Shown here piece after piece: positions 1 through 51,487 of a DNA stretch of 51,487 nucleotides. The notes under the pieces are model-generated. The model saw only the letters and a program-made list of their open reading frames with translations, was not told the origin of the DNA and did not search any database. The position numbers and the translations under genes are program-made. Where the stretch lies: the NCBI GenBank assembly GCA_003242035.1, contig QBMC01000011.1:1-51487 (forward strand). The letters run 5' to 3'. How positions within the stretch are numbered: the first letter of the stretch is position 1; each line of letters begins with the position of its first letter. The DNA comes from Nodosilinea foveolarum. GTDB lineage: Bacteria; Cyanobacteriota; Cyanobacteriia; Phormidesmidales; Phormidesmidaceae.

Positions 1-76
1 ACTGCTACCTGCCTAGAATTTTATGAGCAGACCGTCATTATCAGCGATATCGGCCCTCTTATTTAGTCCTTGATCC

Positions 77-382
77 TTAGGAAGTGGAGTAACCGTTGGA
101 CTCAGTTTTGGTGCAAGCTTCGGACTGAGTACAGGGTTATTGTTCGGAGCACTGTCAGGAGTAGGTTTAGGCTTAGCTACAGGACTACTATCGGGCGGGT
201 TAACAGTCATTCAGCATTTTGTCCTACGGCTTGTTCTGACAAAGGCTGGTTGTATTCCCTGGAATTACGAAAGATTTCTCAAGCGCTCTCGAAAGCTTAT
301 GTTCATTCAAGTAACCGGCGGTCGCTACCGCTTTATTCACGATCTTTTTAGAAAGCACCTTGCGCATATATCAACTTCATAG
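77..382 (+). pseudogene. C-terminal remnant of a NACHT-type NTPase/membrane protein
   Basis: The reading frame opens after a stop at about 74-76 and ends at 380-382, giving roughly 100 residues. It begins with a Gly/Leu-rich stretch of the GLGLATGLLSGG type and then reads LRLVL, IPWNYERFL and GGRYRFIHDLFRKHLA. From memory this order (glycine-rich membrane repeat, then IPWNY..FL, then GGRYRFIHxLL..H.A) is the usual C-terminal tail of large cyanobacterial NACHT-domain proteins. No P-loop or NACHT module is joined to it, because in-frame stops lie just upstream and the window edge cuts off the rest. The first internal ATG at 140 would give only 80 residues. I read it as a degraded gene end and not a functional small gene. 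The family call is recalled similarity, not a search. Confidence 0.55.
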
Positions 383-500
383 ACTGGAGCCACCTAGACT
401 GCTAGAAATAACCGTTTGGCTCTCCTTTGTATGATCGATATTGCGCCCATCCAGTCAGGAATTGTCCAGAAGCCCATCACACAAAATCTTAAACACTCCC

Positions 501-881
501 CTAATTCGCCACCACCTTCAACTCACCCGGCACACTCACGTCCCCCTCAATCTTTACCCCGTGCCCATTCGCATCCAAATGCCGCACAGTCTTATAAATA
601 TTCTCAATCTTATCCATCGCATCCATTTTATCCGCAATCTCAGCAGCGAAAGCGCCGTTCCTGCCTCATTCAAAGCCGCCGCCACCTGATTTTGTAACTC
701 CAGCACATTCGCCGCCGCCTTTTTACCCGCCTCCACACCCGGCTGATGATAAGCATTGATATTCACCAAGAAGGCATACAAACTTACTGCCCGCTCATAC
801 AGCGCAATCAACGCGCCTACCATTTTCGGCGTCACTTCCGGCACCGTAATTGTGATCGAATCGCGATTATTTTCAGACAGT
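501..881 (-). pseudogene. pgi: Diverged, frameshifted 3' fragment of pgi (glucose-6-phosphate isomerase)
   Basis: The first two thirds of this fragment translate to residues nearly identical to the C-terminal part of the intact pgi gene at 1554-3140, including [20 protein letters not shown] and [15 protein letters not shown] one-base deletion near 646-652 relative to the intact copy shifts the frame. The other frame then continues with [11 protein letters not shown] and ends DVSVPGELKVVAN, stopping at 501-503. There is no catalytic N-terminal part. Similarity to the intact gene ends at about 881, where unrelated sequence begins. The copy differs at many third positions and at several residues, such as the C-terminal end VVAN against VSAG. 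It is therefore not a fresh duplication but an old or foreign allele. Confidence 0.9.
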
Positions 882-897
882 GCATCAAACTAGGTCT

Positions 898-1236
898 TTA
901 ATCCCTCCCTTTAAGTAGCTGAACAACAGCTTCGATAACCCTCTGGAAGGCATCTTCTTTCAGGTTACCAACCTTTTTAACAATGAGTTCGCTGTTTGCA
1001 GTAAACAATTTTCCCGGACGAGTATAGCTAACAATATCTAGCGAGCCGTGCATAAAGTCTTCTTTATCCAGTTGGACAGCTTTTGAATCAGCGTATGCTT
1101 TACTCGTAACCTGACACAAAATCCAGTCACCCTTTCCAGAATCTGCCAAAACGACAGCCGGACGAAGTTTTGAGCGTGACAAATCGGAAAACGGAAAATG
1201 GATTAGGACGACTGCATCTGCTGTAAGTGCAACCAT
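898..1236 (-). CDS. PemK/MazF-like toxin of a type II toxin-antitoxin module
   Basis: The product from the ATG at 1236 is 112 residues and begins MVALTADAVVLIHFPFSDLS, followed by KLRPAVVLAD and WILCQVTS. This is the beta-strand pattern of PemK/MazF-like RNases, with the R-P-A-V-V core. Family members typically cut mRNA and are neutralised by a small antitoxin encoded just upstream. An in-frame start at 1263 would extend it deeper into the antitoxin gene. I prefer 1236 because the protein then begins immediately before the first strand. The start overlaps the 3' end of the antitoxin gene by 34 bases, so translation is probably coupled. The pair lies between a broken pgi fragment and intact pgi, which suggests acquisition. 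RNase activity is inferred from the family. Confidence 0.75.
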   Translation of the reverse strand: MVALTADAVVLIHFPFSDLSRSKLRPAVVLADSGKGDWILCQVTSKAYADSKAVQLDKEDFMHGSLDIVSYTRPGKLFTANSELIVKKVGNLKEDAFQRVIEAVVQLLKGRD

Positions 1237-1430
1237 GCTGCTTCTTCCTCCGGCTGTAGCCAATCCTCAGCCAATACAGCTTCACTCATCAAGGCAGTTT
1301 CCGAAGCTTGCGTCGCCGGAACCTCATCAAGAATCGTTACCAATGCTCGCCTCGAAGTCGAAAGCTTTATTGGCTCCGTTAGACGAATATTGCCGTCCGG
1401 GTCAACGACAGCTTCTATAGTTTGAATCAT
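1203..1430 (-). CDS. Antitoxin partner of the PemK/MazF-like toxin
   Basis: A 75-residue protein from the ATG at 1430; a TTG two codons upstream is the alternative start. The N-terminal half, MIQTIEAVVDPDGNIRLTEP then RRALVTILDE, has the short beta pattern DG-x-(I/L)-x-L-x-x-P typical of small cyanobacterial antitoxins. The C-terminal half is acidic (LAEDWLQPEEEAAWLHLQ), as expected for a segment that wraps and blocks a basic toxin surface. It overlaps and precedes the toxin gene in the same orientation, the normal antitoxin-first order. The family name cannot be fixed by eye. The role is inferred from size, pattern and partner. Autoregulation of the pair would be usual but no operator is evident. 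Confidence 0.65.
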   Translation of the reverse strand: MIQTIEAVVDPDGNIRLTEPIKLSTSRRALVTILDEVPATQASETALMSEAVLAEDWLQPEEEAAWLHLQQMQSS

Positions 1431-1553
1431 GGACAATACCTACGCATCAGGAGAGTTGGCTACATCTCTTATAAACGAAAGACTTCCTTAGACAGAAATA
1501 GGTCAGAAGCCACCTTCATTCTGGCAAATTTTGATTAGCCTTACCTACAAATA

Positions 1554-1936
1554 TCATCCTGCCGAAACTTTTAGCGTCTCCGGCACACTCACATCTCCCT
1601 CAATCTTCACTCCGCGCCCATTCGCATTCAAATGCCGCACAATCTTATAAATATTCTCAACCTTATCCATTGCGTCAATCTTCCCCGCAATCTCATCTAG
1701 CGATAGCGCCGATCCCGCCTCACTCAAAGCCGCCGTTACCTGATTTTGCAACTCCAGCACATCCGCCGCCGCCTGCTTACCCGCCTCAACACCCGGCTGA
1801 TGATAGGCATTGATATTCACCAAGAAGGCATATAAACTCACCGCCCGCTCATACAGCGCAATCAACGCACCCACCATTTTCGGCGTCACCTCCGGCACCG
1901 TAATCGTAATCGAATCGCGATTATTTTCAGACAGCG
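1554..1936 (-). repeat. Direct repeat: functional copy of the duplicated pgi 3' end
   Basis: About 383 bases at the end of pgi are matched, in the same orientation, by 501-881. The match stops within the codons around 1936, at the segment attttcagacag, which is present in both copies. The 670-base interval between the copies contains only the toxin-antitoxin pair and short flanks. Same-orientation copies can recombine and delete the interval. Confidence 0.85.
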
Positions 1937-3140
1937 CCCGACGAGTCCCCTGCAATAGCCCCGAAAGATAATCGCCCGAAGTCACCCCTGGCTCCACCTC
2001 AACAGAACTCCCATCGCGATCCTTCAGCACCTCAATCAGCGTGGCAAAGAAATTAGGCACCCCCTCTCGAAGCTGCTGAACGTAAGCATGTTGGTCAGTC
2101 GATCCCTTATTGCCGTAAACCGCGATCCCCTGATAAACCGTATTGCCGTCCAGGTCTTTTTCCTTACCTAAAGACTCCATCACTAGCTGCTGCAAATAGC
2201 GGCTAAAGAGCAAAAGACTGTCCTTATAAGGCAGCACCACCATGTCTTTTTCGCCCTGACCGTTTCCCGCAAAGTACCAAGCCAACGCCAGCAAAGCCGC
2301 CGGATTCTGCTTCACGTCATGTACGCGCGTCGCCTCATCCATTTCCTTCGCACCGGCCAACATCGCCCGAATATCTACACCTTGGAGCGCAGCAGGCAAA
2401 AGCCCTACCGCCGAAAGCTCAGAAGTCCGCCCACCAATCCAGTCAAACATCGGGAACGTAGAGACCCAGCCCTCAGACTTGGCCACGTTGTCTAGCTTGC
2501 TGTCTTTGCCGGTAACGGCCACCGCCTGCTTAGCAAAATCCAGACCAGCCGCTTCAAACGCAGCCTTAGCCTCTACCATGCCGTTCCGAGTCTCCGGCGT
2601 CCCACCCGACTTAGAGACCACTAGGACAAGCGTACTTTTTAGGCGATCGCCAATCTCCTCAAACGTATGATCAATCCCCGTAGGATCGGTATTATCAATA
2701 AAATGAATCTCAACATCGGGCGTCGCCGAAGCCAGCGCCTTAGACACAAACTGCGGCCCCAGCGCCGATCCCCCGATCCCGATAGAGAGCACATCTGTAA
2801 AGCGATCGCCCCCCGGCGGCTTAATCTCACCGCTGCGAATCTTCTTCGCAAACGCCTCAACCGCATCCAGCGTTTCAGTCACATCCTTCTTCAGCTCTTC
2901 AGACGGAGCCAGATCGGGCGCGCGCAGCCAATAGTGGCCCACCATTCTGCCTTCATCAGGATTCGCGATCGCCCCCGACTCCAGCTCATCCATATCCTTA
3001 AACGCCTGCTCAAACCGGGGAGCGAGCTGTTGCACAAACGCATCATCGAAGCTCATCCGACTGATATCAACGTACACCCCTAATCCTGCATGGTAATAGA
3101 GCCAATCTTGGTAGCGTTTCCAGAGTGCAACTGTATCCAT
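1554..3140 (-). CDS. pgi: Glucose-6-phosphate isomerase
   Basis: The 528-residue product interconverts glucose-6-phosphate and fructose-6-phosphate in the cytoplasm, linking glycolysis, the oxidative pentose phosphate route and glycogen synthesis. The sugar-phosphate isomerase signature is clear: [20 protein letters not shown] around residue 115, [13 protein letters not shown] around 175, [18 protein letters not shown] around 235 and the [11 protein letters not shown] segment around 355, whose His is a likely catalytic residue. The length is normal for the cyanobacterial form. The start at 3140 ([17 protein letters not shown]) is the natural one. The last 128 codons are repeated as a decayed copy at 501-881, so the 3' end of this gene has taken part in a recombination or insertion event. 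The intact gene shows no lesions. Confidence 0.97.
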
Positions 3141-3397
3141 AAGTCTTCTCTTCGTTATTTATAGTAGGCGTCCGTTTAGCCAACATCCGGTTTACTAAAA
3201 ATCGAGCCTATCTGCCGTATCTTAGGCAGCAAACCAGGGCGAAAGATTAACCGATGCCAAACGAATGATTCAAATGACCTTAACATCCTGCGTATTCACA
3301 GCGATGAGTACTACAGTTGGGAAGCCCTATAGGTAAGATAGTTATAGGGCCAGTTCCCGGCAAATAAGAAAGATTACATTAATATAAGCCTCGTCGT

Positions 3398-4423
3398 ATG
3401 GATTTCTCCAACCTAAATCTCGCTGACTTGGAAGGATGGCTAGATAATGCCGCCTTCGCCATCCTATTCGCCACCATGCTGGTCTATTGGGCCGGACTCG
3501 CCTTCTCAGAAGTCAAGCTGCTGCCAGTTATCGGTAATGCAGGAATGGCGATCGCCAATCTCTCCCTAGCCGCCCTCCTCACCGCCCGCTGGATAGAAGG
3601 CGGCTACTTCCCCCTCAGCAACCTATACGAATCCTTATTCTTCATCGCCTGGGGCATCACCGCCGTCCACTTCGCCGCCGAACGCATGAGCGGCAGTCGC
3701 TGGGTCGGCGCAATGACCGCCCCCGTCGCGATGGGGATCACCGCCTTTGCCGCCCTCACCTTGCCAGACACTATGCAGGTTTCCGAACCGTTAGTGCCTG
3801 CGCTCAAGTCCAACTGGCTAATGATGCACGTTAGCGTCATGCTGCTCAGCTATTCGGCTTTGATGGTTGGGGCTTTAATTGCGATCGCCTTCCTCATCGT
3901 CACCCGAGGCCAAGCCGTAGAACTCAAAGGCAGCTCAGTTGGCACTGGCGGATTTAGAGACCGTAAATACGCCCTCAAACGCGCCGACTCCGCCTTAGCC
4001 ATCGAAGGCACCTCCGAACAGCTTATAATGTCTGGCGGCGGCACCGCCGTCCTCGAAGCTATCAAGCCAGTCACCGCAGTGGCCACCTTATCTCCGCAAA
4101 GACTCACCCTCGCAGACACCCTAGATAACATCAGCTACCGCATCATTGGCCTTGGCTTTCCCCTGCTCACCATCGGCATCATCGCCGGAGCAGTCTGGGC
4201 TAACGAAGCCTGGGGTTCTTACTGGAGCTGGGATCCCAAAGAAACCTGGGCGCTCATCACCTGGCTAGTCTTTGCCGCCTATCTCCATGCCCGCATCACA
4301 AAGGGATGGCAAGGCAGAAAACCTGCCCTGCTCGCCGCCACTGGTTTCGTCGTCGTCTGGATCTGCTACCTCGGCGTCAACCTCCTCGGTAAGGGCCTAC
4401 ACAGCTATGGCTGGTTCTTCTAA
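3398..4423 (+). CDS. ccsA: Cytochrome c assembly protein CcsA (Ycf5; called CcsB in some bacterial schemes)
   Basis: The 341-residue, multi-pass thylakoid/plasma-membrane protein is the haem-handling subunit of the system II cytochrome c synthase. With Ccs1 it delivers and attaches haem to apocytochromes such as c6 and f. Hydrophobic segments fill residues 15-175 and 245-335. The diagnostic tryptophan-rich haem motif [19 protein letters not shown] lies near residue 270, followed by [14 protein letters not shown] and HSYGWFF at the extreme C-terminus. A hydrophilic insert at about residues 170-230 separates the two membrane halves. The gene faces away from pgi across 257 bases, so both probably have promoters there. 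Its last four bases overlap the end of the convergent reductase gene. Ccs1 is not in the window. Confidence 0.93.
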
Positions 4424-5079
4424 CCCACATTCGCAAACAGCGTCGCCAAAGGCTGCGCGATCGCATCCTCACTAGTCACAATCTCAACCACCTTATTCCT
4501 AGCCGCAGACTGACTCAGCGCCTCCACGCACACCTGCGCCACCTTCTCCCTCGGAATATTTCCTTCAAACAGCGTATCCGCCGAAGACATCACAACGGCC
4601 TCATCGTTGTTTTCATTCCGCAAGCCGCCCGGACGAACGATTGTGTAAGGCACACCGCTACTTTTTAAATAATCCTCAGCCTGCTGCTTCCAGTAGAGAA
4701 TCCCCCAAAACAGATTCAGCGGATGAAATATCTTCGAAACGCACAGTGAAGAAACCATCACGAACTGTTTCACACCCGCTCGCTTCGCTGCGTCCACCAG
4801 GTTCTTATTCCCTTCATAGTCAACCTTATAAGGCCCCGTCGGATCGAAGCTAGGCGCAGCGCCCGTCGCACTTAGCACCACATCCACATCAACCAGCGCC
4901 GCGTCCAAAGTGGCTGGCTTCAGCACGTCGCCCACCACTATCTCAATGTCACCCGGCAGTTCGTTTTCTGCCTTCTGCCGATCTCGAACTAGCGCTCTCA
5001 CCGTCATGCCCCCGTCGAGTAGCTGCTTCACAATGCGACTCCCCGTCTGCCCAGTGGCCCCTGCGACTAGTGCTCTCAT
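4420..5079 (-). CDS. NAD(P)-binding atypical short-chain reductase, NmrA/Tic62-like
   Basis: The 219-residue protein starts with the dinucleotide-binding motif [20 protein letters not shown] and continues with the extended Rossmann pattern [15 protein letters not shown] and [15 protein letters not shown]. The later segment [14 protein letters not shown] and [13 protein letters not shown] is typical of the NmrA-like atypical SDR group, which includes the plant Tic62/HCF173-like and cyanobacterial Ycf39-like proteins. A canonical YxxxK catalytic pair is not evident (there is WKQQAE), so it may be a redox sensor or scaffold and not an oxidoreductase. It converges on ccsA with a four-base overlap of the two stops. 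The substrate is unknown. Confidence 0.85.
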
Positions 5080-5541
5080 TTAACTGTCCTTGCTAAAACG
5101 ATTGTTTGGTCAGCATAAAATAAGATCTAGGACGATCAACACCTTCTCTTTGCTGATTTTTAGATATTGACTGAGCGATAGTTGCTACCTAGAGCGATCG
5201 CCCCACCCCCACAGACAGATATCCGCAAACAAATATATCCGTATAACAACGAAGTTACTCAACGCGGCTCAGTAGGTACTGTAAGTCAGGAGTATATTTT
5301 ATGGCTCATCAAGAATGGTTCATACGGGACTTGCAGAGCAAAACAAAATCAGCGCTACGGCTAACAACGAAATATTTATCGACTACGCTGCCCAAATTTT
5401 GGTATTCACCAAGACAGTTCGCTCAGTCAAATACTGCGATATGTAAACTTAGCCACAGCGATAAATACCCGTAGCCAGGACTGTTAAGCAGCCTCCCATG
5501 CCCTTATTTTCTCCTATTCAAACCGATATTTTATAGCTGCT
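5080..5541. other. 462-base stretch with no recognised gene
   Basis: This interval holds the upstream region of the reductase gene on the left and of the DUF1997 gene on the right. It contains a HIP1-like GCGATCGCC at about 5194-5202. It also holds one short open frame with a good ribosome-binding site, listed separately at 5301-5474. No tRNA, riboswitch or insertion-sequence end was recognised. The run ending tattttatag before 5542 is AT-rich and could hold the DUF1997 promoter. Confidence 0.5.
5301..5474 (+). CDS. Candidate small protein of 57 residues
   Basis: An ATG at 5301 follows CAGGAG at a spacing of eight bases, one of the cleaner ribosome-binding sites in the window. The frame runs 57 codons to a TAG at 5472-5474. 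The product starts MAHQEWFIRDLQSKTKSALR and is strongly basic, with no membrane segment or motif I recognise. It lies in an otherwise empty interval. The main support is the ribosome-binding site, so it could be chance. Confidence 0.25.
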   Translation: MAHQEWFIRDLQSKTKSALRLTTKYLSTTLPKFWYSPRQFAQSNTAICKLSHSDKYP

Positions 5542-6246
5542 ATGCAAATTCCATCCAGCGCATCCTCTCCTCCAGGAAGTCCCCATTTTCTTAAGGTGGG
5601 TGCTAGTCTGATTGAAGATCGAAAAGCTTCACACTTCCCCGTAGAACTTACTTCAAGACAGACTTTGCATTTTCAAGGTAACTACACAGGCCATATGGAG
5701 ATGTATGCAGATGCAGCCACCGTTGCGCAGTATCTAGATGCTCACCAGGACTGGTTTCACCGCTGCGCACATCCAATGGCTGTAGAGCCAATTGGAGAGA
5801 ATGGCTATGGGCTAACCGTTGGCAAGTTTAGAAGCCTAAACCACGAAGTAGAACCTAAAATTGGCCTGCACTTACTGCCTCAAGAAGAAGGCATCTATCG
5901 CATAGAAACCATTCCGGTGCCTGGTTACGAACCCGCAGGCTACGACGTAGACTTTAATGCCTCTATGAGCTTGTGCGAGGGCGATCGCGAAGACATTCCT
6001 CCCGAGCTATCTATCAAAAAATCAACTCACGTAGAGTGGGAGCTACAGCTCTCTACCTGGGTAGAAGTGCCAAAATTCATTCAGGTACTGCCCGATAATC
6101 TAGTCAAAACCTCCGGCGACAAACTGCTCAATCAAATTGTGCGTCAGGTTTCCAAACAGCTCACCAAAAAAGTACAGAAGGAGTTTCATACCTCCTTAGG
6201 GCTGCCTATTCCTAACGAGAACAAGAAGCGGTTTTGGCAAAGATAG
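5542..6246 (+). CDS. DUF1997 family protein
   Basis: The 234-residue soluble protein matches, by recall, the DUF1997 family found across cyanobacteria and plastids. Supporting segments are FQGNYTGHMEMYADAATVAQYLDAHQ in the first half, HPMAVEPIGENGYGLTVGKF, and a C-terminal portion reading WVEVPKFIQVLP, then a Leu/Gln/Lys-rich helix ending VQKEFHTSLGLPIP. No enzymatic motif is visible and the function is unknown. Family distribution suggests a link to photosynthetic cells, but nothing here tests that. The N-terminal 30 residues, rich in Ser and Pro, look disordered. A strong hairpin terminator follows at 6265-6304. Expression is probably monocistronic. Confidence 0.8.
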   Translation: MQIPSSASSPPGSPHFLKVGASLIEDRKASHFPVELTSRQTLHFQGNYTGHMEMYADAATVAQYLDAHQDWFHRCAHPMAVEPIGENGYGLTVGKFRSLNHEVEPKIGLHLLPQEEGIYRIETIPVPGYEPAGYDVDFNASMSLCEGDREDIPPELSIKKSTHVEWELQLSTWVEVPKFIQVLPDNLVKTSGDKLLNQIVRQVSKQLTKKVQKEFHTSLGLPIPNENKKRFWQR

Positions 6247-6264
6247 CGTTTATCCTTAGAAAAC

Positions 6265-6304
6265 AAAAAAGCGTAAAGGTTTAACGATACCTCTACGCTT
6301 TTTT
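6265..6304. terminator. Bidirectional rho-independent terminator
   Basis: A long inverted repeat pairs AAAAAAGCGTA-AGGT with ACCT-TACGCTTTTTT around an eight-base loop. Each strand ends its hairpin in a run of T, so it can stop transcripts from both the DUF1997 gene (plus strand) and the convergent proline iminopeptidase gene (minus strand). Confidence 0.9.
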
Positions 6305-6354
6305 ACTGACTTTCTCTGTGGACTTTCATCAGTCATGCTTTGCCAGCTAACCGG

Positions 6355-7302
6355 CTAGTCTTGGGCAAAGCGATCCGTTGCCGCCACTAAAGCACTCACA
6401 ATCCCAGGTTCCGAAGCTGAATGACCGGCCTCTGCAATCACCATTAGCCCTGCATCAGGCCAAGCCTTGTGCAGCTCCCAGGCCGAAGTCATTGGGCACA
6501 CCACGTCATATCTACCCTGAACAATCACAGCCGGAATATGCCGAATGCGCTCTATATTATTCAAAAGCTGGTTCTCATGCTCGAAGAAGCCGCCGTTGAC
6601 GAAGTAGTGGCACTCAATGCGAGCAAAGGCATCTGCAAAGCTATCGTTACCAAATCGCTGGATTAGCGTCTCATCAGGGATTAGTTTGCTAGTGCTCGCT
6701 TCCCAGGTAGACCAGGCTCTAGCCGCCACCTGCCGGGTAGTAGGGTTAGGACTGGTCAATCGGCGGTAATAAGCGCTTACCAAATCGGCCCGCTCATCTT
6801 CGGGAATAGGGGCAAGATAGCCCTCCCAAGCATCCGGGAAAATGTAGCTGGCACCCGACTGATAAAACCAACGAATTTCCTTAGGGCGCAGCATAAAAAT
6901 GCCTCTTAAGATGAGGCCATTACAGCGCTCAGGGTGCGTCTGCGCGTAGGCTAACGCGAGCGTACTTCCCCAGCTACCGCCAAACACTGTCCAAGACGGA
7001 ATGTTTAGGTGCGATCGCAATTTCTCAATATCCGCCACCAAATCCCAAGTGGTATTCTCAGCCAGCTCCGCACGGGGCGTACTCTGCCCGCAGCCTCGCT
7101 GGTCAAAAATAATAATGCGCCACTTCTCAGGATCAAAAAACTGGCGATAAAGGGGCACACTTCCCCCACCGGGGCCGCCGTGCAAAAACACAACCGGCCG
7201 ACCCTCTGGCTGACCCGACTCCTCAAAATAAAGCTTGTGCAGATCGCTAACGGGCAGCGTTGCCTGACGATACGGTTCTAGGGGCGGATATAGCGATCGC
7301 AT
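6355..7302 (-). CDS. pip: Proline iminopeptidase (alpha/beta hydrolase)
   Basis: The product removes N-terminal proline from peptides in the cytoplasm. The ATG at 7302 gives 315 residues, close to the family length; a TTG two codons upstream is possible. Family marks are VVFLHGGPGGGS near residue 40 (oxyanion loop), IIFDQRGCGQSTPRA near 70 and FGGSWGSTLALAYAQTHPER near 110, whose Ser is the nucleophile. The acid is expected in GRYDVVCP and the His in EAGHSASEPG near the C-terminus. The WFYQSGASYIFPDAWE cap segment separates it from generic hydrolases. The gene is convergent with DUF1997 and shares its terminator. A role in peptide recycling is inferred from the family. Confidence 0.93.
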   Translation of the reverse strand: MRSLYPPLEPYRQATLPVSDLHKLYFEESGQPEGRPVVFLHGGPGGGSVPLYRQFFDPEKWRIIIFDQRGCGQSTPRAELAENTTWDLVADIEKLRSHLNIPSWTVFGGSWGSTLALAYAQTHPERCNGLILRGIFMLRPKEIRWFYQSGASYIFPDAWEGYLAPIPEDERADLVSAYYRRLTSPNPTTRQVAARAWSTWEASTSKLIPDETLIQRFGNDSFADAFARIECHYFVNGGFFEHENQLLNNIERIRHIPAVIVQGRYDVVCPMTSAWELHKAWPDAGLMVIAEAGHSASEPGIVSALVAATDRFAQD

Positions 7303-7434
7303 AGCCAAAGTAAGTACCTGCGCTAACAGACGGTTCGACTATTCTGACAGCAGACGAACACAGCTTGCTAAATACAGGTATCAAACCAACTCACTTAATT
7401 TCAGAAAGGCTCGCTAGTGCAACGTATCGAGGCC

Positions 7435-7590
7435 CTAAGTACTCGACTGATGGCCCGACTGATGGCCAGAAAGCGACTGCTGAAAACAATCTAGCGGAAA
7501 CGTGACCACAACTTTCCACTTACCCGTCTGAGGATCGCGCCAGGAAACAAAAGGATTAGGCTTTAGCGGCAGGCGGCTGGGCTTCGGCAT
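7435..7590 (-). CDS. Small conserved-looking hypothetical protein
   Basis: From the ATG at 7590 the product is 51 residues beginning MPKPSRLPLKPNPFVSWRDP and then QTGKWKVV. A frame extension to 7617 is possible. The pattern LPLKPNPF followed by a (Y/W)RDPxTGxW segment reminds me of a short uncharacterised protein that recurs in cyanobacteria, which is why I list it. The remaining C-terminus is Ser/Gln/His-rich and may be unconserved. It sits alone between pip and glgX, pointing left. No function can be given. Confidence 0.5.
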   Translation of the reverse strand: MPKPSRLPLKPNPFVSWRDPQTGKWKVVVTFPLDCFQQSLSGHQSGHQSST

Positions 7591-7819
7591 CTCAAATAAT
7601 CGTACAAGTACCTGCACACCCTAACCTTGTATAAAAAATAACAATGTGACCCGTCCATTCGAGTAGCGTGATAGGCATCACCTTTAGACAGTCAAGAGGA
7701 TCAGGCTAAAACCTCCAGATAGAAGGTTTATAGAGACGCAGCATTTGGTACGGTTGCACAGGTAAGTAACGATAGAAAACTCTACACTGCGGTCTAAAAC
7801 CTTAGACCAGACGCAAATT

Positions 7820-10012
7820 ATGACGGTAGAAGTTTGGCCAGGGCGGGCGCATCCACTCGGCGCAACTTGGGATGGTGAGGGCACCAACTTTGCGCTTTTT
7901 TCTGAGAATGCGACAGGCGTAATCTTATGTTTATTCGACGAGGGGGGCCAAGAAACACAGGTGCGCCTCCCCAAGGTCACGAACTACGTCTGGCACGGTT
8001 ACTTACCAGGTATCAGGCCCGACCAGCGCTATGGCTATCGCGTAGAAGGCCCGTACAAGCCTAAAGAAGGTCATCGCTTTAATCCAAATAAGCTCCTGAT
8101 CGATCCCTACGCTAAAGCCATTGATGGAGATATTTGCTTTGCGCCAGAGCTATTTAGCTTTCCGATGGATCACTTTGGCGATCGCGACCGCGACCTGGAC
8201 TTTTCCGAAACCGACAACCGCGAGTTCATGCCCAAAGCGGTCGTCATCGACGCCACCTTCAATTGGGAAGGAGATCAAGCTCCAGATATCCCCTGGGATC
8301 GCACGATTATCTACGAAGTGCACGTTCGCGGCTTCACCCACGAGCATCCCAGCATTCCGACAGAACTCAGGGGCAGCTACGCAGGCATGGGGCATCCAGA
8401 AGCGATCGCCCACCTCAAAAACCTCGGCATCACCGCTGTCGAACTGCTTCCCGTTCACCATTACAACGTCTACCCAGGGCACCTCGTCACCACCGGACTC
8501 CACAACTACTGGGGCTACGATTCTCTAGGCTATTTTGCCCCCCACGCAGGTTACAGCGCTTCTGGACCCAAAGGTATACAGAGTGGTCAGCAGGTGCGTG
8601 AATTCAAGGAGATGGTTAAAGCGCTTCACGCAGCGGGCATTGAGGTCATTTTAGATGTGGTCTACAACCACACAGGCGAAGGCAATCATCTCGGCCCTAC
8701 CTTTTCCCTTCGAGGCATCGACAACGCCGCCTACTACCGGCTAATCGAAACATCACCGCGCTATTACATGGACTTCACGGGCTGCGGCAACTCACTCAAC
8801 GTTCGCCATCCTCAGGTTCTAAAGCTGATTATGGATAGCCTGCGCTATTGGGTTCAAGAAATGCACGTAGACGGTTTCCGGTTCGATTTGGCTTCAGCTT
8901 TGGCCCGCGAGCTATACGAAGTAGACCGCCTCTCCTCCTTCTTCGACATCATTCACCAAGACCCTATCCTCTCAACTACCAAACTCATCGCCGAACCCTG
9001 GGATTTGGGCGAAGGCGGCTATCAGGTCGGCAACTTCCCACTGCTGTGGTCTGAGTGGAACGGCGAATATCGAGACACTCTTCGAGACTTTTGGCGCGGA
9101 GAGCGCTATAGCCTAGCTGACTTTGCCTTTCGCTTTACGGGCAGCTCCGACCTCTACAAGGACGATGGCCGTCTGCCCCATGCCAGCATCAACTTCATCA
9201 CGGCGCACGATGGCTTTACCATGAACGACTTGGTGAGCTACAACGAAAAACACAACGAAGCTAATGGAGAGGGCAACCGAGACGGTGAAAGTTACAACCG
9301 CTCCTGGAACTGCGGCGCAGAGGGGCAAACAGACAATGTTGAAATTCTTGAGTTGCGATCGCAGCAACGCCGCAATTTCCTCACTACCCTAATGCTTTCT
9401 CAAGGCGTGCCGATGATGCTGGGCGGCGACGAAATGGGCCGAACCACGCAGGGCAACAACAACACCTATTGCCAAGATAGCGAGCTGTCCTGGTTCGACT
9501 GGGAGCTAAATTCCGCCGACCAGTCATTGCTAAACTTCACCCAACAGCTCATCAAGTTCCGGCAAGATCATCCTATTTTCAGTCGCCATCAGTGGTTTTT
9601 CGGACGTGAAATTCACGGCTCTGGCGTCGAAGATATCGGCTGGTTTCACCCGGACGGCAGACCTATTAATGATCGCGAGTGGCACAGCAGCTCCACTAAT
9701 GCCGTCAGTATTTTTCTCAACGGAGCCGAAATTCCAAACCTGAATCAAAAGGGCGAGCGAATTTTTGACGACAGCTTTCTACTCCTGTTTAATCCTTCAA
9801 AATCAGACCTCTCTTTTGCGATCCCCAAAGCCGTAAAAACCCAACATTGGCAAGTCATTATTGATACGCAAACAACAGAAGGGTTTGTAAAATCAGGAGA
9901 AATATATGGCCACGAACGCCCCGTAGAAGCAGGTGGGCGATCGCTCTTAGTCCTAGAATGTTCTCACTGCTTCAGCATGACTGAATTCAACCAAGCTAAC
10001 AGCGGCGAATAG
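7820..10012 (+). CDS. glgX: Glycogen debranching enzyme GlgX (isoamylase-type)
   Basis: The 730-residue enzyme hydrolyses alpha-1,6 branch points of glycogen, normally on chains already shortened by phosphorylase. The N-terminal CBM48-like domain reads HPLGATWDGEGTNFALFSENA. The GH13 barrel follows with LDVVYNHTGEGN near residue 280, DGFRFDLASAL near 350 (nucleophile Asp), LIAEPWDLGEGGYQVGNFP near 390 (acid/base Glu) and FITAHDGFTMNDLVSYNEKH near 460. The NEANGEGNRDGESYNRSWNCG segment is characteristic of GlgX and not of branching enzymes. The C-terminal beta domain runs to residue 730. The length is normal for cyanobacteria. With pgi in the same window it belongs to carbon-storage metabolism, but the two genes are far apart and not co-transcribed. 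Confidence 0.96.
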   Translation: MTVEVWPGRAHPLGATWDGEGTNFALFSENATGVILCLFDEGGQETQVRLPKVTNYVWHGYLPGIRPDQRYGYRVEGPYKPKEGHRFNPNKLLIDPYAKAIDGDICFAPELFSFPMDHFGDRDRDLDFSETDNREFMPKAVVIDATFNWEGDQAPDIPWDRTIIYEVHVRGFTHEHPSIPTELRGSYAGMGHPEAIAHLKNLGITAVELLPVHHYNVYPGHLVTTGLHNYWGYDSLGYFAPHAGYSASGPKGIQSGQQVREFKEMVKALHAAGIEVILDVVYNHTGEGNHLGPTFSLRGIDNAAYYRLIETSPRYYMDFTGCGNSLNVRHPQVLKLIMDSLRYWVQEMHVDGFRFDLASALARELYEVDRLSSFFDIIHQDPILSTTKLIAEPWDLGEGGYQVGNFPLLWSEWNGEYRDTLRDFWRGERYSLADFAFRFTGSSDLYKDDGRLPHASINFITAHDGFTMNDLVSYNEKHNEANGEGNRDGESYNRSWNCGAEGQTDNVEILELRSQQRRNFLTTLMLSQGVPMMLGGDEMGRTTQGNNNTYCQDSELSWFDWELNSADQSLLNFTQQLIKFRQDHPIFSRHQWFFGREIHGSGVEDIGWFHPDGRPINDREWHSSSTNAVSIFLNGAEIPNLNQKGERIFDDSFLLLFNPSKSDLSFAIPKAVKTQHWQVIIDTQTTEGFVKSGEIYGHERPVEAGGRSLLVLECSHCFSMTEFNQANSGE

Positions 10013-10065
10013 TTAGAATTACAAAATGTCAGTCAGCACGCCTCCGGTACGTTTAGATCCAATTC

Positions 10066-10440
10066 ATGTCTTGTTATCCTAAAATCTACGACGTTGTTAA
10101 GCTGATCCCCTATGGGCAAGTCGCGACTTATGGACAAGTCGCTGACCTAGCTGGGCTAATTGGCAAACCCCGAGTTGTTGGATACGCGCTCTTTAGAGTA
10201 ACGTCCACCGCTGACATTCCCTGGCACAGAGTAATCAACGCAAAGGGAGAAGTGTCCCGTTCTTCCTTGAGAGACGGCAACGACGACCTCCAGCAACTAC
10301 TGCTACAAAAAGAAGGCATTATTTTTGTAAATGGCAAGCTAAACCTGACACAATACCGCTGGAAACCGGACTTTACGCTACTCGACCATATACTTGAGGA
10401 TTGTGAGCAGCTATCCAGTAAAGACCGCTCAGACAGTTAA
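10066..10440 (+). CDS. Alkyltransferase-like protein (ATL), Cys-less MGMT fold
   Basis: The 124-residue protein has the DNA-binding half of O6-alkylguanine-DNA alkyltransferases: IPYGQVATYGQVADLAGLIGKPRVVGYALF, then the active-site loop, here IPWHRVINAKGEVS. In true transferases this loop is PCHR. Trp replaces the Cys acceptor, which is the hallmark of ATL proteins such as E. coli YbaZ and yeast Atl1. Those proteins bind alkylated guanine tightly and hand it to nucleotide excision repair without repairing it. The N-terminal domain of full MGMT is absent, also as in ATLs. The gene starts 53 bases after glgX and may be read from the same transcript, with no obvious functional link. A stem-loop follows. 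Confidence 0.88.
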   Translation: MSCYPKIYDVVKLIPYGQVATYGQVADLAGLIGKPRVVGYALFRVTSTADIPWHRVINAKGEVSRSSLRDGNDDLQQLLLQKEGIIFVNGKLNLTQYRWKPDFTLLDHILEDCEQLSSKDRSDS

Positions 10441-10484
10441 GTAGTCGGTTTCGAAGACCGATCCGCTCACGCCATAAAAGTGAA

Positions 10485-10519
10485 CAAAGGACTGGGCCTC
10501 TTACAGACCCAGTCCTTTG
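10485..10519. terminator. Hairpin between convergent genes, probable terminator
   Basis: A perfect 12-base stem CAAAGGACTGGG pairs with CCCAGTCCTTTG around an 11-base loop. It lies between the ends of the ATL gene and the DUF1816 gene. There is no long T-run on either side, so termination strength is uncertain. Confidence 0.6.
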
Positions 10520-10544
10520 CAGTTGTAGACCAGTTATCAACCGT

Positions 10545-10814
10545 CTAAACAGAAACCATGGCCGCTGATGACTTTGAAGGCTCCAGTTCTATTGTGAGCT
10601 GGTCAGGAGCCGAACTGCGCTGAATGCTAGCAGTGATTTGTTGAGCATTCTCCTGCTGCAAGTCTTCAATGAAGCCAGCCTGGTACTGGACCGCCTCTTT
10701 CTCGCTTTCGAAAGGGCCAAAGTAGTAAATGCACTTAGGTTCTGCTGTCGTGATCTTGATCCACCAGGGCGTAAAGAAAAAGTCAAACAAGTTGCTAAAG
10801 AAATTTTTCATCAC
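10545..10814 (-). CDS. DUF1816 family protein
   Basis: The 89-residue protein reads FFTPWWIKITTAEPKCIYYFGPF then ESEKEAVQYQAGFIEDLQQE and ITASIQR. This is the compact DUF1816 pattern as I know it: WW-(V/I)-(K/E)-I, a C-x-YYFGPF strand, and GFIEDL(Q/E)xE. The family is cyanobacterial, and some members accompany phycobilisome or light-related genes; no function is established. The hydrophobic first 20 residues could contact membrane but are too short for a confident helix. The gene has its own 399-base upstream region after rlmB, so it probably has its own promoter. Confidence 0.82.
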   Translation of the reverse strand: MMKNFFSNLFDFFFTPWWIKITTAEPKCIYYFGPFESEKEAVQYQAGFIEDLQQENAQQITASIQRSSAPDQLTIELEPSKSSAAMVSV

Positions 10815-11213
10815 AGTGATAGAGACGGCTTACGAGAAAGGACGAGTTGCTAGCTGTTTAGCCGAAGAGCACACCATATAGGGCTTTGCACCGCTTCGAG
10901 CGAGCTAGGGAAAAAGTTTCTCAAGTGAGATTGAGAAAAAGACAAGATGACAAATAGCTTCGGTTTTTTACCTTGAGAAAGTAGATCCTCTGAAGCTAAA
11001 ACGGCAGGAATACGAGTCTCGAAGAACAAGACTTAGAGAGACTGAACGCCCTATGCCCTATGATTCTGGGAATTCTGAACCCGTTCAGTTCAATCTTGCT
11101 ATTTGACTATAAACAAAGCATATTAATAGCCCCATTTTAGAATATTTCTTCAGGCATTAATGTTTGAGCGTAACAGTTTTGCTCAGATAATTCTGTTCTG
11201 TCATCTTTAATCT
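10815..11213. other. 399-base non-coding interval upstream of DUF1816
   Basis: No open frame with a plausible ribosome-binding site was found on either strand. The interval is AT-rich toward 11090-11210, next to the end of rlmB, and should hold the leftward promoter and 5' leader of the DUF1816 gene. A small RNA cannot be excluded, but no known family was recognised. Confidence 0.45.
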
Positions 11214-12494
11214 TTATACTTTTCCCCCTGGCTCGCTCTCTATCGTCAAAGCGGGCAGTTTGTTTATCCAGGTTTGACGATATATCTCGTAGAGCGCCAT
11301 GCCTGCCGCGACCGACGCATTAAGGCTAGGCGTTTTCCCTTTCAGCTCAATAGATACCAGCACATCGCACAGGTTTTGCACAGATAAGCTTAGACCCGAT
11401 CCCTCAGCCCCCACAACCAGCACCACAGGCGCAGAAAAATCTGCCGTATGAATCGGCTTTGCGGCTTCGGCAGCTAGGCCGTAAATCCAGAATCCTGCTG
11501 CTTTCATGTACTCTAGCGATCGCCCCAAGTTAACCACTCTAGCAATCGGAATATTTTCTAACGCGCCTGCTGCCACTTTAGAAACAGTAGACGTGATCCC
11601 AACCGCTCTCCGCTGTGGGATCACAATTCCCTGCGCCCCAATCGCCTCTGCCGAACGCACAATCGCGCCCAGGTTGTGTGGATCTGTAATCCCATCAGCC
11701 GCGATAATCACAGGGCGACGCGCAGCCGCTTTTGCCTGCTCAACTAAGCTCTCTAATGCCACATATTCATAAGGCGAAACTTGGGCGACAATACCCTGAT
11801 GGTTTGCGCCCTGCGTCATTTGAGACAAGCGAGTATTTTCGACTTCATCAATGACCGTACCATTTGCCTTAGCAGCCACAATTAGCGGACGAAACCGCGA
11901 GTCATAGCGGAGCTTAGAATTCACCCACAGCCGATTTAGCGTCCGCTGAGATTCCAACGCCGATTCTACCGAATGACGACCGTATATTAAATCTGGCTTC
12001 ATCCCATCAGAGTCGCCTTCAGAAGCACTCTCGTTCTCCCAACGCGCTTCTCCATAGTCGCTCCGCCGATCATCGCGACGCCCGCCCTTGCGTTGGCTAA
12101 ACCTCTCCGCAGGAGAATCGCCCGAACTAAACTTGCTCGGACTAAACTTACTCGGACTAAACTTACTCGGACTAAACTTACTCGAACCATCGCTACTCGA
12201 ACGAGACTCAGCGCGAAACGGCTTTCCGTCTTTAGCAGGACTAGGCCGCTCTGACCGCTTGCCAGTAGAGTCCAGTCTTGGCTTTGGTTTACCACTAGAA
12301 CTCACGCTGCTGGGTTTGGATTTAGCACCAAACTTACCCTTTGGCTTGCCACTCTTAGGGCTACTAATGCTAGGTCTTGCACTGCGTCCGTTGAGTTTAG
12401 GACGACCAGAGCCGCCACTAAGCTTAGGCCCAGACTTACGGCGCGGCTGACTAAAAGACTGATCTGAATTTTCGGAGTTTTCGGGGCCGCTCAC
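11214..12494 (-). CDS. rlmB: 23S rRNA (guanosine-2'-O-)-methyltransferase RlmB (SpoU/TrmH family)
   Basis: The C-terminal 250 residues form an RlmB-type enzyme: substrate-binding [21 protein letters not shown], then SPOUT motif 1 ([19 protein letters not shown]), motif 2 ([12 protein letters not shown]) and motif 3 ([18 protein letters not shown]). These make the deep trefoil knot that binds S-adenosylmethionine. The family methylates G2251 in the 23S peptidyl-transferase loop. The first 165 residues are low-complexity, rich in Ser, Lys, Pro, Gly and Arg, and presumably disordered. They include four tandem SKFSP-type units encoded by a 15-base DNA repeat. This extension makes the protein about 170 residues longer than the E. 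coli enzyme. Similar basic extensions are known in cyanobacterial homologues. The gene follows mrnC in the same direction. Confidence 0.93.
12123..12182 (-). repeat. Tandem 15-base repeat inside rlmB
   Basis: Four units of CGGACTAAACTTACT lie head to tail; the first has two changes and a further degenerate unit follows. On the coding strand each unit encodes five residues of the SKFSP series. Slippage would change the length of the disordered N-terminus in frame. Confidence 0.9.
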
Positions 12495-12634
12495 GCTGAA
12501 TTCCTCAAGATACGTTTAGCAGAGATCTATCTTAATGCAGATATAGCCAACAGCTTGATGCATTTCATTTCTAAGAAATATAGCCAGCCAGCCTATCCAC
12601 GCGCTATCTAGCGAAAGTAGATCTGCCTAGCCAG

Positions 12635-13159
12635 CTAGATCGACAACAGGGCCAGTAAACTCAGCATTCGACTGCGATCGCTCAGATACAAAAATCCTAT
12701 CAGCGCTTCGAAACCAGTTGCCTTTTGATAATGCTTCGCCTCTGCTCTGCGGCTGCGGCCGGTCGTCGCATTGCGACCTCTACGCAGCACATCCGCTTCC
12801 GCCGCGCTCAGATGCGGCATTAATACATCAACATACTCAGACTGCTGCTCGGCCTTTACTTGAGCCACTACTTGCTGATGATAGTCACGAATTCGCTTAG
12901 CCGGAATTAGTAAACGCGATCGCACATACAGCTCAAAAACGGCATCTCCGATATAAGCCAAAGAAATCGGGGAAAGACCGCCTAGCTGAGCCTTAGAATA
13001 ACCATTGGCTAAAGACTCGCTTGAAAAGGCTTCAACCACCTGCATAAAATTATCACCCAGCCCTTTCTCAACGGGGCTATCCGAGGAAGTTGGCGCTGTC
13101 AAATTAATTACCGACTCAACCGGAACAGACATTTCATCCAACTGAGAGGTCTGCTCCAA
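12635..13159 (-). CDS. mrnC: Mini-ribonuclease III
   Basis: The 174-residue protein is a stand-alone RNase III catalytic domain with no double-stranded RNA-binding domain. LAYIGDAVFELYVRSRLL near residue 65 carries the conserved Asp. Later come ADVLRRGRNATTGRSRR and the second acidic helix FEALIGFLYL, where Glu is the other metal ligand. Mini-III enzymes trim the ends of 23S rRNA precursors, which fits its position directly upstream of the 23S methyltransferase gene rlmB. The first 50 residues are variable. The gene begins eight bases after the STAS gene and is likely co-transcribed with it. Confidence 0.92.
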   Translation of the reverse strand: MEQTSQLDEMSVPVESVINLTAPTSSDSPVEKGLGDNFMQVVEAFSSESLANGYSKAQLGGLSPISLAYIGDAVFELYVRSRLLIPAKRIRDYHQQVVAQVKAEQQSEYVDVLMPHLSAAEADVLRRGRNATTGRSRRAEAKHYQKATGFEALIGFLYLSDRSRMLSLLALLSI

Positions 13160-13167
13160 ATTAAGCT

Positions 13168-13536
13168 CTACATGTTCTTCAAGCTTTCAACCGCAGCATC
13201 GACGCTAGGCTGCAAAGACAGAAACTGCTCTAAGCGAACCAGCTTAACTGTTTGCGTCACCCTAGGGTTGCTGACAACTTGAACGCTGCCACTCTCACCC
13301 TTAGCTTTCTTAACTAGCCGAACGAGAGCGCCCAATCCTGAGCTATCAACGAAATCAATCGTAGACAGATCTAAAATGATATGAGCAGGCCCATCTTCAA
13401 TGTGTTTGTTAAGAACCTTCAAAAAAGTAGGCTCTGAGAATGCATCTAGAAGACCAGTAAGACGGAAAATCTGACATTTGCCCCTAACTTCGCGGGTGCC
13501 TCTTAGACTAACCGTTAGGGCGAGCGACTCAGCGAT
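13168..13536 (-). CDS. STAS-domain protein (anti-sigma factor antagonist-like), apparent ATC start
   Basis: Counting from ATG, GTG or TTG, the frame gives only 84 residues and lacks the first strands of a STAS domain. The same frame is open upstream for 38 more codons and encodes a plausible missing part, with CQIFRLTGLLDAFSEPTF joined to KVLNKHIEDG. An in-frame TAG precedes it. The only codon placed correctly after a perfect AGGAGG (spacing five) is ATC at 13536, giving 122 residues, normal for the family. The later part reads HIILDLSTIDFVDSSGLGALV, whose first Ser is the usual phosphorylation site of SpoIIAA-like proteins, then TQTVKLVRLEQFLSLQPSV. The partner kinase or anti-sigma factor is not in the window. 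It lies between carA and mrnC and is probably co-transcribed with mrnC. Confidence 0.85.
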   Translation of the reverse strand: MAESLALTVSLRGTREVRGKCQIFRLTGLLDAFSEPTFLKVLNKHIEDGPAHIILDLSTIDFVDSSGLGALVRLVKKAKGESGSVQVVSNPRVTQTVKLVRLEQFLSLQPSVDAAVESLKNM

Positions 13537-13541
13537 GGGAT

Positions 13542-13547
13542 CCTCCT
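13542..13547 (-). promoter_or_regulatory. Perfect Shine-Dalgarno AGGAGG that decides the STAS start
   Basis: The minus strand reads AGGAGG, five bases, then ATC GCT GAG. The in-frame stop TAG overlaps the Shine-Dalgarno sequence, so no start further upstream is possible. No ATG, GTG or TTG occurs in this frame until codon 39, and that site lacks a ribosome-binding site. Confidence 0.8.
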
Positions 13548-13606
13548 ATGTATGCCTAGCATCGAACAACAATATGACGCTTAATTATAGGGCAAGACAC
13601 CCTCGA

Positions 13607-13657
13607 CTGCAAGAGCGCTAAAAGATAGATATCAACTATTTTAGAGCGCTCTTGCAG
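13607..13657. terminator. Long hairpin between carA and the STAS gene
   Basis: CTGCAAGAGCGCT pairs perfectly with AGCGCTCTTGCAG, extended by an imperfect AAAA/TTTT part around a central loop. It lies 130-180 bases downstream of carA and upstream of the STAS gene. There is no clean T-run, so it may be a carA terminator, an RNA-processing site or an attenuator for the downstream genes. Confidence 0.55.
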
Positions 13658-13785
13658 TTAGGCTAATTGAAGCCCTACCTCAAACTTGACTATCATGCCC
13701 TTTGATAGGTTTATACATTACAGTCAGATCAAAATTATTTAGCTTGTTTTCCCCAAGGTTTTTTCTAGGTTTGTTTTTCCAAAAA

Positions 13786-14967
13786 CTATTGCTTCTGAGT
13801 CTTGCGATCGCGCATCGTCTCCACAAAGTTAGCAAACAGATAGTCAGCGTCATGAGGGCCAGGACTCGCCTCAGGATGATATTGCACAGAGAAAACCGGC
13901 AGCCGCTTATGGCGAATCCCCGCAACCGTTTGGTCATTCAAATTAAGGTGGGTAATTTCTACTTTCTGCTCATCAATCGAGTCAGCAGTCAGCGCAAACC
14001 CATGATTTTGACTCGTAATTTCGACCTGCTCACTCAAGCCGCAAGGTTGATTAAGCCCTCTATGGCCAAACTTTAGCTTGAAGGTTTCGGCCCCTAACGA
14101 GAGGCCCAAAATCTGGTGACCCATGCAAATACCAAACGTGGGTAGCTCGCTCTCCAACAGCGCCCGAGTAATCTCCGGCGCATCCGTAACCGCCGCCGGA
14201 TCGCCAGGGCCGTTCGAAAGGAAAATGCCGTCAGGTTTGTGATCTAAGATTTCCACCGCAGGCGTATCCGCAGGCACGACAATTACCCGGCAGCCATAGC
14301 TAGCGAGTCTGCGCAAAATATTACGCTTAATGCCGAAGTCAAGTGCGACCACAGTGAGCGGTTCAACGTCACTTCGACTATCGCCACCGCGATCGGAAGG
14401 CTGGCTGGCACCCCGGCTAAAGGCCCACTCGCCACCCGTTGATTCAGTCCATTCGTAGGTCTTACTAGTCGAAACTTCTTTAACTAAGTTAAGACCTTCC
14501 ATGTTAGGCAGCGTCTGCATCTGACGAATCAATTCTTCAGGATCTAACACTTCGCTAGAAATGGCCCCATTCATAGCGCCAGCGCTACGTAGCTTGCGAG
14601 TTAGCGCGCGAGTATCTATGCCATAGATGCCTGGAATGCCATGTAATTTCAGATAATCACCTAGTGATTGAGTAGAGCGCCAGTTGCTAGGGCGATCGCA
14701 CACATTTTTAGCAATCACGCCACTAACATAAGGCCGACTAGACTCCTCATCTTCTGGATTAACCCCCGTATTACCTAGCTCGGGATACGTAAAGGCAACC
14801 ATTTGACCGCAGTAGCTAGGGTCGGTCATCACCTCCTGATAGCCCGTCATCCCGGTATTAAAAACCGCCTCGCCCATCGTCGTGCCGATTGCACCAAACG
14901 ACCAACCTCTGTAGACAGAGCCGTCTTCAAGCACGAGCAGAGCAGGTTTAGCAGCAGGATCAAACAT
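13786..14967 (-). CDS. carA: Carbamoyl-phosphate synthase small (glutaminase) subunit
   Basis: The 393-residue protein releases ammonia from glutamine and channels it to CarB, which makes carbamoyl phosphate for arginine and pyrimidine synthesis. The N-terminal domain starts [18 protein letters not shown] and contains [20 protein letters not shown]. The class I amidotransferase domain carries [11 protein letters not shown], then [12 protein letters not shown] with the nucleophilic Cys near residue 279, and finally [13 protein letters not shown] with the His and Glu of the triad. All catalytic residues are present. The start [11 protein letters not shown] is natural. carB is not in the window. 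It is the first of a run of leftward genes, but the hairpin at 13607-13657 may separate it from the STAS gene. Confidence 0.97.
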
Positions 14968-15157
14968 ACGAGTTCAGTTAAAGATGTTCAAACAGAAAAA
15001 ACAGCTAAGAGAAGGAGAAGCTGGGCCATAAACACTTATGTTTACGAAAGTTTTATGGGCTGCAAAGCGTCAGGTTCCGTATAAGGCGCGAGTACAGCAT
15101 CGACCCGCCCAGGGAAAATTAAGAGCAGCCATCGCACATTGCCAACCATTGAACATT

Positions 15158-16117
15158 ATGGGCCAGCCTGCCTCTTCTTATCGCTTCATATTATTGCCTA
15201 GTTTGGTTGGGTTGTTTTGTTACGCCTGTAGCCAAACCCCAGAAATTAGCGCAAACGACCGGGCGATCGCCACGACAGACCAAGCATCTACCGGCGCACC
15301 GGATGCGATCCTATCTACAGCGCCATCTATTATCAGCTCTCTAGAGGCAACCTCGCCGGTAGCAGCGACAGACCAACCTGAAAACATCAGCTCGCCAGCC
15401 GTTTCTTTAGCTTATCAAGCAGGTATAAACCTAGCCTCTAGCGCTTACCAACTCAGCCAGTCGGCAATTTCGCCCGATGACTGGGGACTTGTCGCTAGCA
15501 AATGGCAAAAAGCCGTCGAACAGCTCAAGCAAGTCGGCGGTGACAGCAGCCGCTACGGAGCCGCCCAAGAAAAGGTAAAAGAGTACAGCCACAATGCCGA
15601 GTATGCAGCTAGACAAGTAGAAATACTAAAGACCACGGCAAAAACTCCCGTCGCAGCCAGAAAACTACCTATCGCCGCAAAACCCTCTGTGCTGCCATCA
15701 ACCGAGTCCTCGTCAGTTTTGGAAGCGCCCAAGTCAACGTCACCCCACAAAATGATCGTCCCGGTCGTTCGCCGACTGCACGGAACACCGGTCGTTCAAG
15801 TGACTTTCGACGGGATCAAAACCTACGACATGATTCTAGATACCGGAGCTAGCCGCACGCTCATTACCCGCGCCATGGCCAATGAGCTAGGGGTCGTTGC
15901 TACAGAGCGGATGATAGCCACAACAGCAAGCGAGTCTGAAGTGGTCTTCGAACTCGGTCGCGTAGAGTCCATTTCGATGGGAGGCATTACCTTGAACAAT
16001 GCTCGCGTCAGCATTGGCGACTCCGTGAGCGTAGGACTTCTCGGCAACGACTTTCTAAACGGTTACGACGTTACTATCCGAAGTCGAGAGAACGTTGTCG
16101 AACTAGTGCGCTCCTAA
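15158..16117 (+). CDS. Retropepsin-like aspartic protease with N-terminal signal
   Basis: The frame is open from 15038, but the ATG at 15158 places a hydrophobic segment (FILLPSLVGLFCYACSQ) at the very N-terminus. That fits an exported protein or, with the Cys, a non-standard lipoprotein. The product is then 319 residues. The middle (residues 30-190) is Ala/Ser/Thr-rich with a helical repeat-like part. The C-terminal 110 residues form a single retropepsin domain: TPVVQVTFDG, MILDTGASRTLITR with catalytic Asp at about residue 228, then VGLLGNDFLNGYDVTI. One DTGA motif means it must dimerise to be active. Similar single-domain proteases occur in many cyanobacteria, with unknown substrates. It is divergent from carA. 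Confidence 0.82.
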   Translation: MGQPASSYRFILLPSLVGLFCYACSQTPEISANDRAIATTDQASTGAPDAILSTAPSIISSLEATSPVAATDQPENISSPAVSLAYQAGINLASSAYQLSQSAISPDDWGLVASKWQKAVEQLKQVGGDSSRYGAAQEKVKEYSHNAEYAARQVEILKTTAKTPVAARKLPIAAKPSVLPSTESSSVLEAPKSTSPHKMIVPVVRRLHGTPVVQVTFDGIKTYDMILDTGASRTLITRAMANELGVVATERMIATTASESEVVFELGRVESISMGGITLNNARVSIGDSVSVGLLGNDFLNGYDVTIRSRENVVELVRS

Positions 16118-16186
16118 AAACACTGGCGCTCAGGCATAACTCAATTGAAATAATTTCGCTTGATTAGCAGCGAACCCGTCTGAAAA

Positions 16187-17530
16187 CTACGTTGTATATT
16201 CGGCGTTAATTTTCACGTAGTCGTAACTTAAATCGCAGCCCCAAGCAATTCCTTCACCTGGGCCGCCGCCAACGCCCAAAGTAATCTTGACAGGATGAGC
16301 TAGCGATTCGGCACTTTGAGCCTGTCGCTCGAAGGTCTGTTGCGATTCGCCTGCTAGCAGTTCGTTAGCCTGCTGCGTACTGGTGAGCAAAATTTGAGAC
16401 ATCGCTGAGGTGCTGCGTTCTGCCTGCTGCTTGAGGTATTGACTCGCCGCCGCGCGATCAAAAACTTGAGGCGTTCCTTCACTCATCAAGAGAAAATCAC
16501 CCAAAGCAATGTTGAGTTCAGCCTGATTGAAGGGAGTACCGGCTCGGCCAGCAGCGCCAGCAATTCTGCCCCAGTTGGGATCGCGGCCAAAAATAGCGGA
16601 TTTCACTAGGGAAGATCCGGCGACCGTCCGCGCTATTTGGCTCGCCGCGCGATCGCTCATCGCCCCAGTCACCACCACCTCTATCAGACAAGTTGCCCCT
16701 TCTCCATCTCGAGCAATCGCCTTGGCCAAATAAGCGCACACCTCCGTCAGCATCGCTTCTAGCTTGTCGGCCTCCGGCCCAGCTTCCGTAATAGCAGGCG
16801 TACGAGACTCGCCGTTAGCCAAAGCGATTAGGCAGTCATTAGTGCTAGTATCGCCATCGACCGTAATTTGGTTAAAGCTTTTGTCCGCAGCGCGACGCAG
16901 CATTTTCTGCCAAAGCGGAGGAGAAACCGCCGCATCGCAAGTTACAAAGGACAGCATCGTCGCCATGTTGGGATGAATCATGCCAGAGCCTTTAGCGATG
17001 CCCCCAATGCGAACGGGGCGATCGCCGATCTGCGTTTCTAAAGCAATCGACTTCAGCACCAAATCAGTCGTCACAATCGCCCGAGCCGCTGCATCCGAGC
17101 CATCCACCGCCAGTGATGAGACCAGCTCTGGAATAGCCGCTTGCAACACATCCATTTTAATCCGCTGACCGATCACGCCCGTAGAGGCAATCAAAATCGC
17201 TTCAGGCGGACAGTTCAGCGCTTTTGCTAGGGCGCTAGCGCTATCTAACGTGTCCTGCTCTCCCTGCTTACCCGTGCAAGCGTTGGCCTGCCCCGCGTTG
17301 CACAAAATCGCCCGAGCCGCCGGTTTTTCTTCTAATAAGTCCTGGCAGTAGTCCACGCAGGCCGCACGGACTTGACTGGTCGTAAACACACCCGCTGCGA
17401 TCGCATCACTATCCGACCATATCAGCGCCAAATCCGGCGTACCCGAAGGCTTCAGGCCAGCCGTAATCCCAGCCGCTCGAAATCCCTTCGGCGCAGTAAC
17501 GCCCCCTTCAACCACCTGCCAATCTGCCAT
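16187..17530 (-). CDS. argJ: Bifunctional ornithine acetyltransferase / N-acetylglutamate synthase
   Basis: ArgJ moves the acetyl group from N-acetylornithine to glutamate (the cyclic arginine route) and, in bifunctional members, also makes N-acetylglutamate from acetyl-CoA. The 447-residue precursor cleaves itself. The signature KGSGMIHPNMATMLSFVTCD near residue 180 contains the Thr that becomes the N-terminal nucleophile of the beta chain. GVFTTSQVRAACVDYC, AILCNAGQANACTG and FGRDPNWGRIAGAAGRAG are further conserved blocks. The protein is about 30 residues longer than typical, through a Gln/Ser-rich insert near residues 370-420. The C-terminus GCDLSYDYVKINAEYTT is intact. With carA it supplies arginine metabolism, though the two genes are separated and divergent. 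Confidence 0.96.
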   Translation of the reverse strand: MADWQVVEGGVTAPKGFRAAGITAGLKPSGTPDLALIWSDSDAIAAGVFTTSQVRAACVDYCQDLLEEKPAARAILCNAGQANACTGKQGEQDTLDSASALAKALNCPPEAILIASTGVIGQRIKMDVLQAAIPELVSSLAVDGSDAAARAIVTTDLVLKSIALETQIGDRPVRIGGIAKGSGMIHPNMATMLSFVTCDAAVSPPLWQKMLRRAADKSFNQITVDGDTSTNDCLIALANGESRTPAITEAGPEADKLEAMLTEVCAYLAKAIARDGEGATCLIEVVVTGAMSDRAASQIARTVAGSSLVKSAIFGRDPNWGRIAGAAGRAGTPFNQAELNIALGDFLLMSEGTPQVFDRAAASQYLKQQAERSTSAMSQILLTSTQQANELLAGESQQTFERQAQSAESLAHPVKITLGVGGGPGEGIAWGCDLSYDYVKINAEYTT

Positions 17531-17626
17531 GATAAATTCTTCGCCTGCTATCGAACCAGTAATAATGGCAGCGTATTTTTGCCTGTATGAGATGCACTAA
17601 CCGCCGTCAGCAGGGATTATATCAAT

Positions 17627-19354
17627 ATGCGTTACCGTCGTTCGGTCATGAAAAAGTCAAAACTGAAAATGCCAAAGCCAAAACTGAGAATGCAGTCGGG
17701 TTGGCAAACGCCAAAGACGATATACGGCCTGCTGCTAAAAAACAAGCAGGCTATGGGCCTCATTAGCGGTGGATTGCTGATGGGAATAGCGCCCGTCAAC
17801 GCTTGGTGGCTAGCCTGGATAGCCATGATTCCGTTATGGTGGGCAGCGCGTCGCAGCCTGGAGGGTCAGCCACTGCGCAGCGCAATTGTCGGCGCTAGTC
17901 TATGGGGATTGGCCTATCACGGCTTGGCGCTTTCTTGGGTGACCGGAACCCATCCTATTACTTGGCTTGGCGTCACCTGGCTGCAAAGCTTTTTAGCCAT
18001 CGTGGTCTTCGCGTGGTTCTTCGTTTCGGTTTGGGCGACGGCAATTGTCATAAGCTGGATGGCCCTGATCACCGGACTCAACCGACTGGCTAAAAGAACA
18101 GCCGCTGGAAAAAGCCTGTCTGTTTTCAGCCAAATTCTAGTGGGGACAGCGCTATGGTGTGCAATCGAATGGGTGTGGAGTCAGGGGCCGCTGTACTGGT
18201 CTTCTTTGAGCTATACGCAAAGTCCTGGCAATTTGTGGATACTACAGCTCGGCCAGCTCTCAGGGCCAACCGTCACCACGGCGACGATTGTGGCCGTCAA
18301 TGGTTTGTTAGCAGAAGCTTGGTTGCACCGAGCTAAGATTCGAGCCGGTAATCGGCTGGGGCGCTTCTCCTTTGGAGAGACTGCGCCAACGCTTTTTTAC
18401 AGCGCGATCGCTCTCTTCATCGGCCTCCATGTCATCGGTCTAGGTCTCTATCTCCAACCCCTTGCCGACAAACCTAGTGCTGCCATCAAAGTAGGTCTCG
18501 TACAAGGCAACATTCCGACCAATCGAAAACTCACGAGCGCAGGCATTCAAGAAGCCCGACAAGTTTATCTAGAGGGCTACGAGTCCTTAGTCAAAGCCGG
18601 AGCAGACATCGTCGTGACCCCAGAAGGAGCCATTCCCCAGAGGTGGAACTCTTTTCTACAGTCTCAAGATCTGCTGCAAAGAGCAGTCGTTCGCGACGGC
18701 GTACCGCTGGTGCTAGGCACTTTCGTATACGAAGATATCGACGATAACACAGCGCCTCTAACCCAAAGCCTGCTAACGCTCACAGCCGATGGCAAAGTCT
18801 CTGGACGCTATAAAAAGGCCAAGCTCGCACCCTTAGGTGAATATCTGCCCCTAGAATCATTTCTATTGCCCATTATCGGCAGGTCGCCTTTTGGCCGCAG
18901 TATGGCGCCCGGTACGTTCAAACAGCGACTAGATACGCCCATCGGCCCGTTTGCAGCGGCCATCTGTTACGAATCGGCATTCCCCGAACTGTTTCGCCAA
19001 CATGTGCGCATCGGCGGCCAGGTTATTCTCACCGCCTCCAACAACGATCCTTATCCCTATAAGCAAATGGCACAGCACCATGCTCAAGATGTTATGCGAG
19101 TCATTGAGACTAACCGTTGGGCAGTGCGCGTTACTAATACGGGCATTTCTGGCATTGTCGATCCTAGGGGGCGATCGCACTGGCTCTCTGCGCCTAATAC
19201 CCGAGTCACCCACTTAGCCAAGCTCTATCAAAGACAGACTCAAACGCTATATGTCCGCTGGGGAGACTGGCTAATGCCATTGCTGCTAGGACTGAGCGCA
19301 GTTGTGTTGGGGTGTTTGCACTGGGCTAAACCTATTCAGGCAACGGAGAAGTAA
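17627..19354 (+). CDS. lnt: Apolipoprotein N-acyltransferase
   Basis: The 575-residue membrane enzyme adds the third acyl chain to the N-terminal Cys of lipoproteins. Several hydrophobic segments fill residues 40-285. The nitrilase-like domain follows with the catalytic triad visible as VVTPEGAIPQRW (Glu, near residue 330), RYKKAKLAPLGEYLP (Lys, near 395) and AAICYESAFPELF (Cys, near 447). VRVTNTGISGIVDPRGR is also typical. A second in-frame ATG at 17648 (MKKSKLK) is a plausible alternative start, and the first 30 residues are strongly basic. Its last 23 bases overlap the end of the convergent GGDEF-EAL gene. The upstream lipoprotein enzymes Lgt and LspA are not in this window. Confidence 0.95.
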   Translation: MRYRRSVMKKSKLKMPKPKLRMQSGWQTPKTIYGLLLKNKQAMGLISGGLLMGIAPVNAWWLAWIAMIPLWWAARRSLEGQPLRSAIVGASLWGLAYHGLALSWVTGTHPITWLGVTWLQSFLAIVVFAWFFVSVWATAIVISWMALITGLNRLAKRTAAGKSLSVFSQILVGTALWCAIEWVWSQGPLYWSSLSYTQSPGNLWILQLGQLSGPTVTTATIVAVNGLLAEAWLHRAKIRAGNRLGRFSFGETAPTLFYSAIALFIGLHVIGLGLYLQPLADKPSAAIKVGLVQGNIPTNRKLTSAGIQEARQVYLEGYESLVKAGADIVVTPEGAIPQRWNSFLQSQDLLQRAVVRDGVPLVLGTFVYEDIDDNTAPLTQSLLTLTADGKVSGRYKKAKLAPLGEYLPLESFLLPIIGRSPFGRSMAPGTFKQRLDTPIGPFAAAICYESAFPELFRQHVRIGGQVILTASNNDPYPYKQMAQHHAQDVMRVIETNRWAVRVTNTGISGIVDPRGRSHWLSAPNTRVTHLAKLYQRQTQTLYVRWGDWLMPLLLGLSAVVLGCLHWAKPIQATEK

Positions 19355-21338
19355 TTGCTCGGTTGATATCCTCCACGCACAGCGCCTCCGATAGCCAAAA
19401 TCCCTGGCAAAACGTACAGCCTAAAGCAATTATAGATTGCAGTTGCTGGGCCGTTTCAATCCCTTCTGCAACCACCGTAATATCAGCGCTATGTCCCAAA
19501 TCAACAATCGTCTTGATAATATCTCGCCCGGTCGGTGTGTCTATTTCTTCGATGAAAGCTCTGTCTATTTTTAGCGTGCTTACCTCAAGCTGATGCAGTC
19601 GGCTCAAAGAGGAATGACCTCGGCCAAAGTCGTTTACGCAAAGGCCAAATCCCTCAGATTTAAGCTGCTGCAAAACCGCCGTCAGGCTAGGGTCGCTGCT
19701 TAGCAGAATCTGTTCGTCAATTTCTAACTGGAAGGCGGAGGACGGCATTTGATACGTTTGCAAGCCACTTTGCCAACGCGAGACGAGTTGCGGACATCGG
19801 AGCTGTAGCAAAGATAAATTCACGTGAAAAGATAGCGTTTCGTAACCTGCGTGCGATCGCCACGCCTTCAACTGTTTGCAAGCCGTCTGAATAACTTGAG
19901 CACATAGCTGACGAACAATCCCAATCTCCTCGGCCACCTCAATAAAGGCATCCGCGCTCAGTCGGCCCCGAGTGGGATGATGCCAGCGCAAAAGCACCTC
20001 AAACCCAGAAATACTCTGAGTACGAAGGTTGAAAATAGGCTGATAATAAAGCTGAAACTGATCTCGAATCAGCGCTTGTCGTAGCTCATCTTCTAGCGTG
20101 ACCTTAGCTTGAGCCTGCCCTTTCATATCCGCATCAAAAACGGCGAATTTCTGACCTGTCAGCGGCCCCTCACCCTGCAAAAGAATTGGAGACATTCTAG
20201 GCGATCGCTGCCGCTGAGTTTTTAACTGCGCCTGAAGCAGCAGCTTTGTTCGAGCCTTAGCCGAGTACATCGCAGCATCGGCATCTCTGAGCGCAGCTTC
20301 AGGCTCGCGGTAGCCTGCGGTACTAAAGGTAATGCCGATACTGGCTCCTACAAATACTTTGCGATCGCCAAACACAAAAGGCGCTTCCAACTGCTTCTGA
20401 ATCCTTTTGACCGCTGCGATCGCATGGTCCTCATCGGGAATGTTATCTAGCAGCACCGCAAACTCGTCTCCCCCCAACCGCGCCACCAAATCGCTACGGC
20501 GAAACATGTGCTTGACCTGCTTAGCTACATGCTGAAGCAGAAAATCGCCCACCTCATGACCTAATACATCATTAATCGGCTTAAAATTGTCCAAGTCGAT
20601 AAACAAAACAGCATACAAATGACTGGGCTGACGGCCATTGAGCTGAATCGCCTGATTTAGTCGCTGTAGAAAATAACTGCGATTGGGTAGGCCCGTCAGC
20701 GGATCGTGCAAAGAGCTATGACGTAAAGCAGCCTCACGTTTCACCAACATTGACTGCGCTTTCAGCAATCTTTGCAGCGCCTGCGTCAGCTTTGCGGTGC
20801 GCTCCTTCACCCGATTTTCTAAATGCTCGCTATACGAAAGGATCTGAGTCGTTTTGCGAGATAGCTCCATCTGCGCCACCACCTGTCGGCTCAGACGCTC
20901 TACGGCCTGTAGCTGCTCCGTCGAAAGCGTCCGAGGATGATAGTCAATTACGCATAGAGAACCCAGCGCATAGCCATCCGGTGTAATCAGCGGAGCGCCC
21001 GCATAAAAGCGAATATTAGGCGGCCCTAAAACCAAAGGATTATTTCGAAAAAGCTCGCTTTCGAAGGTATCTTCTACGACCATCAAACCTTTGTTTTGAA
21101 TCGTATGTGAGCAAAAGGCCACACTACGAGGGGTATCCACAACATCTAGCCCCACAGCAGACTTAAACCACTGCCGTTTAGCGTCGACTAAGCTAACCAG
21201 CGCAATCGGTGTCTGACAGATTTGGGCCGCTAGCTTCGCAATATCGTCGTAAGCCAACTCAGACGGAGTATCTAGGAGGTTATAGTCCCGAAGCTTTGCT
21301 AGGCGAAGCGTTTCTTGGGCTGATGAAGCTGACATCAT
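19332..21338 (-). CDS. GAF-GGDEF-EAL cyclic di-GMP signalling protein
   Basis: The 668-residue protein has an N-terminal GAF sensor domain (about residues 25-165), a coiled linker (about 170-205), a GGDEF domain (about 210-370) and an EAL domain (about 400-660). The diguanylate cyclase site is intact (VARLGGDEFAVLLD), with an inhibitory RxxD site, RRSD, five residues before it. In the phosphodiesterase half the EAL motif is EVL, and the Asn of VNLS, LEIDE, TLKID, VVAEGIE and CQGF are present. The usual DDFG metal site reads NDFG, so hydrolysis may be weak or lost. Synthesis of c-di-GMP therefore looks more secure than breakdown. No transmembrane segment is seen, so it is probably cytoplasmic. 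The GAF ligand is unknown. Confidence 0.93.
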   Translation of the reverse strand: MMSASSAQETLRLAKLRDYNLLDTPSELAYDDIAKLAAQICQTPIALVSLVDAKRQWFKSAVGLDVVDTPRSVAFCSHTIQNKGLMVVEDTFESELFRNNPLVLGPPNIRFYAGAPLITPDGYALGSLCVIDYHPRTLSTEQLQAVERLSRQVVAQMELSRKTTQILSYSEHLENRVKERTAKLTQALQRLLKAQSMLVKREAALRHSSLHDPLTGLPNRSYFLQRLNQAIQLNGRQPSHLYAVLFIDLDNFKPINDVLGHEVGDFLLQHVAKQVKHMFRRSDLVARLGGDEFAVLLDNIPDEDHAIAAVKRIQKQLEAPFVFGDRKVFVGASIGITFSTAGYREPEAALRDADAAMYSAKARTKLLLQAQLKTQRQRSPRMSPILLQGEGPLTGQKFAVFDADMKGQAQAKVTLEDELRQALIRDQFQLYYQPIFNLRTQSISGFEVLLRWHHPTRGRLSADAFIEVAEEIGIVRQLCAQVIQTACKQLKAWRSHAGYETLSFHVNLSLLQLRCPQLVSRWQSGLQTYQMPSSAFQLEIDEQILLSSDPSLTAVLQQLKSEGFGLCVNDFGRGHSSLSRLHQLEVSTLKIDRAFIEEIDTPTGRDIIKTIVDLGHSADITVVAEGIETAQQLQSIIALGCTFCQGFWLSEALCVEDINRAITSPLPE

Positions 21339-21621
21339 AAACTTTACTAATAAGTATCTACCCAGGGCATCTCGGTCTTAGAAAGATTGAACTAGCAACA
21401 CTTCTTACGAAGAAAGATAACTTCTTTCAGGCCAGAAAAACATCCTTCTAAATTGCTGAATCGCTCCATTCGACAACATATTTGGCAATATAAAATCTAG
21501 AGAGAAGGGATCGCTCATGCAGGAAAATTTAGAACAAATGGCCCCTATTAAACTTCAGGAAATAACGTAATAAGTAGCCAGATTGAGCATACGCTAGTCA
21601 GAGCGCGTATACGCTAGGACG

Positions 21622-22689
21622 CTATATACGATCAAGCCAATCAAACATCCGATTCCAGGCCCACCACCGATCAGAATCTTCAAACTGCTGCTGACAAGCT
21701 GAGCTGCTGACATAGCCGACATGCCCCCCTTGGGCCGTCATGATCAAATCAATCGCCGAATTCTGCTCGCAGACTGATTGAATGTCTCCGACCAAATCGG
21801 GCGCAAAAAGGGGGTCATCTGCGGCATATATAATCAGCGTTGGCTTCGTCAGTTCGGGGAGTAGATAAATCCCGCCCGTCGCTTTGTAATAAGCTTCTAC
21901 AGAATCGAATCCCAGACGAGGAATGACCATCTCGCAATCAAAACTCCAGATGCTGTAGACGCGAGCCACTGCGTCTGAGTCAAATTGACCAGGGTGATAC
22001 TGCTGAAGCTGATGTAGTAAAGATTTTAGCTTTCGAGCGATCGCCTTTTCCAAATACTTACCTAAAGGCGCTTGCGTGAGGTAGGTTAGCGATCGCATCG
22101 ACTCCAGCGCCGGGCAAATCACCGCACTTCCGCCCACTTCCGCCTCATCCAAATCTAAATCTGCCCCCCACTCCGGCAACGTCTGCGCCGCCTTAACCCC
22201 CCAAAGGGCCAGCAGCCCCCCCAAAGAAAATGCCGTAAACCAAAAAGGAGCCGGACAGCCCAACGCCTTCGCCGCCGCTGCAATTCGCACAAAATCCTCC
22301 CCTTCATACAGTCCGTCTGAAGTCAGCGTCGGCGAAAGCTCCGCCGTGCGTCCGTGCGCTCTCCAGTCAAAGATCACCACCGCATAACCTTTGGCATAGG
22401 CTTTGCGCGCCATAATCCGCAAAAACCACTGATCGTCCAAATCTCCAGTGATACCGTAAGTCCCAATAATCGTGCCAACAGGATGATCAGGAATCGCCAC
22501 CAAGCAAAAAATAGGCACTCCCTGAGCGCCCGTAAAAATCTGCTCCTGCCAAACAGGTTCTGGTTCTACAATAGACGCCTCCCAGTTTTTACTCGCTCGC
22601 AGCCCAGCGTAAAGTGTCATCAAGAAGCCATTGTTCAGAGGCCAAGGCGCTCGGTACGAATCGCCGTATAAATTGGAATTAAATTTCAT
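21622..22689 (-). CDS. Alpha/beta hydrolase, YheT-like
   Basis: The 355-residue protein opens YRAPWPLNNGFLMTLYAGLRAS and has the hydrolase elements GTIIGTYGITGDLDDQW, YAVVIFDWRAHGRTAEL, the nucleophile elbow WFTAFSLGGLLALWG (Ser near residue 150), an acid in IIYAADDPLFAPDL and the His in MTAQGGHVGYVSS. The HGGH-like GGHVG ending and overall layout resemble YheT/ABHD-type esterases. The substrate cannot be assigned. It is divergent from ridA with only 20 bases between the two start codons, so at least one promoter must lie inside the neighbouring coding sequence. Confidence 0.83.
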   Translation of the reverse strand: MKFNSNLYGDSYRAPWPLNNGFLMTLYAGLRASKNWEASIVEPEPVWQEQIFTGAQGVPIFCLVAIPDHPVGTIIGTYGITGDLDDQWFLRIMARKAYAKGYAVVIFDWRAHGRTAELSPTLTSDGLYEGEDFVRIAAAAKALGCPAPFWFTAFSLGGLLALWGVKAAQTLPEWGADLDLDEAEVGGSAVICPALESMRSLTYLTQAPLGKYLEKAIARKLKSLLHQLQQYHPGQFDSDAVARVYSIWSFDCEMVIPRLGFDSVEAYYKATGGIYLLPELTKPTLIIYAADDPLFAPDLVGDIQSVCEQNSAIDLIMTAQGGHVGYVSSSACQQQFEDSDRWWAWNRMFDWLDRI

Positions 22690-22709
22690 TGCAGTCGAAG
22701 TAAAACCCT

Positions 22710-23099
22710 ATGCTCGAATTCATTAATCTTCCCGACGGTCAACTCCCTCCCGTTGCGCCCTACTCCCACGCAGTGAGAGCAGGCGATTTTCTGTTTGTCA
22801 CCGGTCAGTTGGCCGAAAATCCAGACACCGGAGAAGTTGAGAAAGGCTCTATAGAAGCCCAAACGGAGCAGGTGATGGCCAACCTCAAGCTCGTCCTCGC
22901 TCATGCAAATACCAGCTTCGAAAAAGTCGCTATGTCCCGCATCTTCGTCACCGACTTTCGTTACTACGAGACAGTCAACCGCATCTACGCCGGTCATTTT
23001 ACAGCCGGTCGCTATCCTGGCCGTACCACCGTAGGCGTAACGGCATTAGCTGGTCTTGGTGATGTTGAGATTGATCTGATTGTCTATTGCGGCGATTGA
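22710..23099 (+). CDS. ridA: RidA family enamine/imine deaminase
   Basis: The 129-residue protein has the RidA layout: PPVAPYSHAVRAGDFLFVTGQLAENPDTG, then EQVMANLKLVLAHANTSFEKV, KVAMSRIFVTDFRYYETVN and the C-terminal block PGRTTVGVTALAGLGDVEIDLIVYC. Family members hydrolyse reactive enamine/imine intermediates such as 2-aminoacrylate released by PLP enzymes, and act as trimers. The Arg in PGRTTV occupies the substrate-binding position (PARxxV in most homologues). The Glu that activates water is expected in the VEIDLIV strand and is present. It is a single gene, convergent with rsgA with 11 bases between stops. Confidence 0.93.
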   Translation: MLEFINLPDGQLPPVAPYSHAVRAGDFLFVTGQLAENPDTGEVEKGSIEAQTEQVMANLKLVLAHANTSFEKVAMSRIFVTDFRYYETVNRIYAGHFTAGRYPGRTTVGVTALAGLGDVEIDLIVYCGD

Positions 23100-23110
23100 T
23101 CGAGGTTCAT

Positions 23111-24286
23111 CTATAAACCTAAATCCTCCAGATCTTCTAAGTCCTCAAGATCCTCTACTGCAGACAGATCTAAGCACAGCTCCTGAAACGCCTGATTCCG
23201 GCTCTTTCGGGAAATTCGGCGATACTTCTTCGCCTCTAACCGAGGCTCGTTCAGCACCTTACCGTCTTCTAGCATCTTTACTTTCTCAGTCGCCTCTGCC
23301 TCTCCCTGATGTAGAACCTGCTGCTGCTGAACGATCACTTCCTCCAACAAGGCTAAATAGTGCTCATAGCGCTCCCAATCTCCACGCACCACGCAGCCGG
23401 GTTCATCTCTATGCAGACAATTATTAAACTGACAGGCGGCGATCGCCCGTCGCACTCGAATCTCAGGAAAATACTCACCCAACGCTTTCGGTGTACAAAC
23501 CACATCAGGCTGATTAAATCCTGGTGTATCCGCCAAAAATCCCCCCTCAGGCAGTTCAAATAGCTCTACATGACGCGTCGTATGTCTTCCCCGGCCTAGC
23601 TTCCCCGACACCGCACTCACGCGCAAATTTTGCTGAGGAATCAAACGATTCGTCAAGCTTGACTTACCTACCCCTGAGGGACCAGCCACTACCGTAATCT
23701 TTTCGCTCAAGGCCGCAATTAAATCAGCGGGCAAAGCAGTATCCGACTGGATGCTTACGAGTAGAGGTTTGTAGCCCCAGTTGGATAGGCGATCGCACCA
23801 CTCATCCGCCTGTTTCTCACTAATCAAATCTCGCTTGTTCAAGCACAGCGTCGTCGCTAATTTAGTCGATTCAGCCTTGACCAAAAAACGGCTGAGCTGA
23901 TTAGCATCTAGTGCCGGTTCTGCCAGCGCAAACACCAGTAAAATTTGCTCCACATTGGCAATCGGCGGTCGGTCTAAAAACTTGCCTCTAGGCCGAACGG
24001 ACGAAATCGCCCCTCGCAGTCCCTGCCAGTCTAGCTCCTCTACCGTGACGCGATCGCCCACCATAATTTGCTGACCCAACTTCTTCAGCAAACTTCGACG
24101 AATACACAAAAAAACCAGCGACTCGCCTGCTAGCTCACTCACCGACTCACAGGCCACCTCACCCAAGCGCTCCGCTTGCTGTCGGGCCACCTCAGACAAA
24201 GCCCCAGACTCATCTAGCTGCACAGAATAATAGTTAGCCTGAATCGCCACCACCGTACCCAGCCAGCGCTGAGCCGCTGAACTCAC
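23111..24286 (-). CDS. rsgA: Ribosome small-subunit-dependent GTPase A
   Basis: RsgA (YjeQ) is a circularly permuted GTPase that checks late 30S subunit assembly. After an N-terminal OB-fold (LGTVVAIQANYYSVQLD) come the G4 motif TLCLNKRDL, then G1 GPSGVGKSSLTNRL and G3 LADTPGFNQPD, followed by the zinc site CQFNNCLHRDEPGCVVRG. I chose the GTG at 24286: its GTGA overlaps the stop of the TusA-like gene, indicating translational coupling, and it gives 391 residues. An ATG at 24331 would add 15 residues inside the neighbour. The C-terminal tail ends in an acidic repeat of Leu-Glu-Asp units that is unusual for the family. It is the last gene of the chaperone cluster. Confidence 0.93.
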   Translation of the reverse strand: MSSAAQRWLGTVVAIQANYYSVQLDESGALSEVARQQAERLGEVACESVSELAGESLVFLCIRRSLLKKLGQQIMVGDRVTVEELDWQGLRGAISSVRPRGKFLDRPPIANVEQILLVFALAEPALDANQLSRFLVKAESTKLATTLCLNKRDLISEKQADEWCDRLSNWGYKPLLVSIQSDTALPADLIAALSEKITVVAGPSGVGKSSLTNRLIPQQNLRVSAVSGKLGRGRHTTRHVELFELPEGGFLADTPGFNQPDVVCTPKALGEYFPEIRVRRAIAACQFNNCLHRDEPGCVVRGDWERYEHYLALLEEVIVQQQQVLHQGEAEATEKVKMLEDGKVLNEPRLEAKKYRRISRKSRNQAFQELCLDLSAVEDLEDLEDLEDLGL

Positions 24287-24516
24287 GAGGCCGCCGGACA
24301 GCGAACCTGCACCGCAAAATGCTCGCCGCAATCTTCCACCGCTTCTACACCGTAGCCATCCATCTTCAAGCTATCCGGCACCTGCTCAATCGGCTCCCCC
24401 GGATCTAGCCAAACCTCTAACAGCGCCCCCGGAGCCATTTTCTCCAGTTTCAGCTTCGTCCGCACAAAGTTCAAAGGACAGGGCGTTCCTCTCAAATCCA
24501 ACTGTTCGTCAGCCAT
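24283..24516 (-). CDS. TusA-family sulfur carrier protein
   Basis: The 77-residue protein has the family signature [20 protein letters not shown] near the N-terminus, with the Cys-Pro-x-x pair that carries persulfide sulfur. It then has an IVRxx-like strand and a C-terminal half with [18 protein letters not shown]. TusA homologues deliver sulfur for tRNA thiolation, molybdenum cofactor or other pathways. Which one applies here is not known. It overlaps dnaJ upstream by eight bases and rsgA downstream by four, so the three are almost certainly translated from one transcript. A second Cys in the VEDCGE segment and one in VRCP are outside the motif. Confidence 0.88.
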
Positions 24517-25642
24517 TAAACAGTCCCCCTAGAAACCCTTCCTTTTTTCCCTTTCCCACAACCTCACCACGCGTCTCTGCCAGCTTCAGCAGCAGCTCTC
24601 GCTCATCGCCCTTCAGTCGGGTAGGAATATCCACCTTCACCGTAATCAAATGATTACCCCGGCTCACCGGATTGCCCAATCGAGGCACCCCACGATTATC
24701 CAGAGACAGCACCGTATTTGGCTGAGTCCCCGCTGGCACATGCAAACTCACCTGTCCATCCACCGTCTCAACATCCAGCTCGCAGCCCAAAATAGCCTGC
24801 AAATAGCTCACCTTCAGATCCGACAAAATGTTGATTCCATCGCGCTTAAACTTAGAATCTTCGTTAACGACCAGGTATACATACAAATCGCCGGACTTAC
24901 CGTTACGCTTACCCGCATCGCCCTCGCCCGATACCCGCAGCCGAGTGCCATTCTCAACCCCAGCAGGCACCGTAATTTTCAGCTTCTTATTCGTCTGCTT
25001 TTGGCCATTGCCACCGCAGGTTTCGCAGCGTTCCTCAACCACCTCACCCGAGCCATCGCAGGTAGGACAAGCAGAAACCTGATTAAAAATGCCAAACGGC
25101 GTTCGAGTCGCCCGCCGAACCTGACCTGCACCACTACAGGTAGAACAAGTTCTAGGCTGCGTTCCTGGTTTTGCACCCGAGCCATCGCAAGTTGTGCAGG
25201 TCTCTAAGTGACTGATCTTTATTTCCTTCTCGCCGCCGAATACCGCTTCCTTAAAGTCGAGCTTAAGGTTCAGCCTAAGATCGTCGCCCTGCATCGGCCC
25301 GCGTCGGCGCTGCTGACCCTGCGGCCCAGAAAATCCATTAAAAAAGCTCTCAAAGATATCAGCGAACCCGCCCATATCCTGAAAGTCTTGAAATCCACCG
25401 GCTCCAGCGCCCGCCGCCGCACCCCCGACGCCCGCATCACCAAATCGGTCATACCGCGATCGCACCTCCGGCTCAGACAGTACTTCGTAGGCGCGGCTTA
25501 CTTCCTTAAAGGTCTCCTCAGCCCCCGCCGCCTTATTTACGTCCGGGTGGTACTTCCGCGCTAGCTTACGATAAGCACGCTTAATCTCATCTTGCTCGGC
25601 ATTGCGCGAAACCCCCAGGGTTTCGTAGTAATCACGGGCCAT
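24509..25642 (-). CDS. dnaJ: Chaperone DnaJ (type I Hsp40)
   Basis: The 377-residue co-chaperone delivers unfolded proteins to DnaK and stimulates its ATPase. The J domain (residues 1-70) has the HPD motif in [17 protein letters not shown] Gly/Phe-rich region spans about residues 75-115. The zinc domain has four CxxCxGxG repeats: [24 protein letters not shown] and CETCGGNG. Two beta-sandwich domains follow, including [19 protein letters not shown]. All elements of a complete type I DnaJ are present. It lies downstream of grpE and dnaK in the same orientation and overlaps the TusA-like gene. Confidence 0.98.
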
Positions 25643-25793
25643 AAAACGTCAGTCAAAGAAAGAGAACTAGCAGGTTACAAATCAACAAGCATTAAACCAT
25701 TGTATAGCAAACCTCAGAATGCATCAGCTCGCAGCCAGGAAAAAGGAGCTGCGGATCTCAAGAATCCGCGTGGAGCCAACGAACGCGAGGTCG

Positions 25794-27926
25794 CTACTCA
25801 ATTTCCTCGTAGTTAGCAGCTAGGGTGGAATCCACGTCATATTCCTCATCTGGGGCGGCGTATGTAGTCGAGGGAGCGAGCGCAGAAACTGACGAAACCG
25901 GCGTTGCAGAGGGGGTCTGAACAGGGCTAGAAGCGCCACCCGTAGCACTTACTGCCGAAACATCAGCAACCACCGTCTGAGCATCAGACTCAACCGGAGT
26001 TACAGGCGTCATCGGCTGAGAAGACAGGTGAGCACCCGGCATCTCAACGGCGTCAGAATCCACCCGAGGGGCACCTGGCATGTCGTTACTTCTATCTGCT
26101 TGACTATCGTCTTCATTCACCTGGCGGTAGAGTCCGGCGCCAATATCAAAAATGCTTTGCTGCAACGCCTCTAACAATCGGTTGATATCAGCAGGCTGCG
26201 CATTTTTGTCGGCGATCGCACTTCTCAAAGCCTCAGCCTCAGTCTCAGCCTGTATCCTCAGCGCCTCAGACATCGAACGCCTCCCATCGCGCAGCGTAGA
26301 CTCATAGCTATAAAACAGCGAATCCGCTCGGTTTTGCAGCTCTGCCAAAATCTTACGCTGTTCATCTTCACCCGCAAACATCTCAGCTTCTTCCTTCATC
26401 CGAGCAATCTCAGCCGAAGTCAGTCCACCTCGGTTGGTAATCTTGATACTTTGCTCGCGGTTAGTCCCTCGATCCCTCGCGGCCACCTGCAAAATACCGT
26501 CCGCATTAATTTCAAAAGACACCTCAATTTGCGGCACCCCTCGCGGCGCAGGCGGAATCCCCGTCAGCTCGAATCGGCCCAGGCTCTTGTTATCTTTAGC
26601 CATTGCCCGTTCGCCCTGCAAAGCGTGAACTTCTACAGAGGTTTGGCCGTCCGTAGCGGTCGAAAAGATTTGAGTTTTACTCGTTGGAATCGTCGTGTTG
26701 CGCTCAATTACCTTAGTAAATACTTCGCCCAGCGTCTCAATGCCTAAAGAAAGCGGCGTCACATCCAGCAGCAACAGGTTCTTCACCTCACCCCCCAACA
26801 CGCCCGCTTGAATAGACGCGCCTAAAGCCACCGCTTCATCCGGATTCACAGAGCGATCTGGCGTCTGTCCGCCAAAGAAACCGGTAATTGCCGTCTGTAC
26901 AGCCGGAATTCGGGTAGATCCACCCACTAGCAAAATTCGCTCAATATCTTCCGCGCCCAAATCAGCATCTTTCAACGCTTGTTTCACTGGCTCCAACGTA
27001 CTTTGAACTAGCTCTGCGGCTAGCTCCTCAAACTGCGATCGCGTCAGCTCCATCTCCAAATGCTTCGGCCCCTTCTCATCCGCCGCAATAAACGGCAAAT
27101 TAATTGACGTCTTGGCCATCGTCGAAAGCTCCACTTTGGCCTTCTCCGCCGCCTCTCGAATCCGCTGAAGCGCCATCCGATCCGCCGTCAGGTCCATATC
27201 TTCAGACGCTTTGAAGGCTCTGGTCATCCAGGTAACGATGCAGTTATCAAAGTCGTCACCCCCCAGGTGGTTGTTACCAGAGGTGGCTTTTACTTCAAAA
27301 ACACCATCGCCTAACTGCAAAATAGAAACATCAAACGTACCGCCGCCCAAGTCAAACACCAAGACCGTTTGATCTTGATCTTGCTTATCTAAGCCGTAGG
27401 AAAGCGCTGCTGCCGTTGGCTCATTAATAATCCGCAGAACTTCTAAGCCTGCGATCATGCCAGCGTCCTTCGTCGCCTGACGCTGCGCATCGGTAAAGTA
27501 GGCGGGTACTGTAATCACCGCCTGATGTACGGTCTCACCCAGATAAGCCTCAGCATCGTTTTTAAGCTTTTGCAGCGTCATCGCCGAAATCTCCTGCGGC
27601 GTGAAGCTCTTGGCTCGAATCATCACATCGACAGTATCATCCTTACCGGTAACGCATTTATAAGGGACGCGCGATCGCTCCGCTTCTGTATCACCCCAGC
27701 GCCGCCCTATAAATCGCTTAATGCTATAGACCGTATTCTCAGCGTTAGTCACAGCCTGCCGCTTAGCTAGCTGACCCACCAAACGCTCGCCCCCCTTAGC
27801 AAACCCCACAATACTCGGCGTGGTTCGTCCACCCTCCGTATTAGGGATTACCACAGGCTTACCGCCCTCCAGTACAGCTACGCAACTGTTGGTAGTTCCT
27901 AGATCAATGCCGATAACTTTTCCCAT
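25794..27926 (-). CDS. dnaK: Chaperone DnaK (Hsp70; DnaK1-like)
   Basis: The 710-residue protein begins [20 protein letters not shown] and has all Hsp70 ATPase signatures: [15 protein letters not shown] near residue 190, [11 protein letters not shown] near 340 and the linker with [16 protein letters not shown] near 385. The substrate-binding domain follows. The C-terminal lid ends in a long Ser/Thr/Val/Pro-rich tail of about 90 residues, finishing [17 protein letters not shown] instead of the EEVD-like or acidic end of housekeeping DnaK2. Length, tail and the grpE-dnaK-dnaJ context resemble cyanobacterial DnaK1. Cyanobacteria carry several DnaKs, so the paralogue number is an inference. It probably shares a transcript with grpE. 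Confidence 0.97.
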
Positions 27927-28103
27927 AATCCGCTCGGACAGTTCAATGAAGGTCGGTTGCGGTTACGCCATCAGTCAGTGTCCGCGCCAAACCTTCATCT
28001 AGGCATTCTTAACTCGCGTTAATAGATGAACTGCACTGCAAGCAAAACCAACCAGCATCTCTACTCGTTCTTGCTCATCTCTACACAGTTCGTCTGATAG
28101 CGA
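27927..28103 (-). promoter_or_regulatory. grpE-dnaK intergenic with short inverted repeats
   Basis: This 177-base gap contains the palindrome TTAACTCGCGTTAA at 28009-28022 and a separated inverted pair ATGAAGGT/ACCTTCAT at about 27946-27998. Neither matches the CIRCE heat-shock operator. They may be a dnaK promoter operator or RNA structure. This is weak evidence based on symmetry only. Confidence 0.25.
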
Positions 28104-28838
28104 TTAAGAAGCCTCATTTGATCCAGATGAAGCATCTAAAGGCGTGGCCACTTTGACCATAGCGTGGCGTAAAACCCGCTCTCCTAAAACATACCCACGC
28201 ACGAACTCCTCAATAACAGCTCCTTCAGGATACTGATCCGTAGGTTCACGCATTACGGCTTCATGCAAATTAGGATCGAACTCCTGCCCCTCAGAACGCA
28301 TTGGCGACACACCTAGCTTCTTAAACGTATCCACTAACTGCTTATAAACGCCCTGATAGCTCTTGTGAATCACCATCTCACCTTCGTTTTGTGGCTTAAT
28401 TTGAGATCTCGCCCGCTCAAAATTATCCACCACCTCTAGTAAAGCGCTAATGGTATTGCACTTCACCTTTGCTTCTAATTCCTCTTGCTGCTTGGCCGTA
28501 CGCTTACGGAAATTGTCAAAGTCAGCGTTGAGCCGAGTAAACTGTCCCGTGCGATCTTCCAACTGAGCTTGAAGATCCGACACCTGCCCTTGCAGCGTCA
28601 CTCTAGCGCTGGCCTCAGCCGCAAACGCGTCCTCAGCCGAGATATCGTCAGGCATCGAAGCATCATCTACTGATGCTTCAGCAGTTGCAGCATCAGACTC
28701 AGCCGAGTCAAACGCCTGCTCAAAATCAATATCAGCCGCCGCGTCTTCAGCCCGCAACTCTTCAATACCATCCGAACTCTCTTTTTCCGGATTCTCACCA
28801 GCAGGCTGCTGGTTCTCGTTATTATCTGCGTCCATCAT
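28104..28838 (-). CDS. grpE: Nucleotide exchange factor GrpE
   Basis: GrpE releases ADP from DnaK. The ATG at 28838 gives 244 residues. An in-frame GTG at 28886 would add 16. The first 90 residues are highly acidic and disordered, common in cyanobacteria. A long coiled-coil helix follows (LQAQLEDRTGQFTRLNADFDNF and RKRTAKQQEELEAKVK). The C-terminal beta domain carries the signature MRSEGQEFDPNLHEAVMREPT and VIEEFVRGYVLGERVLRHAMVKV, which contacts DnaK. The gene is the first of the leftward chaperone run and diverges from pilB across about 270 bases. Regulation by heat is likely from the family, but no CIRCE element was found. Confidence 0.96.
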   Translation of the reverse strand: MMDADNNENQQPAGENPEKESSDGIEELRAEDAAADIDFEQAFDSAESDAATAEASVDDASMPDDISAEDAFAAEASARVTLQGQVSDLQAQLEDRTGQFTRLNADFDNFRKRTAKQQEELEAKVKCNTISALLEVVDNFERARSQIKPQNEGEMVIHKSYQGVYKQLVDTFKKLGVSPMRSEGQEFDPNLHEAVMREPTDQYPEGAVIEEFVRGYVLGERVLRHAMVKVATPLDASSGSNEAS

Positions 28839-29107
28839 CCTTATAAAACTCTCCGTTACCCTGTCCATATTAGAATCTGAATGCACAATTGAGGAACGGT
28901 TTTCCGTAGTAGGTTTTCACGACCTCAAAAACCAAGAGGAGACTTGGCTTAGGTTTAGAGTAAGTCATCGGGTCATTCATCTAACGATTTATCCAATCGT
29001 TACAAACGCCCAGAAAACATCCAAACTTACGTACTAGCACAGACACCAGACTGTAAGGCCGTTTGAGTAGAGTGGGCACAATGGTGTGAGATTTTTTCGC
29101 ATCGGCC

Positions 29108-31117
29108 ATGACAAATTCTTCATCTACGCGGAAGGCACTTGTTCTACAGAAGAGCTTTTCGCCCTTTAGCAACAAGCTTATTCAAGCTGGCTTTGTAGAC
29201 GGCGGCCAAATGCAGCAGGCACTGGTCGAAAGTCGCAAAACAGGCCGAACCCTCACCGACGTCTTAGAGTCGATGACCGGCCAGCAGCTATCGCCCGAAC
29301 TCCTGCGCCAATACAAAAAGCAGCAGCTCTTCGAACTCAAGATTCTATACGGCGTCGAGTCGCTCGATCCTGAAGTAGAAAGCATATCCAACACTCAAGT
29401 CACCCAGCTAATCGGCAGTCTGATATCAGTGGATATCTGTCGCCGACATTGCCTAGTCCCTCTCTCCAAAACGGGAGAAGCGGGCAGTCAGTCGGTTTTA
29501 GTTGCGATGGTCGATCCAGAAAATTTGGAAGCCCAAGACGATCTCAACCGCATTTTGCGACCGCTAGAAATAAAGCTGCGGCGCATGGTGATTACAGTCG
29601 AAGACTATCAGCGGCTGATGGCAAAGTACCTAGATGAGCAGGTTGCCAAAGAAAAGAAGCGCGATTCTGCCAAGGCTGTAGATGTTCAGGCAGATTTAGA
29701 AGATCTTGACCTAGATGGCAGCGGTTTAGAAGATGTTAATGAAGACGACGCTGATTTAGGAGCCGCGTTGCAAGATGCGGGTGCAGCTCCTGTCATCGCA
29801 CTAGTCAACAAGATTCTGGTAAAGGCGCTTCAAGAAGACGTCTCCGACATCCACGTTGAGCCGCAAGAAGAATTCTTGCGCATTCGATTTCGCAAAGACG
29901 GCGTTCTTATGGAGGCTTTCCCTCACCTTCCCAAAAAGATCATTCCAGCCGTCTGCGCCCGATTCAAGATTATTTCGGAGCTAGACATCGCTGAGCGCAG
30001 AATGCCTCAGGACGGACGCATCCGTCGGGTATTTCAAGAACGCAAGGTGGACTTCCGGGTCAGCACGCTGCCTAGCCGATATGGGGAGAAAATTGTACTC
30101 CGAATTCTAGATAACTCGACGACTCAGCTAGGGCTAGACAAGCTGATCACCGACGATGAAACGCTCCATATTGTTCAAGACATGGCCAAAAAGCCATTTG
30201 GTCTGATTCTGGTAACCGGCCCGACGGGTTCCGGTAAAACCACCACGCTCTACTCTGTCCTTTCCGAGCGTAACGATCCAGGGGTCAACATCAGCACCGC
30301 TGAAGACCCCATTGAGTATACGCTACCTGGCATTACCCAGGTACAGGTAATTCGAGAAAAAGGCATGAACTTTGCCTCCATTCTACGTGCCTTCCTGCGA
30401 CAAGATCCCGATGTCATCCTAGTGGGCGAGACCCGCGACCCTGAAACCGCAAAAACAGCGATCGAAGCAGCCCTAACTGGCCACCTAGTACTGACCACAC
30501 TGCACACCAACGATGCGGCAGGCGCGGTCTCACGACTGGGTGAGATGGGCGTTGAGCCTTTTCAGGTAGCCAGCTCGCTGATTGGCGTACTGGCGCAGCG
30601 CCTAGTTCGTCGCGTATGTGAGAAATGTAAGATCGCTTACCAGCCTACTCCTGAAGAACTGGCTAGATTTGGCCTAACGGCTTCTGGCGATCATGAAATG
30701 ACGCTCTACAAAGCAAACAATGTCCCTAATGAGCAGATTAGTGGGGAGCGTGAAGCTGGAAAGCTTTGTGAGAAGTGTCAAGGCGGCGGCTATAAGGGCA
30801 GAGTTGGCGTGTACGAGGTCATGCGCGTTACCGAAAGAATCCAACAGTTAATTTCCGATCACGCACCTGCTGAGCAAATCAAAGAAGCCGCTGTAGAAGA
30901 GGGGATGCATACCTTGCTGGCTTACAGCTTGAATTTGGTCAGAGGAGGGCATACCACGCTAGAAGAGGTCGAGCGGGTCACCTTTACAGACAAAGGGCTT
31001 GAATCTGAACTTAAGGCTAAGCGCAAGAGCGTACTCTCTTGTACCACCTGCGCGGCTGAGCTGCACCATGAGTGGCTCGACTGCCCGTACTGTCTCACGC
31101 CTCGATATAAGGACTAG
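29108..31117 (+). CDS. pilB: Type IV pilus assembly ATPase PilB
   Basis: The 669-residue cytoplasmic hexameric ATPase powers pilus extension and, in cyanobacteria, supports motility and DNA uptake. It has an N-terminal GspE/MshEN-type domain (about residues 15-180) and an acidic linker rich in Asp and Leu. The motor domain contains LILVTGPTGSGKTTTLYSVL near residue 370, the Asp box DIHVEPQEEFLRIRFRKDG, the Walker B region RQDPDVILVGETRDPETA and the His box LTTLHTNDA. Two CxxC pairs (CEKCKIAYQP and CEKCQGGGYKG) bind zinc as in other PilB proteins. A third pair of CxxC motifs at the extreme C-terminus (CTTC and CPYC) is an added zinc-ribbon-like tail. The gene is first in a pilB-pilT-pilC operon. 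Confidence 0.97.
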   Translation: MTNSSSTRKALVLQKSFSPFSNKLIQAGFVDGGQMQQALVESRKTGRTLTDVLESMTGQQLSPELLRQYKKQQLFELKILYGVESLDPEVESISNTQVTQLIGSLISVDICRRHCLVPLSKTGEAGSQSVLVAMVDPENLEAQDDLNRILRPLEIKLRRMVITVEDYQRLMAKYLDEQVAKEKKRDSAKAVDVQADLEDLDLDGSGLEDVNEDDADLGAALQDAGAAPVIALVNKILVKALQEDVSDIHVEPQEEFLRIRFRKDGVLMEAFPHLPKKIIPAVCARFKIISELDIAERRMPQDGRIRRVFQERKVDFRVSTLPSRYGEKIVLRILDNSTTQLGLDKLITDDETLHIVQDMAKKPFGLILVTGPTGSGKTTTLYSVLSERNDPGVNISTAEDPIEYTLPGITQVQVIREKGMNFASILRAFLRQDPDVILVGETRDPETAKTAIEAALTGHLVLTTLHTNDAAGAVSRLGEMGVEPFQVASSLIGVLAQRLVRRVCEKCKIAYQPTPEELARFGLTASGDHEMTLYKANNVPNEQISGEREAGKLCEKCQGGGYKGRVGVYEVMRVTERIQQLISDHAPAEQIKEAAVEEGMHTLLAYSLNLVRGGHTTLEEVERVTFTDKGLESELKAKRKSVLSCTTCAAELHHEWLDCPYCLTPRYKD

Positions 31118-31208
31118 ATTCAATGGCTGGGCGATCGCCCGGTTCAAAGTCCTAAATCGAATATCCGCAGACAAACAAAGCTAATCACTTACTAAAGAGG
31201 AAAAACGA

Positions 31209-32327
31209 ATGGAACTGATGATTGAAGACTTGATGGAAGAAGTGATTGAGCGCGGTGGCTCTGACCTTCACCTATCGACCGGCATCCCGCCTTACATCAG
31301 AATTAGCGGTCATCTCACGGCAACCGACCATCCGCCCATGACGGCTGACATGTGCCAGCGACTAATCTTCAGTATGCTGAACAACTCTCAGCGAAAAATT
31401 CTAGAGCAAACTTGGGAACTAGACTGCTCTTACGGCGTACGCGGATTAGCCCGTTTTAGAGTCAACGTTTACAAAGACCGAGGCACTTATGCCGCCTGCT
31501 TACGCGCCCTCAGCTCTAATATTCCGAGCATGGACGTACTGTGCCTGCCACCTATCGTGACTGAACTATCCGAGAAACCTAGAGGTCTAGTTCTCGTCAC
31601 GGGTCCTACAGGTTCGGGTAAGACAACGACCCTGGCGTCGATGATTAACAACATTAATCTGACTCGCGCCGAGCATATCTTAACCGTGGAAGACCCCATT
31701 GAGTTCGTGTACGAACCCATCAAGAGTCTGATTCACCAGCGTCAAGTTGGCGAAGATACCAAAAGCTTCTCAAATGCACTACGCGGCGCTTTGCGTGAAG
31801 ACCCGGACGTGATTCTAGTGGGCGAGATGCGTGACCTAGAAACTATCTCTCTGGCTATTTCCGCCGCCGAAACCGGCCACCTAGTATTCGGCACCTTGCA
31901 CACTAGCTCCGCTGCACAAACCGTAGACAGAATTGTAGACGTGTTCCCTCCTGCCCAGCACCAGCAAATTAGAGTACAGCTTTCAAACTCGCTGGTGGCA
32001 GTACTCAGCCAAACCCTAGTCACGAAGCAGAACGTTAAGCCAGGCGAGTATGGTCGAGTCATGGCGCAAGAAATCATGGTGGTGACACCGGGTATCTCCA
32101 ACATGATTCGGGAAGGAAAGACCGCGCAAATCTACGGTGCGATTCAAACAGGCGGTCGCCTCGCGATGCAGACATTAGAGATGGCGCTGGCCGATTTGTA
32201 CAGAAAAGAAACGATTAGCTTTGAGTCGGCAATGTCCAAAACATCGAGGCCCGAGGAGCTACAGCGGTTAATTGGAGGTGCGCCAGGTGCGGCTAAAGCT
32301 CAAGCAGCTAAAGCTGGACATCGGTAA
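31209..32327 (+). CDS. pilT: Type IV pilus retraction ATPase PilT
   Basis: The 372-residue motor depolymerises the pilus. After an N-terminal PAS-like domain (GGSDLHLSTGIPPYIRISG) it has Walker A LVTGPTGSGKTTTLASMI near residue 130, Walker B REDPDVILVGEMRDLETI and the His box FGTLHTSSAAQTVDRIVDVFP. The PilT-specific AIRNLIREGK-type motif is present as GISNMIREGKTAQIYGAIQTG near residue 300, which distinguishes it from PilB. AGAGG stands 7 bases before the ATG. It starts 91 bases after pilB in the same direction. A Gly/Ala/Lys-rich tail ends the protein. Confidence 0.97.
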   Translation: MELMIEDLMEEVIERGGSDLHLSTGIPPYIRISGHLTATDHPPMTADMCQRLIFSMLNNSQRKILEQTWELDCSYGVRGLARFRVNVYKDRGTYAACLRALSSNIPSMDVLCLPPIVTELSEKPRGLVLVTGPTGSGKTTTLASMINNINLTRAEHILTVEDPIEFVYEPIKSLIHQRQVGEDTKSFSNALRGALREDPDVILVGEMRDLETISLAISAAETGHLVFGTLHTSSAAQTVDRIVDVFPPAQHQQIRVQLSNSLVAVLSQTLVTKQNVKPGEYGRVMAQEIMVVTPGISNMIREGKTAQIYGAIQTGGRLAMQTLEMALADLYRKETISFESAMSKTSRPEELQRLIGGAPGAAKAQAAKAGHR

Positions 32328-32447
32328 CCGAATCTCGATCAACGATTCTAGTGAGTCAAGCTCATCTGTCTAGGATTTGGCTATTCCCGGACTCAGCTAT
32401 TCCAAAGTTCAGCCTTTCAAATCCAGCTATTCGAGTAAGAGAAACTT

Positions 32448-33668
32448 ATGCCTACCTACGTTGCCACTGGCCGGGATGTGACGGGTAAATCCGTCCGCAG
32501 AAAGGTGGAGGCCGACACGCCCGCATCCGCCAGAATGATTGCCAAAGATCAGGGCATTCATATTCAGAACATCACCGAGAGCAAGGGCAGTAGCTTTAGC
32601 TTTGCGGATATTAAAACCTCCATGGTGAAGGTAACCGTTAAAGACAAAGCGGTTTTCTCTCGTCAGTTTGCAGCGCTAGTGTCTTCGGGCGTGGCCCTGG
32701 TACGCGGCATTGGCATTTTGGCCGACCAGTGCCCCAACCCTAAAATGAAGCAAGCGCTGATGGGCATCAATGCCGACGTGCAGCAGGGAACAAATCTCTC
32801 TGATTCTATGCGCAAGTATCCTAAGTGCTTTGACAACCTGTACGTAAGCATGGTGCAAGCTGGGGAAGTTGGCGGCGTACTAGATGAAGTCCTTAACCGC
32901 TTAGCTAAGCTGCTAGAAGATCTAAACCGGTTGCAGAATCAAATTAAGTCGGCAATGGCTTATCCGGTCACAGTCGGCTTTTTGGCGGTTACCATCTTCA
33001 TCGGCATGACCGTCTTTTTGCTGCCGATTTTTGCCGAGATTTTTGAAGACTTAGGTGCGCCACTGCCGCTCTTTACTCAGGCGCTAATGGCCATTAGTAA
33101 AATGCTGAGAACCTGGTATTTATCACTGGGACTGGTTGCCGTTATCTCGGTGCTGGTGTTTGTTTACAAGCAGTATTACAAAACACCTGTAGGCCGCGTG
33201 ACGATGGACGGGTTCTTCTTAAAAATGCCGCTGTTCGGCGACCTGGCACAGAAGTCTGCAACGGCCAGATTTTGTCGTACCTTTGGGTCTCTTTCGCGTT
33301 CGGGGGTGCCGATTCTGACCGCGCTGGAGATTGTACGAGATACTTCAGGAAACCAAGTGATTGCCAACGCAATTAATGCTGCGCAGGCGGAAATTCAGTC
33401 GGGTGGGATGATTAGTCTGGCCCTGCAAGAGCATGGAGTGTTCCCAGTGATGGCAATTCAGATGATCAGCATCGGGGAGGAAACCGGCGAGCTGGATCAG
33501 ATGCTGATGAAGGTGGCGGACTTTTATGAGGATGAAGTGGAGCAGGCGGTGAAAGCACTGACGAGTATTATGGAGCCGATTATGATCGTGGTGCTGGGTG
33601 GTATGGTGGGTTCGATTCTGGTGGCAATGTATTTGCCGATGTTCTCGGTGATGGATCACTTGGGATAG
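32448..33668 (+). CDS. pilC: Type IV pilus inner-membrane platform protein PilC
   Basis: The 406-residue membrane protein is the platform on which PilB and PilT act. Two T2SSF domains are visible. The first (about residues 65-190) has FSRQFAALVSSGVALVRGIGIL and MVQAGEVGGVLDEVLNRL. The second (about 270-395) has FCRTFGSLSRSGVPILTALEIV and ISIGEETGELDQMLMKVADFYE. Hydrophobic segments lie near residues 170-195, 220-245 and 375-400. MVGSILVAMYLPMF is the typical C-terminal membrane helix. The gene follows pilT by 120 bases and is closed by a terminator at 33713-33743. All essential parts are present. Confidence 0.97.
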   Translation: MPTYVATGRDVTGKSVRRKVEADTPASARMIAKDQGIHIQNITESKGSSFSFADIKTSMVKVTVKDKAVFSRQFAALVSSGVALVRGIGILADQCPNPKMKQALMGINADVQQGTNLSDSMRKYPKCFDNLYVSMVQAGEVGGVLDEVLNRLAKLLEDLNRLQNQIKSAMAYPVTVGFLAVTIFIGMTVFLLPIFAEIFEDLGAPLPLFTQALMAISKMLRTWYLSLGLVAVISVLVFVYKQYYKTPVGRVTMDGFFLKMPLFGDLAQKSATARFCRTFGSLSRSGVPILTALEIVRDTSGNQVIANAINAAQAEIQSGGMISLALQEHGVFPVMAIQMISIGEETGELDQMLMKVADFYEDEVEQAVKALTSIMEPIMIVVLGGMVGSILVAMYLPMFSVMDHLG

Positions 33669-33712
33669 AAAGTTGGATCGCCGGTCATATTAAAAAGTGA
33701 ATTCATGAATAG

Positions 33713-33743
33713 AAACCCAGCTCGCAGTAGTGAGTTGGGTTTT
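33713..33743 (+). terminator. Rho-independent terminator of the pilBTC operon
   Basis: AAACCCAGCTC pairs with GAGTTGGGTTT around an eight-base loop, followed by TTTTATT. It lies 45 bases after the pilC stop, before the next gene, which therefore needs its own promoter. Confidence 0.85.
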
Positions 33744-33791
33744 ATTATGTTCTTCATTGATTAAGATAAATAGGGCTAGGAGAGAACGAAC

Positions 33792-34745
33792 ATGGTGGAA
33801 AGCGTTAAGGTACGCCAGCGAGTTGGACAGGATGGTATTCTGCACCTTGAAATTCCGGTCGGACTCACTGACCAGGATGTCGAGGTGATGGTGATTTACC
33901 AAGTTGCGCCAATAGATATCCAACAAAATCTAAAAGATGGCTTCGAAAAACAGCTTTTTGAAGCAGCTCTTTCCAATTTAAGGGATACGGAAAATCCACT
34001 TCGATTCAATAATTTCGCATATGCGACTAGAGAATTAGTACGTCACATTTTAATTAGAATTGCGCCAGACGAAGAACTCGTAAAGTGCTCCTGGTATAAA
34101 AACGAAATAGAGAGTAGGGAGAACGGCATCACACGTAGGCAGAGAGTCTACTACGCTGTGCAAGGTGGACTATCTAATGAATACGTTAGAGATATTCTTG
34201 GTATTGACATCATAGAAATGCAGAAGTTTCTCAAGGATGCAGTAGACAAAATGAGTAAATACACTCATATTCAAGAGAAGACTTTTAACATTGATGATTC
34301 GAAAGTAGAGAGGTTTGTAGAAGAGACATTATCAGCAGTGTCTAGCCTATTTTCAACTGTTAAGAAGAAACATAAAATTATAACTTCTGCTCTCTGGGAA
34401 CAAATTGACGAATCGACGGTTGATTCAGCACTCAGCGAAACCATTCTTTCTCTTGATGAACTTTCTAGTCATCACAGCATTGAGGAAGTGTACACAAGCG
34501 ACATCCAAATAATAACCATAGACGGTGACTTCATTCGATTCAGAGCTGAAGGAACTATTGCCTGCGAGCTGCAATGGGGTTCTGGCTCAGACATGAAACG
34601 CGGAGATGGCGCAGTAGCATCACACTCGTTTCCTTTTACGTGCGAGCTTTGGAGTTCTGTAAGCGAACCAGAGGATATTCAAACAGAAGAAGGGGCTTTT
34701 AGCGCTGATACTAGCTCGTGGTGGAGTGAGTACACTGATGAATAA
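33792..34745 (+). CDS. Unassigned 317-residue protein, possible pPIWI-associated nuclease type
   Basis: I do not recognise this gene with certainty. Residues 1-40 form a small beta unit (VRQRVGQDGILHLEIPVGL then DVEVMVIYQV), like the N-terminus of small cyanobacterial antitoxins. Residues 65-190 read NPLRFNNFAYATRELVRHIL, APDEELVKCSWYKNE, TRRQRVYYAVQGGLSNEYV and MSKYTHIQEKTF. The C-terminal part has DFIRFRAEGTIACELQWGSG, then GDGAVASHSFPFTCELW. From memory the middle and end resemble the paired domains described as predicted nucleases associated with prokaryotic PIWI-RE proteins. No PIWI-like or helicase gene is adjacent. The gene is AT-richer than its neighbours, lacks HIP1 sites and has its own AGGAG ribosome-binding site. 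Transfer is likely. Catalytic residues cannot be named. Confidence 0.5.
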   Translation: MVESVKVRQRVGQDGILHLEIPVGLTDQDVEVMVIYQVAPIDIQQNLKDGFEKQLFEAALSNLRDTENPLRFNNFAYATRELVRHILIRIAPDEELVKCSWYKNEIESRENGITRRQRVYYAVQGGLSNEYVRDILGIDIIEMQKFLKDAVDKMSKYTHIQEKTFNIDDSKVERFVEETLSAVSSLFSTVKKKHKIITSALWEQIDESTVDSALSETILSLDELSSHHSIEEVYTSDIQIITIDGDFIRFRAEGTIACELQWGSGSDMKRGDGAVASHSFPFTCELWSSVSEPEDIQTEEGAFSADTSSWWSEYTDE

Positions 34746-34833
34746 TTCCTTGGGTTCATTAGGACAAATCATTCACGCACACAGACCTTTAGGAATGAGA
34801 ATTTAATAAGTTGCCGATCTATTTCCGGCCACC

Positions 34834-34891
34834 CTTCGACTACGCTCAGGGTTCGGAATCAGCAACTGCCGCTGGCTGAGCGCAGTCGAAG
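34834..34891. repeat. Inverted repeat of the CTTCGACTACGCTCAG type
   Basis: CTTCGACTACGCTCAG at 34834-34849 is matched by CTGAGCGCAGTCGAAG at 34876-34891. The arms are 16 bases with one mismatch (a G-T pair in RNA) and a 26-base spacer. Such CTTCGACTacGCTCAG palindromes are, as I recall, common interspersed intergenic elements in several cyanobacteria and other bacteria (REP/BIME-like). It lies between two convergent genes. Confidence 0.75.
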
Positions 34892-34959
34892 CCAAAACCT
34901 ACCGATCTACGAAAGCGCTTCTTATTCAATCCTCGTCCCTTAGCAAGCTGATAGATAGG

Positions 34960-36702
34960 CTAAGCGAGAACTTCTTTGAGCTTGTGCTGGTTCCAAAGAT
35001 CTTGGTAGAGGCCGGGTTGGGTGACGAGTTCTGTGTGGGTGCCGGACTGGGCGATGCGGCCTTTGTCCATGACTAGGATGCGATCGCACGAAGCCGCTGC
35101 CGACATTTGATGCGAGACAAAAATCACGGTTTTCCGCTGCGTCTCACTAGAAAGGTTATCCAAGATTTGAGTAGCCGTTTGATTATCTACGCTAGAGAGC
35201 GCATCATCTAGTACGAGAATTGGCGCATCTACTAATATCGCCCGAGACAATGCCGACCGCTGCCGCTGACCGCCAGAAAGCGTGATGCCTCGTTCGCCTA
35301 CCAGCGTTTTGTATTGGTTGGGAAAGTTCAAAATCTCGCCGTGAAGCTGGGCTTCTTTGGCCGCGTATTCTACTTCGCGCTGCTCGGCAGTCGGATCGCC
35401 GTATCGAACATTATTTTTGACGGTGGTGCTAAATAGGAAGCTGTTTTGGGGGACGAAGGCGATCGCTCCCCTCAAATCCGACAGCTCTACCTGCGTCACA
35501 TCTAGCCCGTCTATAAACAGCTCGCCCGTCTCAATCTCTAGCAATCGGGGGAGGGCCATCGCCAACGTTGATTTGCCCGACCCAATCGGCCCGACCACGG
35601 CCACAGTCTGTCCCGGTTCAATGACAAAATTCACCCGATCTAGCGCCGGACGATCGGAGCCTGGAAAAGTAAAGGTAAGATCGTGGGCTTCTAGTCGGCC
35701 AATTGGGTTCGGGAGGGCCATCGCGCTCGAAGTATCGCGAATCTCTGGTTTGGCGGCGAAAATAGCCTCCACCCGATCTAAGCTGACCTCGCCTCTTTGG
35801 TAAGCCGTAATCGTAAAGCCCAGAAGCGCGGTTGGAAAAACGAGCTGCTGGATAAACAGGAAGATAGCAACAAAATCACCCGCCGTCATCTGGCCATTGC
35901 GAATCGACTGAGAGCCAATCGCTAAAGCGATCACCAAGCTTAGACTGGCAAAGCCACCCAGCAGTGGGAAAAGAATATTTCGAGTTTTAGCGAGCGCCAG
36001 ATTCGCGTCTAGCAAGCTGCTATTACGCTGAGCAAACGCCAGCCGCTCATTCTCCTCTTGAGCGTAAATTTTCACCAGCGAAATGCCGCCCATATCTTCC
36101 TGAATCAGATCGCTGATGTGGGAGATTTCTTCTTGGACATCTAGCTGCTGTCGTCGCAGACGATTGCCAAAAACAGCCACGACGCTAAACATAACCGGAT
36201 AGACAGCCAGAGAAAAGAGCGTCACGCGGCCATCTAGATTAGCCATCGCAGGCACGATCAGGATGTAGGCAAAAAACGTATTGGCTATACTCAGCACGGC
36301 AAATCCTAGCAGACGACGAATATTATCTACATCGCTCGTCGCTCTATTGATCAGGTCACCAATCGTATTTCGTGCAAAGTAAGCCGGTTCTAACGTTAGC
36401 AAATGCTCAAATATGCGCTGTTTGAGGTCGAACTCTACTTGCCGACCTACGCCAAATATCAAAATCCGCGAAGCCATGCGGATAAACCACATAATGCTCG
36501 CCAGTACAAATACCAGCAAAACGTAGCGCACAAGCCGACCAAAACTAAACGTAACGGTCAGCTCGTCAACGATATAGCCAATGATCAGCGGGATAGACAC
36601 CCCAACCGCATTAACGACTAACAAGGCCACTAGGCCCAAAATTACATCCTTTCGATGCGGCTTCAAGTAAGCAACAAACCGCATCAATCTCGATTGAGCC
36701 AT
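34960..36702 (-). CDS. ABC exporter, fused permease and ATPase (MdlB/MsbA-like)
   Basis: From the ATG at 36702 the protein has 580 residues; the frame extends 18 codons upstream without a convincing signal. Six membrane segments are expected in residues 15-310 (for example DVILGLVALLVVNAVGVSIP). The coupling-helix region contains FEHLLTLEPAYFARNTIGDLINRATSDVD. The ATPase domain has VAVVGPIGSGKSTLAMAL (Walker A), FVPQNSFLF (Q-loop), GITLSGGQRQRSALSRAI (signature), PILVLDDALSSVD (Walker B) and IFVSHQMSA (switch His). It is a half-transporter that must dimerise. Substrates of such exporters (lipids, drugs, peptides) cannot be read from sequence. It is transcribed leftward, alone. Confidence 0.93.
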   Translation of the reverse strand: MAQSRLMRFVAYLKPHRKDVILGLVALLVVNAVGVSIPLIIGYIVDELTVTFSFGRLVRYVLLVFVLASIMWFIRMASRILIFGVGRQVEFDLKQRIFEHLLTLEPAYFARNTIGDLINRATSDVDNIRRLLGFAVLSIANTFFAYILIVPAMANLDGRVTLFSLAVYPVMFSVVAVFGNRLRRQQLDVQEEISHISDLIQEDMGGISLVKIYAQEENERLAFAQRNSSLLDANLALAKTRNILFPLLGGFASLSLVIALAIGSQSIRNGQMTAGDFVAIFLFIQQLVFPTALLGFTITAYQRGEVSLDRVEAIFAAKPEIRDTSSAMALPNPIGRLEAHDLTFTFPGSDRPALDRVNFVIEPGQTVAVVGPIGSGKSTLAMALPRLLEIETGELFIDGLDVTQVELSDLRGAIAFVPQNSFLFSTTVKNNVRYGDPTAEQREVEYAAKEAQLHGEILNFPNQYKTLVGERGITLSGGQRQRSALSRAILVDAPILVLDDALSSVDNQTATQILDNLSSETQRKTVIFVSHQMSAAASCDRILVMDKGRIAQSGTHTELVTQPGLYQDLWNQHKLKEVLA

Positions 36703-36837
36703 AGATAGACAAGCCCGTATAAAACGCAGGATATCCCCCGCAAAACATCGAAGCAAGACTGCCTAAAGCAATTTTCCACCCCGAGTTAACCAGGATACTG
36801 TTAAATTTGCTGCGCTGTCATACCCATTGACGCATAC

Positions 36838-37926
36838 CTATATCTCAATGCTTGGATCCCAGCCAAAGTTGAAATTAGGTAGCCAGCCTCGCAAGAAATA
36901 ATATAAGGAAGTTAGCACCTCATCCCAATAGCGAGTTGTCAGTTGCAGCGCATCAACGCTGGGAAGGATAGAAGGAAGCCGCTCTAACAGATCTCCTCCC
37001 CGGTTAAAGCGAGCTGAGTAAAAATCAGTCGGCCTAGCAATCACCTCTAAGCCTATCCTTTCAAACGTCAGCGCTGCTCTCGACATGATAATAGCGGGCG
37101 CAACCAGCACAATTCGGGCATCATTGTTAGAATCACTGCGAGCTTCTCTATTGCCGACAACCTGGCTTTCCTCTAGCAACTCTTCCACGTCCTCAGCAGT
37201 TTCACGAATATTTAGGCCGCTGTCTTCAACTCGAATAGCACTCTCTGGAACGCCGTTTCGCACCAAAATATTACGGACAATGGTGTTGGATGGGTCGCCA
37301 TCTGAGCCACCCGCTGTTACTATCACAAACGGAGAAGCTCCCAATGCGCGAGCGCGATCATAAAGATCTGCGGCATAGATCAATCGGGGGGCTAGCACTG
37401 TATTGATGGAAGTATCATCAATGTTTTCGAGACCGTCTATGGCAACTGAGACATTGCGCTGATCGCCAATGACTACAATAGCGCCAGCCTCGCCCAGATT
37501 CGCACCGGGCACCTCGCCGGTGCGACAAACCCCTTCACAGAGTTCAGATCGATTTGTAAAAGCTTGACGAACAGAACCTTCAGCCTCGGTCACCAACGCC
37601 TGTGCAAGAATCGGAATGCTTGAGAAAAGCAGCACGCTGAGCGCGATCATCACCGGCATTGGCTTTATCCGTTTATAGCCTTCACCGAGTGCGCCCCCTA
37701 GCAATACCAAAGCAAAGCCAAGTGGCCTAAACGGGAAGGAAATAATTTGCCAGATAATGCTGACGGTAGCGTTATCGGCTTCTAGAAAAGACAGCGCGAG
37801 TAGGGCGATAAAAATAATGCCACCAAACAAAGTTAGATACTTTTGCGGGATAACTCTAACTAGGATGTACCAAAGCAAAAGCCCTATCGAGGCCCATAGC
37901 AATATACGAGTGAGCAATACCAGCAT
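36838..37926 (-). CDS. YdcF/SanA/ElyC-like DUF218 membrane protein
   Basis: The 362-residue protein has about four membrane segments in the first 120 residues (MLVLLTRILLWASIGLLLWYIL, FGGIIFIALLALSFLEA and later). It then has an exported or cytoplasmic DUF218 domain: GAIVVIGDQRN, APRLIYAADLYDRARALG, FVIVTAGGSD, VRNGVPESAIRVEDSGLNIRETAEDVEEL, RIVLVAPAIIMSRAALTFERIGL and a C-terminal LTTRYWDEVLTSLYYFLRGWL. The order matches ElyC/SanA/YdcF proteins, which act around envelope integrity and polyprenyl-phosphate metabolism in enterobacteria. The cyanobacterial role is unproven. It is followed leftward by the ABC exporter after about 135 bases. Confidence 0.85.
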   Translation of the reverse strand: MLVLLTRILLWASIGLLLWYILVRVIPQKYLTLFGGIIFIALLALSFLEADNATVSIIWQIISFPFRPLGFALVLLGGALGEGYKRIKPMPVMIALSVLLFSSIPILAQALVTEAEGSVRQAFTNRSELCEGVCRTGEVPGANLGEAGAIVVIGDQRNVSVAIDGLENIDDTSINTVLAPRLIYAADLYDRARALGASPFVIVTAGGSDGDPSNTIVRNILVRNGVPESAIRVEDSGLNIRETAEDVEELLEESQVVGNREARSDSNNDARIVLVAPAIIMSRAALTFERIGLEVIARPTDFYSARFNRGGDLLERLPSILPSVDALQLTTRYWDEVLTSLYYFLRGWLPNFNFGWDPSIEI

Positions 37927-38044
37927 TTCTATCTCTCTTGGGGGTGAAGCATCAGTACGTAAGGACTATTGAAAAATGACAATAGCGGCTCAATTTATTC
38001 AATTGCTTGTGTGAAGAGTTAAGCACACTCAGCTCATTTCAGCC

Positions 38045-38080
38045 ACAAAAAAACGGAGGCTTTTTTAAAAAGCCTCCGTT
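38045..38080 (-). terminator. Rho-independent terminator after the DUF1517 gene
   Basis: On the minus strand AACGGAGGCTTTTT pairs with AAAAAAGCCTCCGTT and is followed directly by seven T. It lies about 40 bases beyond the stop of the DUF1517 gene and separates it from the YdcF-like gene downstream. Confidence 0.9.
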
Positions 38081-38117
38081 CCCAAGTGTTTTGTTAGGTT
38101 AAATTTGAGAATCGACT

Positions 38118-39107
38118 CTAAATCAACTTAAGATTTGGATACTCAGCAATCATTTCATCAGCCGTCAGCGTTTCGCCAGAAATCTGGGGTGTCCACAGAA
38201 CTTCTACCGCCATTAGCTGTTCGCTAGAAATCGACCCAATTTTGTTAATGACATCGCGCACATCGGCTTGAGTACTAACTTTAGGCAGATTCAGCTTGCC
38301 CTGAGTCGCGACCAAAACAGTCGCTACGATGTATTCACCCGGCGCTGAGTTTGCCAAATCTCCGCTCGTGGGCAGGGCCGCTTTGGGCTTAGACTGGGCG
38401 AGCTGTGCATTCACGTTAGAGAGCGTCTCACCCGTGAACTTGCTGCGTTCGGCGATCGCCAACTGATTAAACGCCTGCTCAGCCGCTGATAGCTTAGTTT
38501 GATCCGACTCCACATCGGCATAGGCCCAATATTCGGGATTGCGCATTAGAGACAGCGTGGTCTCTTGCAAAACTTTAGTTAAGCCAGCAGAGGTGCCCGT
38601 ATCCGCGCTCTGAGCCATCTGGTTGAGATCGGCTTGGATGCCCCGAGCTTCCGCGAGTAAACCGACCTGCAATCGAGCGACAGAGACCGTCGGATTACTG
38701 CTATAAGCTTCAACGCTGTCGGCATTGACGCCCGCATTACGAAAGGCATTGAGAACAAAATTGGCCAGGGCGATCGCAATGAAAATGCCAAAAATACCGC
38801 CCACGCCGCCAAAGCCCATAAACGGCAGAATAAACGGCAGACCAAATCCACCGCCGGGATAGTAGCCCCTTCCATAGCCGCCACCGCCGTAGCCTGCAGA
38901 AGGCCCCCGCGAATAAGAACTCGGGGCGCGAGTAGGCGCACGGAAGCTGCCGCCACCGATACGTCCACCTGCTCGCGCGGCCATTGCGCCATCTGCCTGA
39001 GAAAATATCAGCACAGCGGCGAGGCCGAAGACAAAGCAGGACTTGAGAACAGACTTTAATAGGGGTCTTATAGAAAGACGCGCCCAGGTTTTCATTCTTT
39101 CAACCAT
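38118..39107 (-). CDS. DUF1517 family membrane protein
   Basis: The ATG at 39107 (MVERMKTWARLSIRPLLKSV) is preferred over the longer frame because it is followed within 25 residues by a signal-like hydrophobic segment (SCFVFGLAAVLIFSQADGAMA) with an AxA-type cleavage region. Next come an Arg/Gly/Ser/Tyr-rich stretch with GGGSFRAPTRAPSSYSRG and GGGGYG, a membrane segment (GGIFGIFIAIALANFVLNAF), and a soluble DUF1517 domain starting VSVARLQVGLLAEARGIQ. That domain includes the MRNPEYWAYAD and PTSGDLANSAPGEYIVATVLVATQG segments. The family is present in cyanobacteria and plastids with unknown function. The length is about 329 residues. A start at 39095 is also possible. Confidence 0.85.
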   Translation of the reverse strand: MVERMKTWARLSIRPLLKSVLKSCFVFGLAAVLIFSQADGAMAARAGGRIGGGSFRAPTRAPSSYSRGPSAGYGGGGYGRGYYPGGGFGLPFILPFMGFGGVGGIFGIFIAIALANFVLNAFRNAGVNADSVEAYSSNPTVSVARLQVGLLAEARGIQADLNQMAQSADTGTSAGLTKVLQETTLSLMRNPEYWAYADVESDQTKLSAAEQAFNQLAIAERSKFTGETLSNVNAQLAQSKPKAALPTSGDLANSAPGEYIVATVLVATQGKLNLPKVSTQADVRDVINKIGSISSEQLMAVEVLWTPQISGETLTADEMIAEYPNLKLI

Positions 39108-39255
39108 GATCAACTTTTGAACAGTTTGTGAGGGGTTTGTGTATACCGATACTGTAGCGCCTTTCCCGATGTGAGAGAGCGTTTTTAAGCCTGTCAAAAG
39201 GGAGGGATTGCCGTACTTTGCGCTCAATTTGCCCGTCTAATTTTACCGGGTTGAC

Positions 39256-39495
39256 TCACTCATTAGCCGCGCTTGAGCCGCCGCCAACAATCGTGACAAT
39301 CTCTAGGCGATCACCCGACTGAACCACCGTTTGATCCCACAGTCCTCTTGCCAATATCTCACCGTTATATTCCACCGCAACCAATCTGGGATTAAGGCCC
39401 ACCTCAGTCAAAAAATTAGGTAATTTTGTACCTGAAGCGCAAGTCTTAGACTCTCCATTCACCTGAAGTTCAATCGTATTAGGCGGGTTATTCAT
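39256..39495 (-). CDS. thiS: Sulfur carrier protein ThiS, with C-terminal extension
   Basis: ThiS carries sulfur as a C-terminal thiocarboxylate for the thiazole half of thiamine. The ATG at 39495 gives 79 residues: IELQVNGESKTC, LPNFLTEVGLNPRLVAVEYNGEILARGLWDQTVVQSGDRLEIVTIV, then GGG. In normal ThiS the protein stops at or directly after the Gly-Gly pair, which must be terminal for activation by ThiF-type enzymes. Here six more residues (SSAANE) follow. Either the extension is removed or tolerated, or this copy is inactive. It follows thiE in the same direction after 48 bases, so the two are likely one operon. Confidence 0.88.
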   Translation of the reverse strand: MNNPPNTIELQVNGESKTCASGTKLPNFLTEVGLNPRLVAVEYNGEILARGLWDQTVVQSGDRLEIVTIVGGGSSAANE

Positions 39496-39551
39496 CAGAT
39501 GCACTGTCTATATTAATGATTGATTTACGCAGTTATTTTCGGCGACGGCAG

Positions 39552-40802
39552 CTAAGCGTATTGTTGGGTTTGGCGAACGAGAGATCGCGCCACCTCAGCC
39601 GGATCGTCAGCCTGCATTAACGCCCGAACCACCGCCACCCGAGTAGCGCCCGCCGCCAGCGTCGGCTCCAAATTATCGGCATTAAGGCCGCCAATCGTAA
39701 ACCAGGGCATCGTGGCATGTTCGGCGGCATAGCGCACATACTCGTTACCCGAGGCCGCCTTACCCGGCTTGGTGGGCGTCTCGTGCACCGGCCCCACGCC
39801 GATATAGTCAGCTTTTTCGGCTAACGCCTGCTGAAGCTCTTGAGAATTCGTGGTAGAGCGGCCCACAATTTTGTCTGGCCCTAGAATGCGGCGAGCCACC
39901 TCCATCGGCAAATCGTGCTGGCCTAAATGCACCCCGTCCGCATCCGCTGCTGCTGCGATATCTATGCGGTCGTTAACGATAAATAAAGCTCCATAGCGAT
40001 GACAGAGCGATCGCATCTGCTTAGCCATCGCCAATCGCTCATCATCCGCAGCCGTCTTTTCTCGGTATTGCACAATGGCAATCCCCCCTTTTAGCGCCGA
40101 CTCAACCACCTCTAAAAAGTTAGGAACTGGCGAAGTCACCAAATAAGTGCGCGCCCTAGTTAGCTGCTGCCAGCGCTGAGCTGAGTTCTCGGCTGGCTGA
40201 GCGGTCGTAGACTCTGAATTCACCATAGGATCTAAAATTTGGCTGTCGATTGTATAAAGCTGATATCGCATCTGCTTGCAAGCAGCCGACATCTCAAGAT
40301 TATAGAGTTTGCCATATTCTTCGAGCACTCTGAGCGCTTCTTGAACCCGCGCAAAGTTGGCCTGTAAAAGCGCCGTTAGGCTAGGGCGAACGGCCTCTCT
40401 AGAATGCGTTAGAGCAGTCCCTAAGTCACCCGGCGTATCTCTTGCAGCGCGAATCTGCGAACTGTGCCAACTCGCCAGCACCTGACGTAAGTGCTTGAGC
40501 TGCGCCGTCGAATCCTCATCGTTCAGACCAAACCGGCACCATTCTTCAATCGTCCGAATGCCCTCCCTAGCCCGGTCTAAATTGGCGTCTAGAATACGCA
40601 GCACAGCAGAAGGGACCATAGCCAGAGTATCGTTTTGCTCGACCAAACGGGAAAACTTGATTTGAGGCGATCGCACTGCATCCTCATCTAAAGAAGATTC
40701 AGTATCAGCGTCTATAGACCTGAACGCTAGAGGATCAGACGGTGAGGGAGGATGAGACATCAGCAAAGCTGTAAAACGGCTAGAAGGGTAGGAGATATGC
40801 AC
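39552..40802 (-). CDS. thiE: Thiamine-phosphate synthase with N-terminal ThiD2-like domain
   Basis: The C-terminal 210 residues are ThiE, joining the pyrimidine and thiazole phosphates: YLVTSPVPNFLEVVESALKGGIAIVQYREK, FIVNDRIDIAAAADADGVHLGQHDLP, DYIGVGPVHETPTKPGK and PWFTIGGLNADNL. Before it lies the cyanobacterial extra domain LRILDANLDRAREGIRTIEEW with ALRVLEEYGKLYN, which I equate with the ThiD2-type domain. The first 60 residues are poorly conserved, so the true start is uncertain: GTG at 40802 (416 residues), ATG at 40760 or ATG at 40619. No TPP riboswitch was seen upstream. It is divergent from the beta-helix protein gene across 179 bases. Confidence 0.92.
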   Translation of the reverse strand: MHISYPSSRFTALLMSHPPSPSDPLAFRSIDADTESSLDEDAVRSPQIKFSRLVEQNDTLAMVPSAVLRILDANLDRAREGIRTIEEWCRFGLNDEDSTAQLKHLRQVLASWHSSQIRAARDTPGDLGTALTHSREAVRPSLTALLQANFARVQEALRVLEEYGKLYNLEMSAACKQMRYQLYTIDSQILDPMVNSESTTAQPAENSAQRWQQLTRARTYLVTSPVPNFLEVVESALKGGIAIVQYREKTAADDERLAMAKQMRSLCHRYGALFIVNDRIDIAAAADADGVHLGQHDLPMEVARRILGPDKIVGRSTTNSQELQQALAEKADYIGVGPVHETPTKPGKAASGNEYVRYAAEHATMPWFTIGGLNADNLEPTLAAGATRVAVVRALMQADDPAEVARSLVRQTQQYA

Positions 40803-40981
40803 TCGTCCTATCTATACTCATCTTAGTAGTTACACGGGTGTGAAACTTGACAACCGTAGTCGCTAAACCTCATATTTCAAGAGCAGGTACAAATGCTCAA
40901 TCCTTTTGTTCATCTGGATTATATGACTCGTTATGCGAGCGTTTTCCAGGGTTTGTTTGCTATGAAGAGGCTACCTAATTA

Positions 40982-42841
40982 ATGTGGGATAACTATTCTC
41001 GGGTGGCTGCTGCCGCCGCCAGCGTTTTGCTACTAGGTGCCGTTGCTGAACCCGCGCGATCACACACCACGCTATCAGATCAACCCGTCAGCCACCAACT
41101 GCTAGCCTCAGGAGCCGCTTCAGAGAGCGCCTACCAAACGCTCTACGTAAATCCCGACATTGGCAGCGACCAGGCCGAAGGAATCGTAGACCAGCCAGTG
41201 CAAACGGTGACGCATGCACTCGCGATCGCCGCGCCCAACACGGTAATTGTGTTGGCCCCTGGAAAATACACCCAGGCCAGCGGCGAAGTCTTCCCCCTAC
41301 AGCTAAAGTCGGGCGTTACCATTCAAGGTACGCCCGGAGAGCGCAGCCGCAGCGCCATTATTGAAGGCGGCGGCAACTTTAATAGCCCCAGCCGCTCACA
41401 GCAAAACGCGGCGGTCGTCGCGGCTGACCGAGCAGGTATTGCCCAGGTAGCTATCTCTAATCCGGACGGCTATGGCTTGTGGATAGAATCTGCTAGTCCC
41501 ACGATTTTAGAAAGCGCCTTTGTCGGCAACCGTCAAACCGGCATCTATGTAACGGGCGGATCGCCTCGGGTTCAAGGCAGCTACTTCTCGGGGAATCGCG
41601 TGGCCGGATTGGTAGTGTTTGGCGCATCGAATGCCAGTATTGAGAGCAATACGTTTGAAGGTACAGGCGACGCCATTAGAGTAGTAGAGGGCGCAACCCC
41701 CGAAATTATCGGCAACCGTATGACAAACAACAATGCGGGCTTGGTGCTGATCGGGAACGCCCGCCCAGTGCTGAGAGACAACCTCATGGAAGGTAACCGC
41801 CGCAACGATATTGTCGAAATTGCGGCGAGTAGTACTCAAAGCGAGTTGGCCTCGCTCTCAACGTTAGTAGAGAGCGCAGCTAGTAGCGAGCAGAACGCCT
41901 CGAATGCGATCGCCATGACAGAGAATGTGCCAGGTGAACCGGCTGCTGTCGGCACATTACCACCGCTATCCACTGAGACCCGGTCGGCTACGAACCTGAC
42001 GCTATCTAGCGAGAATGCAGATATTGTACCGGGCGATCGCCTCGGACTCACGACAGAAGCCCGCCCGACTGTCGTCGAAGCGCCCCCCCCCGCCATTCGC
42101 TCGCGATTAGTCGAGCAGGCAGAAGCAGAAGCCGCGTTAGCTCAAAGGCAAACGGAATCAGCGCCTGTAGAAGTGACTAATGAAACTGTCAGTGAACCTG
42201 CCGTTGAACTGGTTGAGGCCACTAAACCCTTTGAAAGCCCTGAGTCTAACTCGCCGCCTGAGCTAGAAGCCGATGCGATCGCGCAGACAATACCCGCAGG
42301 CGCACCTGGATCGGCGTTAGCGGCACTGCAATCAGGACTCGCTGGGCGATCGCTATCTCCGCTGGTCGCGCTAGGCCCTCGTGCCGTAACCGGCGAAAAT
42401 CCCGATTCGCCTGTATTACCCGCTCGCAACGAAAGAGATCGACCCATCCGAGAAGAATCTGAAGCACCTGAAGAAGCTGAACCCGAGATCAGCAGGCCCT
42501 TCAATAACAACCGGCTAGCTGTGCCTAGTAGCGCCATTCCAATTGGCAGCGGTGGTAGTAGCACTGTTTTTTCACCTCCTAGCGGCGGCGGCATGGGGTC
42601 ACCACCCGCGCCCCCATCTAGAGCGCAGTCGTTAGGATTGTACTATCGAGTGTTTGTAGAAGCCTCCGATCCTTTTGTACAAGACGACGTTAAAGAAGTG
42701 GTTTCTGATGCTTTTCGAACACAGTTTGACGGGCGCACGATGATGCAGGTAGGGGCGTTTCCAACCGAAGAAGAAGCCGAAGAGAGGCAGCAACTGTTAG
42801 AGCAAAATAACTTCGATGCGCAGGTAGAGTACATCCGTTAA
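40982..42841 (+). CDS. Secreted DUF1565 beta-helix protein with SPOR-like C-terminus
   Basis: The 619-residue protein starts with a signal sequence (AAAAASVLLLGAVAEPARS). Residues 50-290 form a right-handed parallel beta-helix of the DUF1565 kind: YVNPDIGSDQAEG, VQTVTHALAIAAPNTVIVLAPGKY, FPLQLKSGVTIQG, then repeated short strands such as NRQTGIYVTGGSPRVQGSYFSG and GNRMTNNNAGLVLIGNARP. A long disordered Ser/Glu/Pro/Ala-rich linker follows (about residues 300-540). The last 75 residues (LYYRVFVEASDPFVQDDVKE, FDGRTMMQVGAFPTEEEAEE, LLEQNNFDAQVEYIR) look like a SPOR-type domain, which binds denuded peptidoglycan glycans. It is probably a cell-envelope protein. The beta-helix ligand is unknown. Confidence 0.85.
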   Translation: MWDNYSRVAAAAASVLLLGAVAEPARSHTTLSDQPVSHQLLASGAASESAYQTLYVNPDIGSDQAEGIVDQPVQTVTHALAIAAPNTVIVLAPGKYTQASGEVFPLQLKSGVTIQGTPGERSRSAIIEGGGNFNSPSRSQQNAAVVAADRAGIAQVAISNPDGYGLWIESASPTILESAFVGNRQTGIYVTGGSPRVQGSYFSGNRVAGLVVFGASNASIESNTFEGTGDAIRVVEGATPEIIGNRMTNNNAGLVLIGNARPVLRDNLMEGNRRNDIVEIAASSTQSELASLSTLVESAASSEQNASNAIAMTENVPGEPAAVGTLPPLSTETRSATNLTLSSENADIVPGDRLGLTTEARPTVVEAPPPAIRSRLVEQAEAEAALAQRQTESAPVEVTNETVSEPAVELVEATKPFESPESNSPPELEADAIAQTIPAGAPGSALAALQSGLAGRSLSPLVALGPRAVTGENPDSPVLPARNERDRPIREESEAPEEAEPEISRPFNNNRLAVPSSAIPIGSGGSSTVFSPPSGGGMGSPPAPPSRAQSLGLYYRVFVEASDPFVQDDVKEVVSDAFRTQFDGRTMMQVGAFPTEEEAEERQQLLEQNNFDAQVEYIR

Positions 42842-42889
42842 ACCACGTTCATCTTTCAATCTGCGAAAAGGATAATGAGAGAACTGGGA

Positions 42890-44665
42890 TCAAAAGACCA
42901 GATCCAGATCGAGTGATTTCAAATCAATCACAAATAAAGCAGACTCGTTAGAGAAAGTATCCTTTAGCGAGTTATTTTTTAACTGTGCGGCTTTTGGAGT
43001 GGCGATCACCACCAAAGCTCGGGTATCAGGTAAAGGAGCGATCGCCCTAACACCCATCAAATTCAGCCGTCCCACTGGCTGAGCCAACCGATCTAAAAAC
43101 AAACATCCGCCATCATCAATAACAGCATATCCCCAAGAAAATACGCCAACCCCTCGCGGATTTGAGCGCAGGTCCGTCGTTGAAAGAACAACAGAACGCA
43201 CTTGAAAAGGGCGCAAAGAAATCAGCAACAGCTTCACCGCTTCAGAGGCATTAGGCGCTGACAAAGCTACAATTTGGTAGGAGTCTAAAGAAAGCGCTGC
43301 ATGAGAAAGAGAAATATTGAGCGGCAGATCGCCTATCAGCTTTCCTTTGCGAGTGAAGCATTCTAAACAAGATTTATTAGCGCTCAGCGAAGTCAGCACC
43401 CTAACAATGTAGCGGCGATCAACCGCTAATGTCTGAACAACGCTAGCCTGAACCGATCTTAATAATTTTTCCTCCAGATCAACAGAACGACGGTTTTCTG
43501 GCTTTAACTCAACAAAATCTCGTAGAGTAATAAGCTGACCTTTACTCTGCGCGGGCTGTTGCGACACTTTGGGAAATACAACTAACCAACTTTCGTCCGG
43601 CGAAATCACTATCCAACTAGGCTGATTCAACTGGATAACCGAGTCCAAAGCCCCCTGCACATTTAACCGATAAATCGTACTGTTAGTGACGACAAAACAC
43701 CCCTGCGGCACAGCCAAGAGCTGATGAACCTTGCTAAGAGGCTTCTCATTTGTATTTGTAGAAAGCGGCTCAATCGCAGGCTTCAGGTGATCGACATGAG
43801 TCGATTGAACAGGCAGATCGCGCTTTATAGCGGCGATCGCACCCCCTTTTGAATCCGCCATAACATCAGCATCAGGCAGCGTCTGAAACGCAGAAAGCAT
43901 CTCGTTAGCACTGCTAAATCGCTGGTTGGGATGCTTGTGAAGTGACCGTTCTAAAAGCTGTTGAACGGGGGTAGAAAGAGATCTCGGGAAAGGGACTGCT
44001 TGAGTTTGGTGGGCTTGGCGTAAATGGTCAGGACTGCCGGAGAAAGGGCGATCGCCCAACAACAGCTCATACAAAATAACCCCCACAGAATAGAGATCCG
44101 ACGCATACGACGATTGGCCATAAAACCGTTCGGGAGCCGCGTAGGTAGGCGACCCAATTTCCTTCCGCGCCTGACTCGGCATTTCGACAAACCGAGCGCT
44201 GCCAAAGTCGCCGATCCTTGCCGTTAGCCGAGAAATCTTATCATCAGCCAGTTGAGACTGATAGGTGAGCAAAATATTCTCTGGCTTTAAATCGCCATGA
44301 ATAACCTGCTGGCTGTGGATGTAGCTCAGTCCCTTAAGAATATCGACTGCGATGCGACATAAAAGCGGCTGCGCCAGCACATTCGACTGTGAGGTCAGGT
44401 CTATTTGCGATCGCAATGTCCCCGCCTCGCAGTAGTCCAAAACAAACTGATAGCCGGTTTGGGTTTGAGCGATCGCCTGACAGCACACAATATTAGGATG
44501 GCACAGCTCATTTAGCACAAACGGTTCTTGCGACGCCTGCTCTGGGGCATGACACGTTTGCTTAATAGCGACTAACTGCCCCGTCCGCTTGTGAACAGCA
44601 CCATAAACCTGAGCAAACTGGCCTTGCCCAACCAGCCCCAGCAGCCGATAGTCAGAAAATGACAT
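42890..44665 (-). CDS. Serine/threonine protein kinase with C-terminal repeat-like domain
   Basis: The 591-residue protein has a Hanks-type kinase in residues 5-265: GLVGQGQFAQVYGAVHKRTG (P-loop), VAIKQT (Lys), ELCHPNIVCC, VIHGDLKPENILLTY near 120 (HGD in place of HRD, still with the catalytic Asp), IGDFGSARF, then the APERFYG activation segment and SVGVILYELLLGDRPF. Residues 300-591 contain repeated beta-strand-like segments that could form a propeller-type sensor or protein-binding domain. I cannot name it. No transmembrane helix was seen, unlike many bacterial Ser/Thr kinases. Its start is 18 bases after the end of the rhodanese gene, so the two are probably co-transcribed. The target is unknown. 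Confidence 0.9.
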   Translation of the reverse strand: MSFSDYRLLGLVGQGQFAQVYGAVHKRTGQLVAIKQTCHAPEQASQEPFVLNELCHPNIVCCQAIAQTQTGYQFVLDYCEAGTLRSQIDLTSQSNVLAQPLLCRIAVDILKGLSYIHSQQVIHGDLKPENILLTYQSQLADDKISRLTARIGDFGSARFVEMPSQARKEIGSPTYAAPERFYGQSSYASDLYSVGVILYELLLGDRPFSGSPDHLRQAHQTQAVPFPRSLSTPVQQLLERSLHKHPNQRFSSANEMLSAFQTLPDADVMADSKGGAIAAIKRDLPVQSTHVDHLKPAIEPLSTNTNEKPLSKVHQLLAVPQGCFVVTNSTIYRLNVQGALDSVIQLNQPSWIVISPDESWLVVFPKVSQQPAQSKGQLITLRDFVELKPENRRSVDLEEKLLRSVQASVVQTLAVDRRYIVRVLTSLSANKSCLECFTRKGKLIGDLPLNISLSHAALSLDSYQIVALSAPNASEAVKLLLISLRPFQVRSVVLSTTDLRSNPRGVGVFSWGYAVIDDGGCLFLDRLAQPVGRLNLMGVRAIAPLPDTRALVVIATPKAAQLKNNSLKDTFSNESALFVIDLKSLDLDLVF

Positions 44666-44683
44666 AGCGCGATCACTCCGCTA

Positions 44684-45037
44684 TCAATAGAGCGGCACAG
44701 ACGGATCAATCTGACGGCTATAGGCATCAATCCCGCCCGCCAAATTTTTGACATTCGTAAAGCCCTGGCTCATCAGCCAATGGCACATTTGCGCCGAGCG
44801 CATACCTAAGTGGCACATCACAATCGTCTCACCCGCCGGATTGAACTGAGCGCCAATAGTAGGCGACCAGGCCGGAAACTGACTTAGCGGCAAATTGACA
44901 AACTGTGCAACGCTAGCAACCTCCAGCTCGTGCGGCTCGCGCACATCAATGAGCTGAAGCGACTCTGGATCGGTCGCCAACCGCTGAGACAACGTTTCAA
45001 CATTGGTTTCTACTATAGGCTGAGGAGCATTCGTCAT
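44684..45037 (-). CDS. Rhodanese-like sulfurtransferase
   Basis: The 117-residue single rhodanese domain reads LIDVREPHELEVASV, FVNLPLSQFP, then the active-site loop IVMCHLGMRSAQMCHWLMSQGF with the persulfide-carrying Cys near residue 75 and the CxxGxRS pattern, followed by NVKNLAGGIDAYSRQIDPSVPLY. The loop length is that of GlpE-type sulfurtransferases. The sulfur acceptor is unknown. It lies immediately upstream of the kinase gene in the same direction. The pairing may only be operon sharing. Confidence 0.9.
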   Translation of the reverse strand: MTNAPQPIVETNVETLSQRLATDPESLQLIDVREPHELEVASVAQFVNLPLSQFPAWSPTIGAQFNPAGETIVMCHLGMRSAQMCHWLMSQGFTNVKNLAGGIDAYSRQIDPSVPLY

Positions 45038-45144
45038 AGGTAAGCAGTGACTATTCGCGTAGTTCTGTTTTGCCTAGTCAGTATGACATCTACAGCGAGA
45101 TGCGAAACGAAGTCCGAACATATCTAGACAGACTGCATCCAGTC

Positions 45145-47202
45145 TTAGTCCAGACTAACACCCAAATTACGAGCAACAAATGCCCATTTATCAGTCGCCT
45201 CTTCAATCTGCTTAGTCGTCGGTTTGCCTGCGCCATGTCCTGCCTTAGTTTCAATCCGAATCAGCACAGGACTATCTCCTTTATGAGCCGCTTGCAGCGC
45301 CGCCGCGAACTTGAAGCTGTGAGCGGGAACAACGCGGTCATCATGATCGGCAGTGGTAATCATAGTAGGCGGGTATTGCGTATCGGTCTTGAGATTGTGT
45401 AGCGGCGAATAAGCATATAGCGCCTTAAACTCGTCCTCATTCTGCGGCGAGCCATAGTCGGACTCCCAGGCCCAGCCAATAGTGAATTGGTTGAAGCGCA
45501 GCATATCTAAAACGCCGACCGCAGGCAGGGCTGCGCCGAAGAGATCGGGACGTTGGGTGATGCAGGCTCCAACCAGTAAGCCGCCATTGCTGCCGCCTGC
45601 GATCGCCAACTTCTCAGACTTCGTATAACCTTGTTCAATCAACCATTCTCCGGCGCTAATAAAATCATCAAACACCGTCTGTTTAGCTGTCTTAATTCCC
45701 GCTTGGTGCCAGCTCTCGCCATACTCACCGCCACCGCGCAAATTTGCCACCGCATACACGCCGCCTAGCTCCAGCCAAACCAGATTACTCACTGAAAAGC
45801 TAGGCGAAAGCGAGATACTGAATCCCCCGTAGCCATAGAGCAAAACCGGATTCTCGCCGTTAAGTGCTAGCCCTTTTTTGGCCGTAATGAACATCGGAAT
45901 CTCAGTCCCGTCTTTGCTAGGATAAAAGACCTGACGAGTCTCATAAGCGTCTGGGTCGAAAGGAACCGTCGGCTCTCGAAAGAGGGTGCTTTTGCCCGTC
46001 TTGAAGTCGTAGCGATAGATGCGGCTAGGCACGGTGAAGCTGGTGAAGCTGTAGAAGGTTTCGGGGTCAGTGCGATCGCCATCAAAGCCACCCGCCGAGC
46101 CAATTCCCGGCAGCTCAACATCCTTCACAAACTCACCGTTCAGCTCAAATATCTTGATCTGCGTATAGGCATCCTTAAGATAGTCCGCGACAAACTGGTT
46201 GTTGATAGTCCCCACCGATTCCAAAGTCTCTTCCGCTTCCGGAATCAGCGTCTGCCAATTCTCTCTTTCAGGACTAGAAATATCGACCGCAATCACTTTT
46301 CCTCTAGAAGCTTCTAGATCGGTTTGAATCCAAAAGATCGAACTGTCATTATCAATCACACTATAGTGAGCCTCAAACTCCGAGATTAGCTCAACAACTT
46401 CATCATCAGGATCTTGAAGATCTTTATAAAACAACAGATTTTGAGGAGACGTGCCCAACCACACAGAGATAATCAAATATCGGCCATCATCCGTAACGCC
46501 GCCACCAAAGCCCCAATCGGGCTGATCGGAACGCTCGTAAATTAACGTATCTTCTGACTGATTAGTGCCTAGCTGATGGTAGTAAAGCTTCTGAAAGCGA
46601 TTAACATCCTCCAACTTACTCTCTTCTTTCGGCTCGTCGTACCGACTGTAGAAAAACCCCTTATGGTCGTGAGTCCAGGCCGCACCCGAAAATTTCACCC
46701 ATTTAATATGGTCTTCGGTATCCTCACCCGTCTCAATGTCTCTAACTTTCCACTCCGTCCAGTCTGAGCCAGCCGTAGAAAGGCCATAGGCCAAGTACTG
46801 AGCATTCTCACTAATCGCCATCCCGCCCAAAGCCACGGTGCCATCTTCAGAGAGCGTATTCGGATCGAGTAGGACAACCGGCTCAGCCTCTAAAGTCGGC
46901 AAGGTGTAGAGCACCGACTGATTCTGCAAGCCATCATTTTTGTAATAGAAATAGCGATTCCCTCGCTTAAAAGGTGTGCCATATCGCTCATAATTCCATA
47001 GCTCAGTCAATCTAGAATTCAGCTTCTCCCGGCCCGATAGCTGATTCAAATAGCCAAACGTCACTTCATTTTGCGCCTCTACCCACCGCTGAGTCTCCTC
47101 GGCATTCGGATCTTCTAGCCAGCGGTAAGGATCGGCGACTTTTACGCCGTGGTACGTATCGGTTTGATCGGCTTTGCGAGTAGAAGGGTAGGTAAGCGCC
47201 AT
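45145..47202 (-). CDS. Prolyl oligopeptidase (S9A)
   Basis: The 685-residue enzyme cuts short peptides after proline. It starts MALTYPSTRKADQTDTYHG, DPYRWLEDP, typical of the family. A seven-bladed propeller (about residues 75-410) filters substrates. The catalytic domain has LYGYGGFSISLSPSFS, YAVANLRGGGEYGESWHQAG, then the nucleophile elbow IAGGSNGGLLVGACITQRPD near residue 535, the Asp in TTADHDDRVVPAHSFKF and the His in ETKAGHGAGKPT. All three residues are present. There is no signal peptide, so it is probably cytoplasmic. It starts 18 bases after the LpxB-like gene ends and may be co-transcribed with it, with no clear functional link. Confidence 0.95.
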   Translation of the reverse strand: MALTYPSTRKADQTDTYHGVKVADPYRWLEDPNAEETQRWVEAQNEVTFGYLNQLSGREKLNSRLTELWNYERYGTPFKRGNRYFYYKNDGLQNQSVLYTLPTLEAEPVVLLDPNTLSEDGTVALGGMAISENAQYLAYGLSTAGSDWTEWKVRDIETGEDTEDHIKWVKFSGAAWTHDHKGFFYSRYDEPKEESKLEDVNRFQKLYYHQLGTNQSEDTLIYERSDQPDWGFGGGVTDDGRYLIISVWLGTSPQNLLFYKDLQDPDDEVVELISEFEAHYSVIDNDSSIFWIQTDLEASRGKVIAVDISSPERENWQTLIPEAEETLESVGTINNQFVADYLKDAYTQIKIFELNGEFVKDVELPGIGSAGGFDGDRTDPETFYSFTSFTVPSRIYRYDFKTGKSTLFREPTVPFDPDAYETRQVFYPSKDGTEIPMFITAKKGLALNGENPVLLYGYGGFSISLSPSFSVSNLVWLELGGVYAVANLRGGGEYGESWHQAGIKTAKQTVFDDFISAGEWLIEQGYTKSEKLAIAGGSNGGLLVGACITQRPDLFGAALPAVGVLDMLRFNQFTIGWAWESDYGSPQNEDEFKALYAYSPLHNLKTDTQYPPTMITTADHDDRVVPAHSFKFAAALQAAHKGDSPVLIRIETKAGHGAGKPTTKQIEEATDKWAFVARNLGVSLD

Positions 47203-47220
47203 AAAAGATGAGGTAAAGCT

Positions 47221-48531
47221 TTATTTAACGTAGTTTACAGTCTCTAGAATCAGGTCTGCCATTTTATCCGCAGCGTTGGCAGATCCGCGCAGTCCGCGCA
47301 GCGATCGCCGCATCTCATCCAGCTTTTCAGGATGCGTCAAATAGTCGAGCGCTATCTCGCTCACATCCTGCGCCGTCACATATCCGAACAGCTCTGGAAC
47401 GACTTCCTTTTTCGCCCAAATGTTCGGCCAAGCGAACAGCTTTCCCGCCTTTTGCGCCGTACGGATGATCAGGGGATTAATGACTTTGCGGGCGATTGCC
47501 CCCACCCCCGGCAGCCGCACAATCAGCCCCGGCAACCCATCCCACATCTTAAAATTCTCCAGTCCCTGTGTCGGAATCATCACAATCATCGGCGTTGCCA
47601 GCGCACCCAGTTGAGCCGTATTGGCCCCTACCGTCGTAAAGCAAAGCGCACACTGAGAGAACAAATCTAGCGCCGGAAACCGCTGCCATAAATATACTTT
47701 TGGCCCGTTTGTGATTTGAAAATAAGGAAGGCTCAAATGAGGAGTAACCAGACTCACTTCTGGCCCCGAAAAACCAGAAACAGCAGGATTTATCGCGGGA
47801 TTAGCGTAACTAGCCAAGTCATCCAAACTGAGGTTAGGCGCGACGCCAATGACAAACTGTGATTGAGGCCGCTGTTGGTGAATGTAGTGCGCGATCGCCA
47901 ACGACAAAGGCACCCCAACCCCCAACTTCGCAGGCTTCGATCCCGGCAAAAACCCAATCAGCTCAGCCTCCTCCTCCAGCGCCAGCGCCGCCATAATTTC
48001 CGCCCGATTAGCCATCGTCTGCACATCGGCCATCAAATCGCCCACCACCGAAAGCTTATCTCGATACCGGCTAGACACCTTTTCCGCCACGCCAGAGCGC
48101 ATCACCCCAAAGCAATCTATTTGACTCGCCCACCGAGCCTCCCATTCGGCATACACCGCCGTGCCATAGCCCAACCGTTTAGCCACCAGCAAGGTATAAA
48201 GCTGATCGCCCCCGAGGAAAACCACAACGCCTTTATCGTGCCAGTCCCAGCCATCTAGCGTTTTACCCGTCAGCAAAAATCTAAAGAAATGCTCAGCGCT
48301 CTGAACGCGATCCACTTCTGGGTAGCGGGCAAGAATAATGTGCTCTTGCCCGGAAGCATTGGGACAGGGAGAGAGCAGAACGGAGATTCTGAGCTTTGTG
48401 TGATTGGGAGCTGATTTTCGGAGCGATCGCACCACTGGCTTCACCCAAGTCGCCACCTCACCCGGCCCATTCGACAAAATCACCACGTCAATCGGCTCTA
48501 TGTCCCCAGCCCCTCCATCATTCACCGTCAT
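47221..48531 (-). CDS. Lipid-A-disaccharide synthase-related protein (LpxB-like glycosyltransferase)
   Basis: From the ATG at 48531 the protein has 436 residues. It starts IEPIDVVILSNGPGEVATWVKP and has the GT-B organisation of LpxB, with segments VVVFLGGDQLYTLLVAKRLG, LIGFLPGSKPAKLGVGVPLS (donor-side loop), LCFTTVGANTAQLGALATPMIVMIP near residue 310 and a C-terminal helix with DEMRRSLRGLRGSANAADKM. This cyanobacterial group is usually called LpxB-related, since it diverges from true LpxB. Cyanobacteria generally lack a classical lipid A, so the acceptor is uncertain. A GTG-like upstream extension to 48561 is less likely. It is divergent from larB. Confidence 0.88.
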   Translation of the reverse strand: MTVNDGGAGDIEPIDVVILSNGPGEVATWVKPVVRSLRKSAPNHTKLRISVLLSPCPNASGQEHIILARYPEVDRVQSAEHFFRFLLTGKTLDGWDWHDKGVVVFLGGDQLYTLLVAKRLGYGTAVYAEWEARWASQIDCFGVMRSGVAEKVSSRYRDKLSVVGDLMADVQTMANRAEIMAALALEEEAELIGFLPGSKPAKLGVGVPLSLAIAHYIHQQRPQSQFVIGVAPNLSLDDLASYANPAINPAVSGFSGPEVSLVTPHLSLPYFQITNGPKVYLWQRFPALDLFSQCALCFTTVGANTAQLGALATPMIVMIPTQGLENFKMWDGLPGLIVRLPGVGAIARKVINPLIIRTAQKAGKLFAWPNIWAKKEVVPELFGYVTAQDVSEIALDYLTHPEKLDEMRRSLRGLRGSANAADKMADLILETVNYVK

Positions 48532-48614
48532 CTCGCACTCACCCACCGCAAAAACAAACACACCTCAGACAAATTAGCCTAAAGTTGTATTCCATCACCT
48601 TATCAACGATTACT

Positions 48615-49403
48615 GTGAATCAGCCCGACGCCCTGCGCGAACTGCTCCAATCCGTCGCCGCCGGAAGCCTCACCCCAGAAGCCGCCTTCGATCAGCTCAA
48701 GCAACGCTCCGGCTACGAAAGCGTCGATGACTTTGCCAAAATTGACCACCAAAGAACCCAGCGCACCGGCTTTCCAGAAGTGATTTGGGGCCAGGACAAA
48801 ACCGCCGGACAAATCATCAAAATTATGCGGGCAATGGAGCCGCTGCACCCAGTCGTAATGGCCACTCGCGTAGATGCGCAAAAAGGCATGGAAATTCAAT
48901 CTGCGCTGCCGCAGGTTACCTACTTTGAAACGGCCAGAATTTGCGCCGTCGAAAAAGCAGGCATCGCGATCCAACCCGGTAGGCTTAGCATTCTCACCGC
49001 AGGCACCGCCGACCTACCCGTCGCCGAAGAAGCCGCCGTCACCGCCGAACTCTGTGGATTTCAGGTCACTCGCCTGTGGGACGTAGGCGTAGCAGGTATC
49101 CACCGCCTACTCAACAACCGCCACGTCATTGAAGAATCGGACGTGCTGATTGTTGCCGCAGGGATGGAAGGCGCACTGCCTAGCGTAGTCGCAGGGTTAG
49201 CTCAATGTCCGGTGGTTGCGGTGCCAACTAGCATTGGCTACGGTGCAAGCTTTCAAGGACTCGCGCCCTTATTAACCATGCTGAACTCTTGCGCAACTGG
49301 AATTGGTGTCGTGAATATCGACAACGGTTTTGGTGCAGCCATTTTAGCGGGACAGATTTTGCGCACAGCCAATAGACTTGCAGCAGCTACCCAGGCTTAT
49401 TAA
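48615..49403 (+). CDS. larB: LarB, pyridinium-3,5-biscarboxylic acid mononucleotide synthase
   Basis: LarB carboxylates and hydrolyses nicotinic acid adenine dinucleotide in the first step of the nickel-pincer nucleotide cofactor pathway (lactate racemase cofactor). I start at the GTG at 48615, giving 262 residues. The open frame back to 48396 runs into the neighbouring gene's coding region and lacks conservation. The C-terminal half is AIR-carboxylase (PurE)-like: GRLSILTAGTADLPVAEEAA, VAGIHRLLNNRH, DVLIVAAGMEGALPSVVAGL and VAVPTSIGYGASFQGLAPLL, with N-terminal GFPEVIWGQDKTAGQI. larC, larE and larA are not in this window. The end overlaps the DUF5615 toxin gene by 17 bases. Confidence 0.92.
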   Translation: MNQPDALRELLQSVAAGSLTPEAAFDQLKQRSGYESVDDFAKIDHQRTQRTGFPEVIWGQDKTAGQIIKIMRAMEPLHPVVMATRVDAQKGMEIQSALPQVTYFETARICAVEKAGIAIQPGRLSILTAGTADLPVAEEAAVTAELCGFQVTRLWDVGVAGIHRLLNNRHVIEESDVLIVAAGMEGALPSVVAGLAQCPVVAVPTSIGYGASFQGLAPLLTMLNSCATGIGVVNIDNGFGAAILAGQILRTANRLAAATQAY

Positions 49404-49719
49404 CGCGAAGCAGCAACCCATCTAGCTTGTCTAACTCAGCAACTATCTGATGGATACTATTGGCCTGACGTTGCCAGTTATCGTCTCTAGAACAAACAAT
49501 AATTCCGTTATGCTTGTCACTCAAACGATGGAGCTTGATAAAATCTTTGCGATTAAGCGTTAGAACGGCTCGTTTTTCCGAGGCTGCAAAGGCGACAACT
49601 TTTTCATCAGATAAGCCACGATTTTCAGCTTCTTGAACCGTCAAAACATCATGGTTAAGCACTCGAAGAAACTCAACGACGCGACGGGGAAACTGCTCAT
49701 TGGCGTAGAACGCAGCCAT
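49387..49719 (-). CDS. DUF5615 PIN-like toxin
   Basis: The 110-residue protein reads MAAFYANEQFPRRVVEFLRV, HDVLTVQEAENRGLSDEKVV, FAASEKRAVLTLNRKDFIKLH and HNGIIVCSRDDNWQRQ. This is the DUF5615/Mut7-C-like PIN fold, with acidic residues in the order expected for a small ribonuclease. The first is Asn-Glu where many homologues have Asp-Glu. Members pair with DUF433 antitoxins, and such a gene lies two bases upstream. Its 3' end overlaps the end of larB. Target RNA unknown. Confidence in the family is good, in the activity moderate. Confidence 0.82.
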   Translation of the reverse strand: MAAFYANEQFPRRVVEFLRVLNHDVLTVQEAENRGLSDEKVVAFAASEKRAVLTLNRKDFIKLHRLSDKHNGIIVCSRDDNWQRQANSIHQIVAELDKLDGLLLRVNKPG

Positions 49720-49721
49720 GC

Positions 49722-50060
49722 TTAATCTGCCACTTCCGCCATATCGTTTTCACGAATTGCGTTTTCAATTTCATCTGGATTTGCTGCCGCATATGTCCAG
49801 GCATTTGCAAGGTCTGAGGCGCTTAGCGTTGGATAGTTGTAAAGCTGCTCAGAGTCTCTTACCTCTAGCTGGCGGTAGCTCACCAAAACCCAAACGGGGA
49901 CGCGAGTACCTTCTATGCAAGCTTCACCACCACAAACGCCAGACACCTTATTAATACCGCGCCAGTTTTGTCTTAGACTCCTGGATAAGATATTAATGGC
50001 CTCTAGCTTGTCAGAAGGAGAAAGGGACAGCAATTGAGATTCAATATGTTGAATGCTCAT
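49722..50060 (-). CDS. DUF433 antitoxin
   Basis: From the ATG at 50060 the product has 112 residues; the frame extends 11 codons further. The DUF433 core is GVCGGEACIEGTRVPVWVLVSYRQ followed by LSASDLANAWTYAAANPDEIENAI, a small winged-helix-like DNA-binding domain that acts as antitoxin and autorepressor in many bacteria. A preceding segment (SPSDKLEAINILSRSLRQNW) is an extra helical part. It lies two bases before the DUF5615 toxin gene. The region to its right is an accessory patch. Confidence 0.85.
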   Translation of the reverse strand: MSIQHIESQLLSLSPSDKLEAINILSRSLRQNWRGINKVSGVCGGEACIEGTRVPVWVLVSYRQLEVRDSEQLYNYPTLSASDLANAWTYAAANPDEIENAIRENDMAEVAD

Positions 50061-50242
50061 AACTTTTCTATATTTTTCTGTATACAAAGACATATTTTAT
50101 CGCAATCGCGGTGTCATTCTCTCAGAAAACAGTTAACCAACGTTTTGTAATATGTAAGGGCGATCGCTCATCCACATTCTAGGTTCGCTCAGAGATGAGC
50201 AAGTGCTAGATTTAAGAGGCTTTGACAGACGGTAGTGAAAAG

Positions 50243-50724
50243 ATGAGCGGAACTTACCAAGTAGACTTTAATACCTGGACTGACCAGACGGCTCAGCTAC
50301 TGCGAGAAGGTCGTTGGGCTGAGATAGATACTGAGCATTTGATTGAGGAAATTGAAGATTTGGGGAAGCGCGATTCTCCAAGGAGAGGCTTCGCCAACGC
50401 CGAGCCGTAACCAGTCAGCTCATTCGCCTTCTCCTGCACTTACTCAAATGGCAATACCAGCCAGAAAGACGTTCTGATAGCTGGCTAGACTCTATTACTG
50501 ATGCCCGCGTTCAGATTGAGCTAGCGCTTGAAGATAGTCCTAGTTTGAGAAACTATCTGATGGGACAGATAGAGACAAGTTATGCCAGGGCCTGTCGTCA
50601 AATCGCTCAGCAGACGGGAATAGATATTTTCACCTTTCCAACGGACTGCCCTTACAAACTGATGGATACTTTAGATGAAAATTGGCTACCGTCCGAGTGG
50701 TATCAGAATCTTAGCCAACGGTAG
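50243..50724 (+). pseudogene. DUF29 gene disrupted by a 29-base palindromic insert
   Basis: The ATG at 50243 opens a frame MSGTYQVDFNTWTDQTAQLL and AEIDTEHLIEEIEDLGK, the standard DUF29 start. It then runs into a stop at 50408-50410. In the next frame the DUF29 protein resumes cleanly: RRAVTSQLIRLLLHLLKWQY, ALEDSPSLRNYLMGQIETSY, GIDIFTFPTDCPYKL, TLDENWLPSEWYQ, ending at 50722-50724. The break coincides with the extra segment at 50371-50399. Removing 29 bases restores one continuous frame of about 150 residues. DUF29 proteins are common in cyanobacterial accessory regions, with unknown function. The gene is therefore recently inactivated, unless frameshifting or an assembly error explains it. 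Confidence 0.88.
50371..50399. repeat. Small palindromic insert (small dispersed repeat-like)
   Basis: The segment contains TCTCCAAGGAGA, a perfect inverted pair around AA, followed by GGCTTCGCCAACG. This style (ctcc-aagg-gag with a GCTTCGCCAACGC tail) resembles the small dispersed repeats of Nostoc-like cyanobacteria. It interrupts the DUF29 frame exactly where the protein alignment breaks. The 29-base length is 3n+2, which explains the frameshift. Confidence 0.7.
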
Positions 50725-50731
50725 GGTTTCT

Positions 50732-51088
50732 CTATCGTCCTTTTTGACGAACGTATAATCCCTGCTTTTGCTGGCGAATCTCAAACAAATCTATCGCTTT
50801 GAACAAAAGGCTTATGCTTTTATAGCCATAGTGACTCAGGCTAAACTCAGGTTGTTTTCTAACCTGCATACCCACTTGTGACATAGCAGCCCAGCCGTCG
50901 GTTTCTTGCACATTGGCGATCGCACCACGCAAAATCTGTATCAGCTTGGTATCTTGTTTTAGCAACTTGCCCTCTTTGCGATCGCCCACTTCAGCTTTGG
51001 CTATCTCTTCAGCCGTTTCTTTAGCTACCTCCAAATAGAAAAACTTCGGGTAGTGCATTAATGTAAAGGATAGAGGAAAATAAGGCAT
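50732..51088 (-). pseudogene. 5'-truncated NYN/LOTUS protein remnant
   Basis: The open frame gives 118 residues. The C-terminal 80 match an OST-HTH/LOTUS domain as I know it: ILRGAIANVQETDGWAAMSQ, VGMQVRKQPEFSLSHYGYKS and ISLLFKAIDLFEIRQQ ending YVRQK. In cyanobacteria this domain usually sits behind an NYN/LabA-type PIN nuclease. Here only the tail of that part (KFFYLEV) remains, then the sequence passes into the left end of the IS1-like element near 51047. The first 14 residues (MPYFPLSFTLMHYP) are probably encoded by the inserted element. I read it as a nuclease gene cut by transposition. It could still be expressed as a stand-alone LOTUS protein. Confidence 0.72.
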
Positions 51089-51487
51089 AGCTGTTGCACC
51101 TTCATCAGGAGTCGAGCAGATGAGAATTGAAATGACTTGCCCTACTTGTGGTTCTCATGAGATATCAAAGAACGGGACAACGCGGCGAGGCAAGCAAAAC
51201 TACAAATGCCGAGACTGCAACCGTCAATTCGTAGAAGACCCTCAGTGGAAGCCGAAAGATAAGAATACTCAGGCTTTGGTTAATTTGTTGTTGTTAGAGA
51301 AAATTCCGTTAGCAGGCATTGCTAGAGCCACAGGGGTTTCAGACAGTTGGCTGCAAGACTATGTGAATGCCTGCTATGAGGCAGTCCCCAAAACGGCAGA
51401 GGTAGTGCCAAAGGTCAAAAGCAAGCTGAAGGGGGTGTAATTAAAAGTGGCATGAGAGACTATGTAAGCTCAATCAGATAGAATCTG
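51047..51487 (+). mobile_element. IS1-family insertion sequence, left part, running to the window edge
   Basis: The left limit is placed where the LOTUS protein similarity ends (about 51047, near GGGTAGTGCATTAATG). A transposase N-terminus follows at 51120. The inverted repeat cannot be confirmed because the right end lies outside the window. After 51440 the remaining 47 bases show no transposase continuation that I recognise, so the element may be decayed or joined to something else. Confidence 0.55.
51120..51440 (+). CDS. IS1-type transposase N-terminal part (InsA-like)
   Basis: The 106-residue product has a zinc finger (MTCPTCGSHEISKNG and YKCRDCNRQFVED, four Cys) and a helix-turn-helix (LLLEKIPLAGIARATGVSDS, WLQDYVNACY), the InsA arrangement that recognises IS1 ends. 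In full-length IS1-like transposases of cyanobacteria the protein runs on past VPKVKSKLKG into a DDE domain. Here a TAA at 51438-51440 stops it. A programmed frameshift as in IS1 is possible, but no A-rich slippery run is obvious at the junction. It is probably an InsA-like fragment or a degenerate copy. Confidence 0.8.
   Translation: MRIEMTCPTCGSHEISKNGTTRRGKQNYKCRDCNRQFVEDPQWKPKDKNTQALVNLLLLEKIPLAGIARATGVSDSWLQDYVNACYEAVPKTAEVVPKVKSKLKGV

Follow-up and report, generated by a model that had tools for sequence, protein, structure and literature searches.

The window, by which we mean the whole 51,487-nucleotide stretch of Nodosilinea foveolarum DNA analyzed here, has an open reading frame (ORF) of 317 aa at exactly 33792-34745 (+). 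The upstream neighbors were the core genes grpE, pilB, pilT, and pilC, and the downstream neighbors were core genes for an ABC transporter (convergent), DUF218 and DUF1517 proteins, and thiamine synthesis, in keeping with the original prediction of a solitary gene amid core genes. A terminator-like hairpin with a 14-pair stem and a T-rich tail (33712-33743, +) stood between pilC and the ORF and closed the pilBTC block; about 1.4 such hairpins are expected by chance in the region, which makes it weak alone. The gene had its own ribosome-binding site as claimed, CTAGGAG at about 33772-33778, at the head of a leader that ran to the start codon (33772-33791, +). A sequence scan between the hairpin and the start codon gave no convincing promoter, and the neighbors within the window included no defense gene. 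Protein and DNA identity to antitoxins delimited a head of 42 codons (33792-33917, +) that corresponds to the first half of a gene for a VapB-like antitoxin and provides the start codons. Pfam, PADLOC, AlphaFold2 models, and the starts of homologues delimited a pP_pnuc body of residues 43-317 (33918-34745, +), composed of a helical half (43-204, pP_pnuc_1) and an NTF2/cystatin-like half (205-311, pP_pnuc_2). Together these parts form a chimeric gene, gained at this locus, whose front comes from a VapB-like antitoxin and whose body is of the pP_pnuc family.

The body matched Pfam pP_pnuc_1 (PF18165) at residues 45-181 (5.6e-42, 143 bits vs a curated cut-off of 26.3), pP_pnuc_2 (PF18166) at residues 192-311 (8.4e-34, 116.8 bits vs 25), and PADLOC Aga_Nuclease at residues 43-311 (2.8e-101). 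Profile search thus recovered the nuclease-like body that had been proposed, with matches to both nuclease-family profiles rather than to none. In an alignment of 20 family members, R80, P92, and H159 were invariant (20/20) and R115 and T158 varied once each; the window protein kept all family-conserved residues (R80, P92, R115, T158, H159, G254, G263, and D267). Relatives of the body from genomes, plasmids, and viral contigs aligned from about residue 39-49 in nearly all cases and had short, unrelated N-termini of their own, with the antitoxin head on 0 of about 20. The closest relative found was 63% identical and came from a delta-proteobacterial MAG. NCBIfam offered no curated name for the chimeric gene or the antitoxin, sequence searches of the PDB with the body or the antitoxin gave chance-level matches only, and a literature search under the Pfam and PADLOC names found no experimental data on the pP_pnuc family.

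AlphaFold2 produced a confident two-part body, with mean pLDDT of 80 for the whole protein and 90 for the helical half alone, and an unreliable head model (pLDDT below 50). The C-terminal half resembled NTF2/cystatin-like domains (best Z 8.5 over 97 residues, 3.9 A), a common arrangement. The helical half resembled many bundles, none of them outstanding, including the sacsin HEPN domain (Z 6.3 over 112 residues, 4.4 A). Foldseek found no significant PDB match for either body half, no solved nuclease fold matched, and no DNA-binding fold was found for the chimeric protein, leaving the terms "nuclease" and "self-regulated" of the original prediction at the level of prediction. The helices and the histidine would suit an RNase of HEPN type, yet this assignment is unsupported by profile comparison: hhalign with DUF4145 gave a probability of 0.2%. 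The HEPN RNase motif is Rx4-6H (PMC3710099), and the family had the invariant H159 with no conserved R at that spacing.

Head residues 1-43 matched proteins of about 80 aa encoded within the same bacterial family, with identities reaching 83-87% (83% to the antitoxin of congener G003). These proteins are VapB-like antitoxins by position because a PIN-domain toxin gene came next wherever the following gene was read, and the one PIN toxin scanned fit the NCBIfam model for tRNA(fMet)-specific VapC (NF047863). The antitoxin-like N-terminus first noticed in the sequence is that of VapC-paired antitoxins, for which Pfam, NCBIfam, and solved structures gave no match to a known family. At the DNA level the head was 78-86% identical to the four best antitoxin loci (84-86% for the best two), and BLASTN similarity across these four ran from about 33777, in the ribosome-binding site, to 33901-33918. 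The leader was likewise alignable with those of the relatives' antitoxin genes, with BLASTN homology to L033 and L034 from about 33777. Similarity to antitoxin L031 ended at 33918, where the body homologues begin.

The join fell in the variable linker of the antitoxin, between its conserved front (ESVKVRQRVGQDGILHLEIPVGL...VMVIYQ) and its conserved tail (LYGICADDPI...ALDEDLAGAFE), and both the toxin-binding tail and a PIN toxin gene were absent at 33918-34960. With the join in the linker, the fusion cost the antitoxin its toxin-neutralizing tail and took from the body no more than a few residues at its native N-terminus. No in-frame start codon occurred at codons 35-60, so a start in the head is needed, at codon 1 or 2 or possibly at codons 32-34. 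Relative to the antitoxins the head had a dN of 0.05-0.09 and a dS of 0.77-3.7, mostly silent changes as among the antitoxins themselves; the sequence pattern would suit constraint as well as a fusion of recent date. Every other close head copy that was read belonged to an unfused antitoxin, and the head-body combination was found in no relative searched. An apparent second fusion in G060, a 181-codon open frame, was rejected as an ordinary antitoxin whose frame merely extends upstream. The source genome had no second copy of the head's antitoxin. It did carry a PIN toxin relative with 45% identity near a contig end (L074, C2:48-416), possibly part of another toxin-antitoxin pair. At loci L032 and L034 the antitoxin gene lay directly behind hsdM, as if in a type I restriction-modification operon.

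The body had a GC content of 40.6% vs 50.8% for the window (z -3.1), the lowest of any stretch of that length in the window (43.7% was the minimum elsewhere). The head (first 126 bases) was host-like at 50%, and thus the deviant base composition that had been claimed holds for the body. The claimed absence of HIP1 sites was also correct but is uninformative: the window had 63 sites, about 1.2 are expected per gene of this size, and the HIP1-free gap (31131-35080) also takes in the core genes pilT and pilC; we therefore rejected it as a sign of foreignness.

A pP_pnuc gene occurred in 5/192 related genomes (source included) and in 0/6 congeners, and among 386 genomes sampled across the phylum only the source genome, a draft of 299 contigs with one copy, passed the cut-off. 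This sporadic distribution is not that of a vertically inherited core gene, the outcome that would have spoken against the original prediction. The distance from the pilC stop to the end of the ABC gene was about 85-130 bp in congeners G001, G003, G005, and G006, and the two genes were also adjacent in G008 and G010. With this short spacing in the congeners, the 1.3 kb present in the window represents a gain. The gained segment includes a 148-bp MITE (34792-34939) that has terminal inverted repeats and shows a TTA duplication. The genome carried seven or more nearly identical copies of this MITE, which was recently active, since three other copies were 100% identical over 106 bases. The terminator- or repeat-bounded setting that had been described stands on the 5' side, where the hairpin is weak by itself, but the 3' repeat is this separate and unrelated MITE; flanking repeats as the transfer ends of the gene were rejected. 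In G018, from another genus of the same family, the same antitoxin-VapC pair (L038/L097) lay directly 3' of the ABC orthologue in opposite orientation. That orthologue was 65.6% identical to the window's, and DUF218 adjoined the ABC gene in both genomes. The arrangement hints that this antitoxin-toxin pair, or an insertion hotspot, existed earlier at this site, and we do not rely on it.

The pP_pnuc relatives were lone genes on plasmids, in prophages, and beside defense genes, and the neighborhoods of homologues fit the association with defense that had been suggested. In G163 (L052, 4714-16366) a pP_pnuc gene lay between TnsB/TniB/TniQ-type transposition genes and the BREX genes BrxD, BrxHI/II, and PglZ. 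Others adjoined a Lamassu-type LmuB gene and a DUF4062 gene (Pseudomonas), PDC-S06 (viral contig L067), an Mrr-type gene (Methylobacterium), and, on Rhizobium plasmids, multiubiquitin/E2/ThiF genes or genes for a cytosine methylase and a very-short-patch endonuclease. The E. coli relative examined (L060, CP122779.1) was on a phage-plasmid-like IncY plasmid that encodes phage tail and baseplate proteins and a Dam-type methyltransferase; in all, relatives occur on more than 20 plasmids of E. coli. IMG/VR contigs held relatives as well, and a phage genome collection gave no match at 1e-5.

The pPIWI-RE system is described as a PIWI/REase/DinG triad, and no protein of the pP_pnuc kind appears in the portions of that paper considered here (PMC3702460). 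Annotation and inspection of part of the neighbors showed no PIWI or Argonaute gene beside the relatives, and the window neighbors included no pPIWI-RE or Argonaute gene. The source genome had no match to PF02171 (PIWI), for which the positive control was detected; a search for pPIWI-RE with PF13032 was uninformative, as neither the genome nor the positive control matched. The gene is solitary outside a PIWI-RE operon as proposed, but a solitary state is the norm for the pP_pnuc family rather than a peculiarity of this site.

We consider the chimeric gene to be, with a probability of roughly 0.6, a horizontally gained solitary defense effector whose start signals, and perhaps a dimerizing or DNA-binding head, come from a local antitoxin; the effector role is likely by analogy with the company of the relatives. 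Under this proposal the body would have arrived by horizontal transfer as a solitary pP_pnuc gene from the set that travels on plasmids, in prophages, and in defense islands. In front of it stands the first half of a VapB-like antitoxin gene of a type frequent in this cyanobacterial family (ribosome-binding site, start codon, and about 42 codons), joined in frame within the antitoxin's linker and replacing the nuclease gene's own start. The product could act against phages or plasmids by damaging nucleic acid once triggered, and it may depend on an unlinked partner. We infer that the helical half would be catalytic (R80, E81, R115, and T158-H159) and that the NTF2-like half would bind or oligomerize. 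The head would supply local translation signals, and perhaps dimerize the protein or tether it to DNA, possibly at its own operator.

The readings differ on how much the head does in the protein. It could be a passenger: the in-frame join would be accidental, bringing in a ribosome-binding site and start codon, and the head would have no part in protein action. We hold this tentatively and below our main reading, given that the antitoxin homology extends from the ribosome-binding site across the start codons, that the body lacks an in-frame start at codons 35-60, and that other family members have short unrelated N-termini; the retained antitoxin residues and low dN/dS argue against it, weakly, as they cover 36 codons of a possibly recent fusion. 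At the other extreme, the head may be a DNA-binding and dimerizing module that represses its own transcription and holds the effector inactive, a one-gene self-controlled defense module with the antitoxin tail swapped for an effector, which as a model we regard as unlikely. It seems similarly improbable that the head still takes part in a toxin-antitoxin circuit, by binding vapBC operators in trans or because the fusion replaced a vapBC pair once at this site. The antitoxin-toxin pair directly 3' of the ABC orthologue in G018, with DUF218 adjoining, would suit such a history, but that pair is oppositely oriented relative to the ABC gene, the source genome has no second antitoxin copy, and its PIN relative is only 45% identical and at a contig end.

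A separate question is what the body does. Instead of a nuclease, the protein may be a sensor or an effector of a different type, in which a helical bundle is joined to an NTF2-like domain and the nuclease name stems from association with Argonaute operons. We find this somewhat doubtful and still worth serious weight: no nuclease fold matched, the C-terminal half is NTF2/cystatin-like (Z up to 8.5), and numerous bundles match the helical half, among them the sacsin HEPN domain at Z 6.3. Against it, the residues that never vary (R80 and H159) or almost never vary (R115 and T158) resemble an active site, and the DUF4145 comparison does not support a HEPN kinship. Finally, the 299-contig draft raises the thought of an assembly error at the join, but the reading frame continues through the join, which sits at a linker, and the genome's own core genes bound the insert on both sides, so that an error would need two wrong joins; we judge it highly improbable.

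Our preferred reading, the horizontally gained defense effector, would make this locus a concrete example of how a mobile defense-type gene can gain expression after transfer, here by capturing the 5' part of a toxin-antitoxin gene already present in the host, with the junction at a domain linker. The locus also points to a widespread, uncharacterized two-domain family that occurs alone in defense islands, plasmids, and prophages, and the name "pPIWI-associating nuclease" fits poorly with the occurrence of the relatives examined here.

Among known systems, the coiled-coil-headed pP_pnuc_1 proteins of G037 and G086 (L050 8503-9423 and L051 9254-10132), conserved across two cyanobacterial families, likewise combine the helical domain with an N-terminal addition, but that addition is a long coiled-coil-like front and the pP_pnuc_2 half is missing. 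With the VapB-like antitoxins of cyanobacterial pairs that include a tRNA(fMet)-type VapC, the window gene shares residues 1-42 and the ribosome-binding site, and it differs in having neither the conserved tail nor an adjacent PIN toxin gene. Window residues 43-311 resemble the pP_pnuc_1/pP_pnuc_2 family (predicted pPIWI-associating nuclease; PADLOC Aga_Nuclease) in domains, order, length, and invariant residues; the differences are that an antitoxin head of 42 residues replaces the short native N-terminus and that no pPIWI or Argonaute partner lies nearby. The pP_pnuc gene itself is thus of a known kind, and what is new is the antitoxin head on a solitary member of it.
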